This document shows positions 1 through 47,454 of a stretch of 47,454 bases of DNA, in pieces (the first letter of the stretch is position 1; each line of letters begins with the position of its first letter). The stretch spans positions 1 through 47,454 of the forward strand of contig JAFUAY010000045.1 in the NCBI GenBank assembly GCA_017460515.1, read 5' to 3'. The position numbers and the translations under genes were made by a program. Under the pieces are notes generated by a model. The model was not told where the DNA came from and did no database searches. It saw only the letters and a program-made list of their open reading frames with translations. This stretch comes from Prevotella sp. (GTDB lineage: Bacteria; Bacteroidota; Bacteroidia; Bacteroidales; Bacteroidaceae).

Positions 1-1152
1 GGGCATCGTTGCCAGTACCTCCGGCGTCCAGCCAGTGAAGGTGTAACCCGTCTTGGTCGGGTCGGCTGGCTTCTCGATAGCTGCCTCGTAGAGGATGGAA
101 TCACTCTTGATGGTGTCACCGTCAGCGATGAAGAATGCCACATACTTGTTACGCTCCCACTGGGCGGTGAAGGTTACATCGCGTCCTGGTACTGTGGCAG
201 GAACAGCAGGCTCCCATCCGGCGAAGGTAAAGCCCGTCTTGGCAGGAACGCTTGGGGTAGGCACAGGTTTGCCATACTCCAAGACAGCCTCGCGAACCTT
301 CTGTCCGTCGACCACGAACGTCATGGTGTATTCGTTAATCTGGAACTGAGCCTCATACGTCAGCGGATTATTAGGCATCTTCTCGGCGATGGCAGGCTTC
401 CAGCCCGTGAAGCTGTAGCCTTCTTTCAAGGGAGCTTCAGGAGGCACTATCGTCGAGTTGTAGTCCTGTTGAGCAGCACGCACCGTATCACCCTCGCTGA
501 TAAAAGTGAGGAGGTGCTGATTAGGCGCGAAGATGGCCACAAGATCTGTCTTCGCTGTAATTTCGATGGTACGCTCAGCGTCGGTATTCTCGTCAGACCA
601 CTTCACGAAGTGATAACCAGTATTGGCAGTAGCCGAGATATGGGCAAAGTCATTCTCTTCGAAAATGCCACTACCTTCAGCCGTGCCCATCAATGCATCC
701 TGTGGGGTCAACGTGAGCTGATACTTAGGAACATTGGCTGCGATATCGTATTTAACAGGTGAAGAGGGAACACCGATACGCAAGTCCTTCTCAAAGAGGA
801 ACGAGGAAACGGCAAGACGCTTCTCAAGCTGCGACGTGCTGTTATAAACCTTTAAGGCTATTTTCTCATTAGACTCACCATTACTATAGATACGCAGGTA
901 GCCATATTTTACGGTGTTATCGTTCACCTCTTCTTCAACGAACTGGGCAACGCCGCGACATTCCTCACCGACGAAGGCTGCCACCTCATAGGGTGTCACA
1001 TCGGCAATGACCTGATCGCCGTCAGTAATCTGAAAAAAGACTGCCATGCTTTCAGAAAACTTGGCATAGTCGCACTGCCAGTGGCTCTGGGCACTGAGGG
1101 CCGAAGCCCACAGCGCCATTGCCATCATGGTTAATAATTTTATATGTTTCAT
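1..1152 (-). CDS. Secreted InlB-repeat surface protein (3' end outside window)
   Basis: Partial: the frame is open from the ATG at 1152 to the window edge, giving 384 codons with no stop. An N-terminal signal peptide (MKHIKLLTMMAMALWASALS, cleavage near SAQS) indicates export. Residues about 24-110 form a module with W-x-CD, an AAFVGEECRG core and strand-rich sequence, closely resembling the C-terminal module of the neighbouring 2,386-residue protein. From about residue 144 a divergent InlB-type repeat (GYHFVKWSDE) is followed by at least three Listeria-Bacteroides (InlB B) repeats of roughly 65 residues, marked by GYSFTGW, GFTFAGW and GYTFTGW. Such repeats are typical of cell-surface adhesins. 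The start is 11 bases beyond the stop of the upstream gene, so the two are almost certainly co-transcribed. Ligand and anchoring cannot be judged because the C-terminus is missing. Confidence 0.85.
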   Translation of the reverse strand, partial: MKHIKLLTMMAMALWASALSAQSHWQCDYAKFSESMAVFFQITDGDQVIADVTPYEVAAFVGEECRGVAQFVEEEVNDNTVKYGYLRIYSNGESNEKIALKVYNSTSQLEKRLAVSSFLFEKDLRIGVPSSPVKYDIAANVPKYQLTLTPQDALMGTAEGSGIFEENDFAHISATANTGYHFVKWSDENTDAERTIEITAKTDLVAIFAPNQHLLTFISEGDTVRAAQQDYNSTIVPPEAPLKEGYSFTGWKPAIAEKMPNNPLTYEAQFQINEYTMTFVVDGQKVREAVLEYGKPVPTPSVPAKTGFTFAGWEPAVPATVPGRDVTFTAQWERNKYVAFFIADGDTIKSDSILYEAAIEKPADPTKTGYTFTGWTPEVLATMP

Positions 1153-1163
1153 AAGCATACTGT

Positions 1164-4100
1164 CTATTTGTTAACCTTCAGAATCTTCTTGTAATAGGTC
1201 TGTCCGTCAGCAACGACCGTCGCAACATAGACACCCTCAGAGAGTGTTCCAGTAGGAATGACAGCACCTGTACCCAGATTGTCGGCTATCAGCACTACGC
1301 GTCCACTCATGTTGGTAAGTGACATCTTGCTGATTGTACGACCACCTGCGCTTACAGTGATATGGTCACTGAATACTGGTGTCACCTCCAGTTCATCGTA
1401 TAGCTCCTTGATGCCCGTAGCCTCCTTGCCTATATGCAGGGCGTAAGGCAGGCACCATGAACCTACGTTGTCAACATGGAACTGCACGCTCTCAGTGATG
1501 TCGAAGAAGCGTCCGTCAGTGAGGTTGGCGGCAATGAAAGTAATATCCTCCTTGTTGTCGCCCACGATGTTCATGAGCACCTTATCATCCTTCCAGATAC
1601 CAATGCCGCGGCATTCGGTTCCTGCGAAGGCACCAACGACGAACTCATCAGCCTTGACTGGCGCACCGTCCTGATAGAGCTGTGCGGTCATTGGCATCAG
1701 GTTAGCGTAAGCATACTTATCGCAAGCCCAAGGTGCATCATTCAGTGAGATGTGCTTGTCGATACGGCTGGCAGCAACAGACACGATGGTGGTGTTGAAG
1801 ATAATCTCATCAGCCTTGCCCGACTTGAACAGATAGCCCTTGCCAGGTTTCAGGCCTTCGAGTCCTCCCGTCCACTTACCATCGACATACTCAGCAAAGC
1901 CATCCTGTCCGAGCACATAGTCACCTTCCATTGGTGTGAAGAAGGCAAATGCCTCGTCGAGCGTCATGGTCTGACTTATAGGATAGCCTATCCAGTTCCA
2001 TCCGTTAGTCACGTCGATAGACTTACTCAAAGCGTTGTACTCATAACCCGTCAGCACGTTTTCCTTGGTTGCAAGTACCTTAACCTTGTAGGCCTGAGCA
2101 GGCTGCAATTCCTTCAGCGTACCCATCAGTCCATAGACTGGATCGTTGATGGCCTCCTCAGTCTGGCTAACGATGAGCTCGGCAGTAGGAGCAAACTCCT
2201 TCACAGCTACTGGCTGCTCAAAGTTATGAGACACCCAAGTCCAACCCTCATTGAAATTATAACCCATCGTGGTCTTCTTCAGTTTGAAGGTAAACTCAGC
2301 GGTCTCACTGGCTTCCAGGTCAACGCCCTTGGCCTGTGCCTTGATGGTCACATTATCATCAGCGATGACGATAGGATGTTCGGCATCATACTTGATGATG
2401 GCAGGATTATTGTCATCACATGGGCAAGAGCCGTCGAGCGTATAGTAGATCTCAGCGTTCTCAGTCTCTGATGTCAGACGGATCTGAGTACCACGATAGA
2501 CCTCTGTACCAGACACGCGCGATGCACGCGGTGCCAAGGTGAACAGCTCGTTGGCATCCTTCACGTTGACAATCATCTGTCCCTGAATCTCAGTATCCTC
2601 AACCTTGAACGAGATGACCGTCTGGCCAGGCAGCTCGCCTGATACCTCAACCTCTGCCTCGCCATTCTCGTCGAGTGTCAGGGTCTCAGCGTTCACCTTT
2701 GCAATGGTATTGGAGAGGGCCTTCACCCTAACCACCTTACCCTTGGAAGCGTCGGCAGGCAGGGCAGCGATGGTGCGGATACGGGTGGTGCCATAGCCCA
2801 CGTTGACCAGGGAGTCGACAGCCATATTGCGAACGCGCGGCAGCACGTCGAACGACTGACTATAGTCTTCCTCCATCGGAACGCCAGCATAGCTCTCCAC
2901 GCTCTTCGCGATGGTCAGCTTCACCTCATCGGTAGTCAGCAGCTCCTGCTCAGCGGGCATCTGGAAGAGAACCTTTGATGCGTAGGTCTGGGCATTGTCC
3001 TTGCTCACCTGTTCCTCGTTGAGCAGCTTGATGCTACCCTCAACAGCCACACCGTTGCGGGTCAGCTTGATATTGTCGGTAGTCAGCGTAGCAGGATCCA
3101 TGTACTTGTCGAACTCAATCTCGACGCCCTCGCTGTAGGCCTTACCGCTCTTCACGACAGGCTGTACCATCTGCGTCATGGCGATGTTGACGTCAAGCTG
3201 TGGAGGAGGCACGGGCAACCACTCAGAATAGGTAGTCTGATAACCTTCCTTCTCGAACTTCACACGCCAGAGTCCCTGTGGAACGTCCCACTGGTACATA
3301 CCGTTCTCGTCAGTGAACAGCGGGTTCTCCTGAGCATATTCCTCAGCGTTCCAGAGTACGATGTTCTCGTGCAGGTCGCCATACATATCCTCTACAACCT
3401 CCTTGTAGTAACAAGAGGCAGTGACACCCTGTACACGATTTGAAGAAACAGCCTCATAGACGAAGCCAGAGGGGTCCATCACGTGTTCAACAGGATTGAA
3501 CGGCCAGTCAATCTCGTCCTTCTTCTTCTTCTCCTCCTCATTCTTGTAGCACTCCAGCTTCTTGATGCCCTTCTTGATCTTGTTCTTTGCAAACGAGAGA
3601 CCTGCATCGACAGCGAAGCTGCCAAGACCTACAAGGACTTTCTGTGCTATACCCCATGCAGAGGCAGTGAGCGATACGCCTGCGGTAGCCACCGAACCGA
3701 CGACACCGCCAACAATCTCGGCATCACTCGTGAACTCATTGACCAGCTCTACGGTAGCCTTGGCGATGACTGCTATTAACAGTGCGTAGGTAGATTTGCG
3801 CCAGAAGGATGCATTCGATTCGTCTTGCGGACATGGATCTGGAATAGAGTAATAGAGCGTACCAATGTCCTTGATGTCGTTAGCCAGCGAGATAGCAAAT
3901 GATACATACTTCACAACGGGTAGTGCTTTCAGGGCATATCTGAAGATCTTCTTAGAGAGCCACTGTGCAGCCTTTGCCTGCAGCAGGTTCTTCTTGAGCA
4001 TTACCTTCTCGCCAAGCCATGACAAGCGCTCGTACCATCTGCCATGTGTCTTGGCATAGTTGATGAAGTAGTTGGCTCTGTTCATACGCATCTGCAGGGA

Positions 4101-7100
4101 AAGAACGGCATATTCAAGATTCTTTTCTGAAGCCAGAATCTTGGCATTCAGACCCAGTGTCCACTTGTTGACATCCTTGATGAAGTCGTTGATAGCAGCC
4201 ACTGCATTGGCTACCTTCTCGGCCACATCGCCAATCGAGCGGTTGGTGCGTGCGCCAGCCGAAACGGCCATCTGGATGGTGACACGAACGCCTTTGACAA
4301 AGTCAACATACTCGGTGGTCTGTTCACCCATCAGTACATAGATGGCGCTTCCGTCGACACACTGCATCTCCATGTAGCCTGCTTCCTTCAGACCTTCAGG
4401 TGTGAGTCCTGTGCAGTCAGCCATAGTGAACTTCGTGCCATTGGGCAGCGTGAACTCACCATGCTCGTTGAATGCGAGCCACTGACTCATGTCGTTCAGA
4501 TAGGCTGCAGTGGTTGCATCCTCTGCCTGCAGCGCTTCCAGCTCCTGATTCATGAAGGTAGCGAACTCCTCATCGCTCATCGCATTCAGAACAGCATCCA
4601 GGCTGTCGGTATTCAGCGGTGCATCGATGTCATCACCAAACAGGGCATTGATCTTCTCGCATTTGTCGTCGAGTGCAGCAATCTCCTCATCGGTAGTGGC
4701 CTCAGTGATGGTCACTCCGTCGAAGGTTTCTGCGATATCAGTAACGATATCCTGATACTCCTTCAGGTATCCCTCCATCTCAGCGGTAGCCTCTTCCAGC
4801 TGGCGCTTGTCGAAGTAGCGTTCTGCAGCACTTGCGTAGTCAACCATGACGTTGGTAGGCAGTGCGTCAGAATTATACTTCGCTGTAGCCACCCAGCACT
4901 TACGCTTTCCGTCGAAGACGGGAGTCAGCGTAGACACCGTGTTGTTCGAGAGCAGCACATGCAGAAGGACGTTGGTCACCATCGTCGTATCGTTGTTGGT
5001 GAAGTCAATCAGGAAGGTGAAGTCAGGATAGCTGGGCCAATACCAGTAGGGCTTAGCCTTCTTGCCAGGATTGGTGAAGTCGAACTCGGTGACATACTCA
5101 CAGAGGTCGAGCGTCGAGGCGGGATGAGCCACGTTGATCATGGTCACCTTGGTAGGCTCGATAGCATTCTGGTCATAGAGCAGTTCCTGCACGTCTGACT
5201 GCAGCTCCAGTCCGTTCTCCGTCACAATCTTCGCATAGATGCTGTGCGTTGACAGGTTGATAGGATCTTTCAGCTCAATCTCCGTGTTCCAGAAACCATT
5301 GGCCAGTGCGGTGGCATGACCTACAGAGACGCCATTGTCGAAGATCTCCACTTCCGACTTGCCGATTGCTGTACCCAGAACAGGCACAGTGGTCTTGGCT
5401 ACCACTGAAGGAACAGTGATGCTCAGGTTGCTGACAGTGAACACGACGTTGCCGATGGGCTGGCGCATGGTCTTGCCATCCACATTGAACTCGATGCTGG
5501 CACTGGGAGCGTAGAGGCCTCCGATGGTGGGAATCAAGCAGAATCGTACCTGGTCAGTGATGTTCTCGAGTGCTACTGTCAGACGGTTCTGCTCCAGTGT
5601 GTAGCTGCTGATGGCATTGCCTGCCATCACGGAGTTGTCGACAAATGAGCAGTTCTGTGGCAACTCAAACACCATCTTCACGTCGCTGATCCTACCTTGG
5701 TAGACGGGCTTGAAGTCAATCTGTCCACGCAGGGTGAGGTACTGTCCGGCAGTGACCTGGCTCTTGTTGACACTGAAGCGCGTGTTGCTGCCAGTGTAGT
5801 ACAGCTTCGTCTCGTCGAGGAAGGGCACCAGCTGGTTGGCAATCAGAGCAGTCTCGCCACTCTTCACCGTCACCTGGTTCTTCAGGAAGTCGACACCTTC
5901 CTTCAGGCCTGCCTCACCAAACTGGCTCAGCATACCAATGGCGTTGAACAGCGCACTGCTGCCCATCGTCACCAGGGTGTAGGTGCCGTCGGTGAGCTCG
6001 TTGATGACCAGTTCGGTATTGGTATAGTCGAACTTGCTGACAAACTGTCCGTTGCCATCGTAGAGCATGCCCACGATACTATTGTTGTCTGTCTGGCGGA
6101 ACGATGCCTGGATACCACCCAACTGCTTGATGGGGAAGGTAATCTGGGCATTGTCGTTAGCGTCGACTGTGCAGGTGGCGGTAACGGGCATGAAGCGATC
6201 CTTCTTGCTGGTGGCAGTGATGGTGAACACTGTGCCCTCTGCATGCTCGTCGAGCATCACGATCTGCGGATACTGAACGTTCAGGTCCATGATGACGTTG
6301 CCCTCAGCATCCTGTACGGTATAGGCTACGTTGGCATAGTCGTCGTAGTAGCTCTTCGTCTCGCCGCCCACCTCTGTATAGGTGAGTGACAGCTGGATGG
6401 TGGTGCCGTTGATGTCCTTCAGCTCAAAGGTAGGAACGGTATTGTCTTCCAGATTGTCGAGTGTGTCTATCTTCACCGTCTGACTGATATAGTCAGTGGC
6501 TGAGGCAGTCACCTCAGTGGGCATGTCGAGCACATCCAGTTGCCATTTGCCTTCGATATCGGTCTTGGCGCTGTAGGCCTTCGAATACTGTCCGTGAACG
6601 GTCTGGGTGACCGTGAGCTGTGCGCCCTTCAGTGTTGCAGAGGTCTTCACGTCCTTCACCACGCCCTTGATCTGTCGCTTGGCGATAGGTGTCAGGGTGT
6701 AGATCAGGTCGTTGGATGCAGCCACCTCATTGATGGAATCCTGTGGCAGCATGTACTGCAAAGCCAACTGCTGGGGCAGAGTGATGCGATAGACCACCTT
6801 GTTGCCTTCCAGCTGGTTTGCCACCTGATTGCCGCGTGTAAGATAAGTACCTTTATAATCAGTCCAGGTGATGCTGGTCTGATCAGTCACATCGTCGCCT
6901 TGAGGTGTCTTCACTGCGAGGGTCACCGTCTTGGGCTCCTTCAGCGACTCGAACGTGACAGCCACGTTCTTGTCAACAATCTCAACATTGTTCATCTCGC
7001 CCAGAATGTCACCAGCTCTGTTCTTCAGGTATATATTATAAGTGGTGTTCTGGATGAGGCTGTTGAACGTGTAGGTCACACGATTGGTGATGACATAGCG

Positions 7101-8324
7101 CAGTTTCTGTCCGCTTCTGACGTTGATGAGCTCGAGGAACATGTCCTTGTAGACTGCGGGATTACATCCGTCGGGGAGGTTTACTTCGAGCGATTTCACC
7201 TCGTCGGTGAATGGCAGGATGGTGAACTCTTTCCAGCCATCGGCATCCTGATAAACGGTTACCACATCAGCAGGTACGTAGATGATCAGTCCGTCGTTCA
7301 AATCCTTCAAGGCATTATCCCCAATAGAAGGAGGTATCAAAGCGAAACACTTGATAGACTGCAGTGACGCACAATTAGATAAGGCGTAATTCTCTATCTT
7401 GGTGATAGAAGCAGGAAGAGAGATGCTCACCAGGTTCTCGTTGCCATTATAGCACCAGCTGGGCACAGCATCCAAGCCTGTAGTACGGCTCATGTCGAGT
7501 ATCGTGCAATTGCTGTAATTGTTGGCAATGCTCCAGTCGTAGCTATCTACTTTTCCTGAAACGGTAATCATGCGTACGTTGTCGTTGTTGCCATTCGTTG
7601 CATAGTAGATAGCGTTGTCCAGGTTGCCTGGCTCATAATCATCAACAATTACCTCGCCTGTCTGCTCGTTCCAGTAGTTCTTGCCAGGATTGTCAGGACT
7701 GCTGGGGTTGTAGTCATAGACGGCTGTGATGCTGACGTCGCGCGTAGGCATCGTGAAACCATAGTAGCTATTAGCCACCACGGTGGTGTCGCCAATTCGC
7801 AGTTCACGGAACCTGTAGCCACTGTTGTTGTAGGCATAGAGGTTCACCCAGTCGCCTTCCTGAACGCTTGAGCCATTACTCCAGTTGAAGCTTCCGGCTC
7901 CTGCAGGGATGGTGTTCAGGTTCAGCTTATAGGCAGCCAACACCTGTGGCGGGTTGTCGGGTGAACTGGGGTCATATCTGAAGTGGGCAACTATCGTCAT
8001 ATCATGCTTAGGCATGGTGTAGTAGAAGTCGCTACTCTTCGAAACAGTATCACCCTTCTCGTCTGACCAATAGACGAACTTGAAGCTGCTGTTGTTATAG
8101 ATACTAATCCATTGATTAGAGCCTACTATCACCTTGCTCGTGGGGTCAAGGCTGAACGAGCCGGCATTGGCTGGGTCGGCCTTCAGTTGCAATGTGTACT
8201 TCTCCGCTGGGGACTCAGGGTTACCTGGGTTCTGCGGGTTATAGTCATCGTCTGCCCAGCCTACTTGCGGTGTCAGCGCAAGTAAACTTAAGCAGAGGAT
8301 AAACATTCTATATAATCTGTTCAT
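1164..8324 (-). CDS. Giant multidomain secreted surface protein, 2,386 aa
   Basis: Exported protein with a signal peptide ending near VGWADDD. In order: two divergent InlB-type repeats (about residues 43-125 and 130-205), a short BspA-like leucine-rich stretch (about 250-365), a carboxypeptidase-regulatory-like beta sandwich (about 548-628), further Ig-like modules, a helical, charged stretch (about 1175-1230), a hydrophobic helix-rich stretch (about 1510-1590) ending in a Lys/Glu-rich tract, a second carboxypeptidase-regulatory-like domain beginning DPSGFVYEAV (about 1618), a chitobiase-type C-terminal fold (about 1935-2015, YYTLDGS), and the W-x-CD / VGAFAGTECRG module (about 2195-2290). 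The last 80 residues (GIKELYDELEV to KILKVNK) resemble a type IX secretion sorting domain. It ends with TAG. It sits between two other large surface proteins in one operon. Adhesion or glycan binding is plausible, but no catalytic motif was recognised. Confidence 0.85.
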   Translation of the reverse strand: MNRLYRMFILCLSLLALTPQVGWADDDYNPQNPGNPESPAEKYTLQLKADPANAGSFSLDPTSKVIVGSNQWISIYNNSSFKFVYWSDEKGDTVSKSSDFYYTMPKHDMTIVAHFRYDPSSPDNPPQVLAAYKLNLNTIPAGAGSFNWSNGSSVQEGDWVNLYAYNNSGYRFRELRIGDTTVVANSYYGFTMPTRDVSITAVYDYNPSSPDNPGKNYWNEQTGEVIVDDYEPGNLDNAIYYATNGNNDNVRMITVSGKVDSYDWSIANNYSNCTILDMSRTTGLDAVPSWCYNGNENLVSISLPASITKIENYALSNCASLQSIKCFALIPPSIGDNALKDLNDGLIIYVPADVVTVYQDADGWKEFTILPFTDEVKSLEVNLPDGCNPAVYKDMFLELINVRSGQKLRYVITNRVTYTFNSLIQNTTYNIYLKNRAGDILGEMNNVEIVDKNVAVTFESLKEPKTVTLAVKTPQGDDVTDQTSITWTDYKGTYLTRGNQVANQLEGNKVVYRITLPQQLALQYMLPQDSINEVAASNDLIYTLTPIAKRQIKGVVKDVKTSATLKGAQLTVTQTVHGQYSKAYSAKTDIEGKWQLDVLDMPTEVTASATDYISQTVKIDTLDNLEDNTVPTFELKDINGTTIQLSLTYTEVGGETKSYYDDYANVAYTVQDAEGNVIMDLNVQYPQIVMLDEHAEGTVFTITATSKKDRFMPVTATCTVDANDNAQITFPIKQLGGIQASFRQTDNNSIVGMLYDGNGQFVSKFDYTNTELVINELTDGTYTLVTMGSSALFNAIGMLSQFGEAGLKEGVDFLKNQVTVKSGETALIANQLVPFLDETKLYYTGSNTRFSVNKSQVTAGQYLTLRGQIDFKPVYQGRISDVKMVFELPQNCSFVDNSVMAGNAISSYTLEQNRLTVALENITDQVRFCLIPTIGGLYAPSASIEFNVDGKTMRQPIGNVVFTVSNLSITVPSVVAKTTVPVLGTAIGKSEVEIFDNGVSVGHATALANGFWNTEIELKDPINLSTHSIYAKIVTENGLELQSDVQELLYDQNAIEPTKVTMINVAHPASTLDLCEYVTEFDFTNPGKKAKPYWYWPSYPDFTFLIDFTNNDTTMVTNVLLHVLLSNNTVSTLTPVFDGKRKCWVATAKYNSDALPTNVMVDYASAAERYFDKRQLEEATAEMEGYLKEYQDIVTDIAETFDGVTITEATTDEEIAALDDKCEKINALFGDDIDAPLNTDSLDAVLNAMSDEEFATFMNQELEALQAEDATTAAYLNDMSQWLAFNEHGEFTLPNGTKFTMADCTGLTPEGLKEAGYMEMQCVDGSAIYVLMGEQTTEYVDFVKGVRVTIQMAVSAGARTNRSIGDVAEKVANAVAAINDFIKDVNKWTLGLNAKILASEKNLEYAVLSLQMRMNRANYFINYAKTHGRWYERLSWLGEKVMLKKNLLQAKAAQWLSKKIFRYALKALPVVKYVSFAISLANDIKDIGTLYYSIPDPCPQDESNASFWRKSTYALLIAVIAKATVELVNEFTSDAEIVGGVVGSVATAGVSLTASAWGIAQKVLVGLGSFAVDAGLSFAKNKIKKGIKKLECYKNEEEKKKKDEIDWPFNPVEHVMDPSGFVYEAVSSNRVQGVTASCYYKEVVEDMYGDLHENIVLWNAEEYAQENPLFTDENGMYQWDVPQGLWRVKFEKEGYQTTYSEWLPVPPPQLDVNIAMTQMVQPVVKSGKAYSEGVEIEFDKYMDPATLTTDNIKLTRNGVAVEGSIKLLNEEQVSKDNAQTYASKVLFQMPAEQELLTTDEVKLTIAKSVESYAGVPMEEDYSQSFDVLPRVRNMAVDSLVNVGYGTTRIRTIAALPADASKGKVVRVKALSNTIAKVNAETLTLDENGEAEVEVSGELPGQTVISFKVEDTEIQGQMIVNVKDANELFTLAPRASRVSGTEVYRGTQIRLTSETENAEIYYTLDGSCPCDDNNPAIIKYDAEHPIVIADDNVTIKAQAKGVDLEASETAEFTFKLKKTTMGYNFNEGWTWVSHNFEQPVAVKEFAPTAELIVSQTEEAINDPVYGLMGTLKELQPAQAYKVKVLATKENVLTGYEYNALSKSIDVTNGWNWIGYPISQTMTLDEAFAFFTPMEGDYVLGQDGFAEYVDGKWTGGLEGLKPGKGYLFKSGKADEIIFNTTIVSVAASRIDKHISLNDAPWACDKYAYANLMPMTAQLYQDGAPVKADEFVVGAFAGTECRGIGIWKDDKVLMNIVGDNKEDITFIAANLTDGRFFDITESVQFHVDNVGSWCLPYALHIGKEATGIKELYDELEVTPVFSDHITVSAGGRTISKMSLTNMSGRVVLIADNLGTGAVIPTGTLSEGVYVATVVADGQTYYKKILKVNK

Positions 8325-8377
8325 AATTCATGAGTTTTAGGGTTCATGAGTCTTGTTCACATCACACAACGGGTGTG

Positions 8378-11300
8378 TTACTTTACAACAGCCTTCTGGC
8401 CCTTCTTCACGTAGATACCGTTCTTCAACTGGTTCTTCTCAACACAACGGCCCTGCAGGTCGTAGTAGTTCTCGTCCTGCTGCTGAGCATTGCCAACAGT
8501 GCTGATGCCAGTCAGGTCGATGCCCGACAGACGGATGACGAAGCGATTGTCAAGTGTACCAGCCTTTGCCTGGAAGGTATAACCAGCATCGCCCATCAGG
8601 GTTGTCTCGCCAGTGAGCAGGTCGACGAGGTAAACCTCTGCGTCAGCCTTGGTGTCGAGCTTGATGGTGTAGTTGCCATCCTTCATGACCTTCATGCCCA
8701 GAGCTACCTCACCCTTAGCAAACGGACGCTCGTTGATGGCGTAGCGCAGACCTTCCTCAACGGTGTAGAGCTGGATGCTCTTTACAGCACCGTCCATGAA
8801 CTTAGATGCATCCTTATCCATCTCATAGGTGAGAGCAGCGTTCTCGTTGATGACGAAGCGGGTCTGGTCGTTCTGCTCCTGTCCATCGATGGTCAGGTTG
8901 AACACACTGCGCTTTGCAGTCATATCGCTCTGACGAGTACCTGCGAAGTAGGTGATGTCGCGAACCTGCGGGTTCATCTGACGACCCTCGCGCAGGAAGG
9001 TGATGCTGGCCTGATCGAGCGGGCGCTGGATGAAGAAGGCCTCGCCTGGAGCCAGGATGTAGCTGTCGTCAACGGGTGAGTAAGCCTGATAGTTGTAGCC
9101 ATCCCTCCATACGGTGAATGGAGCAGTGATGTCCATCGCACGGGTATCGAAGTAGCAGGGGAATGGGTTGCCGATGAAGTTCCAGCTACGGTTCTGCGGG
9201 AACTCGCTCAGGTTCTCCTCCAGTTCTATCTCAACAGTACCGTTGCGGAACATGTTGTTCTTGTTGACTGTCTGCAGGGCCTGTACGTCGAACTCAACGT
9301 CGTAGTTGTCATTCTGCCAGCCATCATCATTGGTATAAGTGGTGTGGGCAGCCTGCCAGATGTAACCCTTGCCTGCTTCGAGGATATCGTCACCCTTCAT
9401 GTCGTACCAGGTCTCGTCCATCTGGGCGTTGGCACGCTTCACGACGTCGTAGCCACGAATGACGAACTGGGTGTTGTTGACATTGACAATGTCGCTCACC
9501 TTTACGTCGAAGGGCAGTGCGATGAAGTTCCACTCGTCAGCACGCAGATGTAGCTTCAGAATGTTGTTGTCCGTACGAATCTTACCATTGTTGATGAGCG
9601 TAGCAAAGCGGCTGTTGGTGCTACTGTTGTAGTCGCGCTTGTAATAATAGTCGAAGTACATCGAGAACTCCTTGGCTGAGAGCGTTGCATTACCCGTAAC
9701 GGTAACGGCTGCATAACGGTAGCGGCTGTCTCCCCAATAGTTGTCGCCACGATCCATCTTTGTCAGTTCCACGTTAGGCTTATAGTCGAAGCTTACGGTA
9801 TCGGGCCACAACAGGCGGTATTCGTCAGTGATGATGATGTTCTCAGGCATGATGTTCAAGCCAAAGATATTGGGAGCAAAGGCGCTCCAACGATCTGTCT
9901 GCTTGTAGGCTGCCAGTGAGAGCTCAGGCACGTAGAGCGTGCACCGCTGTTCCATGCCACCCATGATGCTGTTGTCGTTGGCGTATGGAGGAGCTATGGC
10001 CTTCACTATGATGCTCTCCAAGTTGTCACAACCGCTGAACGGATTGGTTATATTGTTTACTGAGCTGGGCAGGGTGATGGCCTTCAAGCTATCGCAATCG
10101 CCAAAGGCACTGCTATTGATGACGTTCAGACCTTCAGGTAGCTCTACGGTAGCCAATCCTGAACCATAGAATGCCTCATAATTAATCTGCTTGATAGTAG
10201 CAGGTATCGTGATGCTCTTCAGAGCGGAACATCCCTCAAACACCTCATTATTAATATAGGTGAGGCCAGCGGGGATATTCACCTGCTCCAGGCTGATGCA
10301 ATTACGGAAAGCACATGTGCCTAAGTTGGTCAGCGTGCTGGGCAGGGTCACTTTCTTCAGGTTGCTGCCGTAGTAGATTCGTATGCGGTCTCCATTCTCA
10401 TCATACTTATAGTTACCATTCTCGTCATAAACATAGCTGTATCCTGTGCTGCACTGGAAAGCATAGCTGCCAATAGAGGTGACACCTTCCGGAACGTTCA
10501 GCTCTGTGAACTTGCTACAGTTGTAGAATGCATATTCACCAATAGTCTTCAACGTAGCGGGCAATTCGAATGATGACAAGTTGGCGCATCCATAGAATGC
10601 ATAGCCGCCAATTTCTTCCAAGCCTGCAGGCAGTTTGATACTGGTCAGCATGGTGCGGTTGTAGAACTGCTGGTAAGGCATCTTCTTCAAGTCGATACCG
10701 CTGAGGTCGATCTCCTGGAGGTTGGTCATCTGACCTTTGATTCGCTCCATATCGGTATCGTCCACCTTACCGCTGAGGCGTAAGCCCTGTACATCGGTGA
10801 AGTTGGTGACGCGCATCAGTACCTCGTCGCCCAGTGTACCTGCATCAGCCAGCTCGATAGTCAGGTAGACCATCTGCAACTGTGCGATGTGCCAGTTGAT
10901 CTGCTCCTGTACGCCAGCGATATCCTCAGTCTTGTAAGCACCCTGAGCGATGGCAGTCTGAGTGGCAGCAATGAATGTGGTGGCTGCTTCCTGCTTAGCA
11001 GGATCGCAATATTGGTTGTCCTGTCCTGCAGAAGCCAGTTCTGTCAGTGCGTTTTCAATAGCGGTGTAGGCAGCGTCGAGTGCCTGTAGCGTCGTTCTGT
11101 CAGCTTTGAGTGCCTTCACGTAAGCCTTGATCTGTGGGATATCCTTGGTCTCAGCCTGTGCCAGTGCCTTTGCCTCTGTCACCTTCTGAGTGAGCTCAGC
11201 CTTGCCATACACATTCTCATGAGTCAGTGCAGCGATAGCAGCCTCTGCCAGTGTCACCTGCTCGGTGAGGCGCTCTACGAGTTGCTCATCAGTAGGATTA

Positions 11301-12142
11301 TCGAAGGTAACGGTAAACGTGCCGAATCCCTCACGATTGCCAGTGTTATTGGTAATGGTCAGTTCATTAGTGCTACCCGTCCAGTGATTCTCCTCCATAG
11401 ATCCCTCGCTGGCTTCACCATAGATATTGTAATTATTTATGTTGCTGAACTGGATGTCAACAATATCCATATCAGAGAGGAAGGTCATTGAGTTACCGCT
11501 ATAGAAATAGATGGAACCATACCTACTATAAGGCCGATTATTATCCGCATTCAGATTCTTAAATACCAACTTCACATTATTAAAATACAAAGTATCAGTT
11601 TCGGTGAGGTATTTCGTTGTTCCCGAATATGGTATGGTGTACTCCTCAACAATATACATATTGTGGGCCTGTACGCTTTCTATCACTTCGCTCAGCGCAT
11701 CGATAGCTGCAAAGATAGCCGTAGCGTCTTCACTCTCCAGCAGGGCTGAAGCCTCTTCAATAGCAGCTGTCAGCAGTTGCTTACCCTTCTCAGTAACCAT
11801 GCTGTTCTGCTTCAGAATGTTGGCAGACTGTATAGCCTGACTTAGCGCTGTTGCTGCTTTCTGAGCATCCATACCCCAATAGAAGAGTTTGAAGTTCTTC
11901 CAGTAGGCAGTATAACCATCGTCAGTTGAAGATTTCTTCACGCCCAGGCGAACCTTAGCGCTATCATTGGATACATAGAGATATACTGAATTGTTGTACA
12001 AGTTGTTCATGAATGCAACGTAGGCACCATTTGATCCTGAAGGATAGTAGAGGCATTCTTCGTAGCAGTATTCGTTGTAATCAAACCAATATCCCAAGTC
12101 GCTCCACTGTCTGCGCATTTTCATCTGTAATACGCTCTTCAT
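8378..12142 (-). CDS. BspA-like leucine-rich surface protein, 3' part of a frameshifted gene
   Basis: This 1,254-codon frame is the downstream part of a longer gene. Its nominal ATG at 12142 is not convincing: residues 1-17 are an out-of-frame reading of sequence that fits the upstream frame, and sensible protein starts at about GYWFDYNEY. It completes a jelly-roll carbohydrate-binding-like domain (to about residue 110), then has helical linkers (about 110-450), then a BspA-type LRR_5 region (about 455-745) with repeated AFYGC / AFYNC / AFRNC motifs and SIKLPAGL-like strands. A beta-rich C-terminal region follows and the protein ends GIYVKKGQKAVVK, the short basic tail seen on many secreted Prevotella proteins. 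Such LRR proteins mediate binding to host or bacterial surfaces. It lies 53 bases upstream of the 2,386-residue gene. Confidence 0.8.
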   Translation of the reverse strand: MKSVLQMKMRRQWSDLGYWFDYNEYCYEECLYYPSGSNGAYVAFMNNLYNNSVYLYVSNDSAKVRLGVKKSSTDDGYTAYWKNFKLFYWGMDAQKAATALSQAIQSANILKQNSMVTEKGKQLLTAAIEEASALLESEDATAIFAAIDALSEVIESVQAHNMYIVEEYTIPYSGTTKYLTETDTLYFNNVKLVFKNLNADNNRPYSRYGSIYFYSGNSMTFLSDMDIVDIQFSNINNYNIYGEASEGSMEENHWTGSTNELTITNNTGNREGFGTFTVTFDNPTDEQLVERLTEQVTLAEAAIAALTHENVYGKAELTQKVTEAKALAQAETKDIPQIKAYVKALKADRTTLQALDAAYTAIENALTELASAGQDNQYCDPAKQEAATTFIAATQTAIAQGAYKTEDIAGVQEQINWHIAQLQMVYLTIELADAGTLGDEVLMRVTNFTDVQGLRLSGKVDDTDMERIKGQMTNLQEIDLSGIDLKKMPYQQFYNRTMLTSIKLPAGLEEIGGYAFYGCANLSSFELPATLKTIGEYAFYNCSKFTELNVPEGVTSIGSYAFQCSTGYSYVYDENGNYKYDENGDRIRIYYGSNLKKVTLPSTLTNLGTCAFRNCISLEQVNIPAGLTYINNEVFEGCSALKSITIPATIKQINYEAFYGSGLATVELPEGLNVINSSAFGDCDSLKAITLPSSVNNITNPFSGCDNLESIIVKAIAPPYANDNSIMGGMEQRCTLYVPELSLAAYKQTDRWSAFAPNIFGLNIMPENIIITDEYRLLWPDTVSFDYKPNVELTKMDRGDNYWGDSRYRYAAVTVTGNATLSAKEFSMYFDYYYKRDYNSSTNSRFATLINNGKIRTDNNILKLHLRADEWNFIALPFDVKVSDIVNVNNTQFVIRGYDVVKRANAQMDETWYDMKGDDILEAGKGYIWQAAHTTYTNDDGWQNDNYDVEFDVQALQTVNKNNMFRNGTVEIELEENLSEFPQNRSWNFIGNPFPCYFDTRAMDITAPFTVWRDGYNYQAYSPVDDSYILAPGEAFFIQRPLDQASITFLREGRQMNPQVRDITYFAGTRQSDMTAKRSVFNLTIDGQEQNDQTRFVINENAALTYEMDKDASKFMDGAVKSIQLYTVEEGLRYAINERPFAKGEVALGMKVMKDGNYTIKLDTKADAEVYLVDLLTGETTLMGDAGYTFQAKAGTLDNRFVIRLSGIDLTGISTVGNAQQQDENYYDLQGRCVEKNQLKNGIYVKKGQKAVVK

Positions 12143-13196
12143 AGATGCTCTTCAGCGGAGTAACACTACCGTTGGCATAGAGGTAAACAGGCACGTCGCG
12201 CTTGTTCTCCTTGAAATATCTGTAATCATCCTGCTCCTGGAAACCCTGAACCTGAACTTCATACAGACCTGCCTTTGGAACTGTGATTTCCTGATAAAAA
12301 TCATAGTTGTAGTCACCAGAGTAAGCTACGCTATTGCTTGTATAAAGATAACTGCTGCCTTTCCATCCGCTATTGTCATTACGGAAGTCGGGATTGGTAA
12401 TGAGTGCTGTCATGATGTAATCACGCGATGTGAAAGTGCCTGCGAGCACTTCTTCCGTGATGTCCTCATAGCTGTTCATTCCGTCGTACCAGTAGTAGTG
12501 GGTGCCAGTCACACCGTTGATATCGGTGGTCTGGTTGCCATTACCATCGTTGAAGATGAGGTTCAGACTGGCTTCATAAGTGGTTGAAATGGCCATATAC
12601 CAGAAGTTGATGCCATTCACCTCTCTCTGTTCCGTCATCTTGACACCAGGCCATTCGGCAATCTCACGGGCACCCCATGTATATAAATAAGGTGGAATGA
12701 GACAGTTGATGTAGACCTTAACGGTGTCGGAATAAGTGATGGTAGGATCTGTGGGTTCAGTGGCGCCATTGTTTGCACTCATGTTCCCGTTCAGAGCTAC
12801 CAGATAGCCGTTGGTCATCTCAGGAGTAGTGCCCTTGTAGTTGACCAGCTGTCCGTAGGCAATCACTTCGTCGCCTTTCTGGATCATGCTCTCGTCAGAA
12901 AACTTCTCACCATTGAATGACTTCACGCGATAGAGAATGAGGGTGTATTCCTTAGTTTCCCCCGTTTCCCTATTTGTCGCATACTCGGTAAGAGTGACAT
13001 TTGCATCGCCGTAGGATGTGCTGATGGAGACGTCAGAGACCGTTCCTCTGACATAATAGCCTTCGGTAGTAGCCTGTTCGCCAACACTCTGGCAAACTTC
13101 AACAGCTCGGCTTACGGTAAGTGACTTCTCATAGATCTCTCTATAAGTCATACTTCCCTCTTCGGAACCACCCATCACAGCGGTAATTCCCTGCAC
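12081..13196 (-). CDS. BspA-like surface protein, 5' part of the frameshifted gene (CBM26-like region)
   Basis: This 371-codon frame opens at a GTG that is probably not the real start; an ATG with a good signal peptide lies 62 bases upstream in another frame. An N-terminal region (about residues 20-125) looks like the OB-fold-like domain of many Prevotella exported proteins (GYYVRGTVSDV, GDEVIAYGQL). Residues about 145-235 resemble a CBM26-type starch-binding module, with aromatic spacing such as YLYTWG, EWPGVKM and YYWYDG. From about residue 270 a jelly-roll begins (NPDFRNDNSGW, GLYEVQVQGFQE), and the frame is lost inside that domain at VERLG. Continuation is found at once in the +1 frame. 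Starch or glycan binding is inferred from fold resemblance only. Confidence 0.7.
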   Translation of the reverse strand: MQGITAVMGGSEEGSMTYREIYEKSLTVSRAVEVCQSVGEQATTEGYYVRGTVSDVSISTSYGDANVTLTEYATNRETGETKEYTLILYRVKSFNGEKFSDESMIQKGDEVIAYGQLVNYKGTTPEMTNGYLVALNGNMSANNGATEPTDPTITYSDTVKVYINCLIPPYLYTWGAREIAEWPGVKMTEQREVNGINFWYMAISTTYEASLNLIFNDGNGNQTTDINGVTGTHYYWYDGMNSYEDITEEVLAGTFTSRDYIMTALITNPDFRNDNSGWKGSSYLYTSNSVAYSGDYNYDFYQEITVPKAGLYEVQVQGFQEQDDYRYFKENKRDVPVYLYANGSVTPLKSIYEERITDENAQTVERLGILV

Positions 13197-13258
13197 CCGG
13201 CTACAACAATCGCTGAAGCCAACAGGAGCATTGTCACAACTAGATACTTCTTGTTCAT
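13175..13258 (-). pseudogene. Detached signal-peptide segment of the BspA-like gene
   Basis: The ATG at 13258 opens a 27-codon frame starting MNKKYLVVTMLLLASAI and running into VVAGC, a typical export signal with a possible lipobox, then stops at 13175. The rest of the protein continues in a frame offset by two bases from about 13197. One base lost in the GC-rich CCGGGTGCAGGG stretch would explain it. An upstream promoter and the lack of any other signal-bearing start make this the likely true N-terminus. Alternatively this is a real early truncation. Confidence 0.6.
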
Positions 13259-13380
13259 AGCTAATGATTTTAAATAGTTAATATAATTTAAGTTAATTCT
13301 TAGACCTTCTCAGCCCGAAATAAAATGTTTCCTCGTTGGGATAAATAGTTTGTTAATGGTTAAAAAGATATATACCGCGG

Positions 13381-13411
13381 CAAATTTACAAAAATTATCT
13401 AAAAGTTCCAA
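13381..13411 (-). promoter_or_regulatory. Promoter of the surface-protein operon
   Basis: On the minus strand a -7 box TAAATTTG (13388 to 13381) matches the Bacteroidetes TAnnTTTG pattern, with TTGG 19 bases upstream as an approximate -33 box. Transcription would begin near 13374, giving a leader of about 115 bases before the ATG at 13258. The 13259-13608 spacer otherwise holds only the preceding operon's terminator and AT-rich sequence. Confidence 0.5.
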
Positions 13412-13531
13412 GAGAAATCGGTATTTTTTTAGATACATCATAATTTTTGTTCTGTATTCCCGAATAATTGTAAAAAAGACACAAAAGGAAGTTTCGAGCT
13501 GAATAATGAGTTTTTTGAGGGGTTCGTAACT

Positions 13532-13570
13532 AAAAAACAATGCTGTTACCATGGGGTTGGTAGCAGCATT
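13532..13570 (-). terminator. Intrinsic terminator of the MacAB-TolC-like operon
   Basis: Read on the minus strand, AATGCTG..TACC pairs with GGTA..CAGCATT around an 8-base loop and is followed by GTTTTTT. It lies about 40 bases beyond the TolC stop and before the promoter of the next operon. Confidence 0.8.
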
Positions 13571-13608
13571 GAATAGCTAATTCTCTATGGGAGAAGTACT
13601 TCCGCTGT

Positions 13609-14979
13609 TCAGAACTTCAGTTCCTGTCCGCGGTAGAACTGGATGAGGGCAGTCTGGTAAAGATATTCGTAACGGGCCTGGGTGAGGTCGCTCTCAGTCT
13701 TGAGGTAGGTGTTCTTGGCCTCATTGAACTCAGTAATGGTGGCCTTGCCCTGTTCGTACTTGGCAGTCATGAGGCGGAAGGCAGCAGCGGAACTCTCGCG
13801 GGCCTGCTCACTACTGGTGAGCTTCTGCTGGGCAGCGGTGGTGTTATAGTAGGCCTGCTGAATCTCCTTGTAGAGTTGCTTCTTGGTGTTGTCGAGCGTG
13901 AGCTGCTGGTTCATGTAGTCGATACGGGCACTGCGCACGCTGTTGCGGGTCTGGAAACGACTGAAGATGGGCACGTTCAGGTTCAGTCCGATGTACTGGC
14001 TGAAGTTGTTCTTCAACTGGGTGTGGAAGGGATCGGCAGTGAAGCCTGAAGTCTTGTAATAGTTACTGCCCATGCCTGCGCTGAGCGAGAGGGTAGGATA
14101 GTAGTCGGCCTTGGCAATAGAGATGTTCTTGTCAGCCATTCGCAGACGAAGCAAGGCTGCCTCTACCTCTGGACGACTGCTCATAGCCTCCGCATAGATG
14201 GCATCGGGGGTAGGGATTGGAGAGTTGACAGCGAAGAGTGCAGACTGTGCTGACGCCTCACCTTCAGTTGCAATATTGGGTCGGACAATCGTGAAACCAT
14301 CCGGTGAGGGAAGCTCCAGGAGCTGACTGAGGGTGAGCAGCGACAGTTGGGTGTTGTTGTCAGCCTGCGTAGCGGTGAGTCGGCTTTGGGCGAGTGTGGC
14401 CTGTTGTTGTGCCAGTTGTGCCTCGCTGGCCTTGCCCACATTGAGGAGAGCCTGCACACGGACTTCCTGGGCAGAGTCGATGGCAATCTGACGATGAGCC
14501 ACATCGCTGATCTCCATATTGTAGAGAATCTGTACGTAGGCCTGTGCCACCTGCATACGGATATCGTTCTTCGCTTTCTCCAGGTCGGCAGTGACTGCCT
14601 TTAGGTTCAGCTGATTCAGGGCGACGTTGTTGGGAATACGGAAGCCCGTGAAAAGGGGCATGCTGGCACCCAGCGAGAACGAGGTAGAACTGGTGCTGCG
14701 GTTGGCATAGGTATTGTCGACTGTGAGTCCGCGTCCGAAGGAGAAGTTCTGATTTGCAGAGGCGCTGACATCAGGCAGTCGCTGGTTGCGTGCATTAGAG
14801 AGTTGTATCTGTTGTTGTTGCAGCTGGTTCTGGTTCTGCTGTATGCTGATGTTATGGCTCACAGCATGTTCGATGCACTGGGTGAGCGTCCAGGTCCCCT
14901 GTCCGTAGGCTGAAAGCGACAGGAACAGCAAGCCCAAAAGGACAGTCGTGGGACGGAAGGCAATGGAAAGGCTGCGCAT
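13609..14979 (-). CDS. TolC-family outer membrane efflux protein
   Basis: Outer membrane channel of a tripartite exporter. The frame is open from 15033, but I place the start at the ATG at 14979: it gives a clean signal peptide (MRSLSIAF to SAYGQG) and begins 13 bases after the adaptor stop, whereas the longer versions overlap it with non-signal residues. The mature protein (about 430 aa) has the two-fold TolC/OEP repeat: an N-terminal TLTQCIEHAV helix, Q-rich coiled coil, NVPIFSRFQTRNSV in the second half, and the closing ALIQFYRGQEL. It is last in a five-gene minus-strand operon with an ABC ATPase, two permeases and an HlyD adaptor, so it should carry their substrate through the outer membrane. 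The substrate is unknown. Confidence 0.9.
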   Translation of the reverse strand: MRSLSIAFRPTTVLLGLLFLSLSAYGQGTWTLTQCIEHAVSHNISIQQNQNQLQQQQIQLSNARNQRLPDVSASANQNFSFGRGLTVDNTYANRSTSSTSFSLGASMPLFTGFRIPNNVALNQLNLKAVTADLEKAKNDIRMQVAQAYVQILYNMEISDVAHRQIAIDSAQEVRVQALLNVGKASEAQLAQQQATLAQSRLTATQADNNTQLSLLTLSQLLELPSPDGFTIVRPNIATEGEASAQSALFAVNSPIPTPDAIYAEAMSSRPEVEAALLRLRMADKNISIAKADYYPTLSLSAGMGSNYYKTSGFTADPFHTQLKNNFSQYIGLNLNVPIFSRFQTRNSVRSARIDYMNQQLTLDNTKKQLYKEIQQAYYNTTAAQQKLTSSEQARESSAAAFRLMTAKYEQGKATITEFNEAKNTYLKTESDLTQARYEYLYQTALIQFYRGQELKF

Positions 14980-14992
14980 AGGTGAGAGGTGA

Positions 14993-16144
14993 TTAGTCGT
15001 TGTCATTGTCTTCAGTAATGATTTGCGGACCACGCACGCGGTCGCCTGACTGCAGGCCTTTCTTAATCTCGATGTTCACACCATCGCTGAGGCCAGTCTC
15101 GACATAACGGCGCTCGTAGGTTTTCTTGTCGACGGAATCGACAAGCACGTTGACGAAAGTGCTGTCGCCCACGAACTCGATGGCACTCTCAGGCACGCTG
15201 ACCACCTGCTTGGCTTCAGCCAGGATGATCTCTGCATTGGCAGAATAGCCTGAGCGGATGGAGGCGGGCTTGGCAGCGCGGGTAGAGTCGCCACTGTTCT
15301 TGAGCGTGTTCAGACGTACAGCAGCCTTAATCTCGAACTGGTTGGCGCCATTGTTCTGTGTGGCCTTGGGCGAGATATACTCCAGTGAGGCCTCGAAGTT
15401 CACCCCTTGCAGGGCACCGATGGTGATTTTCAGGGGCACACCGATGCTGAGCTGTCCGACCTCGGTTTCATCGATATTACCTCGGAAAATAAGGTCATTC
15501 ATATTGGCAACGGTGGCAATGGTGGTACCATCATTGAACGTGTTGGAGTTGATGACGGAGTTGCCCACCTTGACAGGCACGTCGAGGATGACACCGCTGA
15601 TGGTACTGCGGATGAGCGTTGAGGAGGCAGAGGCATTCGACTTGGAGACGCCATCGCGGACTACCTGAAGGGCATCGTTGGCAGCTGCATTCTCTTCGCG
15701 AGCCTGACTGAGTTGCTGGCGACTCTTCTCGAACTCCTCATCGCTGACCAACTTCTGCTGGTGAAGGTTCTCCATACGCTTATAGTCAGTCTCTACCTGA
15801 CGCAGGTTGATATCAGACAGGCGCACGCGACTCTCTGCTGACGACAGCTGATTCATATCGGGAATCACTTTCACACGGGCGATGACCTCACCCGCCTGAA
15901 CGGTCTGTCCAGGCTCCTTCATCAGCTCGGCAATGATGCCTGAAATCTGTGGTTTGACGCTCACCTCATTACGCGGTTCGATGGTACCGGTGATGATAGT
16001 GGTCTTCTGGATGTCCTTCACCTCGGAGGTCAGTTCGGAATAGACGATCTCCTTGGGTTGGCTCTTCTGCCAAAGGAACACGAAGGTTCCGATGAAGATG
16101 AGCGCGATGATCGCTGCAATGATCAGTTTCGAATAACGTTTCAT
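14993..16144 (-). CDS. HlyD/MacA-family periplasmic adaptor
   Basis: Membrane-fusion protein linking the inner-membrane ABC transporter to TolC. One N-terminal membrane segment (residues about 8-24, IIAAIIALIFIGTFVFLW) is followed by a first lipoyl half (about 48-90, GTIEPRNEVSVKPQISG), a coiled-coil hairpin (about 95-165), the second lipoyl half (GVILDVPVKVGNSV) and beta-barrel and membrane-proximal domains. At 383 aa it matches MacA-type adaptors. It overlaps the longest reading of the TolC gene and is separated from the upstream permease by 89 bases carrying a hairpin repeat. Promoter and partners are shared with the operon. Drug, peptide or lipid export are all possible. Confidence 0.9.
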   Translation of the reverse strand: MKRYSKLIIAAIIALIFIGTFVFLWQKSQPKEIVYSELTSEVKDIQKTTIITGTIEPRNEVSVKPQISGIIAELMKEPGQTVQAGEVIARVKVIPDMNQLSSAESRVRLSDINLRQVETDYKRMENLHQQKLVSDEEFEKSRQQLSQAREENAAANDALQVVRDGVSKSNASASSTLIRSTISGVILDVPVKVGNSVINSNTFNDGTTIATVANMNDLIFRGNIDETEVGQLSIGVPLKITIGALQGVNFEASLEYISPKATQNNGANQFEIKAAVRLNTLKNSGDSTRAAKPASIRSGYSANAEIILAEAKQVVSVPESAIEFVGDSTFVNVLVDSVDKKTYERRYVETGLSDGVNIEIKKGLQSGDRVRGPQIITEDNDND

Positions 16145-16180
16145 AATTTATTTCGTTTTGTTCTTGTTTCTTTATTTTTC

Positions 16181-16233
16181 GAACGACGGAATCGCTCGAC
16201 ACAATTATTGGAGCGACAGAATCGCTCGACACA
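16181..16233. repeat. Two 23-bp hairpin repeats between permease and adaptor genes
   Basis: Copies at 16181-16203 and 16211-16233 differ at two positions and are spaced 30 bases apart. On the minus (sense) strand each reads TGTGTCGAGCGATTC followed by a partner arm. GAGCGA and TCGCTC form a 6-bp stem with a 5-base loop in the copy nearest the permease stop, and the other copy has one G-T wobble. The pair begins directly after the permease TAG at 16234. They may stabilise upstream mRNA or set expression ratios within the operon. Confidence 0.75.
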
Positions 16234-17481
16234 CTATTCATCTCGCATCGCATCGACGGGCTTAATGCTCATGGCACGGGCTGCAGGGGCCAAGCCTGCC
16301 AGCACACCCATCGCGCTTACGAAGAGAGCAGCGATGATGGCTGTCCAGAACTGCACCTGGAAATGGGCCAGCAGGATGCCGTCCTCAGTATTGGCCAGTT
16401 CGAGCATCTGGAGGATGAGCACGGCAAAGAGGATACCACTCATGCCCGCCACGAGCGTCAGCACGATACTCTCAGAGATAATCTGCGAGAGGATCACGCG
16501 TGGCGTGGCTCCGATGGCTCGTCGGATACCTATCTCAGTGGTGCGCTCACGTACGGTGACCATCATAATGTTCGACACGCCGATAGCTCCTGCAAGGAGT
16601 GTTCCCAGTCCTACGAGCCAGATGAGGAAGTTGACCCCACGGAACAGGTTGTCGAGCAACTGGAACAGTACCTCGGTATTGAAGACCATGACGCCTTTCT
16701 CGTCGGTAGGGTCTACGTAGTGCGCGCGGGCTATAGTCTCCCGGATGCGGTCTGTAATCTTTGACATCACCACCCCTTTCCTGCCTGTCAGTGCAATGAT
16801 GTCAACCTGGTTACCACGATTATAGGCCTGCTGCATGAGCGTCAGGGGCAGGATGACCATTGTGCCAGCCTCGCCTCCGAAGGAGATGCCTTGCGACATG
16901 TTGTAGTCGACGCCCACAATCTGATAGTAGATATTGTCAATACGGATGCGCTTTCCGCAAGGGTCTCCGCCTCCGGGGAAGAGCTCCTTATAGGTTTTCT
17001 TCTGGATGACGCACACCTTTCGATTGTCGCGGATGTCTGCCTCGTCGATATAGCGCCCGTAGTACATCTTGGGCTCATTCACTCGCTGGTAGTCGGGTAG
17101 GGCACCATTGACTCCGATAGAAGCCTTGCGGTCACCATAGTAGGCAGTGCCTCCGTTCGAGAAGAGCAGTGGAGTGATGGCATCCAGTTCAGGCACACTA
17201 TGTCGCAGGCGGTCCACATCCTGATAGTCCATCTGCCATTGGCGCCCCTTGCGAAAACCCTTGTAGACCTTCGTTGTGGGCTGTGCCCATACCATAGCTG
17301 AGTTGGTGGCGAAGCCTGCGAAGTTCTTCTGCAACATCTCTTTCAGTCCGTTGCCACCCCCCATGAGTGCCACGAGCATGAATACCCCCCAGAACACGCC
17401 GAAGCCCGTCAGGAAACTCCTGGACTTGTTACGTGTCAGCGTGTCAAGTATTTCGCGATAGCTGTCTATGTCTATTCTCAT
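16234..17481 (-). CDS. MacB/FtsX-family ABC transporter permease (second)
   Basis: Inner-membrane permease, 415 aa. TM1 (about residues 20-42, SFLTGFGVFWGVFMLVALMG) is followed by a large periplasmic MacB_PCD domain and three C-terminal TM segments with the FtsX signature region (RERTTEIGIRRAIGATPRVIL), ending PVDAMRDE. MacB-type systems transmit ATPase motion through the periplasmic domain rather than forming a channel for cytoplasmic substrates. It follows the other permease by 14 bases, so the two probably form a heterodimer with the single ATPase encoded upstream. It ends with TAG, showing that TAG is an ordinary stop in this genome. Confidence 0.9.
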   Translation of the reverse strand: MRIDIDSYREILDTLTRNKSRSFLTGFGVFWGVFMLVALMGGGNGLKEMLQKNFAGFATNSAMVWAQPTTKVYKGFRKGRQWQMDYQDVDRLRHSVPELDAITPLLFSNGGTAYYGDRKASIGVNGALPDYQRVNEPKMYYGRYIDEADIRDNRKVCVIQKKTYKELFPGGGDPCGKRIRIDNIYYQIVGVDYNMSQGISFGGEAGTMVILPLTLMQQAYNRGNQVDIIALTGRKGVVMSKITDRIRETIARAHYVDPTDEKGVMVFNTEVLFQLLDNLFRGVNFLIWLVGLGTLLAGAIGVSNIMMVTVRERTTEIGIRRAIGATPRVILSQIISESIVLTLVAGMSGILFAVLILQMLELANTEDGILLAHFQVQFWTAIIAALFVSAMGVLAGLAPAARAMSIKPVDAMRDE

Positions 17482-17495
17482 AATCTCTTAGGGGA

Positions 17496-18782
17496 CTAAT
17501 CGGCTCTTAATGCCTCGATGGGAAGGATACGTGATGCTTTGAAGGCAGGAATGAGTCCTGCAATGGTGCCTGCGATGATCATGACGATGGTAGCCTCGAT
17601 ACAGACGTCGAGACCAACGGTCGGGTCTTCGAACATCCTGGCTTTGAACAGTCCTGTGTCGATGACCTTATGTCCCAGCGTGGCATCCATATACTCGTTG
17701 GCTGCTACGCCCAGCACCATTCCTATATAGCCAAAGAAGGTGGTGATGATGATACTCTCGACGATGATCAGTCTGAGAATGCTCCAGGGCTTGGCTCCGA
17801 TGGCTTTGCGGATGCCGAACTCATGGGTGCGCTCCTTGACAGTGATGAGCATGATGTTTGAGATTCCCACGATGCCACTCAGCAGGGTGAAGATTCCCAC
17901 GATCCACAGGGCAGTGCGGAGGATTGCCATTGCCTGCTCCATCTGCATCGACTGTGTGAAGCGGTTCCATATCCATACGGCATCCTCATCGTCCGGATGT
18001 GCCTGATGTTCTGCGTTCAGACGCTGGCGGTACTTCTTCTCAAAGAGCTGGTTGTCTGCTCCAGTGGTCAGTCCGTGGAAGGTGAACTCAATGCGTCCTG
18101 CATCGTCTGTCTTTGCACCATAGATACGCTTGATGGTGGAGTAGGGGGCAAAGGCATTGCCTCGTGCGTTCTCCTGTTCCTTATAGATGCCTACGACCTT
18201 GAAGGCAAACGAGCCTACGTTGATGTATTTGCCAATAAGCTGTTCCTGTTGGATGGGCTTCTGATGTCCCTCAGCAGTAACAGGCAGTGAGAGCAGTTCC
18301 TTGGCCTGCTTGTTGCTCAATACCAGTGTCTTACGACTGTCCTGGATGTCGATCTCGTTGATAAAGCGGCCATGCAGCATCTCCACCTTGTCAATCTTTG
18401 TGTGGTTGGGATAGACACCAGCGATCTGTCCGTTGAGGTATTGCTGTCCGAGGCTGATAATGCCAGATGTGAAGTACTGGGCACCCACCTCGTCGACATT
18501 CTCCTTGAACTCGTTAGCGGTAATCTTCATATCGCGTTCGTGCAGTCGTACGTCACGCCCCTCCTTCAGTCCCTGGTAAGGCTTCGAGGTCCATCCTCCG
18601 AAGACCACCATCGAACTGGTCAGGAAACGCTCGTTCTCCATCATCTGTGCATTGATGAGTCCGTTGCCAGCCCCTAGCAGCACAATGAGCATGAAGATGC
18701 CCCATGCTACTGCAAAGCCCGTGAGCGAGGTGCGCAGTTTGTTGCGACGCGCCGTCTGCCATATTTCATTCAGTAGTTCCAT
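17496..18782 (-). CDS. MacB/FtsX-family ABC transporter permease (first)
   Basis: Inner-membrane permease, 428 aa, with the same layout as its neighbour: TM1 at about 17-40 (LRTSLTGFAVAWGIFMLIVL), a periplasmic MacB_PCD domain, then three C-terminal TM helices around KERTHEFGIRKAIGAKPWSI and a final PIEALRAD. The shared RKAIGA / RRAIGA coupling motif contacts the ATPase. It lies 33 bases downstream of the ATPase gene and 14 bases upstream of the second permease. Sequence divergence between the two suggests a heterodimeric exporter rather than a recent duplication. Confidence 0.9.
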   Translation of the reverse strand: MELLNEIWQTARRNKLRTSLTGFAVAWGIFMLIVLLGAGNGLINAQMMENERFLTSSMVVFGGWTSKPYQGLKEGRDVRLHERDMKITANEFKENVDEVGAQYFTSGIISLGQQYLNGQIAGVYPNHTKIDKVEMLHGRFINEIDIQDSRKTLVLSNKQAKELLSLPVTAEGHQKPIQQEQLIGKYINVGSFAFKVVGIYKEQENARGNAFAPYSTIKRIYGAKTDDAGRIEFTFHGLTTGADNQLFEKKYRQRLNAEHQAHPDDEDAVWIWNRFTQSMQMEQAMAILRTALWIVGIFTLLSGIVGISNIMLITVKERTHEFGIRKAIGAKPWSILRLIIVESIIITTFFGYIGMVLGVAANEYMDATLGHKVIDTGLFKARMFEDPTVGLDVCIEATIVMIIAGTIAGLIPAFKASRILPIEALRAD

Positions 18783-18815
18783 TGTTGACTTCGAGTTTTC
18801 GTGAATCCTGACGAA

Positions 18816-19475
18816 TTACTCTATCACGCCGTCCTTGATGCGGATGACGCGGTTGGTCTGGTCGGCAACGCTTGGATCGTGGGTGACGATGACCTGCGTC
18901 ATTCCCTCGTTTTTGTTTAAGTCCTTGAGCAGTTGCATCACCTCGATGCTCGTTTTCGAGTCGAGTGCACCTGTAGGCTCATCAGCCAGGATGATCTGTG
19001 GCTTGGTGATGAGTGCACGGGCGATGGCCACACGCTGGCGCTGACCACCCGACAGTTCGTTGGGGTAGTGATCAGCCCAGTCCAACAGACCCAGGCGTTC
19101 CAGGTAATCGAGTGCCAGATGATGACGCTTCTTTCGCGAAACGCCCTGATAGAACAAGGGCAGCTCCACATTCTCGACAGCTGTCTTGAACGAGATGAGG
19201 TTGAACGACTGGAAGATGAAGCCAATCATGCGGTTGCGATACTCAGCAGCACGGGTCTCAGAGAGATTCTTGATGAGAACCCCGTTGAGCTCGTAGGTGC
19301 CTGAGTCATATTTATCCAGAATACCTAATATATTTAATAAGGTGGACTTGCCAGAGCCGCTGGCACCCATGATACTGACAAACTCACCCTGCTCAATATG
19401 CAGGTTGATGCCTTTCAGTACATGTAGCGGTTGGGCTCCAAAGTACGTCTTGTTGACGTCATGTAAACGGATCAT
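18816..19475 (-). CDS. ABC transporter ATP-binding protein (MacB/LolD type)
   Basis: Cytoplasmic ATPase of 219 aa that powers the exporter. Walker A GASGSGKST is at residues 37-45, with the Q-loop in FIFQSFNLI, the signature LSGGQRQRVAIARAL, Walker B IILADEPTGALDS and the switch His in IVTHD. The frame extends upstream to 19505, but a -7 promoter box at 19510-19503 overlaps that upstream ATG, so the ATG at 19475 (MIRLHDVNKTYF) is the start. First gene of the five-gene operon with two permeases, an HlyD adaptor and TolC. Confidence 0.93.
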   Translation of the reverse strand: MIRLHDVNKTYFGAQPLHVLKGINLHIEQGEFVSIMGASGSGKSTLLNILGILDKYDSGTYELNGVLIKNLSETRAAEYRNRMIGFIFQSFNLISFKTAVENVELPLFYQGVSRKKRHHLALDYLERLGLLDWADHYPNELSGGQRQRVAIARALITKPQIILADEPTGALDSKTSIEVMQLLKDLNKNEGMTQVIVTHDPSVADQTNRVIRIKDGVIE

Positions 19476-19502
19476 GTTTTCGGTTTTAGCTTTCTCGGGA
19501 CG

Positions 19503-19510
19503 CAAAGTTA
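19503..19510 (-). promoter_or_regulatory. -7 box of the ABC exporter operon
   Basis: TAACTTTG on the minus strand fits TAnnTTTG. Transcription starting about seven bases downstream gives a leader of roughly 20 bases to the ATG at 19475 and excludes the upstream ATG at 19505. The -33 region is weak. It is divergent from the hpt promoter about 60 bases away. Confidence 0.5.
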
Positions 19511-19564
19511 ATACCTGTGATGCAAATAGTGTGAAAATATGACTGATTTTTAATATTTATTTTG

Positions 19565-19572
19565 TAACTTTG
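19565..19572 (+). promoter_or_regulatory. -7 box upstream of hpt
   Basis: TAACTTTG, identical to the divergent box on the other strand, lies 28 bases before the hpt ATG. Only T-rich sequence is present where a -33 box is expected. Confidence 0.5.
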
Positions 19573-19600
19573 CCCACAAATTATAATAATTAATACAATC

Positions 19601-20140
19601 ATGAGTAGAATCACCATCAAAGACAAGACATTTGAGACGTCGATGCCAGAGGCACAGATCAAGTGGCGAGTGAAGGAATTGGCACAGCAGATATCGAAAG
19701 ATATGGAGGGTAAGAACCCATTGTTCCTGGCTGTGCTGAACGGTGCATTCATCTTCGCAGCCGACCTGATGCGCGAGATGACCATCCCCTGTGAGATATC
19801 GTTTGTGAAGCTGGCCTCCTATCAGGGCACTACCTCAACGGGTAAGATCAAAGAGGTGATGGGTATCAACGAAGACCTCAGTGGTCGAACGGTGATTATC
19901 CTGGAGGATATTGTCGAGACGGGACTGACCATCAGGCAGATGATTGAGTCGCTGGGCACGCGTAATCCTGCATCTATTCATGTGTGTACCCTCTTCTTCA
20001 AGCCAGAGAAACTCCAGGAAGACCTGAATCTGGAGTATGTGGCGTTCAGCATTCCCAACGACTTCATTCTGGGCTACGGACTGGACTATGACCAGCAGGG
20101 TCGCGGACTGAAGGACCTGTATACCCTTGTTGCTCCCTGA
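19601..20140 (+). CDS. hpt: Hypoxanthine phosphoribosyltransferase
   Basis: Cytoplasmic purine-salvage enzyme of 179 aa that transfers phosphoribose from PRPP to hypoxanthine (and usually guanine) to make IMP/GMP. The PRPP-binding loop VIILEDIVETGLT is at residues 98-110, VLNGAFIFAADL (46-56) forms the early pyrophosphate-contact loop, and SYQGTTSTGK (73-82) is the flexible active-site loop. Length is typical. It starts a plus-strand group with adk and obgE, 91 bases before adk. A hairpin (CTCCCTG / CAGGGAG) overlaps its stop codon. Confidence 0.95.
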   Translation: MSRITIKDKTFETSMPEAQIKWRVKELAQQISKDMEGKNPLFLAVLNGAFIFAADLMREMTIPCEISFVKLASYQGTTSTGKIKEVMGINEDLSGRTVIILEDIVETGLTIRQMIESLGTRNPASIHVCTLFFKPEKLQEDLNLEYVAFSIPNDFILGYGLDYDQQGRGLKDLYTLVAP

Positions 20141-20149
20141 GTCAGGGAG
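20133..20149 (+). other. Hairpin overlapping the hpt stop codon
   Basis: CTCCCTG at 20133-20139 pairs perfectly with CAGGGAG at 20143-20149 across a 3-base loop. No T-tract follows, so it is probably an mRNA-stabilising or attenuating structure rather than a full terminator. Confidence 0.5.
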
Positions 20150-20231
20150 ATGGGGGGCTGAACAAGCGTGGAAAATAACGTGATAACGCTTTTAAGAATA
20201 ACGATTTAACAAAAAACGAAATAAAGACTTT

Positions 20232-20804
20232 ATGAAGAATATCGTGATTTTCGGTGCTCCTGGCTCAGGCAAGGGCACACAGAGTGACAAACTGATTGAG
20301 AAGTACGGTTTGGAACATATCTCTACGGGCGACGTGCTGCGCGCAGAGATTAAGAAGGGAACAGAACTGGGTAAGACTGCCCAGCAGTTTATTGACAACG
20401 GACAGCTCATCCCTGATGACCTGATGGTGAGTATCCTGGCCAGTGTCTACGACTCGTTCGGACGTGAGCACAAGGGCGTGATTTTCGATGGCTTCCCTCG
20501 CACCATTCCACAGGCTGAGGCCTTGAAGAAGATGTTGGCAGAGCGTGGCGACAGCATTGCTGCCATGTTGGAACTCGACGTTCCTGAGGATGAGCTGATG
20601 AAGCGACTCCTGCTCCGCGGATAGCAGAGCGGACGTGCTGACGATAACGAGGAGACCATCAAGAAGCGCCTCGTGGTCTATCACAACCAGACAGCTCCCC
20701 TCATTGAGTGGTACAAGCAGGAAGGACTGCACCATCACATCGACGGACTGGGCAGCCTGGATCGTATCTTTGCTGATATCTGCGCTGTGGTGGAGAACAT
20801 CTAA
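20232..20804 (+). CDS. adk: Adenylate kinase, interrupted by an in-frame TAG at codon 131
   Basis: Adenylate kinase converts ATP + AMP to 2 ADP and is normally essential. The P-loop [10 protein letters not shown] is at residues 8-17, followed by [25 protein letters not shown] and RLLLRG at residue 130. Codon 131 (20622-20624) is TAG. Directly after it the same frame continues with the conserved [16 protein letters not shown] and runs to a TAA at 20802, 190 codons in all, the usual length for Bacteroidales Adk. The residue expected at 131 is Lys or Gln, so one base change (AAG or CAG to TAG) explains it. Truncation would remove part of the LID and the C-terminal core. It ends three bases before obgE. 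Sequencing error or a genuine nonsense mutation cannot be told apart here. Confidence 0.88.
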
Positions 20805-20807
20805 GGT

Positions 20808-21992
20808 ATGGAAAGTAATTTCGTTGACTACGTAAAAATTCTGTGCAGAAGCGGTAAGGGCGGACGCGGCTCGATGCACCTGCGCCACGTGAAGTATAAC
20901 CCGAACGGGGGACCTGACGGAGGCGATGGTGGCAAGGGCGGCAGCATCATCCTGCGTGGCAACCATAACTACTGGACGCTCCTTCACCTGCGCTACCAGC
21001 GACATATCTTCGCTGAGCACGGGGGTAATGGCGGTAAGGATAAGTGTCACGGTACCGATGGAAAGGATGTCTATATCGACGTGCCCCCTGGAACGGTAGT
21101 CTACAACGCTGAGACGGGTAAGTTCGTCTGTGATGTGGCTTACGACGGACAGGAGGTGATGCTGCTGAAGGGCGGTCGTGGCGGACTGGGAAATTTCCAG
21201 TTCCGTACAGCTACCAACCAGGCTCCCCGCTACGCACAGCCAGGCGAGCCGATGGAGGAGATGACAGTCATCCTGGAGCTGAAGTTGCTGGCTGATGTGG
21301 GTCTGGTGGGCTTTCCCAATGCGGGCAAGTCAACGCTGGTGTCGGCCCTGAGCAATGCGAAGCCGAAGATTGCCAACTACCCCTTCACGACGATGGAACC
21401 CTCACTGGGCATTGTGGGCTATCGCGACAATAAATCGTTCGTGATGGCCGATATTCCTGGCATCATCGAGGGAGCTGCTGAAGGCAAGGGCTTGGGACTC
21501 CGATTCCTGCGCCACATAGAGCGCAACTCGCTGCTGCTGTTCATGGTGCCTGGCGATACCGATGATATCAAGCGCGAGTACGAGATCCTCTTGAACGAGC
21601 TGCGCCAGTTCAATCCAGAGATGCTGGAGAAGCATCGCGTGCTGGCAGTCACGAAATGTGACCTGCTGGACGAGGAACTCATTGAGATGCTGAAGGAGAC
21701 GCTTCCGCAAGACCTGCCCGTGGTGTTCATCTCAGCAGTAACAGGCTTCGGACTCGAAGAGCTGAAGGACGTGCTGTGGAAGGAGTTGAACGCTGAGAGC
21801 AACAAGCTACAGGCCATTACTGCTGAAGATCGCCTGGTGCATCGTGATAAGGATATGGCTACCTTCGCTGCCGAACTGGAGGACGAAGGCGAGCTGGATG
21901 ATATTGAGTATATTGACGACGACGAGATAGAAGACGTTGAGGACTTCGAGTATATCGATGAAGACGAAATCGAGGATGTCGAAGCGTCCTGA
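20808..21992 (+). CDS. obgE: Obg-family GTPase (ObgE/CgtA)
   Basis: Essential ribosome-associated GTPase acting in 50S assembly and stress control. The glycine-rich Obg fold occupies residues 1-158 ([22 protein letters not shown]). The G domain follows with G1 GFPNAGKST (about 168-176), the G2 threonine in YPFTTMEP, G3 [16 protein letters not shown] (about 212) and G4 TKCD (about 282). The C-terminus (about 356-394) is a lineage-type acidic tail with two similar [13 protein letters not shown] / [13 protein letters not shown] units. It begins three bases after adk, suggesting translational coupling. An 18-base segment spanning its stop is duplicated just downstream. Confidence 0.95.
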
Positions 21993-22026
21993 ATTCCGTT
22001 TGTTAAAGAGCGTCCTGAATTCCGTT
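21983..22026. repeat. 18-bp direct repeat across the obgE stop
   Basis: AGCGTCCTGAATTCCGTT occurs at 21983-22000, including the obgE stop TGA, and again at 22009-22026, with a 26-base period. It looks like a small tandem duplication of the gene end. Confidence 0.85.
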
Positions 22027-22055
22027 ATTAAAATCTTGCCCCCCGTTTGTAAAGA

Positions 22056-22778
22056 ATGAAAGTGAAGACCTTCCTACTGTTTCTCAGCCTGACGACGGCT
22101 TTGCAGGGTTGTTCCCAAACGACGCTGCAATCCTCGTCATCTGTGAAGGACAGCACGCAGGCATCCTTCCGCGCCTCGCAGTCGCAGGGCTATGGTGGAA
22201 CTTTCCTGGATTCTCTGAAGCAGAAAGCCCCCACGATGCAGGAGAAGGCCGAGCAGCAGGCGGAAGACCTGAAGCGCTCGCTCAGCAATCCCTATGACAG
22301 TAAGGGCAAACTGATTGTCGACCTACGCCAGATGAAGGATGATGAATGGTGCTACCCCCTGCGTGGCGCCAAGGTTATCAGTCCCTATGGGCATCGTGGC
22401 GGACGTCGCCATTCAGGAGTAGACATCAAGACGAAAGCCAACGACAGCATCCGTGCTGCTTTCGATGGAATCGTCATCATGTCGAAACCCTATTACGGTT
22501 ATGGCAACTGCATCATCCTGGCCCATGAGAACGGCCTGCAGACCCTTTATAGCCATAACTCGAAGAATTTTGTGAAGGAGGGCGACTACGTTGTCGTGGG
22601 ACAAGTGATAGCCCTGACAGGACGTACGGGTCGCGCCAGTACGGAACACCTGCACTTCGAACTGCGAGTGGCAGGAACCCACTATAATCCCAACCTATTG
22701 TTTGACCATACCACTCATCAGTTGTCAAAGCACAAACTCCAGTTTACGAAGAAGGGCGGAGTGAAAGTGATAAATTAA
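22056..22778 (+). CDS. M23-family murein peptidase, lipoprotein
   Basis: LytM-type zinc metallopeptidase expected to cut peptidoglycan cross-links, or to act as an activator of amidases. A lipoprotein signal peptide ends in LTTALQGC (lipid on Cys19). A Ser/Gln-rich linker follows, then the M23 domain (about residues 95-235). The zinc and catalytic residues are present: His119 and Asp123 in HSGVD, the SHN motif, and His198/His200 in EHLHFELR, so it is probably active. 240 aa, and 63 bases after obgE with no clear promoter of its own. Confidence 0.9.
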   Translation: MKVKTFLLFLSLTTALQGCSQTTLQSSSSVKDSTQASFRASQSQGYGGTFLDSLKQKAPTMQEKAEQQAEDLKRSLSNPYDSKGKLIVDLRQMKDDEWCYPLRGAKVISPYGHRGGRRHSGVDIKTKANDSIRAAFDGIVIMSKPYYGYGNCIILAHENGLQTLYSHNSKNFVKEGDYVVVGQVIALTGRTGRASTEHLHFELRVAGTHYNPNLLFDHTTHQLSKHKLQFTKKGGVKVIN

Positions 22779-22832
22779 CATTTTATGCATATATTTTCAT
22801 GCCCAAAAACGATGAAAATAAAAAAAAATGGT

Positions 22833-22840
22833 TAATTTTG
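22833..22840 (+). promoter_or_regulatory. -7 box upstream of the Oar-like receptor
   Basis: TAATTTTG matches TAnnTTTG and lies 40 bases before the ATG at 22880. No good -33 box is seen. Confidence 0.45.
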
Positions 22841-22879
22841 CAGCGTAATTAATAATCATTTAAAAAATCATAACTCCTT

Positions 22880-25800
22880 ATGCAAAAAAGATTACTCTTT
22901 TTGGTGTCCTTGCTGTTGATGTTCAGTGCAACAGTACTGGCACAGATCACGACTTCAAGTATGGCAGGTAAGGTGACTATCGATGACACGAAGGAGGAGG
23001 CTATCGGTGCTACCATCGTGGCTATCCACGAGCCTTCGGGATCGCGTTATGCTGCTGTGACCAACACGAAGGGACGCTTCATCATTCAGGGTATGCGTAC
23101 GGGTGGTCCCTACACGGTGACCGTATCCTACATCGGCTATCAGTCGCGTTCGCTGAAGAACATCGTGCTGGAGTTGGGTGAGACCTACAACGTCACCACA
23201 TCGCTCTCTGAGAACTCCAACGAGCTGAAGGAGATCGTGGTCAGTGGCAAGGCTTCGAAGTTTGCTGCTGAGAAGACGGGCGCCTCTACCAATATCAACA
23301 ATGCAACACTCTCAGCCATTCCAACGGTGTCGCGCTCTATTACCGACATCTCGCGCATCTCGCCTTATGCCAACGGTATGAGCTTTGCTGGTGCCAACGG
23401 ACGTATGTCGAACTTCACCCTGGATGGTGCCAACCTGAACAATAACTTCGGATTGTCATCCAGCCTGCCTGGTGGCGGTACGCCAGTATCAGTCGATGCT
23501 ATCGATGAGGTGCAGGTGGTGGTGTCGCCCTTCGATGTGCGTCAGAGCAACTTCGTGGGCGGTGGCGTGAACGCTATCACCAAGAGCGGTACCAATAAGT
23601 TCAAGGGTACGGCCTACATCTACCACACCAACGAGAATATGCACGGTAACCGCGTTGATGATGAGTCGATGGCTGATCCTGGTAAGGACCGCAAGACGAC
23701 CTACGGCTTCACACTGGGAGGCCCGATTATCAAGGACAAGCTGTTCTTCTTTGCCAACTATGAGAAGACCACCGTGCCCACCACTCCTAACCGCTGGCGT
23801 GGTTCGGAAAACGGTGTGGCTGACAGCAAGAAGAACCTCTCGCGTGCTAAGCTGAGCGACCTGCAGAAAGTCTCTGAGTTCGTCAGCAGCAAGTACGGCT
23901 ACGATACCGGTTCCTGGACAGACTTCCCTGCTGACGAGAGCAACGTGAAATACCTGGCCCGTTTAGACTGGAACATCAATCAGGACCATCACTTCTACGT
24001 TCGTTTCAACCATACGAACAATGAGGTGTGGAACACTCCTACAGGTGTTTCCAATGACTTCGGAAAGAGTTTCAACTCCAGCACCGAAGGCCGCTTCTCG
24101 CAGTCGGCCATGAGCTATGCCAACACGATGTACAAGCAGCAGAACAAGGTGACCACCATTTCAGGTAACCTGAGCAGCCGCTTCACGCAGAACCTCTCCA
24201 ATGAGTTGCTGTTCACCTATTCTGATATCGACGATGTGCGCGATAGTAATTCGTCTCACTTCCCCTTCATTGACATCTACGAGCCCGATGCAACGGGGAC
24301 GCCCAAGCCTTATATCACGCTGGGTTACGAGTTCTGTACGCCAGGCAACCGCGTGCGCAACAAGACCACTACGATTACTGACAACGTGACCTACTTCATG
24401 GGCAGTCATAAGCTGATGGCAGGCTTCAACTTCGAGCATCAGGTGGCCTACAATACCTACCTGCGCAGCTTCTACGGTTCGTATGCCTACAACAGCCTGA
24501 ACGACTTCATGACGGGTGCCGCTCCTGCAGCCGTAGCACTCACATGGGGCTATAATGGCGATACAGAGCCTACTGACAAGGTGACCTTCAACCAGCTGGG
24601 CGTATACCTGCAGGATGAGTGGAACGCGATGGACAGACTGAAGCTGACCCTTGGCGTACGCTTCGACAACATGATGTTTAAGAATAGCGACCTGATGGCC
24701 AACAATACGATCGATGCACTCAACTACAACGGAACCCACCTCACCACAGGCGAATGGCCCAAGAGCCATATCTCCGTATCGCCCCGCTTTGGCTTCGTGT
24801 GGGACGTGATGGGCGACAAGAGCCTGAAGGTACGTGGTGGTAGCGGACTGTTCGTAGGACGCCTGCCCCTGGTGTTCTTCACCAATATGCCTGGCAGTAC
24901 GGGTATGTCGAAGTACCTCTACAAGAGCAGCAGCGACAAGACCTATGGTGGAGCAGTGACCTCAGCCTTCGCTGGTGGCCTCCGCACCAATCCTGACGAG
25001 ATTCGCGACATTATCGTGGCCAACAATCCTGATGCGAAGACCACTATCTCGCCTGACGAGGGCGCACGTCCCAGCAACGTATCGGCAGTAGACCATAGCT
25101 TCAAGATGCCACAGGTATGGAAGTCGGCATTGGCAGTAGATATCAACCTGCCCGTGTCGTTCCCCCTCTCCGTAACGGGTGAGTTCACATATACCAAGGT
25201 GATCAACGACGTCTTCCTGGAGGACATCAGTATTGATGGCAATACTGACGGATGGGCACGCATGAACGGAGCCGACAATCGTCTGATCTATCCGAAGAAC
25301 TATCGACTGACTGACGAGAGCGGCAAGACACTGCCCAACGCCTACGTGCTGACCAATACCAATAAGGGCTATGGCTATACAGCCAATATCACCGTGAACG
25401 CAGAGCCCGTGAAAGACCTGCGACTGATGGCTGCCTACACCTATACCGTGATGAAGGAGAAGTCATCGCTCCCAGGCAGTAATGCCAACTCCGTGCTGCA
25501 GGCAATGTATGCCGTCGACGGACCCCGCTTTGCCGACCTGCAGAGCACCAGCTTCACACTGCCTCACCGCGTGATTGCCAGCGTCAGCTACGACTACAAC
25601 AAGGAGCACTTCTCGCTCTTCTATGAGGGCTGTGCGTCAAATACTGCCTACTCATATTACTATTCAGGCGATATCAACGGTGATGGACAGACCACCGACC
25701 TGATGTATATTCCTGCCAACGACAACGAGATCAGCTTCGTCAGCGATGCCGATCGTCTGGCCTTCTGGAACTTTGTTGAGCAAGACGACTACCTGCGCAA

Positions 25801-26194
25801 CCACAAGGGCGAGTATGCTGGCGCCTATGCTGTCCATACCCCGATGGTTCACCGCTTCGACTTCCGCTATGCTCACGACCTGACCCTGAAGATTGGCAAG
25901 ACTGAGCACAAGCTGCAGCTCTCTTGCGACATCAAGAACATCGGTAACCTGTTCAACTCGAAGTGGGGCGTGTTCCAGAATATGGCTCCTGCCAACGGCG
26001 GACAGATCCTGAACGTGGTCGACAAGGGCTGGAAGTATGATGCTGCTGGTCAGACCATCGTCTACGGTGCTCCTAAGTTCGCTATGAACAAGGTGAACGG
26101 AGAGTATCCCACCAAGACTTGGGACTACATCCACTCCTACGGCCAGTGCTGGCAGATCCAGATTGGCGCGAAGTACTACTTCAATCAGAAGTAA
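22880..26194 (+). CDS. Oar-like TonB-dependent outer membrane receptor
   Basis: 1,104-aa outer membrane protein. After a signal peptide (MQKRLLFLVSLLLMF to VLAQ) comes a carboxypeptidase-regulatory-like domain (about 27-110, GATIVAIHEPSGSRYA, SYIGYQSR), then a plug-like domain (about 115-240, with DGANLNNNFG and VQVVVSPFDVRQSNFVGG) and a long beta-barrel ending IGAKYYFNQK. This is the Oar/'TonB-dependent receptor-like' architecture, distinct from SusC; no SusD partner is adjacent. It probably imports or secretes an unidentified ligand using energy from the ExbB-ExbD-TonB complex, which could be the one encoded at 41-44 kb. Monocistronic: own promoter box upstream and a hairpin terminator downstream. 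Confidence 0.9.
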   Translation: MQKRLLFLVSLLLMFSATVLAQITTSSMAGKVTIDDTKEEAIGATIVAIHEPSGSRYAAVTNTKGRFIIQGMRTGGPYTVTVSYIGYQSRSLKNIVLELGETYNVTTSLSENSNELKEIVVSGKASKFAAEKTGASTNINNATLSAIPTVSRSITDISRISPYANGMSFAGANGRMSNFTLDGANLNNNFGLSSSLPGGGTPVSVDAIDEVQVVVSPFDVRQSNFVGGGVNAITKSGTNKFKGTAYIYHTNENMHGNRVDDESMADPGKDRKTTYGFTLGGPIIKDKLFFFANYEKTTVPTTPNRWRGSENGVADSKKNLSRAKLSDLQKVSEFVSSKYGYDTGSWTDFPADESNVKYLARLDWNINQDHHFYVRFNHTNNEVWNTPTGVSNDFGKSFNSSTEGRFSQSAMSYANTMYKQQNKVTTISGNLSSRFTQNLSNELLFTYSDIDDVRDSNSSHFPFIDIYEPDATGTPKPYITLGYEFCTPGNRVRNKTTTITDNVTYFMGSHKLMAGFNFEHQVAYNTYLRSFYGSYAYNSLNDFMTGAAPAAVALTWGYNGDTEPTDKVTFNQLGVYLQDEWNAMDRLKLTLGVRFDNMMFKNSDLMANNTIDALNYNGTHLTTGEWPKSHISVSPRFGFVWDVMGDKSLKVRGGSGLFVGRLPLVFFTNMPGSTGMSKYLYKSSSDKTYGGAVTSAFAGGLRTNPDEIRDIIVANNPDAKTTISPDEGARPSNVSAVDHSFKMPQVWKSALAVDINLPVSFPLSVTGEFTYTKVINDVFLEDISIDGNTDGWARMNGADNRLIYPKNYRLTDESGKTLPNAYVLTNTNKGYGYTANITVNAEPVKDLRLMAAYTYTVMKEKSSLPGSNANSVLQAMYAVDGPRFADLQSTSFTLPHRVIASVSYDYNKEHFSLFYEGCASNTAYSYYYSGDINGDGQTTDLMYIPANDNEISFVSDADRLAFWNFVEQDDYLRNHKGEYAGAYAVHTPMVHRFDFRYAHDLTLKIGKTEHKLQLSCDIKNIGNLFNSKWGVFQNMAPANGGQILNVVDKGWKYDAAGQTIVYGAPKFAMNKVNGEYPTKTWDYIHSYGQCWQIQIGAKYYFNQK

Positions 26195-26207
26195 TCTCCG
26201 GATGAAA

Positions 26208-26239
26208 GATGAAAAATGAGAGATGAAAGATATGATTAG
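26208..26239 (+). repeat. A-rich leader element downstream of the receptor gene
   Basis: A 32-base GATGAAAAATGAGAG-type sequence that recurs with one mismatch on the minus strand at 26679-26648, and more divergently at 26376-26408. In both close copies it sits directly before the GAGCGC hairpin, in the sense direction of the upstream gene. Confidence 0.85.
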
Positions 26240-26242
26240 TTT

Positions 26243-26274
26243 AAGAGCGCTCCTGCTGATGTGGGGGCGCTCTT
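26243..26274 (+). terminator. Hairpin downstream of the Oar-like receptor
   Basis: AAGAGCGC at 26243-26250 pairs with GCGCTCTT at 26267-26274, extended by TCC/GGG, followed by AGGTTT. The T-tract is short, so termination efficiency is uncertain. A matching hairpin on the other strand serves lpxA. Confidence 0.6.
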
Positions 26275-26325
26275 AGGTTTGGTTCCGCTTTAAGCGAGGG
26301 CAGGGGCTGACATTGTGCAGATTTT

Positions 26326-26354
26326 GCTGTCACGCCTGTCACGGGTGTCACGCC
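26326..26354 (+). repeat. GTCACG-rich 29-bp element, copy 1
   Basis: Made of three 9-base steps of the TGTCACGCC / TGTCACGGG type. Its reverse complement lies at 26687-26715, next to the lpxA stop, with similar TGCAG / TTTTGC flanks. Orientation relative to the other modules differs between copies, so the spacer is not one simple inverted repeat. Confidence 0.8.
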
Positions 26355-26375
26355 CCTGCTCAGGTGACTGCGTCA

Positions 26376-26408
26376 AGATGAGAGATGAGAAATGATAGAT
26401 ATGATTAC
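26376..26408 (+). repeat. Divergent third copy of the A-rich leader
   Basis: An AGATGAGAGATGAGAAATG-type sequence ending GATATGATTA, clearly related to the leader elements at 26208 and 26648 but not followed by the hairpin. Confidence 0.6.
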
Positions 26409-26420
26409 CTTTGTGTGCTC

Positions 26421-26574
26421 CCCCAGCGTTTGACTGAAACGCTCCATGCAAACAACTGAAACGCGCGTAGCGAAGCCTAGGAACGCTCATAGCAAAGCCT
26501 AAGAACGCTCCTTGTAAACATCATGATTACGCCGCGCAAACACCATGATTACGCCGCGCAAACACCATGATTAC
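26421..26574 (-). repeat. 22-nt-register repeat array downstream of lpxA
   Basis: Read on the minus strand, seven consecutive units of exactly 22 bases start at 26574, 26552, 26530, 26508, 26486, 26464 and 26442. Cores of 17 bases are followed by 5-base spacers: two copies of GTAATCATGGTGTTTGC, then GTAATCATGATGTTTAC, GCGTTCTTAGGCTTTGC, GCGTTCCTAGGCTTCGC, GCGTTTCAGTTGTTTGC and GCGTTTCAGTCAAACGC (a perfect 6-5-6 hairpin). Two looser units extend toward lpxA, to about 26618. A period of 22 cannot encode a repeated peptide in one frame. Confidence 0.8.
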
Positions 26575-26609
26575 CAAGAGCGAAAGCCAATTCACTGGGA
26601 GCGAAACCT

Positions 26610-26643
26610 AAGAGCGCCCCTGCTGAATGGCAGGAGCGCTCTT
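26610..26643 (-). terminator. Hairpin downstream of lpxA
   Basis: Minus-strand AAGAGCGC pairs with GCGCTCTT, with an inner CCTGC/GCAGG extension, followed by AGGTTT. It is the counterpart of the plus-strand hairpin after the receptor gene and is preceded by the same A-rich leader. Confidence 0.6.
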
Positions 26644-26647
26644 GAGT

Positions 26648-26679
26648 CTAATCATATCTGTCATCTCTCATTTTTCATC
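26648..26679 (-). repeat. A-rich leader element downstream of lpxA
   Basis: Minus-strand copy of the 32-base leader found at 26208-26239. It lies between the lpxA stop and the lpxA-side hairpin. Confidence 0.85.
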
Positions 26680-26686
26680 TGGAACA

Positions 26687-26715
26687 GGCGTGACACCCGT
26701 GACAGGCGTGACAGC
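26687..26715 (-). repeat. GTCACG-rich 29-bp element, copy 2
   Basis: Minus-strand match to the element at 26326-26354, beginning 10 bases after the lpxA stop codon. Confidence 0.8.
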
Positions 26716-26724
26716 GAAAACTGC

Positions 26725-27504
26725 TTACTTCTTTCCGATGACACCCAGCTGCGTGTCGCGCATGAACTGGATGACGTTGCGGATCTCAGGACTGTCGGGC
26801 ACCTGCTCCTCAATCTGATTGACTGCATCGAAGAGGGAGGTGTTGCTGAGGTATACCAGACGGTAGGCGTTGGCAATATGCTTCAGCGTCTTCTCGTCGA
26901 CTCCGTAGGAGCGGCCCATCGTGAAGTTCACACCACCATATTCTGAACGCTTGGAACAGATGATGTAGGGGGGCACGTCTTTGGAGAAGGTGGTGCCTGC
27001 CTGGATCATGGCTCCGCGACCTACGCGGGTCTTGGCGTTCTCGATGACTGACGATGAGAAGATGACGCCATCCTGAATCTCGCAGTCGCCTGCAATCTTC
27101 GTTCCGTAGCCGAACACGCAGCGGTTGCCCACCTTCGTGTCGTGCGAGATGTGGGCACCCTCCATCAGCACATTGTCGTCGCCAATGACGGTCTGTCCGC
27201 CAGCATGGGTAGCACGGTTGATGACAACGTTCTCACGGATGATGTTGTTGTTGCCAATGATGCACTGGGTCTTCTCGCCACGGAAGTCGAAATCCTGTGG
27301 CAGGGCTGCGATGACGCTTCCCTGGTGCACCTTGTTGTTGTTGCCCATGCGGGTGCCTGAGCAGATGCTGACGAAGGGGAAGATGATGCAGTTGTCGCCA
27401 ATGACCACGTCGTCTTCGATATAGACGAAGGGGAATATCTTACAGTTGTTGCCTATTTTCGCGTTGGGGCTGATTTCGGCTTTGGGACTTATTTCACTTG
27501 CCAT
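26725..27504 (-). CDS. lpxA: UDP-N-acetylglucosamine O-acyltransferase (LpxA type)
   Basis: Cytoplasmic first enzyme of lipid A synthesis, moving a 3-hydroxyacyl chain from ACP to UDP-GlcNAc. 259 aa. Left-handed beta-helix hexapeptide repeats run from about residue 5 to 185. The catalytic His is His121 in GAHISHD, with His118 beside it, and IRENVVINRAT is family-typical. The helical C-terminal domain (HIANAYRLVY, PEIRNVIQFM) is present. The loop after the helix reads PPYIICSKRSEYGGVN, which lacks the usual glycine-rich segment there, so substrate preference could differ. It follows the RND outer membrane factor gene by 19 bases as the apparent last gene of that operon, not next to lpxD/lpxC-fabZ. 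A specialised paralogue is possible. Confidence 0.9.
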   Translation of the reverse strand: MASEISPKAEISPNAKIGNNCKIFPFVYIEDDVVIGDNCIIFPFVSICSGTRMGNNNKVHQGSVIAALPQDFDFRGEKTQCIIGNNNIIRENVVINRATHAGGQTVIGDDNVLMEGAHISHDTKVGNRCVFGYGTKIAGDCEIQDGVIFSSSVIENAKTRVGRGAMIQAGTTFSKDVPPYIICSKRSEYGGVNFTMGRSYGVDEKTLKHIANAYRLVYLSNTSLFDAVNQIEEQVPDSPEIRNVIQFMRDTQLGVIGKK

Positions 27505-27523
27505 ATTTCTTTAATTTTGCTGA

Positions 27524-28912
27524 TTACTTACTTCCTCCTCCAAGTGCCTGATAGAGGTTCACTACGGCCTGCATCTTGTTGAAGTCGTCAGTGACCTTTG
27601 AGATACGGGCGTTGAGCAGGCTTGACTGTGCCTGGATGACCTCCAGATAGCTGGAGCCCTTCGAGGTGTAGAGCTGACGGGTATCGGCAACGGTCTGCTC
27701 GTAGAGCTTCACCTGCTTCTCGTCGAGCTGGCTCTTCTCGTCGCAAGCGTTGTAGTTCACCAGGGCGTTGCTCACCTCATTGCCTGCCTTCAGGATGGCC
27801 TGCTGGAAGTTGTTGAGTGCCTGTTCCTGCTGAGCCTTCGCCACCTTCAGTCCTGCCACGATCTGTCCGTGGGCGAAGATGGGCTGCGTCAGCGAACCAA
27901 CGGCTGAGAGGATCCACTTGCCTGGATTGACAATCTGTGTGCCCAGTGAGTTGGTAAACACAGCGTTGCCTGAGATGGTGATGCTGGGGTAGAAGCGTGA
28001 ACGGGCTGTCTCTGTGTCGTAGAAGCACTGTGCCAACTGCATCTCGGCAGCATGCACGTCAGCGCGGTTAGACAGCAGTTGGATGCCTACGCCTGTAGCA
28101 AACTGCGAGGGTAGTGACTGGCTGTAGAACGAGCCGCGACTGATCTGATGGCCTGCCTCGTTGAGGAGCAGCGACATCGAGTTCTCCATCTCACGGATCT
28201 GCTTCTTCAGCGTCACCTTCTGAGCCTGGATGCTGTAGTAGCTGGCTTCAGCGCTCTGTACGCTGGTAGAGCGGGCACGTCCCAGTTCCATCTGGAGCTT
28301 CATCATGTCCCAGGTCTCCTTGACCAGTCCTTCCATATCGGTGACAATGGCCAGCTGTTCGTCGAGCATCATCAGCGTATAGTAGAGATTGGCCACACCA
28401 CAGATAATGTTCGTCTGAACCACTACCTGATAGTCTTTCGTGGCCAGCAGTTTCATCTGAGCCGAACGCTTCTGCGAGAGCAGGTTGCCAAAGAGGTCGA
28501 GGTTCCACGAGGCTGAGATGGGCAACTGGTAGGTCTTCGAAGTGGAAGCACCGTCCATCTGCACCTTTGAGATGGTTCCCTGTGGGGCAATGGCGATAGA
28601 GGGCAGGAAGGCCAGCTTGGCGCAGGTCAGTGCCGTCTCCATCATCTTAACGTTGAGGGCTGCATTACGCAGGTCGGTATTGTTCTCAAGAGCTTTCTCG
28701 ATGAGCGACTGCAACTGTGGGTCGGTGAACACCTCGCGCCAGGGCAGGTTGCCGAAGTTCTCATCAGTATTGGTGACGAGCGTGTCGCCATCGTTGGTGA
28801 GGTCGCGAATGAGTCCTTGGGTCTTCACCTCGTCAGGACGCTCGTATTTGTTGTAGAGTCCGCAGCTCGCCATCATCAGCGAGCATGCGGCTATTGTCAG
28901 TATCTTCTTCAT
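27524..28912 (-). CDS. RND efflux outer membrane factor (NodT/OprM family)
   Basis: Outer membrane channel lipoprotein of 462 aa. The lipobox LMMASC puts the lipid on Cys17. Two OEP repeats follow (about 65-260 and 280-460) with NTDLRNAALNV, SWNLDLFGNL and LTQPIFAHGQIVAGLKVA, matching the NodT subfamily. It is two bases downstream of the AcrB-like pump gene and 19 bases upstream of lpxA, all on one transcript. It completes the tripartite pump with the adaptor at 32.2-33.4 kb. Confidence 0.93.
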   Translation of the reverse strand: MKKILTIAACSLMMASCGLYNKYERPDEVKTQGLIRDLTNDGDTLVTNTDENFGNLPWREVFTDPQLQSLIEKALENNTDLRNAALNVKMMETALTCAKLAFLPSIAIAPQGTISKVQMDGASTSKTYQLPISASWNLDLFGNLLSQKRSAQMKLLATKDYQVVVQTNIICGVANLYYTLMMLDEQLAIVTDMEGLVKETWDMMKLQMELGRARSTSVQSAEASYYSIQAQKVTLKKQIREMENSMSLLLNEAGHQISRGSFYSQSLPSQFATGVGIQLLSNRADVHAAEMQLAQCFYDTETARSRFYPSITISGNAVFTNSLGTQIVNPGKWILSAVGSLTQPIFAHGQIVAGLKVAKAQQEQALNNFQQAILKAGNEVSNALVNYNACDEKSQLDEKQVKLYEQTVADTRQLYTSKGSSYLEVIQAQSSLLNARISKVTDDFNKMQAVVNLYQALGGGSK

Positions 28913-28914
28913 AA

Positions 28915-31900
28915 CTATTTTTCCAATTTATAATCTACAGGACGATTGGCATACTGCTGCAGCTCTGTCGTAACGTCAGGATTCTCTTCATCGCCTTCGA
29001 AGACCATCGGACGGAACTTCTCCTGCAGCGTCTGGAAGATGACGAACAAGCCTGGCACGACAATGATCTGGAACAGCGTACCGAGCAACATACCGCCTAC
29101 TGCGGCAGCACCCAGCGTCTGGTTACCGTTCTTGCCTACGCCAGATGCGAACATCATTGGCAGCAGACCGATAATCATGGCCAACGACGTCATCAGGATA
29201 GGACGCAGACGGGCGGCAGCACCCAGGATGGCAGCCCAAGAGATGGCCATACCTGTACGACGGCGCTCCAGTGCGAACTCTACAATCAGGATGGCGTTCT
29301 TAGCCAACAGACCAATCAGCATGATGAGCGAGATCTGCATGTAGATATCGTTGGCATGTCCGAACAGCGCTGTAAAGCCGAAGCAGCCAGCCAGTCCGAA
29401 GGGTACTGAGAGCACTACGGCCAGCGGCAGGATGTAGCTCTCGTACTGGGCAGACAGAATCAGGTAGATGAAGATGAAGCAGAGCAGGAAGATCACGGCT
29501 GTGGTGTTGGAAGCCTTGGCCTCCTCACGGGTCAGACCCATGTAGTCGTAGGAGTAGCCCGTAGGCAGCACTTCGGCAGCCACTTCCTGAGCAGCCTTGA
29601 TAGCCTCACCGGTAGAGACTCCATCGGCTACCGTACCTGTAATATTAATAGAGGTGAACAGGTTGAAACGGTTGATGTTTGACGGACCATAGACGCGCTC
29701 AATCTTGCAGAACTCCTCAACAGGAGCCATACCCTTGCCAGTACGCACGTAGATGCTCTTCAGCGACTCTGGCGTCGTGCGGGTAGAGGGATCGCCCTGC
29801 ACCATCACACGGTAGAGCTTGCCGTAGGCATTGAAGTTAGAGGCATAGAGTCCGCCATAATAGCCCTGAAGCGTGGTCAGTACGACGCGTGGCGAGATAC
29901 CAGCCTGCTTACACTTGGCCACATCGACATGAATCATGTACTGTGGGTAGTTAGGGTTATAAGAGGTCATAGCCATCTGGAACTCAGGACGCTTGTTCAG
30001 CTCAGCCAGGAAGTCCTGAACCACTCCGAAGAACTTGTTCAGGTCGCCACCCGTACGGTCCTGCATCACCATCGACACACCACTGTTGGCAGAGAAACCA
30101 GGAATCATAGGTGGTGCGAAGGCCAGGATCTTGGCATCCTTGATATGGGCTGTCTTGATGAAGATCTGAGCCACCACCATGCTGGCATCCATCGGGTTCA
30201 TGAAGAAACGATAGAAGCTGTCGCCTTCCCAGAAGCCCTTGAGCTTCCACCAGAATCCTTTCTGACGCTCAGAGAAGGGCTTCAGCTTGATGATGAACGT
30301 GGCCTGGTCGGAACCTGCACCTGCAATGAAGTTGTAACCCTGAATCTGCTCACGGCTCTGGATGGCAGGGTCGGCAGCCAGAATCTTATCGACCTCGTCA
30401 ATGACCTGACGGGTGCGGGCTACTGATGTTGCAGGAGGCAGAGAGATGGTACAGAACACGGTACCTGTATCCTCATCGGGCACAAGACCCGTCTTCGTCG
30501 TTGCGAAGGCTGTCACCAGCAGCACAATGGCTATCAAAACAGTGGTCAACACGCCGATGGGCTTGCGCACCAGCCTTTCCACGTTGCCCTTATACTTGTT
30601 CAGAATCTTGTCGTAGGCAGTATTGAAGGCCAGGTGGAAACGGTCAATGCGCGAGAGCTTCTTGTGGCCGTCCTTGTCGTGGGGCTTCAGGAAGATGGCA
30701 CACAGAGCAGGCGACAGCGTCAGGGCGTTCATGGCTGAGATGAAGATAGAGACAGCCATCGTCACACCGAACTCGCGATAGAACGTACCACTCGTACCAC
30801 CAATGAACGATACGGGGATGAACACGGAGGCCATCACCAGCGTAATAGAGATGATAGCGCCTGAAATCTCGTTCATCGCGTCGATAGAGGCAGTCAGCGT
30901 CGACTTGTAGCCCTGGTCGAGCTTAGCATGTACGGCCTCGACCACCACAATGGCATCGTCGACCACGATGGCAATAGCCAACAGCAAGGCCGACAGCGTA
31001 AGCAGGTTGATAGAGAAGCCGAATACTGTCAGGAAGAAGAACGTACCAATCAGTGACACAGGAACGGCAATCAGAGGAATCATCGTAGAGCGCCAGTCCT
31101 GCAGGAAGATGTAGATTACGATGAACACGAGTATCAGGGTGAATACAAGCGTAAACACCACCTCTTCGATAGAGGCATAGAGGAACTCGGTGACGTCGTA
31201 GTTGATTTTATAGATCATGCCTGGAGGGAACAGCTTAGCCTGCTCTTCCAGCTCAGCCTTCACAGCCTTCGCAATATCGTTGGCGTTAGAACCTGCAATC
31301 TGCTGCACCATACCCATCACAGAGGGGATGTTGTTGTTCTTCATCGAGACAGCATACTGCAAACCGCCCAGCTCAATCTTGGCTACGTCCTTCAGCTTCA
31401 GCGTCTGTCCGTTGGCATCACTTGAGATGATGATATTGCCAAACTCTTCAGGCGTCTTGAAACGACCTGTATAGCGCATCGCATACTCGTAAGCCACGTT
31501 GCTCTGCTCACCAAACGTACCAGGAGCGGCCTCGATGTTCTGCTCAGCCAGCACACCACTGATGTCAGAAGGCATCAGGTTGTACTGCTTCATCACGTCG
31601 GGCTTCAGCCAGATACGCATAGAGTAGGTCTTCACACCAGGGCTCATCACGTCGCCCACACCCTGAATACGCTTGATGGCTGGCACAATGTTAATATTGG
31701 CATAGTTGGTCAGGAACTCATCGTCATAACGGCCATCACTGGTCAGCGTGTACATCATCACCTGTGAGGTCTGACGCTTGATAACCTGAACACCAATTTG
31801 AGTCACCTCGGCAGGCAGCAGCGCTGTAGCCTGGCTGACGCGGTTCTGAACGTTCACCGCACACATATCGGCATTCATGCCCTGACGGAACAGAATGCTG

Positions 31901-32169
31901 ATGCTGGCAGAACCAGACGAAGCTGTCGATGAAATATAGTCCATGCCTTCCACACCGTTGATACTCTCTTCAAGCGGCGTGATGACAGAGTTCTTTACGG
32001 TCTCGGCATCAGCACCAGGATAGCTGGTCATCACCATTACCGTAGGCGGAGCAATATTGGGGTACTGCTCGATAGGCAGCGATGTCAGGCCGATTATACC
32101 CAGCAGCACCAGGGTGATGGAGATCACCGTGGAGAGCACCGGGCGCTTGATAAATGTTGTAAATGTCAT
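28915..32169 (-). CDS. RND multidrug efflux pump, AcrB/HAE1 family
   Basis: Inner-membrane proton/drug antiporter of 1,084 aa with the full RND layout: TM1 (about 10-30), a large periplasmic porter/docking loop, TM2-6, a second loop, and TM8-12. The proton-relay Asp pair is at residues 404-405 in IAIVVDDAIVVVEAVHAKL. The N-terminus SLPIEQYPNIAPPTV and the second-half MLIGLLAKNAILIVEFA are family hallmarks. It lies between the adaptor (10 bases) and the outer membrane factor (2 bases). Likely substrates are amphipathic drugs, bile salts or detergents, but specificity cannot be read from sequence. Confidence 0.95.
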   Translation of the reverse strand: MTFTTFIKRPVLSTVISITLVLLGIIGLTSLPIEQYPNIAPPTVMVMTSYPGADAETVKNSVITPLEESINGVEGMDYISSTASSGSASISILFRQGMNADMCAVNVQNRVSQATALLPAEVTQIGVQVIKRQTSQVMMYTLTSDGRYDDEFLTNYANINIVPAIKRIQGVGDVMSPGVKTYSMRIWLKPDVMKQYNLMPSDISGVLAEQNIEAAPGTFGEQSNVAYEYAMRYTGRFKTPEEFGNIIISSDANGQTLKLKDVAKIELGGLQYAVSMKNNNIPSVMGMVQQIAGSNANDIAKAVKAELEEQAKLFPPGMIYKINYDVTEFLYASIEEVVFTLVFTLILVFIVIYIFLQDWRSTMIPLIAVPVSLIGTFFFLTVFGFSINLLTLSALLLAIAIVVDDAIVVVEAVHAKLDQGYKSTLTASIDAMNEISGAIISITLVMASVFIPVSFIGGTSGTFYREFGVTMAVSIFISAMNALTLSPALCAIFLKPHDKDGHKKLSRIDRFHLAFNTAYDKILNKYKGNVERLVRKPIGVLTTVLIAIVLLVTAFATTKTGLVPDEDTGTVFCTISLPPATSVARTRQVIDEVDKILAADPAIQSREQIQGYNFIAGAGSDQATFIIKLKPFSERQKGFWWKLKGFWEGDSFYRFFMNPMDASMVVAQIFIKTAHIKDAKILAFAPPMIPGFSANSGVSMVMQDRTGGDLNKFFGVVQDFLAELNKRPEFQMAMTSYNPNYPQYMIHVDVAKCKQAGISPRVVLTTLQGYYGGLYASNFNAYGKLYRVMVQGDPSTRTTPESLKSIYVRTGKGMAPVEEFCKIERVYGPSNINRFNLFTSINITGTVADGVSTGEAIKAAQEVAAEVLPTGYSYDYMGLTREEAKASNTTAVIFLLCFIFIYLILSAQYESYILPLAVVLSVPFGLAGCFGFTALFGHANDIYMQISLIMLIGLLAKNAILIVEFALERRRTGMAISWAAILGAAARLRPILMTSLAMIIGLLPMMFASGVGKNGNQTLGAAAVGGMLLGTLFQIIVVPGLFVIFQTLQEKFRPMVFEGDEENPDVTTELQQYANRPVDYKLEK

Positions 32170-32179
32170 AATCGTCTAT

Positions 32180-33361
32180 TTATTTTTTGATTGCATTGAC
32201 GATGTCGCCTGCTGACATAGCCTTGGCCTGCTCGTCAATCTTCTGCTGATAGCGTTCAGGAGTGATGGGCACAATCTCCATCTGGTCGGAAAGCTTGGTG
32301 ATACCGTTGGTCACATACTTGTCGCCAACCTTCAGACCACTGGTCACGATGTAGTTGTTGCCATCGTTCTGGGGGTCGACGGTAATCTCGGTATAGACCA
32401 CCTTGTTGTCGCTGCCAAGGGTATAGACGAACTTCTTGTTCTGAACCTCCGTTACGCACGACTGGGGAATGATGATGGCTTCAGCCTGATTGCGGGGAAT
32501 GATGATATTGCCTGAACCACCGCTCTTCAGCAACTTGTTGGGGTTGGGGAACACAGCAATCATCTGTACAGAACCGGTGGCCTGATCAATGACACCGCTC
32601 ATCTTGCTGACCTTGCCCTCATAACCATAGATGGTACCATCGGCCAGCTGAAGCTTCACAGCGGGAAGAGCTGCCAATGCAGCGTTCTGTCCGCCCTCAG
32701 ACTTCGACATCTCAAGAGCATCCTTCTCGTTGACAGAGAAATAGACCTCCATCGTGGAGTTGTCAGACACAGTGGTCAGCACGTTCTGCGCACTAACCAA
32801 TGCACCTACCTTGTAGGGGAGGGTGCCCACAACGCCTGCTGCAGGACTCTTCACATAGCAGAAGCTGAGCGCCTCCTGAGCGTTGGCCAGACCTGCTTCA
32901 GCCTGAGCCAGGGCTGCCTTAGCCTGCTCATAGCTGTTCTGGGCTGTCTGCATCTCGTAATCACCGATAACGCGGTTCTCGAACAGTTTCTTGGAATTCT
33001 CGTAGGTCAGCTTGGCCGTATTGACTGCTGTCTGGGCTGTGTTGACAGCTGCCTGAGCCTGACGCACCTGTGCCTGATAGGTCACATTGTCAATCTCGAA
33101 CATGGTCTGACCAGCACTTACTACCTGACCTTCTTTAACAAATACGTGGGTAAGGAATCCACCCAACTTCGGACTAATCTGAACATCCTGAATACCTTTG
33201 ATGGAAGCAGGATACGTCTGCTGCATGGCTGCACTCTGAGTTCCTACCTCAGCCACAGGATACTCATTATCGCCAAAACTTGGGCGTCCGCCGCCTCCAC
33301 TGCATGAGGCGAGCAGTAGTACTGAGGCTGCTCCCAACATGATTTTCTTCATACTTTTCAT
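32180..33361 (-). CDS. RND efflux periplasmic adaptor (HlyD/AcrA family), lipoprotein
   Basis: Membrane-fusion lipoprotein joining the AcrB-like pump to the outer membrane factor. The frame extends to 33433, but the first 24 residues of that version have no signal character. The ATG at 33361 (MKSMKKIMLG; or 33352) gives a clean lipobox LLLASC (Cys20). The mature protein has the lipoyl domain (QISPKLGGFLTHVFVKEGQ), an Ala/Gln-rich coiled-coil hairpin (about 95-160), and beta-barrel and membrane-proximal domains. It is the first gene of a four-gene operon ending in lpxA. The leader contains a perfect 23-bp tandem duplication. Confidence 0.93.
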   Translation of the reverse strand: MKSMKKIMLGAASVLLLASCSGGGGRPSFGDNEYPVAEVGTQSAAMQQTYPASIKGIQDVQISPKLGGFLTHVFVKEGQVVSAGQTMFEIDNVTYQAQVRQAQAAVNTAQTAVNTAKLTYENSKKLFENRVIGDYEMQTAQNSYEQAKAALAQAEAGLANAQEALSFCYVKSPAAGVVGTLPYKVGALVSAQNVLTTVSDNSTMEVYFSVNEKDALEMSKSEGGQNAALAALPAVKLQLADGTIYGYEGKVSKMSGVIDQATGSVQMIAVFPNPNKLLKSGGSGNIIIPRNQAEAIIIPQSCVTEVQNKKFVYTLGSDNKVVYTEITVDPQNDGNNYIVTSGLKVGDKYVTNGITKLSDQMEIVPITPERYQQKIDEQAKAMSAGDIVNAIKK

Positions 33362-33411
33362 ACCTATTATTATAATAATGTTATTTTTAAACTGTTGCAA
33401 TCTGTCTGCGA

Positions 33412-33457
33412 CAATGTTGTTTGCTTCACTCAAGCAATGTTGTTTGCTTCACTCAAG
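33412..33457. repeat. Perfect 23-bp tandem duplication in the RND operon leader
   Basis: Two adjacent identical copies (33412-33434 and 33435-33457), each beginning CAATGTTGTTTGC and ending TTCACTCAAG. They lie between the predicted transcription start near 33502 and the adaptor ATG at 33361, in the untranslated leader. Confidence 0.9.
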
Positions 33458-33508
33458 TATAGCGCTTTCCTATGGAAACTTTTTATACTATACTGAGTTT
33501 TCAAACTG

Positions 33509-33539
33509 CAAAATTACAAAAAAAGACAAGTATTTCGAA
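33509..33539 (-). promoter_or_regulatory. Promoter of the RND efflux-lpxA operon
   Basis: Minus-strand TAATTTTG (33516 to 33509) matches TAnnTTTG, with TTCG 19 bases upstream as a weak -33 box. It predicts a leader of about 140 bases containing the tandem duplication. Confidence 0.5.
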
Positions 33540-33618
33540 ACTAAATCCTTACTTTTTACACTTATTTAGCATCTATCCAAAACAATTTACATTTTCTTGC
33601 CAGTCATTCATGAATCAC

Positions 33619-33653
33619 AAAAAAAGCGGAACACCCGGTGAGGGGCATTCCGC
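33619..33653 (-). terminator. Intrinsic terminator after the secreted 891-aa protein
   Basis: Minus-strand GCGGAA pairs with TTCCGC, reinforced by CCC/GGG inside, and is followed by TTTTTTT. It lies about 40 bases beyond the stop at 33691. Confidence 0.85.
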
Positions 33654-33690
33654 CATGAATGATATGATGGATGTTTACATCAAGCGTCGA

Positions 33691-36366
33691 TTACTTGACA
33701 AGCACTTTTTTCGTGGTTCCATCGCTGTTGCGAATGATGTTGAAGCCACGACGTACTGTGTTCAGACGGGTTCCGTTCAGGCTGTAGATGCCTGCGGGAA
33801 CGGCCTTGATGTCATGCTTCTGCTCAGCAATACCGCTCAGGCGCTCCTTCGACTTCTCACCTTCGTTGGCGATATAGATATCGTAGAAGCCTGCCTTTGA
33901 GTTTCCGCCGCAGAGGTAAGCGCGTACATAGACTTCGTCAGTGCCCTCGTAGTTGAACACATAGTTATGGGTCAGACGTCCTCCAGCAATTGTGAGGGTG
34001 TCGCCAAGGGTCTGCCAGTCGCTGTCCCATTCGTTGCCGTTCTTAGCAACTTGCAAGACAACCTGGTGCTTAGCGTCAGCATCGGGCTTGGTGATGCTAC
34101 CGATGTTGGCCACTACGTCAAACGGACCAGCATACTTCTGGGTGGTCGTGATGTAGGCGTTGTAGGGGAACTTGTTGCAGTCAGCAGGCTCAGTGTTCTT
34201 ATCTGCCAGTACGACAACGCTCTTGGTTGCAGGGAAGTCAGCATCGATATCGTTGACGGTAGCGTAGTTGTAACCGCCCGTGTTGCCGATATTGGTGCCA
34301 GTAGAGAGGTTCTCCCAGTCAACGACCTGACCACGTGAGCGCAGCATCCAACCGTTTTCGAAGTCCTTCACCTCCTCAGCATTCAGCACGGTGTAGGAAA
34401 CAATGGTGGTATCAGCACCTGTTGTGGGGCTGACAGTGGTCTCTTCCTGACGAGAATCTATGTCGTAGTAAGCGTAAGTCTTGTTCTTGGCCCAAGAGAA
34501 ATAATAAGCTGTAGAGGTGCTACCGCCGTTGTACTCGGCAGAGTTGGCATCCATGTGAGCCAGCACGTCGATACGTACCTTCTCGTTCTGAATCTTGATC
34601 TCCACAGAAACAAGGTCGGAGTTCACGTAACCTTCAGCTGCTACAAAGGCGTAGATGGTCTTTGACTTGGTCACTGCGACAGGCTCGCCATCGTAGAGAG
34701 ATGACTGTGCAGCATCTTTCGAACCACTGAAGTTGTAGTAAATCTGAGCCTCCACACCTTCCATCGTGCTGCTGATGCTAACCAGCGACTTACCTTCCTG
34801 ACTCTCAACAGCAATCGTTGGCTTCTTGGCCTGCTGCTTCAGGTCAACGAGCTGTTCAGCCACGTCGCTCAGCAGATAGCCATCGCCTAAGGCAACAGCC
34901 TTCACTGTGATACCATTTTGGCTGATATTGAAAGGTTCGGTGTAGAGCGTGCTCTGCTCAGTGGGCTCGCTTCCGTCGATGGTGTAGAAAATCTGTGCAC
35001 CAATCGAGCTGCTCAGCGTCACATTGGTGTTCATGTCCTTATATTCAAGGCTGATAGAGGGCTTGGGAGCCTGAGAAACCTTTGCCTTAGAGTCAATCAG
35101 AACGCTGAGAGCATTGAAAATCAGATCGGCACTTGCGATGTCTTCGATGGTCTCCTGTGTATAGGGGAGGAACAGATAACCATTGTGGCTGAGCTTATGA
35201 GCGTGGATGGCAACGTCTGTGCTGCCCATGACGGTAGCCAGCGTGTCATCTTTGAGGAAATAGCCATCCAGGGTGATACCCTTGAAGTTGACAGTCTTGG
35301 TGATTTCCAGACCAACAGTCTCTCCCTCCTCAATGATTTCGAGACCACGGAACAACGGGTGGTTCTTGTTGAGGATAGAAGCGTAGGTGTCCTCAGCAGT
35401 ACCGATGGCACCATAGCCCCAAGCTTCATAGAGAGCAGGGTTCAGGTTGAGCACGGGCTCGAAGGGCAGGATAGTCTTCAGCGAAGCGATAGCTTCAGCG
35501 TTGATAACGGTAGAGCTGATCACGATAGCGTCGTAAGCAGTAAGTGCCTCAAGGGTCTGGGCACCAGCGGCTTCGATAGGCTCCACTTCATACTTGTCGT
35601 TCATGCAGACAGTTGGGAAAGCAAGGTCGGCATTGAGGTCACCATTGAACAGATAGGCAACCTTCGCCTTCTGGTCGGGAGTGCCCACCTCGATGCTGTA
35701 GATATGACAGCCACTGGTGTTGTAGACAATGATATCAACCAAATCGTCATCGGCAGTAACACCTTCAGGCAGCGTCCAGTCTTCCCAAGTATTGGTTGCT
35801 TGAACGGTGGGCTTGAATGACTCGCCAATCTTGTTCTCGTCAGTAACGCTGCCAACATACAGCTCAATACCGCGAGCGTCAGCCGGCTTGTGAGACTCAA
35901 CGACAAAGGTCATCTTCTGACCAACGCGTACCTTGGGGATAGTGAAGCAGGGCACCTTCTTGCCGCCACCACCTAACCAAAGATACTGTGGGCCAGCATA
36001 GTCGCCCAGAGATGTAGAAGGATAGTCTACGGCAATAGCCAGTGAGCGGTTGGGAGTGTACTTGATGCTGAAGTCCAGACCTTCTGTCTCAGGGATAATG
36101 ACACCGTTAGCCTTCAGTGTGCCACCTTCTGCGTCAGTCAGCCAGAAACATTTTCCTGCTGTAGTCTCAGGGGCTGTTTTGCCTTCACCAGCATCAGCTT
36201 TCTTCTCAATGTCACTCCAGCCCTCAGTACTGCTGGCTGCGGCATCGGCTTTCAGATTCTCAATGGTCTGAGTGCTCCAGTTGGTGAAGTCCCACTCGCG
36301 ATACCCTTGTGCGTTGATCAGTAAGGCAAACGCGAATAGTGCAGTTAGTGTAAAAAATCTTTTCAT
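33691..36366 (-). CDS. Secreted surface protein with chitobiase-type C-terminal repeats
   Basis: Exported protein of 891 aa. The frame is open to 36423, but the ATG at 36366 (MKRFFTLTALFAFALL, cleavage after NAQ) gives the signal peptide and lies 33 bases after a strong promoter, while 36423 is upstream of it. An N-terminal jelly-roll-like region (YREWDFTNW, about 20-200) is followed by a region with hydrophobic strands (about 230-420) and two tandem chitobiase/hexosaminidase C-terminal-type domains (about 435-590, IFYTIDGSEPT and IYYNFSGSKD). The end (GIYSLNGTRLNTV to GTTKKVLVK) is the conserved tail common on Prevotella secreted proteins, probably a type IX sorting or anchoring signal. No catalytic residues were recognised. 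It is transcribed alone, with its own promoter and terminator. Confidence 0.85.
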   Translation of the reverse strand: MKRFFTLTALFAFALLINAQGYREWDFTNWSTQTIENLKADAAASSTEGWSDIEKKADAGEGKTAPETTAGKCFWLTDAEGGTLKANGVIIPETEGLDFSIKYTPNRSLAIAVDYPSTSLGDYAGPQYLWLGGGGKKVPCFTIPKVRVGQKMTFVVESHKPADARGIELYVGSVTDENKIGESFKPTVQATNTWEDWTLPEGVTADDDLVDIIVYNTSGCHIYSIEVGTPDQKAKVAYLFNGDLNADLAFPTVCMNDKYEVEPIEAAGAQTLEALTAYDAIVISSTVINAEAIASLKTILPFEPVLNLNPALYEAWGYGAIGTAEDTYASILNKNHPLFRGLEIIEEGETVGLEITKTVNFKGITLDGYFLKDDTLATVMGSTDVAIHAHKLSHNGYLFLPYTQETIEDIASADLIFNALSVLIDSKAKVSQAPKPSISLEYKDMNTNVTLSSSIGAQIFYTIDGSEPTEQSTLYTEPFNISQNGITVKAVALGDGYLLSDVAEQLVDLKQQAKKPTIAVESQEGKSLVSISSTMEGVEAQIYYNFSGSKDAAQSSLYDGEPVAVTKSKTIYAFVAAEGYVNSDLVSVEIKIQNEKVRIDVLAHMDANSAEYNGGSTSTAYYFSWAKNKTYAYYDIDSRQEETTVSPTTGADTTIVSYTVLNAEEVKDFENGWMLRSRGQVVDWENLSTGTNIGNTGGYNYATVNDIDADFPATKSVVVLADKNTEPADCNKFPYNAYITTTQKYAGPFDVVANIGSITKPDADAKHQVVLQVAKNGNEWDSDWQTLGDTLTIAGGRLTHNYVFNYEGTDEVYVRAYLCGGNSKAGFYDIYIANEGEKSKERLSGIAEQKHDIKAVPAGIYSLNGTRLNTVRRGFNIIRNSDGTTKKVLVK

Positions 36367-36405
36367 AAATGATAGTTTTAGTGAATGATTAAGATAATGT
36401 GGATG

Positions 36406-36437
36406 CAAAATTAAAAGAATCACAGTTAAAAGCCAAA
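36406..36437 (-). promoter_or_regulatory. Strong Bacteroidetes promoter of the secreted-protein gene
   Basis: Minus-strand TTTG (36437 to 36434), a 20-base spacer and TAATTTTG (36413 to 36406) match the -33/-7 consensus exactly. The predicted leader to the ATG at 36366 is about 33 bases. Confidence 0.75.
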
Positions 36438-36506
36438 TATTGCCCGTTTTTTTAGATTTTATTTGGCGTAAACGTTTGCGTAATGACTAAAAAAAATAAA
36501 AAGAGG

Positions 36507-36536
36507 TTGAGTTATGATATTTTCTTTGTAATTTTG
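36507..36536 (+). promoter_or_regulatory. Promoter of the LptF/LptG-like gene
   Basis: TTGA, an 18-base spacer and TAATTTTG (36529-36536). Transcription would start near 36543, about 40 bases before the ATG. It is divergent from the secreted-protein promoter. Confidence 0.55.
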
Positions 36537-36583
36537 CAGCCCAAAAGGTTATAAAACGACCTGTCGTTTATCGGGAAGACGAA

Positions 36584-38509
36584 ATGTTTCGAATCAAGAA
36601 ACTGGATATATTCATTGCCAAGCAGTTCGGATTGCTGTTTGTGGGAACCTTCTTCATCTGCCAGTTTGTGCTGATGATGCAGTTCCTGTGGCGTTATGTC
36701 GATGAACTGATTGGTAAGGGCCTGACGCTTGATGTATTGGCGCAATTCTTCTGGTATATGGGATTGATGCTGATGCCACAGGCTTTTCCGCTGGCCATCC
36801 TGCTCTCGTCGCTGATTGCATTCGGTAATCTGGGCGAGAGTTCTGAGTTGACTGCCATCAAGGCGGCAGGTATCTCGCTGACGCAGGCCATGCGCTCGCT
36901 GATTTTCATCGTTTGCTGTATCGCTGGACTCTCCTTCTTCTTCCAGGACGTCATAGGCCCTGAAGCCAACAGGCGCTTTGGACGCCTGCTGATTGCGATG
37001 AAGCAGACGAGTCCAGAGCTGGAGATACCAGAGGGCATCTTCTATGACGGACTGCCTGAGACGAACCTCTATGTGCAAAAGAAAGACCTGGAATCAGGTC
37101 ATCTGTACGGTATTATGATCTATCGTCGTACTGGCAGTTATGAGGATCAGGCTATTATCCTTGCAGACTCCGGTATGCTGCAGTCTACTGCTGAGAAGAA
37201 ACACCTGCTGCTGACGCTTTGGAACGGTGAGTGGTTTGAGAACATGCGCTCTCAGGATATCGGAGGAACAGCCGAGGTGCCTTATCGTCGTGAGACCTTC
37301 TCCAACAAGCAGATACTCTTGGATTACGACGGTGGATTCAATCTTGACGATGTGTCAGACCTCAGTCATAGCGCAAAGGTGAAGAGCAGTTTCCGCATTC
37401 TGGAAGACTTGGACTCTATCAAACAGCGTTGCGACAGTATCGGCCGACAGTTCTATAAGTCTTCGCGTGACTATGTGATGTCAATGCCAACTGCCAGTCA
37501 TGACGATTCCCTGCGTATGGAGAAACAGATGGCAGAGGGCGTCAGTCTGGATACCATATATATCCGCCTGACCAAGGAGCAGAAGCTGAAAGCTGTCAAG
37601 GATGCAGTAAGTCAGTCGCAGAGCGTGGTCAACGACCTCTCGATGAAGAGTGATTTCAGCTTCTATGAGAACAGGGAGTATCGCGTCCACCAGATGGAGT
37701 TCATCACCAAGATCACGCTGTCGCTGTCGTGTATCGTGTTCTTCTTCATTGGGGCTCCTTTAGGCGCTATTATCCGAAAGGGTGGACTGGGTGTTCCTGT
37801 GATTGTATCGGTAATCGTGTTCATCGTCTATTACATCTTCGAGAACTCCGGTATGCGAATGGCTCGTGCAGATGAGTGGGCGGTATGGTTCGGAAAGTGG
37901 ATATCCACGATGGTGCTCGCGCCCATGGCCATTTTCTTTACTTACAAGGCAAACAAGGACTCTACCGTGTTCAGCATGGATGCTTACCGAATCTTCTTCA
38001 TGAAGGTGTTGGGACTTCGCCAGAAACGAAACCTTACCCGCAAGGAGGTTATCATTGAGGAACCGTCATACCTGGCAGATGCTGAAATGCTGAAGAACCT
38101 GAGCCTGGCGGTAGAGAAATATGACGAAGAACATAAACTGCGCAGTTTCCCCAATCCTATCAAGGTGTTCTTCCGTCCTGGTGATGACCATGAGATAGAA
38201 CAGCTGAACAACGTGCTGGAAGTGGCTATCGAGAACCTCTCGTACTCCAAGAATTCATACGTGCTGATGAAACTGAATCAGTATCCGGTGATTGCTACTC
38301 ATGCACATACACGTCCGTTTGAGCGGAAGTGGCTCAACATCGTGACAGGACTCTGCCTGCCGCTGGGACTGTTCTTCTATCTGCGAATGATTCGCTACCG
38401 TCTGCGCCTCTATCATGACTTGCAGGTCATTTTGCGCGTCAACAAGAAACTGATTCCCAGGGTACTTGAACTCGGTGACTTGCAGAAGGAGGCAACATTA
38501 TATGTATAA
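36584..38509 (+). CDS. LptF/LptG-family (YjgP/YjgQ) permease
   Basis: Inner-membrane component of the lipopolysaccharide export machine (LptB2FG), which lifts LPS from the inner membrane to the periplasmic bridge. 641 aa, longer than the roughly 360-aa proteobacterial LptF or LptG. The N-terminal half has TM1-3 (about 12-120, [20 protein letters not shown] and the coupling segment [14 protein letters not shown]) and a periplasmic jelly-roll. TM4-6 lie at about 375-465 ([20 protein letters not shown]). A cytoplasmic extension and another hydrophobic segment near 590-610 follow, as in Bacteroidetes homologues. Its own promoter lies upstream and ribBA follows 23 bases downstream. Confidence 0.9.
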
Positions 38510-38532
38510 CAATCTTTAGTCGACAATAATTT

Positions 38533-39741
38533 ATGGAGATGTTCAAACTGAATACGATAGAAGAGGCTGTGGCAGACTTCCGCGAAGGAAAGTTTGTGAT
38601 AGTCGTTGATGACGAGGACCGCGAGAATGAGGGCGACCTGATCTGTGCTGCTGAGAAGATCACGCCAGAGATGGTCAACTTCATGTTGAAGTATGCACGA
38701 GGCGTGCTTTGTGCTCCTATCACCATCAGTCGCAGTGAGGAACTCGACCTGCCCCGTCAGGTATCTGAGAATACTTCCGTGCTGGGAACGCCTTTCACGG
38801 TAACTGTTGATAAGTTGGAAGGCTGTACCACGGGCGTTTCGGCACATGACCGTGCTGCAACCATACAGGCATTGGCTGATCCGAACTCTACACCACAGAC
38901 CTTCGGGCGCCCTGGACATATCAATCCGCTTTACGCACAAGATAATGGCGTGCTGCGCCGTTCCGGACATACTGAGGCTGCCATCGACCTTTGTAAGTTG
39001 GCTGGCCTGTATCCTGCTGGTGCGTTGATGGAGATTATGAATGATGACGGAACAATGGCTCGTATGCCCGAACTGCAGTCTTTCGCCCAGGAATACGGAC
39101 TGAAGATTGTGACCATCAAGGACCTGATTGCCTATCGCCTGAAGCAGGAGTCGCTGATTGAGGTGGGCGTTGAAGCCGATATGCCTACGGAACACGGACA
39201 TTTCAAGATCATTCCCTTCCGTCAGAAAAGCAATGGACAGGAACATTTCGCGCTGATCAAAGGCGAGTGGGAGAAGGATGAGCCCATACTCGTGCGCGTA
39301 CATTCTTCATGTATGACGGGTGATATCCTCGGCTCGCGTCGTTGCGATTGTGGCGAACAGCTCCATAAGGCTATGGAGAAGATTGAGCAGGAAGGCAAGG
39401 GCGTTATTGTCTATATGCAGCAAGAGGGTAGGGGCATTGGCCTTATGAATAAGCTGGCTGCCTATAAACTGCAGGAAGAAGGCTATGACACGGTAGACGC
39501 CAACCTCTGTCTGGGCTTTAAGGCCGATGAGCGCGACTATGGCTGTGGAGCACAGATGTTGCGCCATCTAGGTGTTCACAAGATGAGGCTCATGACCAAT
39601 AACCCCGTGAAGCGTGTAGGCTTGGAGGCCTATGGACTTGAAATTGTTGAGAACGTGCCTATCGAGGTGACGCCTAATCAGTATAATCTACGCTATCTGA
39701 AGACCAAACAGGACCGCATGGGGCACACGCTCCACCTATGA
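38533..39741 (+). CDS. ribBA: Bifunctional DHBP synthase / GTP cyclohydrolase II
   Basis: Cytoplasmic enzyme supplying both precursors of riboflavin: 3,4-dihydroxy-2-butanone 4-phosphate from ribulose 5-phosphate, and the pyrimidine from GTP. The RibB half (residues 1-205) shows [11 protein letters not shown] (26-36) and [13 protein letters not shown]. The RibA half (about 210-402) has zinc ligands Cys260, Cys271 and Cys273 in [14 protein letters not shown], and the catalytic [11 protein letters not shown]. Both halves look intact. It lies 23 bases after the LptF/G gene. No FMN riboswitch was recognised upstream. Confidence 0.96.
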
Positions 39742-39799
39742 TGCCGAAAGCCCGATTGTGAAAGAATTGTGGCTTGTCGCGTAAAAAATGTCAGAATTC

Positions 39800-39831
39800 T
39801 TGGGCGAAAACGAAATAAATGATTACTTTTG
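39800..39831 (+). promoter_or_regulatory. Promoter of the aminotransferase gene
   Basis: TTGG at 39800-39803, a 20-base spacer and TACTTTTG at 39824-39831. Transcription starting near 39838 excludes the upstream start at 39829 and supports the ATG at 39862. Confidence 0.6.
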
Positions 39832-39861
39832 CACGTTGAATTATTACAAAAAGAAAATAAT

Positions 39862-41061
39862 ATGGCACAATTATCTAACCGCTTACAGCGTCTGGCTCCT
39901 TCGGCAACGCTGGCCATGTCGCAGAAAAGCTCTGAGATGAAGGCTCAGGGTATTGATGTTATCAACATGAGTGTGGGCGAGCCCGACTTCAATACTCCCG
40001 ACCATATCAAGAATGCGGCTAAGCTGGCCATCGACGAGAACTATTCACGTTACTCTCCAGTGCCAGGCTATCCTGGTCTCCGACAGGCTATTGCCCGTAA
40101 GCTGGAACGCGACAATCAGTTGCGCTATCAGCCCAGTGAGATTCTCGTATCAAACGGTGCCAAGCAGAGCGTGTGCAATACTGTGATGGCGCTGGTCAAT
40201 CCAGGCGAGGAGGTGATAATCCCCGCACCTTATTGGGTGAGCTATCCCCAGATGGTGAAGCTGGCTGGCGGTGAACCGGTCTATGTGGAGGCTACCTTCG
40301 AACAGAACTTCAAGATGACTGCCCAGCAGTTGGAAGCAGCCATTACGCCTAAGACCCGCATGATCATCCTTTGCTCTCCCAGCAACCCTACCGGCTCTGT
40401 CTATAACAAAGAGGAGCTGCGCGCACTTGCTGAGGTGGTGCTGAAGCACGAAGACCTGTTTGTGCTGGCTGACGAAATCTACGAACATATCAATTACGTG
40501 GGCCATCACGAGTCTATCGCTCAGTTCCCCGGAATGAAAGAGCGTACTATCGTTGTCAACGGTGTGTCTAAGGCGTATGCAATGACTGGTTGGCGTATTG
40601 GCTATATCGCAGCACCTGAGTGGATTGTGAAGGGCTGTAATAAACTGCAGGGACAGTACACCAGCGGTCCTTGTTCTGTGAGCCAGAAGGCAGCAGAGTT
40701 TGCCTATACACAGAGTCAGGAGTGTGTCGAAGAGATGCGCCAGGCTTTCGAGCGTCGTCGTAACCTGATTGTGGAACTGGCCAAGCAGATTCCCGGATTG
40801 GAAGTGAATTGTCCGGAAGGTGCTTTCTACCTCTTCCCCAAGTGCAGTTCGTTCTATGGCAGCACTACTCCCGATGGAAAGGCCATCAACACCAGCACCG
40901 ACCTGGCCATGTACTTGCTCGACGAAGCCCATGTGGCTACTGTCGGAGGCGATGCTTTTGGCGATCCTGACTGCTTCCGTATGAGCTATGCCACGAGCGA
41001 TGACAATATTCGTGAGGCAATGCGCCGTATCAAGGAAGCACTTGCAAAATTGCAAAAATAA
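39862..41061 (+). CDS. aspC: Class I PLP-dependent aminotransferase (aspartate aminotransferase type)
   Basis: Cytoplasmic transaminase, most likely aspartate + 2-oxoglutarate to oxaloacetate + glutamate. 399 aa. The PLP Lys is Lys237 in SKAYAMTGWRIGY; Asp204 in LADEIY and Asn175 in SNPTG are the usual cofactor contacts; the substrate-carboxylate Arg is in FRMSYATS near the end. The ATG at 39862 (MAQLSNRLQRL) is chosen over the upstream start at 39829, which lies within the promoter region. It belongs to the I-gamma aspartate transaminase group common in Bacteroidetes; related amino-acid specificities remain possible. Confidence 0.92.
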   Translation: MAQLSNRLQRLAPSATLAMSQKSSEMKAQGIDVINMSVGEPDFNTPDHIKNAAKLAIDENYSRYSPVPGYPGLRQAIARKLERDNQLRYQPSEILVSNGAKQSVCNTVMALVNPGEEVIIPAPYWVSYPQMVKLAGGEPVYVEATFEQNFKMTAQQLEAAITPKTRMIILCSPSNPTGSVYNKEELRALAEVVLKHEDLFVLADEIYEHINYVGHHESIAQFPGMKERTIVVNGVSKAYAMTGWRIGYIAAPEWIVKGCNKLQGQYTSGPCSVSQKAAEFAYTQSQECVEEMRQAFERRRNLIVELAKQIPGLEVNCPEGAFYLFPKCSSFYGSTTPDGKAINTSTDLAMYLLDEAHVATVGGDAFGDPDCFRMSYATSDDNIREAMRRIKEALAKLQK

Positions 41062-41127
41062 TAGGTACTTGTCGTTAAAAGTGGTTAATTTGAAGAAAAG
41101 CGTGATGCTATTTCGATATTAATTTAC

Positions 41128-41135
41128 TACCTTTG
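41128..41135 (+). promoter_or_regulatory. -7 box of the ExbB-ExbD-TonB cluster
   Basis: TACCTTTG matches TAnnTTTG. The leader to the ExbB ATG at 41257 would be about 115 bases, including an A-rich stretch directly before the start. No clear -33 box. Confidence 0.5.
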
Positions 41136-41256
41136 CGCCAATTCTGCCATGTGTGGTGAGCAATATCGCTTCCTGCACAGGCTCTTTAACCTTTTAGAAT
41201 CAGTAAGACTTTACAACTTAAATTTATTTTATAACCAAAAACAAACAAAAAAAATT

Positions 41257-42084
41257 ATGGCAACAACAACAAAAGCTGCAGCCCCAGCTAAAAAGTCGGG
41301 CTTTGGTGGTGTTAAGGATGCATGGATCATCCTGGTAATCTGCTTCCTCATTGCATTCGCATTCTACAAGTTCTTCCTCGGTGCTCCTAGCCACTTCGCA
41401 GGCGGCGACCCCACTGGTCATCCTACAGACATCTACGGTACTGTGTATAAAGGTGGTTTCGTTGTGTCTATCATCTTGACCCTGTTGCTCACCGTTATCA
41501 CACTGGGTGTTGAGCGTTTCTTCGCTATCAAGTCTGCTTCTGGTACTATGAAGCTGGGTACTTTCACCCGTCAGATCAAGGAGCTCATCCGCGCTCAGAA
41601 GTTTGCTGAGGCTCGCGAGCTCTGCAACAAGATGAAGGGTTCAGTAGCTAACGTGGTGATCGCTTCTATCAACGCTTATGAGGATGTTGAGAAGAACACT
41701 TCACTGAAGAAGGCACAGAAGGTTTCTAAGATTCAGCAGGCTCACGAAGAGGCTATCCAGTTGGAGATGCCTACACTTCAGATGAACATGCCTATGGTTG
41801 CTACCATCGTATCTCTGGGTACTCTGACCGCTCTGTTCGGTACCGTTATGGGTATGATCGGATCATTCCAGGCTCTGTCTGCTGGTGGTGGTGCTGACTC
41901 AATGGCTCTGTCTGCAGGTATTTCTGAGGCCCTTGTGAACACCGCATCAGGTATCTTGACCTCTTGGTTCGCTACCGTTATCTATAACTTCTTCTCAAAT
42001 AAGATCGATAAGCTGACCTACGCTCTCGATGAGGTTGGTTACACAATCGCTGCTACTTACGATTCTAACCACGACGAGGCTTAA
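41257..42084 (+). CDS. exbB: MotA/TolQ/ExbB proton-channel protein
   Basis: Inner-membrane subunit of the ExbB-ExbD-TonB motor that transmits proton-motive force to outer membrane receptors. 275 aa from the ATG at 41257 (MATTTKAAAPAKK); the longer frame from 41149 begins in the leader. TM1 (about 22-40), TM2 (about 66-88, VVSIILTLLLTVITLGV), a cytoplasmic loop, and the conserved TM region at about 180-250 (MVATIVSLGTLTALFGTVMG, SEALVNTASGILTSW). First gene of a six-gene cluster, with exbD 40 bases downstream. Confidence 0.94.
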   Translation: MATTTKAAAPAKKSGFGGVKDAWIILVICFLIAFAFYKFFLGAPSHFAGGDPTGHPTDIYGTVYKGGFVVSIILTLLLTVITLGVERFFAIKSASGTMKLGTFTRQIKELIRAQKFAEARELCNKMKGSVANVVIASINAYEDVEKNTSLKKAQKVSKIQQAHEEAIQLEMPTLQMNMPMVATIVSLGTLTALFGTVMGMIGSFQALSAGGGADSMALSAGISEALVNTASGILTSWFATVIYNFFSNKIDKLTYALDEVGYTIAATYDSNHDEA

Positions 42085-42124
42085 TCGTTTTACCTTATTA
42101 ATTAATCGCTTAAAGAGTTAATCA

Positions 42125-42745
42125 ATGGGTAAAATTAAAATTGCAAAGAAAGACATCTGGATCGACATGACGCCTATGTCGGACGTGATGACACTGCTTC
42201 TGTGCTTCTTCATGTTGACATCAACATTCTTGACGCCAGAACCAGTGAAGGTCAACACGCCTGGCTCTGTGTCTGAGGTGAAGGTGCCCGAAAATGATGT
42301 GCTCAACATCCTGGTTTCACCAGAGGGCAACATCTACGTGGGCTCTGAGAACCGCAACACAATGAACGACATGCTCGATGAGGTGACCGCTAAGTTCGGC
42401 ATCAGCCTGACTGGCGCTCAGCTCAAGAACTTCAAGGAGGATGCCATGATCGGCGCTCCCCTGAACGTTCTGCCCACATATCTTAGCCTGCCAAAGGAGA
42501 AGATGGGTGAAGAGATCCAGAAGTTGAGTATTCCCCTCGATAGTATCGATGGCGGAATGAGTGAATTCCAGGAATGGGTGAAGGCTGCTCGTAACTCTAA
42601 CCCCGACCTCCGCGTAGCCATTAAGTGCGACGGTAACACCTCGTATGCAGTGGTGAAGAAGATGATGTCGGAGTTGCAGGATATGAACGAGAACCGCTAT
42701 CAGCTCATCACTAATCTTGACACTAAAAAACAGGCGGAGATTTAA
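42125..42745 (+). CDS. exbD: ExbD/TolR-family biopolymer transport protein (first)
   Basis: Inner-membrane ExbD subunit, 206 aa. One TM helix near the N-terminus carries the proton-relay Asp20 in TPMSDVMTLLLCFFML. The periplasmic domain is longer than in proteobacterial ExbD (about 140 aa), as in Bacteroidetes homologues. It lies three bases before the second exbD, so the pair is probably translationally coupled and may form a mixed dimer inside the ExbB pentamer. Confidence 0.93.
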   Translation: MGKIKIAKKDIWIDMTPMSDVMTLLLCFFMLTSTFLTPEPVKVNTPGSVSEVKVPENDVLNILVSPEGNIYVGSENRNTMNDMLDEVTAKFGISLTGAQLKNFKEDAMIGAPLNVLPTYLSLPKEKMGEEIQKLSIPLDSIDGGMSEFQEWVKAARNSNPDLRVAIKCDGNTSYAVVKKMMSELQDMNENRYQLITNLDTKKQAEI

Positions 42746-42748
42746 GTT

Positions 42749-43432
42749 ATGGCAAAAAAAGGTGGTTCTAAGCAGAAAAAAATGGATACCCGCGTGAACT
42801 TCACGCCGATGGTAGACATGATGATGCTTCTGATTACGTTCTTCATGCTCTGTACGACGCTGAGTAAGCCTCAGGCTATGCAGCTGACCATGCCGAGTAA
42901 TGATGAGAATATGACCAAGGAAGACAAGTCGGTGACGAAGGCTTCGTACACCATTACGCTCTACCTTGGTGCTGAGGATAAGATTTACTATGTTGAAGGT
43001 CTGCCCGAATACGAGAACCCTGAGTGCCTCAAAGAGACCACATGGGGTAAGGACGGTGTTCGTAAGCTGCTGATTGAGCATATCACTGAGGATGGCTTCT
43101 CGCCTGTTGCTCGCGTGATGATGGCCAAGAAGAAGCTTGACGAGAAGAAGCACCAGCTGGGCGACAAGTTCAAGAAAGAGGACTATGACAAGCAGCTCTC
43201 TGATATTCGTAACGGTAAGTCTGACGAGTTCATTGCCGAGTTTGGCGAGAAGGGTATGCAGACACTGACCGTGATTATCAAGCCCATGGACTCTTCTACC
43301 TACAACAACATGGTACAGGCTCTGGACGAGATGCTGATCTGCAGCATTGGTAAGTATGTCATTGATAAGGTCAATGAGGACGATGAGAAACTCCTCGAAC
43401 TCAAAGGCATAAAGTATTCTAACGATAAATAA
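42749..43432 (+). CDS. exbD: ExbD/TolR-family biopolymer transport protein (second)
   Basis: Second ExbD paralogue, 227 aa, with a basic N-terminus (MAKKGGSKQKK) and TM helix containing Asp23 in TPMVDMMMLLITFFML. The periplasmic part is charged (EKKHQLGDKFKKEDYDK) and unlike that of its neighbour, so the two are old paralogues. It lies 17 bases before tonB. Confidence 0.93.
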   Translation: MAKKGGSKQKKMDTRVNFTPMVDMMMLLITFFMLCTTLSKPQAMQLTMPSNDENMTKEDKSVTKASYTITLYLGAEDKIYYVEGLPEYENPECLKETTWGKDGVRKLLIEHITEDGFSPVARVMMAKKKLDEKKHQLGDKFKKEDYDKQLSDIRNGKSDEFIAEFGEKGMQTLTVIIKPMDSSTYNNMVQALDEMLICSIGKYVIDKVNEDDEKLLELKGIKYSNDK

Positions 43433-43449
43433 AGGAAAGGAATAGAACT

Positions 43450-44286
43450 ATGTCAAAAGTAGATCTTATAAATGACAACTGGGTAGACCTTGTCTTTGAA
43501 AACAAGAACCAGGCCTACGGTGCATATACGCTTCGCAAGGAGACAGGTAAACGTAACGTAATGGCTCTCACAGTCGTTATCTCTACCATTATCGCTGTCT
43601 TCGTCATCGCTTACCTGAACATTCAGATTCAGAATGCCATGAAGAGCGATGTAGCCATCGAGACCGATGTGGAGCTGTCAAAGCTGGCACAGAAGAAAGA
43701 GGCTAAGGTTGAGCGTAAAGAGCCCATCCAGAAAGTGGAGGTTGAGCAGAAAGTCGTAGAGAAGGTAAAGAGCTCTGTGAAGTTTACTGCTCCTGAGATT
43801 AAGAAGGACGACGAGGTAAAGCCTGAGGACGAAATCAAGTCACAGGATGATCTCGCCAAGACCAACACTGCTATCGGTACTTTCGACGTGAAAGGTAACG
43901 ACGAGGCTGAAGGTGAAGTGCTGAAGGCTAAGGAGGTTATCGCTGACGAAAAGCCGAAGGAAGAGGAGACCAAGGTCTTCGACGTGGTAGAACAGATGCC
44001 TGAGTTCCCTGGTGGACAGGCAGCCTTGTTGAAGTGGATTAGCGATCATATCAAATATCCCGCTATCGCTGAGGAGAACGGCATCCAGGGACGCGTAGTT
44101 TGTACGTTCGTCGTTGAGCGTGACGGTTCAGTAACCGATGTGCAGGTAGCACGTTCTATTGACCCCTCGCTCGATAAGGAAGCTGTACGCGTGCTGAAGC
44201 AGATGCCTCGTTGGAATCCTGGTAAGCAGAACGGTTCAAGCGTACGTGTGAAGTACACCGTGCCTGTAACCTTCCGTCTCCAGTAA
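43450..44286 (+). CDS. tonB: TonB energy-transducing protein
   Basis: Spans the periplasm and passes energy from ExbB-ExbD to TonB-dependent receptors. 278 aa. A cytoplasmic N-terminus (FENKNQAYGAYTLRK, typical of Bacteroidetes TonB) precedes TM1 (about 38-57), then a Lys/Glu-rich periplasmic spacer (about 75-175) in place of the usual Pro-rich one. The C-terminal TonB domain (about 180-278) has EFPGGQAALLKWI, IQGRVVCTFVVERDG and MPRWNPGKQNG. Fourth gene of the cluster and a candidate partner of the Oar-like receptor at 22.9 kb. Confidence 0.94.
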   Translation: MSKVDLINDNWVDLVFENKNQAYGAYTLRKETGKRNVMALTVVISTIIAVFVIAYLNIQIQNAMKSDVAIETDVELSKLAQKKEAKVERKEPIQKVEVEQKVVEKVKSSVKFTAPEIKKDDEVKPEDEIKSQDDLAKTNTAIGTFDVKGNDEAEGEVLKAKEVIADEKPKEEETKVFDVVEQMPEFPGGQAALLKWISDHIKYPAIAEENGIQGRVVCTFVVERDGSVTDVQVARSIDPSLDKEAVRVLKQMPRWNPGKQNGSSVRVKYTVPVTFRLQ

Positions 44287-44335
44287 TCCGCATTCTGGTA
44301 ATTGTTTTCAGATTGTAAAACACTGAAAAAGAAGT

Positions 44336-45316
44336 ATGAATAGAACTCAATTCAACAACATCGTTGGATTATCACTTATTTTAGGCTTGTTCCTCGCTTG
44401 TGGGAACAAGCCTAAAACTGAATCAGACTATGACTATGAGGCTGCTGCCTCTGTCTTCATGGCCGACGAAAGCTTCCACCCCATCCTCGATGAGGAACTG
44501 GATGTCTTTACCAACGTGTTTAACCGCCATGCCATTGCTCAAGACACGCTCCACGCTGTCTATACCAGTGAGACCGAGGCCATCGAGAAACTGATGAAGA
44601 ACGAGACCTGGCTGGCATTCACCACACGTAAGTTCACTGACAAAGAGATGGAGAACCTGAAAGCTCGTTCCTTCATCCCGCGTATCATGCCGATAGCCTT
44701 CGACGGATTGGCCATCATTGTCAATAATTCGAATCCCGATACGTGTATTTCCGTCAAGGACTTTGCCCGCATCCTGAAGGGCGAAGTGTCTGAATGGAAA
44801 GAGCTTTACCCGAACTCAAAGTTGGGACAGATTGACGTTGTCTTTGATAACCCCAAGAGCAGTACCGTTCGTTTCTGTGTCGACTCCATCCTGGGTGGCA
44901 CGCCTATCCTGAGTCAGGAGAGTGAGAATATCGGTGCAGTGCTGAAAAGCAGCGAGGTGGTCGAGTATGTTGAGAAAACACCGAACGCCCTGGGCATCAT
45001 CGGCTCCAACTGGCTCAACGACAAACGTGATACTACGAATATCACCTTTAAGAAGAATATTACGGTCATGAAGGTATCCCGACTGGATTCTGCAACTGTC
45101 AGAAACAGTTTCCGTCCCTATCAGGCCTATATATATAATGGCAACTATCCGTTGGTGCGCACCATCTATGCCCTGCTCACTGAGCCCCGTACAGGCATGC
45201 CTACGCGCTTTGCCAACTTCTGCAGCCTGCCGCAGGGACAGAAGATCATCTTCAGCGCAGGATTGCTGCCGAATACCCCCAACATGAACGTCCGTAACGT
45301 TAATGTTGTTAAATAA
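44336..45316 (+). CDS. PstS-like substrate-binding lipoprotein
   Basis: Periplasmic-binding-protein-like lipoprotein, 326 aa. The lipobox LFLAC puts the lipid on Cys22. The fold resembles phosphate-binding PstS (FTTRKFTDKEM, ARILKGEVSEW, SSTVRFCVDSILGG, ALGIIGSNWL). No PstC/PstA/PstB permease genes are adjacent, and the gene sits inside an ExbBD-TonB cluster, so a role in phosphate ABC uptake is not shown; a sensing or accessory role near TonB is equally possible. It lies 49 bases after tonB and about 100 bases before the TPR gene. Confidence 0.88.
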   Translation: MNRTQFNNIVGLSLILGLFLACGNKPKTESDYDYEAAASVFMADESFHPILDEELDVFTNVFNRHAIAQDTLHAVYTSETEAIEKLMKNETWLAFTTRKFTDKEMENLKARSFIPRIMPIAFDGLAIIVNNSNPDTCISVKDFARILKGEVSEWKELYPNSKLGQIDVVFDNPKSSTVRFCVDSILGGTPILSQESENIGAVLKSSEVVEYVEKTPNALGIIGSNWLNDKRDTTNITFKKNITVMKVSRLDSATVRNSFRPYQAYIYNGNYPLVRTIYALLTEPRTGMPTRFANFCSLPQGQKIIFSAGLLPNTPNMNVRNVNVVK

Positions 45317-45420
45317 GGATTGACGCGGGGCACCTCGATGCGTCAGATGACTAAAGGACTTTCAGTCCTGTCTGAACGAACAAGTATTGAAATTAGTAAT
45401 CACCAAAACATATATTGATT

Positions 45421-46839
45421 ATGAAAACAATTAAATATCTAATGATTGGTGCGCTGACATTCGGATTCAGCGCAATCGGTATGGCTCAGGAAGAGTCACC
45501 CGTTGAAGCTGTGAAGGCATTGGTGAAGAGCAATGATCCCGATGCTGAGAAGCAGATCAAGTCTATCTACAAGAAGAATAAGAAGAATGGTGAGGTAATA
45601 ACCGGAATCGCTCGTGTCTACTACGAAGAGAAGGATACGGCCAATGCCCGTTACTATGCTGAGCTGGCTACCAAGTTGAACTACGGTCCTGCCTATATCG
45701 TCCTGGGTGATATCGCTGCCCTGGCTGATGATGGTGGTGGCGCAGCCCGTATGTACGACCAGGCTGTCTACTTCGCTCCGAAGGATCCTTCTGCTTACTA
45801 TAAGTATGCAATGGTCTATCGTAAGGTCCATCTGGATGCCGCCATCGGTAAGCTCGATGACCTGGGCGTTCAGCGTCCCGACCTCGTTGAGAACGGACAG
45901 GTGAATATCCTCAAGGGTCGTATCTATGACCTTGCCAATAAGGTAGAGCAGGCTGCTGAGACCTACAACAAGGTGCCCCTCTCACAGATGGAGGACCGCG
46001 ACGTGGTGAGCGCTGCACGTGCCAACTATCTGCTCGGTAACTATGAGAAGAGTCAGGAAATCATCGATCATGGACTGAAAGGCTCACCTCGTAAGTTCAC
46101 CTACAACCAACTGGGCATGTTCAACCACACACAGCTGAAGAACTACGACAAGGCTCTTGAGTATGCTGACCGCATGATCAATCATTCTGACTCTGTGAAG
46201 ATGAATCCTGAGATCTATGGTGTGTATGCCAAGGCGCTGAACGGTGCCAAGAAGCATCAGGAGGCTATCGATGTCTATAAGAAGACCCTCGAACTGGAGT
46301 TTGACTCTCAGGACAAGAAGGCAGGTGTCATCAAGGACCTGGCTGATGCCTATAAGGGACTTGACGACTATGAGAATGCCGTGACCTACTACGACCTCTT
46401 CCTCAAGACCGTTTCTCGTGCCACACTTACCGACTATGCCGACCTGGGCCGCCTCTATGTTCAGTATGCCAATACCCTGGAGGGTGATGCCAAGATGGAG
46501 AAGCTGCAAAAGGCCGACCAGATCTATGCCGACCTGGCTGAGAAGAATGCCGATGCCAAGGAGTATTCATTGTTCTGGCGCGCTCGCGTAGGTACCATGA
46601 TGGACCCCGATGCCTCTCAGGGCAAGGCACAGCCTTTCTATGAGGAGCTCGTAAACATCATCAGCGAGAAAGCCGAGAAGGACAATGCCGACAAGGCTCG
46701 TCTGAAGGAAGGCGGTAACTTCCTCATGGTCTACTATCTGAAGATCAAGGACGATGTGCCCACATCAAAGCAGTTCGCTGAGAAGGTGATTGCCATCGAT
46801 CCGGAGAACGAGACTGCCAAGCAGATCCTCGCCCTGTAA
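45421..46839 (+). CDS. Secreted tetratricopeptide-repeat protein
   Basis: Periplasmic or surface TPR protein, 472 aa. The frame can start at TTG 45415, but the ATG two codons later (MKTIKYLMIGALTFGF, cleavage near GMAQ) is preferred. From about residue 45 to the end it is alpha-helical TPR repeats with patterns such as ARYYAELATKLNYGPAYI, ALEYADRMINHSDS and ENAVTYYDLFLKTV. TPR proteins scaffold complexes; its fixed place after the ExbBD-TonB-PstS genes suggests it works with them. Directly after the stop begins a 22-nt-register repeat array. Confidence 0.88.
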   Translation: MKTIKYLMIGALTFGFSAIGMAQEESPVEAVKALVKSNDPDAEKQIKSIYKKNKKNGEVITGIARVYYEEKDTANARYYAELATKLNYGPAYIVLGDIAALADDGGGAARMYDQAVYFAPKDPSAYYKYAMVYRKVHLDAAIGKLDDLGVQRPDLVENGQVNILKGRIYDLANKVEQAAETYNKVPLSQMEDRDVVSAARANYLLGNYEKSQEIIDHGLKGSPRKFTYNQLGMFNHTQLKNYDKALEYADRMINHSDSVKMNPEIYGVYAKALNGAKKHQEAIDVYKKTLELEFDSQDKKAGVIKDLADAYKGLDDYENAVTYYDLFLKTVSRATLTDYADLGRLYVQYANTLEGDAKMEKLQKADQIYADLAEKNADAKEYSLFWRARVGTMMDPDASQGKAQPFYEELVNIISEKAEKDNADKARLKEGGNFLMVYYLKIKDDVPTSKQFAEKVIAIDPENETAKQILAL

Positions 46840-46846
46840 CCCCCAC

Positions 46847-46863
46847 GTTTACATATTGTAAAC
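46847..46863 (+). other. Small perfect inverted repeat after the TPR gene
   Basis: GTTTAC / GTAAAC with a 5-base loop, seven bases beyond the TPR stop. It shows the same 6-5-6 geometry as some array cores. Confidence 0.6.
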
Positions 46864-46870
46864 AGCATAC

Positions 46871-46905
46871 TTAGCCCTCGTAATCCTGTTGATTGCGAGG
46901 GCTAA
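46871..46905 (+). terminator. Hairpin terminator candidate for the ExbB-TonB-TPR cluster
   Basis: TTAGCCCTCG at 46871-46880 pairs perfectly over 10 bp with CGAGGGCTAA at 46896-46905. Only CTCTATT follows rather than a T-run, so Rho-independent termination is uncertain. The arms belong to the 22-nt register of the array. Confidence 0.5.
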
Positions 46906-47223
46906 CTCTATTGATTACGAGTCGAAAGTCTATTGATTACATGCTGCAATCACTAAGCTTTTACGGTGTAATCACTAAGCAATTACGATGTAATCACTAA
47001 GCAATTACGATGTAATCACTAAGCAATTGAGTCGTAATCACTAAGTAATTGAGTCGTAATCACTAAGCAATTGCATCTGAGCGAAGCCTAATTTTGCTCA
47101 TAGCGTTCTTAGGTTTCGCCCTTAGCGTTCCTAGGCTTTGCTCCCAGAAAAGAGGTGATTGCGAAAAAGATGCTACCATATACCGTAACAGGGCTAAAAC
47201 GCCGATGTACAAAGGCTTTGAGG

Positions 47224-47265
47224 GACGGTAGGTGTTGTCATAACAGGTACCTGACACCTACCGTC
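47224..47265 (-). repeat. 42-bp element, copy 1 (inverted)
   Basis: Its reverse complement reads GACGGTAGGTGT, CAGGTACCTG, TTATGACAAC and an ACCTACCGTC end. The same order (TTACGACAACA in the last part) recurs on the plus strand at 47422-47454, cut by the window edge. Confidence 0.7.
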
Positions 47266-47278
47266 GGCCCCGTTTTTT
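47224..47278 (+). terminator. 12-bp stem hairpin with T-tract
   Basis: GACGGTAGGTGT at 47224-47235 pairs perfectly with ACACCTACCGTC at 47254-47265. The loop holds the palindrome CAGGTACCTG, and GGCCCCGTTTTTT follows. It looks like an intrinsic terminator but is also one end of an inverted element. Confidence 0.6.
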
Positions 47279-47411
47279 CCTATTCCATATTAGTCACAGC
47301 ATCAAGGTACAGCTGGGACAAGCCATGAAGGAACTGGGCTACGACCACACTATGCGCAGCAATGTTCCCTTCTACAAAATCATTCCTTTGAAGACAACCC
47401 AATCCGCCTGA
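47277..47411 (+). pseudogene. Short C-terminal coding remnant (possibly VapE/DUF3874-like)
   Basis: About 44 open codons ending in TGA at 47409-47411 read like a real protein tail: HSIKVQLGQAMKELGYDH followed by TMRSNVPFYKIIPLK. No start or upstream coding sequence exists; directly before it are the terminator-like hairpin and T-tract. The pattern recalls the C-terminal winged-helix-like end of virulence-associated E / DUF3874 primase-helicase proteins of Bacteroidales mobile elements, but that match is from memory and weak. It lies between inverted 42-bp elements. Confidence 0.4.
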
Positions 47412-47454
47412 CGGTAGGTGTGACGGTAGGTGTCAGGTACCTGTTACGACAACA
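47410..47454 (+). repeat. Tandem 12-mers plus 42-bp element, copy 2 (truncated by window)
   Basis: GACGGTAGGTGT occurs twice in tandem (47410-47421 and 47422-47433), followed by CAGGTACCTG and TTACGACAACA. The second 12-mer begins the truncated copy of the element inverted at 47224-47265. Confidence 0.75.

What the first reader, a model, noticed from the sequence alone, without database searches (positions are those of the whole stretch)
46836..47143. Array kept in exact 22-nt register directly behind the TPR gene
About 14 steps of exactly 22 bases run from the TPR stop codon with no indel, although unit sequence changes along the array from GTAATCACTAAGCAATT-type cores to GCGTTCYTAGGYTTYGC-type cores. 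Fixed spacing with changing sequence suggests the period itself is under selection (about two DNA turns, or an RNA-level unit). 22 is not a multiple of three, and there are no unique spacers, so it is neither a coding repeat nor a CRISPR. Left and right half-units look interchangeable.
Basis: partly seen in the sequence, partly recalled or inferred. Interest (0 to 1): 0.75.

Follow-up and report, generated by a model that had tools for sequence, protein, structure and literature searches.

The report
Fixed-length 22-bp bacterial satellite arrays
Prevotella and related bacteria carry many short non-coding DNA arrays whose repeat length stays at 22 bases (about two turns of the helix) while the letters mostly differ from species to species, which suggests that spacing and mirror symmetry, more than sequence, are what is kept.

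Summary
The array is real: about 13 units in one exact 22-bp register at 46858-47143, in three blocks of different sequence. It is not unique. A second array lies at 26412-26615, and a 447-kb sample of this genome holds 20 lag-22 clusters (lag 23: 1; shuffle: 0). In 52 stretches (986 kb) of other Prevotella, 22 is again the commonest intergenic lag (37 clusters), with mostly species-specific sequence: 61 of 215 array pairs are related within genomes, 28 of 1676 between.

Shared are period and dyad symmetry: 38 of 62 arrays reach p<=0.05, against 5 of 52 at control periods. The array of the finding itself does not. Half-sites share one vocabulary but do not covary as base pairs, which favours a DNA-level element over RNA hairpins.

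The kind is known: constant-size, variable-sequence tandem repeats (Subirana and Messeguer). Dyad architecture, independent halves and different sequences at one locus look new. Best reading: a spacing- and symmetry-reading dimeric nucleoid-type protein binds them (0.4); the main rival is a neutral, mutation-driven satellite.

The parts
46858..47143 (.). 22-bp satellite array, about 13 units in one register
   Evidence: lag-22 self-match and adjacent-unit matches; TRF 0% indels
46858..46945 (.). block of GATTAC / TTAGC-type units; includes the perfect 10-bp inverted repeat TTAGCCCTCG (46871-46880) / CGAGGGCTAA (46896-46905)
   Evidence: sequence; related blocks at L015, L019, L029, L034
46946..47077 (.). 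block of GTAATCACTAAGCAATT-type units, each two inverted half-sites of the form YARTYRCT
   Evidence: 17 pattern hits in the genome with up to 2 mismatches, 0 in the reversed-pattern control
47078..47143 (.). block of GCGTTCYTAGGYTTYGC-type units (first unit weak)
   Evidence: related blocks at window 26469-26509, L011, L016, L029, L034, L038
26412..26615 (.). second 22-bp array of the window, between convergent genes (TonB-dependent-receptor-like outer-membrane protein and a protein with hexapeptide and UDP-GlcNAc acyltransferase domains)
   Evidence: dyad p=0.003
45421..46839 (+). TPR-repeat protein gene upstream of the array
   Evidence: Pfam TPR families

Best explanation
The locus is one of many dispersed non-coding satellite arrays of this genome (about 85 to 100 by extrapolation from the sample). 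Shown: 22-bp period, intergenic place, mostly species-specific sequence, dyad symmetry in a majority of arrays, and, in the two unit families examined, halves that do not covary as base pairs. Inferred: the arrays act as double-stranded DNA. A dimeric, sequence-tolerant DNA-binding protein (nucleoid-associated type) sits on one dyad per two helical turns, so that neighbours lie on about the same face and can bind side by side, organising or insulating gene ends. Because spacing and symmetry matter more than letters, the sequence drifts and is homogenised within a genome by duplication and conversion of units, and so turns over quickly between species.
For: Period 22 is the commonest intergenic lag in own and other Prevotella (19 and 37 clusters) and stands out in indel-tolerant TRF (61 arrays of period 22, 8 of 20, 13 of 21, 6 of 23; short periods such as 7 with 56 and 8 with 44 are also common). 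Dyads exceed column-permuted arrays in 38 of 62 and dinucleotide-preserving unit shuffles in 31 of 62; in other genera 5 of 13; at control periods 14, 16, 18, 24, 28, 30 in 1 of 18, 0 of 11, 1 of 6, 1 of 8, 1 of 6, 1 of 3. Halves share a vocabulary without pairing covariation; in G024 none of the 30 strongest couplings is a marked distant pairing. GT and AC mismatches are alike over the 38 arrays with a dyad (171 and 167). In Prevotella A/T is enriched 5-6 bp and G/C 8-9 bp from the axis, and predicted curvature is modestly raised (mean z -0.85, 39 of 62 in that direction).
Against: No protein is identified. 24 of 62 arrays show no significant dyad, among them the array of the finding itself (p 0.79; its A block alone p 0.13). 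Several unrelated unit classes coexist in one genome, which a sequence-reading protein would not allow. GT/AC imbalance varies between arrays more than chance (chi2 65.2, 38 df, p 0.004), though repeated units are not independent. The A/T-G/C profile did not replicate in 13 arrays of other genera, and dyads reach p<=0.05 in only 2 of 7 arrays of 21 bp and 0 of 2 of 23 bp. Most TPR loci lack an array. Periods 21 and 23 in relatives show that 22 is not universal.
Confidence: 0.4

Rival explanations
1. Neutral or selfish satellite: a replication or repair process in these bacteria duplicates DNA in steps of 22 bp, perhaps helped by dyads that fold on single strands; the arrays have no function and sit where they do least harm.
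For: Identical neighbouring units (46968 and 46990); variable presence at one locus; in co-directional gaps arrays lie nearer the upstream stop in 22 of 31 (counted by hand); convergent gaps 14 of 57 against 58 of 335 background gaps; four G024 arrays sit beside a gene of the same size, as if copied with it; one-base slips near array ends.
Against: I know of no process that fixes the unit at 22; neighbouring unit lengths are not similarly common. Adjacent units that differ at 44% of positions still hold register, with the caveat that arrays were selected by in-phase match.
Confidence: 0.33
2. RNA-level hairpin array in 3' untranslated RNA, for example protecting mRNA ends or binding an RNA-binding protein.
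For: Dyads of 5-7 bp could form hairpins; arrays lean to gene 3' ends (22 of 31 in co-directional gaps).
Against: No compensatory covariation between halves (Watson-Crick pairs observed/expected 16/23.7, 32/33.7, 19/23.8, 19/20.4 in 49 units). Sense-strand GT 81 against AC 106, p 0.08. 12 of 57 arrays with both neighbours called are in divergent gaps. No Rfam match above gathering score in 44000-47454.
Confidence: 0.12
3. A miniature mobile element whose body is a 22-bp minisatellite, like BrickBuilt of Porphyromonas gingivalis; transposition spreads it.
For: The array at 26412-26615 lies inside an inverted repeat aligned over 83 nt at 84%. Some flanks are shared: L011 2236-2338 with L030 (81%, 104 nt), L011 2017-2083 with L019 (90%, 68 nt), and the right edge of the array of the finding (47080-47188) with L016 (70%, 109 nt).
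Against: No inverted repeat encloses 46858-47143. I saw no leader or tail common to all arrays, but the listing was cut and I made no systematic test. A Y1 transposase is absent from own genome and from array-bearing G003, G012 and G017; other transposases were not tested.
Confidence: 0.1
4. Operators of a few ordinary sequence-specific regulators.
For: Half-site form with conserved core positions in the A-type units.
Against: Many loci and several unrelated unit classes in one genome; lean to gene ends. Whether the neighbouring genes share a function was not tested.
Confidence: 0.05

Closest known systems
Constant-size, variable-sequence tandem repeats of bacteria (Subirana and Messeguer 2020, J Bacteriol, cited but not held; 2021, PMC8161180)
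   Same: Non-coding, dispersed, species-specific families, one fixed unit length (the 20-21 nt class corresponds to about two helical turns), several families per genome; same two hypotheses (protein polymerising on DNA, small RNA)
   Different: Reported as 20-21 or 52 nt in Bacillus and 20-23 nt in many groups; here 22 in Prevotella, with many diverged units, dyad-symmetric with interchangeable halves, and different sequences at one orthologous place. The main text of PMC8161180 has no occurrence of Prevotella, Bacteroid- or palindrom-
BrickBuilt minisatellite MITE of Porphyromonas gingivalis (PMC4596501)
   Same: Order Bacteroidales (recalled), intergenic, imperfect tandem units without spacers, about two turns
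   Different: 23 nt; 19 elements of one family, 11 of them with both leader and tail, and terminal inverted repeats; indels 0-6%
REP/BIME and REPIN elements with RAYT
   Same: Dispersed palindromic units in alternating orientation between genes (recalled)
   Different: Longer, fixed sequence, transposase-linked (recalled); Y1 transposase absent from own genome
Eukaryotic centromeric satellites
   Same: Analogy only: monomer length kept, sequence turns over fast (recalled)
   Different: No kinetochore; dispersed short arrays

Membership tests
Constant-size, variable-sequence bacterial tandem repeats | One dominant unit length per lineage | tested here: met
   lag and TRF spectra; other genera mix 21 and 22
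Constant-size, variable-sequence bacterial tandem repeats | Unit not a multiple of three and non-coding | tested here: met
   22; 56 of 65 clusters intergenic by simple ORF calls; the 9 others, in called ORFs, I judged spurious calls by eye
Constant-size, variable-sequence bacterial tandem repeats | Sequence families specific to a species, several per genome | tested here: met
   61 of 215 within-genome against 28 of 1676 between-genome related pairs; 21 of 62 arrays have at least one between-genome relative; classes in own genome
BrickBuilt MITE | 23-nt unit | tested here: not met
   period 22
BrickBuilt MITE | Leader and tail with terminal inverted repeats | tested here: inconclusive
   no inverted repeat encloses 46858-47143; the second array of the window has one, and some flanks are shared between loci; not tested systematically
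CRISPR array | Unique spacers between identical repeats | tested here: not met
   units abut without spacers
REP/RAYT | Y1 transposase in the genome | tested here: not met
   no PF01797 match in own genome (65% complete) nor in array-bearing G003, G012, G017 (94 to 99% complete); 22 of 30 genomes searched do have one
Structured RNA family of Rfam | Covariance model match above gathering score | tested here: not met
   44000-47454 searched; the only match on the array is mir-306, 34.9 bits against 52, taken as chance
Protein-binding nucleoid array | Bound protein in vivo or in vitro | not testable with these tools
   needs pull-down or ChIP

The most novel reading that the evidence does not exclude
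Across Prevotella and other genera of its family, chromosomes carry many satellite arrays in which length (two helical turns) and dyad symmetry are selected and base sequence is free, read by a sequence-tolerant dimeric nucleoid protein: a bacterial counterpart of fast-evolving structural satellites, with lineage-specific period (22 here, 21 and 23 in some relatives).
Probability: 0.3. Interest if true: 0.85.

Novelty: new variant of a known kind. Interest (0 to 1): 0.6.

Why it matters
Why some bacteria keep tandem repeats of one exact length with free sequence is an open puzzle in the papers that describe it. Finding it in a large, partly genetically tractable group, with a measurable symmetry rule and many natural variants, makes the question directly testable by respacing arrays and pulling down proteins. 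If a protein is found, it would be a nucleoid organiser that reads spacing rather than sequence.

Tried and rejected
RNA hairpin reading: rejected as main reading because halves do not covary and G.U mismatches are not favoured. My first half-site table counted both strands and so was symmetric by construction; I replaced it with one-strand counts. My first dyad test (17 arrays, mean z 1.3) was weaker than the later one over 62 arrays.

Conserved place behind the TPR gene: weak. Of 41 other loci examined, 4 are clear (L041, L047, L054, L082), L080 is weak (0.53), L045 is CT-rich with better matches at other lags, 35 show none. The 41 include one genome twice (L046 and L059, judged from equal contig length), L040 and L047 hold only 127 and 365 nt of downstream DNA, and the position used for L071 is uncertain.

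A universal A/T-G/C profile: holds in own and other Prevotella, fails in other genera. RAYT: rejected. Exact two-unit pattern in named genomes: 0 matches.

G024 strand test: 29 matches, first look capped at 40 scored candidates. Two of the 29 are to sequence beside the array, not to units, and four are near-identical copies. Raw counts are 4 same and 8 opposite strand; without the one flank match among them and with the four copies counted once, by hand, 3 and 5. Too few to carry weight.

Dropped rows: L046 (overlaps L091), L051 (duplicate of L042), and three CT-rich clusters of L045 were left out of the 62 arrays; the cluster counts still include those of L045. The control periods left out the window.

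Papers: PMC8161180 (abstract, sections 3.3 and 4, references, tables, passages), PMC4596501 (abstract, section 5, passages), PMC6749651 (abstract and one passage), PMC8625621, PMC9879509 and PMC5771137 (passages only). The J Bacteriol 2020 paper is not held, so its list of genomes could already include Prevotella or Bacteroides. The novelty claim rests on the searches in open-access full texts.

Full report
What is there. From about 46858 to 47143, behind a TPR-protein gene, the window holds about 13 units of 22 bp with no indel. They form three blocks. Neighbouring units inside a block match at 8, 15, 15; 18, 22, 18, 21, 19; and 10, 17 of 22 positions; across the two block borders they match at 9 and 7. 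Lag 22 gives 0.70 self-match over 46880-47145. The next best stretch of the window, 26412-26615, is another 22-bp array with partly related units, between two convergent genes.

It is a genome-wide family. In the window plus twenty 20-kb stretches (447,454 bp), clusters with at least 56% self-match over 66 nt number 20 at lag 22, 2 at lag 20, 10 at lag 21, 1 at lag 23, and none at lag 22 in one Markov shuffle. Some arrays give two clusters. Lag 21 goes with 7-bp repeats (10 clusters at lag 14, 4 each at 28 and 35). BLAST with the array gives 56 match rows in the genome, itself included and several rows at some loci, with 40 candidates scored. Other loci align with the window array in register across block borders, so the change of unit sequence along the array is a composite that recurs.

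It is a lineage-wide period with changing letters. In 52 stretches (985,875 bp) of other Prevotella, intergenic clusters number 37 at lag 22, 11 at 21, 6 at 23, 27 and 12 at the multiples 44 and 66; the next commonest other lag is 8 with 20. TRF, which tolerates indels, finds 61 intergenic arrays of period 22 with at least 2.8 copies against 8 of 20, 13 of 21 and 6 of 23; short periods (7: 56, 8: 44, 11: 34) are common too. At least one 22-bp array was found in 26 of 41 genomes sampled. In 20 stretches of other genera of the same family (389 kb), lag 22 has 13 clusters, lag 21 has 16 (some look coding), lag 20 has 3, lag 23 none. In 20 stretches of other families of the order (283 kb), lag 22 has 2, lag 23 has 3 and lag 24 has 4. 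Sequences are mostly species-specific: 61 of 215 within-genome array pairs are similar, 28 of 1676 between genomes, and 21 of 62 arrays have some relative in another genome. In G024, a single-contig genome, one query array gives 29 matches along the chromosome; two of them are to sequence beside the array, and four are near-identical copies.

The same place, different letters. The closest TPR relative (L039, 72% identity) has no array behind the gene. The next (G023, 69%) has a 22-bp array there with visibly different sequence. So do L041, L047 and L082. Of the other 37 of 41 loci, L080 is weak, L045 is CT-rich and 35 show none.

Architecture. Dyad symmetry exceeds that of column-permuted arrays in 38 of 62 arrays (12 of 20 own, 26 of 42 other; mean z about 2.0 in each) and that of dinucleotide-preserving unit shuffles in 31 of 62 (mean z 1.86). 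Arrays of other genera, not used before, give 5 of 13 (mean z 1.86). Intergenic arrays of control periods give 1 of 18, 0 of 11, 1 of 6, 1 of 8, 1 of 6 and 1 of 3. The 21-bp arrays I picked as non-coding-looking give 2 of 7 and the 23-bp arrays 0 of 2. The array of the finding, being a composite, is not significant as a whole (p 0.79) nor by block (p 0.40, 0.13, 0.55). In Prevotella arrays A/T is enriched 5-6 bp from the axis (z 7.7 and 4.4) and G/C at 8-9 bp (z -5.6 and -5.3), similarly in own and other genomes, but this did not replicate in the 13 arrays of other genera.

DNA or RNA. If hairpins mattered, the two halves should covary as base pairs and tolerate G.U on the transcribed strand. 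In 49 A-type units from 12 loci the halves share a vocabulary (39 of 49; permuted mean 0.28), yet Watson-Crick pairs are at or below expectation at the four variable pairs tested. In 142 distinct unit pairs of G024 the strongest couplings are between neighbouring bases; none of the 30 strongest is a marked distant pairing. Over the 38 arrays with a dyad, GT and AC mismatches are 171 and 167, and on the sense strand in the contexts where it is known 81 and 106 (p 0.08); the balance varies between arrays more than chance (p 0.004), which repeated units inflate. In G024 array strand shows no clear link to gene strand (4 same, 8 opposite, copies included). A double-stranded DNA function fits better.

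Place. Of 62 arrays, 31 lie between co-directional, 14 between convergent and 12 between divergent genes, 5 at stretch ends; background gaps of 150 nt or more, array gaps included, are 194, 58 and 83. In the co-directional gaps 22 of 31 lie nearer the upstream stop (counted by hand, two-sided p about 0.03 by hand). In G024 the 29 matches lie in 12 co-directional, 10 convergent and 7 divergent gaps. Gene calls are simple ORF calls.

Register. Inside arrays, position-matrix hits fall 363 times at phase 0, twice at +-1 and ten times at 10-11; within 180 nt outside they fall 9 times at phase 0, 11 times at +-1 and 17 times elsewhere. Slips of one base therefore happen. Adjacent units differ at 44% of 8128 positions. 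Selection of arrays by in-phase match makes the inside count optimistic.

Known or new. Subirana and Messeguer described bacterial tandem repeats of constant size and variable sequence and proposed a protein that polymerises on DNA, or small RNAs (PMC8161180). BrickBuilt is a 23-nt minisatellite within a MITE of P. gingivalis (PMC4596501). The present arrays meet the features tested of the first and differ from the second in unit length; shared ends remain open. Dyad architecture, independent half-sites, block composites and replacement of sequence at one locus I found in none of the passages read; the 2020 paper itself could not be read. I therefore call it a new variant of a known kind.

Mechanism. 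Shown: period, place, symmetry in a majority of arrays, sequence turnover, halves that do not covary. Inferred: a dimeric, sequence-tolerant protein binding one dyad per two turns. The main rival is a mutational engine without function; strain data and pull-downs would decide.

Noticed in passing
window 26207-26286 and 26598-26680: The second array is enclosed by an inverted repeat (83 aligned nt, 84%) made of 7-bp repeats (AGATGAA-like) and a GC-rich hairpin; similar 7-bp repeats adjoin several other arrays of the genome.
   Followed up: partly
window 47224-47454: Inverted repeat pair GACGGTAGGTGT...ACACCTACCGTC, with 33-nt arms of 97%, round a short stretch at the contig end; probably a repeated element that broke the assembly.
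   Followed up: no
L156 5429-5582, 6464-6620, 19192-19477; L158 9815-9971: Other genera of the family carry 21-bp arrays, in L156 beside a 22-bp one.
   Followed up: partly
L116 8206-8329 and 9605-9789: 23-bp arrays (CACAATCTTGTCAATTTTTATCT-like) in a genome of another family of the order, the period of BrickBuilt.
   Followed up: partly
L045 about 4063-4388 and 11478-11805: Long CT-rich irregular repeat tracts, with a GCTGCGGTTTTCCCGCAGC hairpin.
   Followed up: no
G024 contig 1 at 448582, 2739158, 2797577, 3440613; also 1209128 and 2116193: Near-identical arrays: the first four lie beside a gene of 694 codons (three also beside one of 622), so arrays can travel with duplicated or mobile segments.
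   Followed up: no
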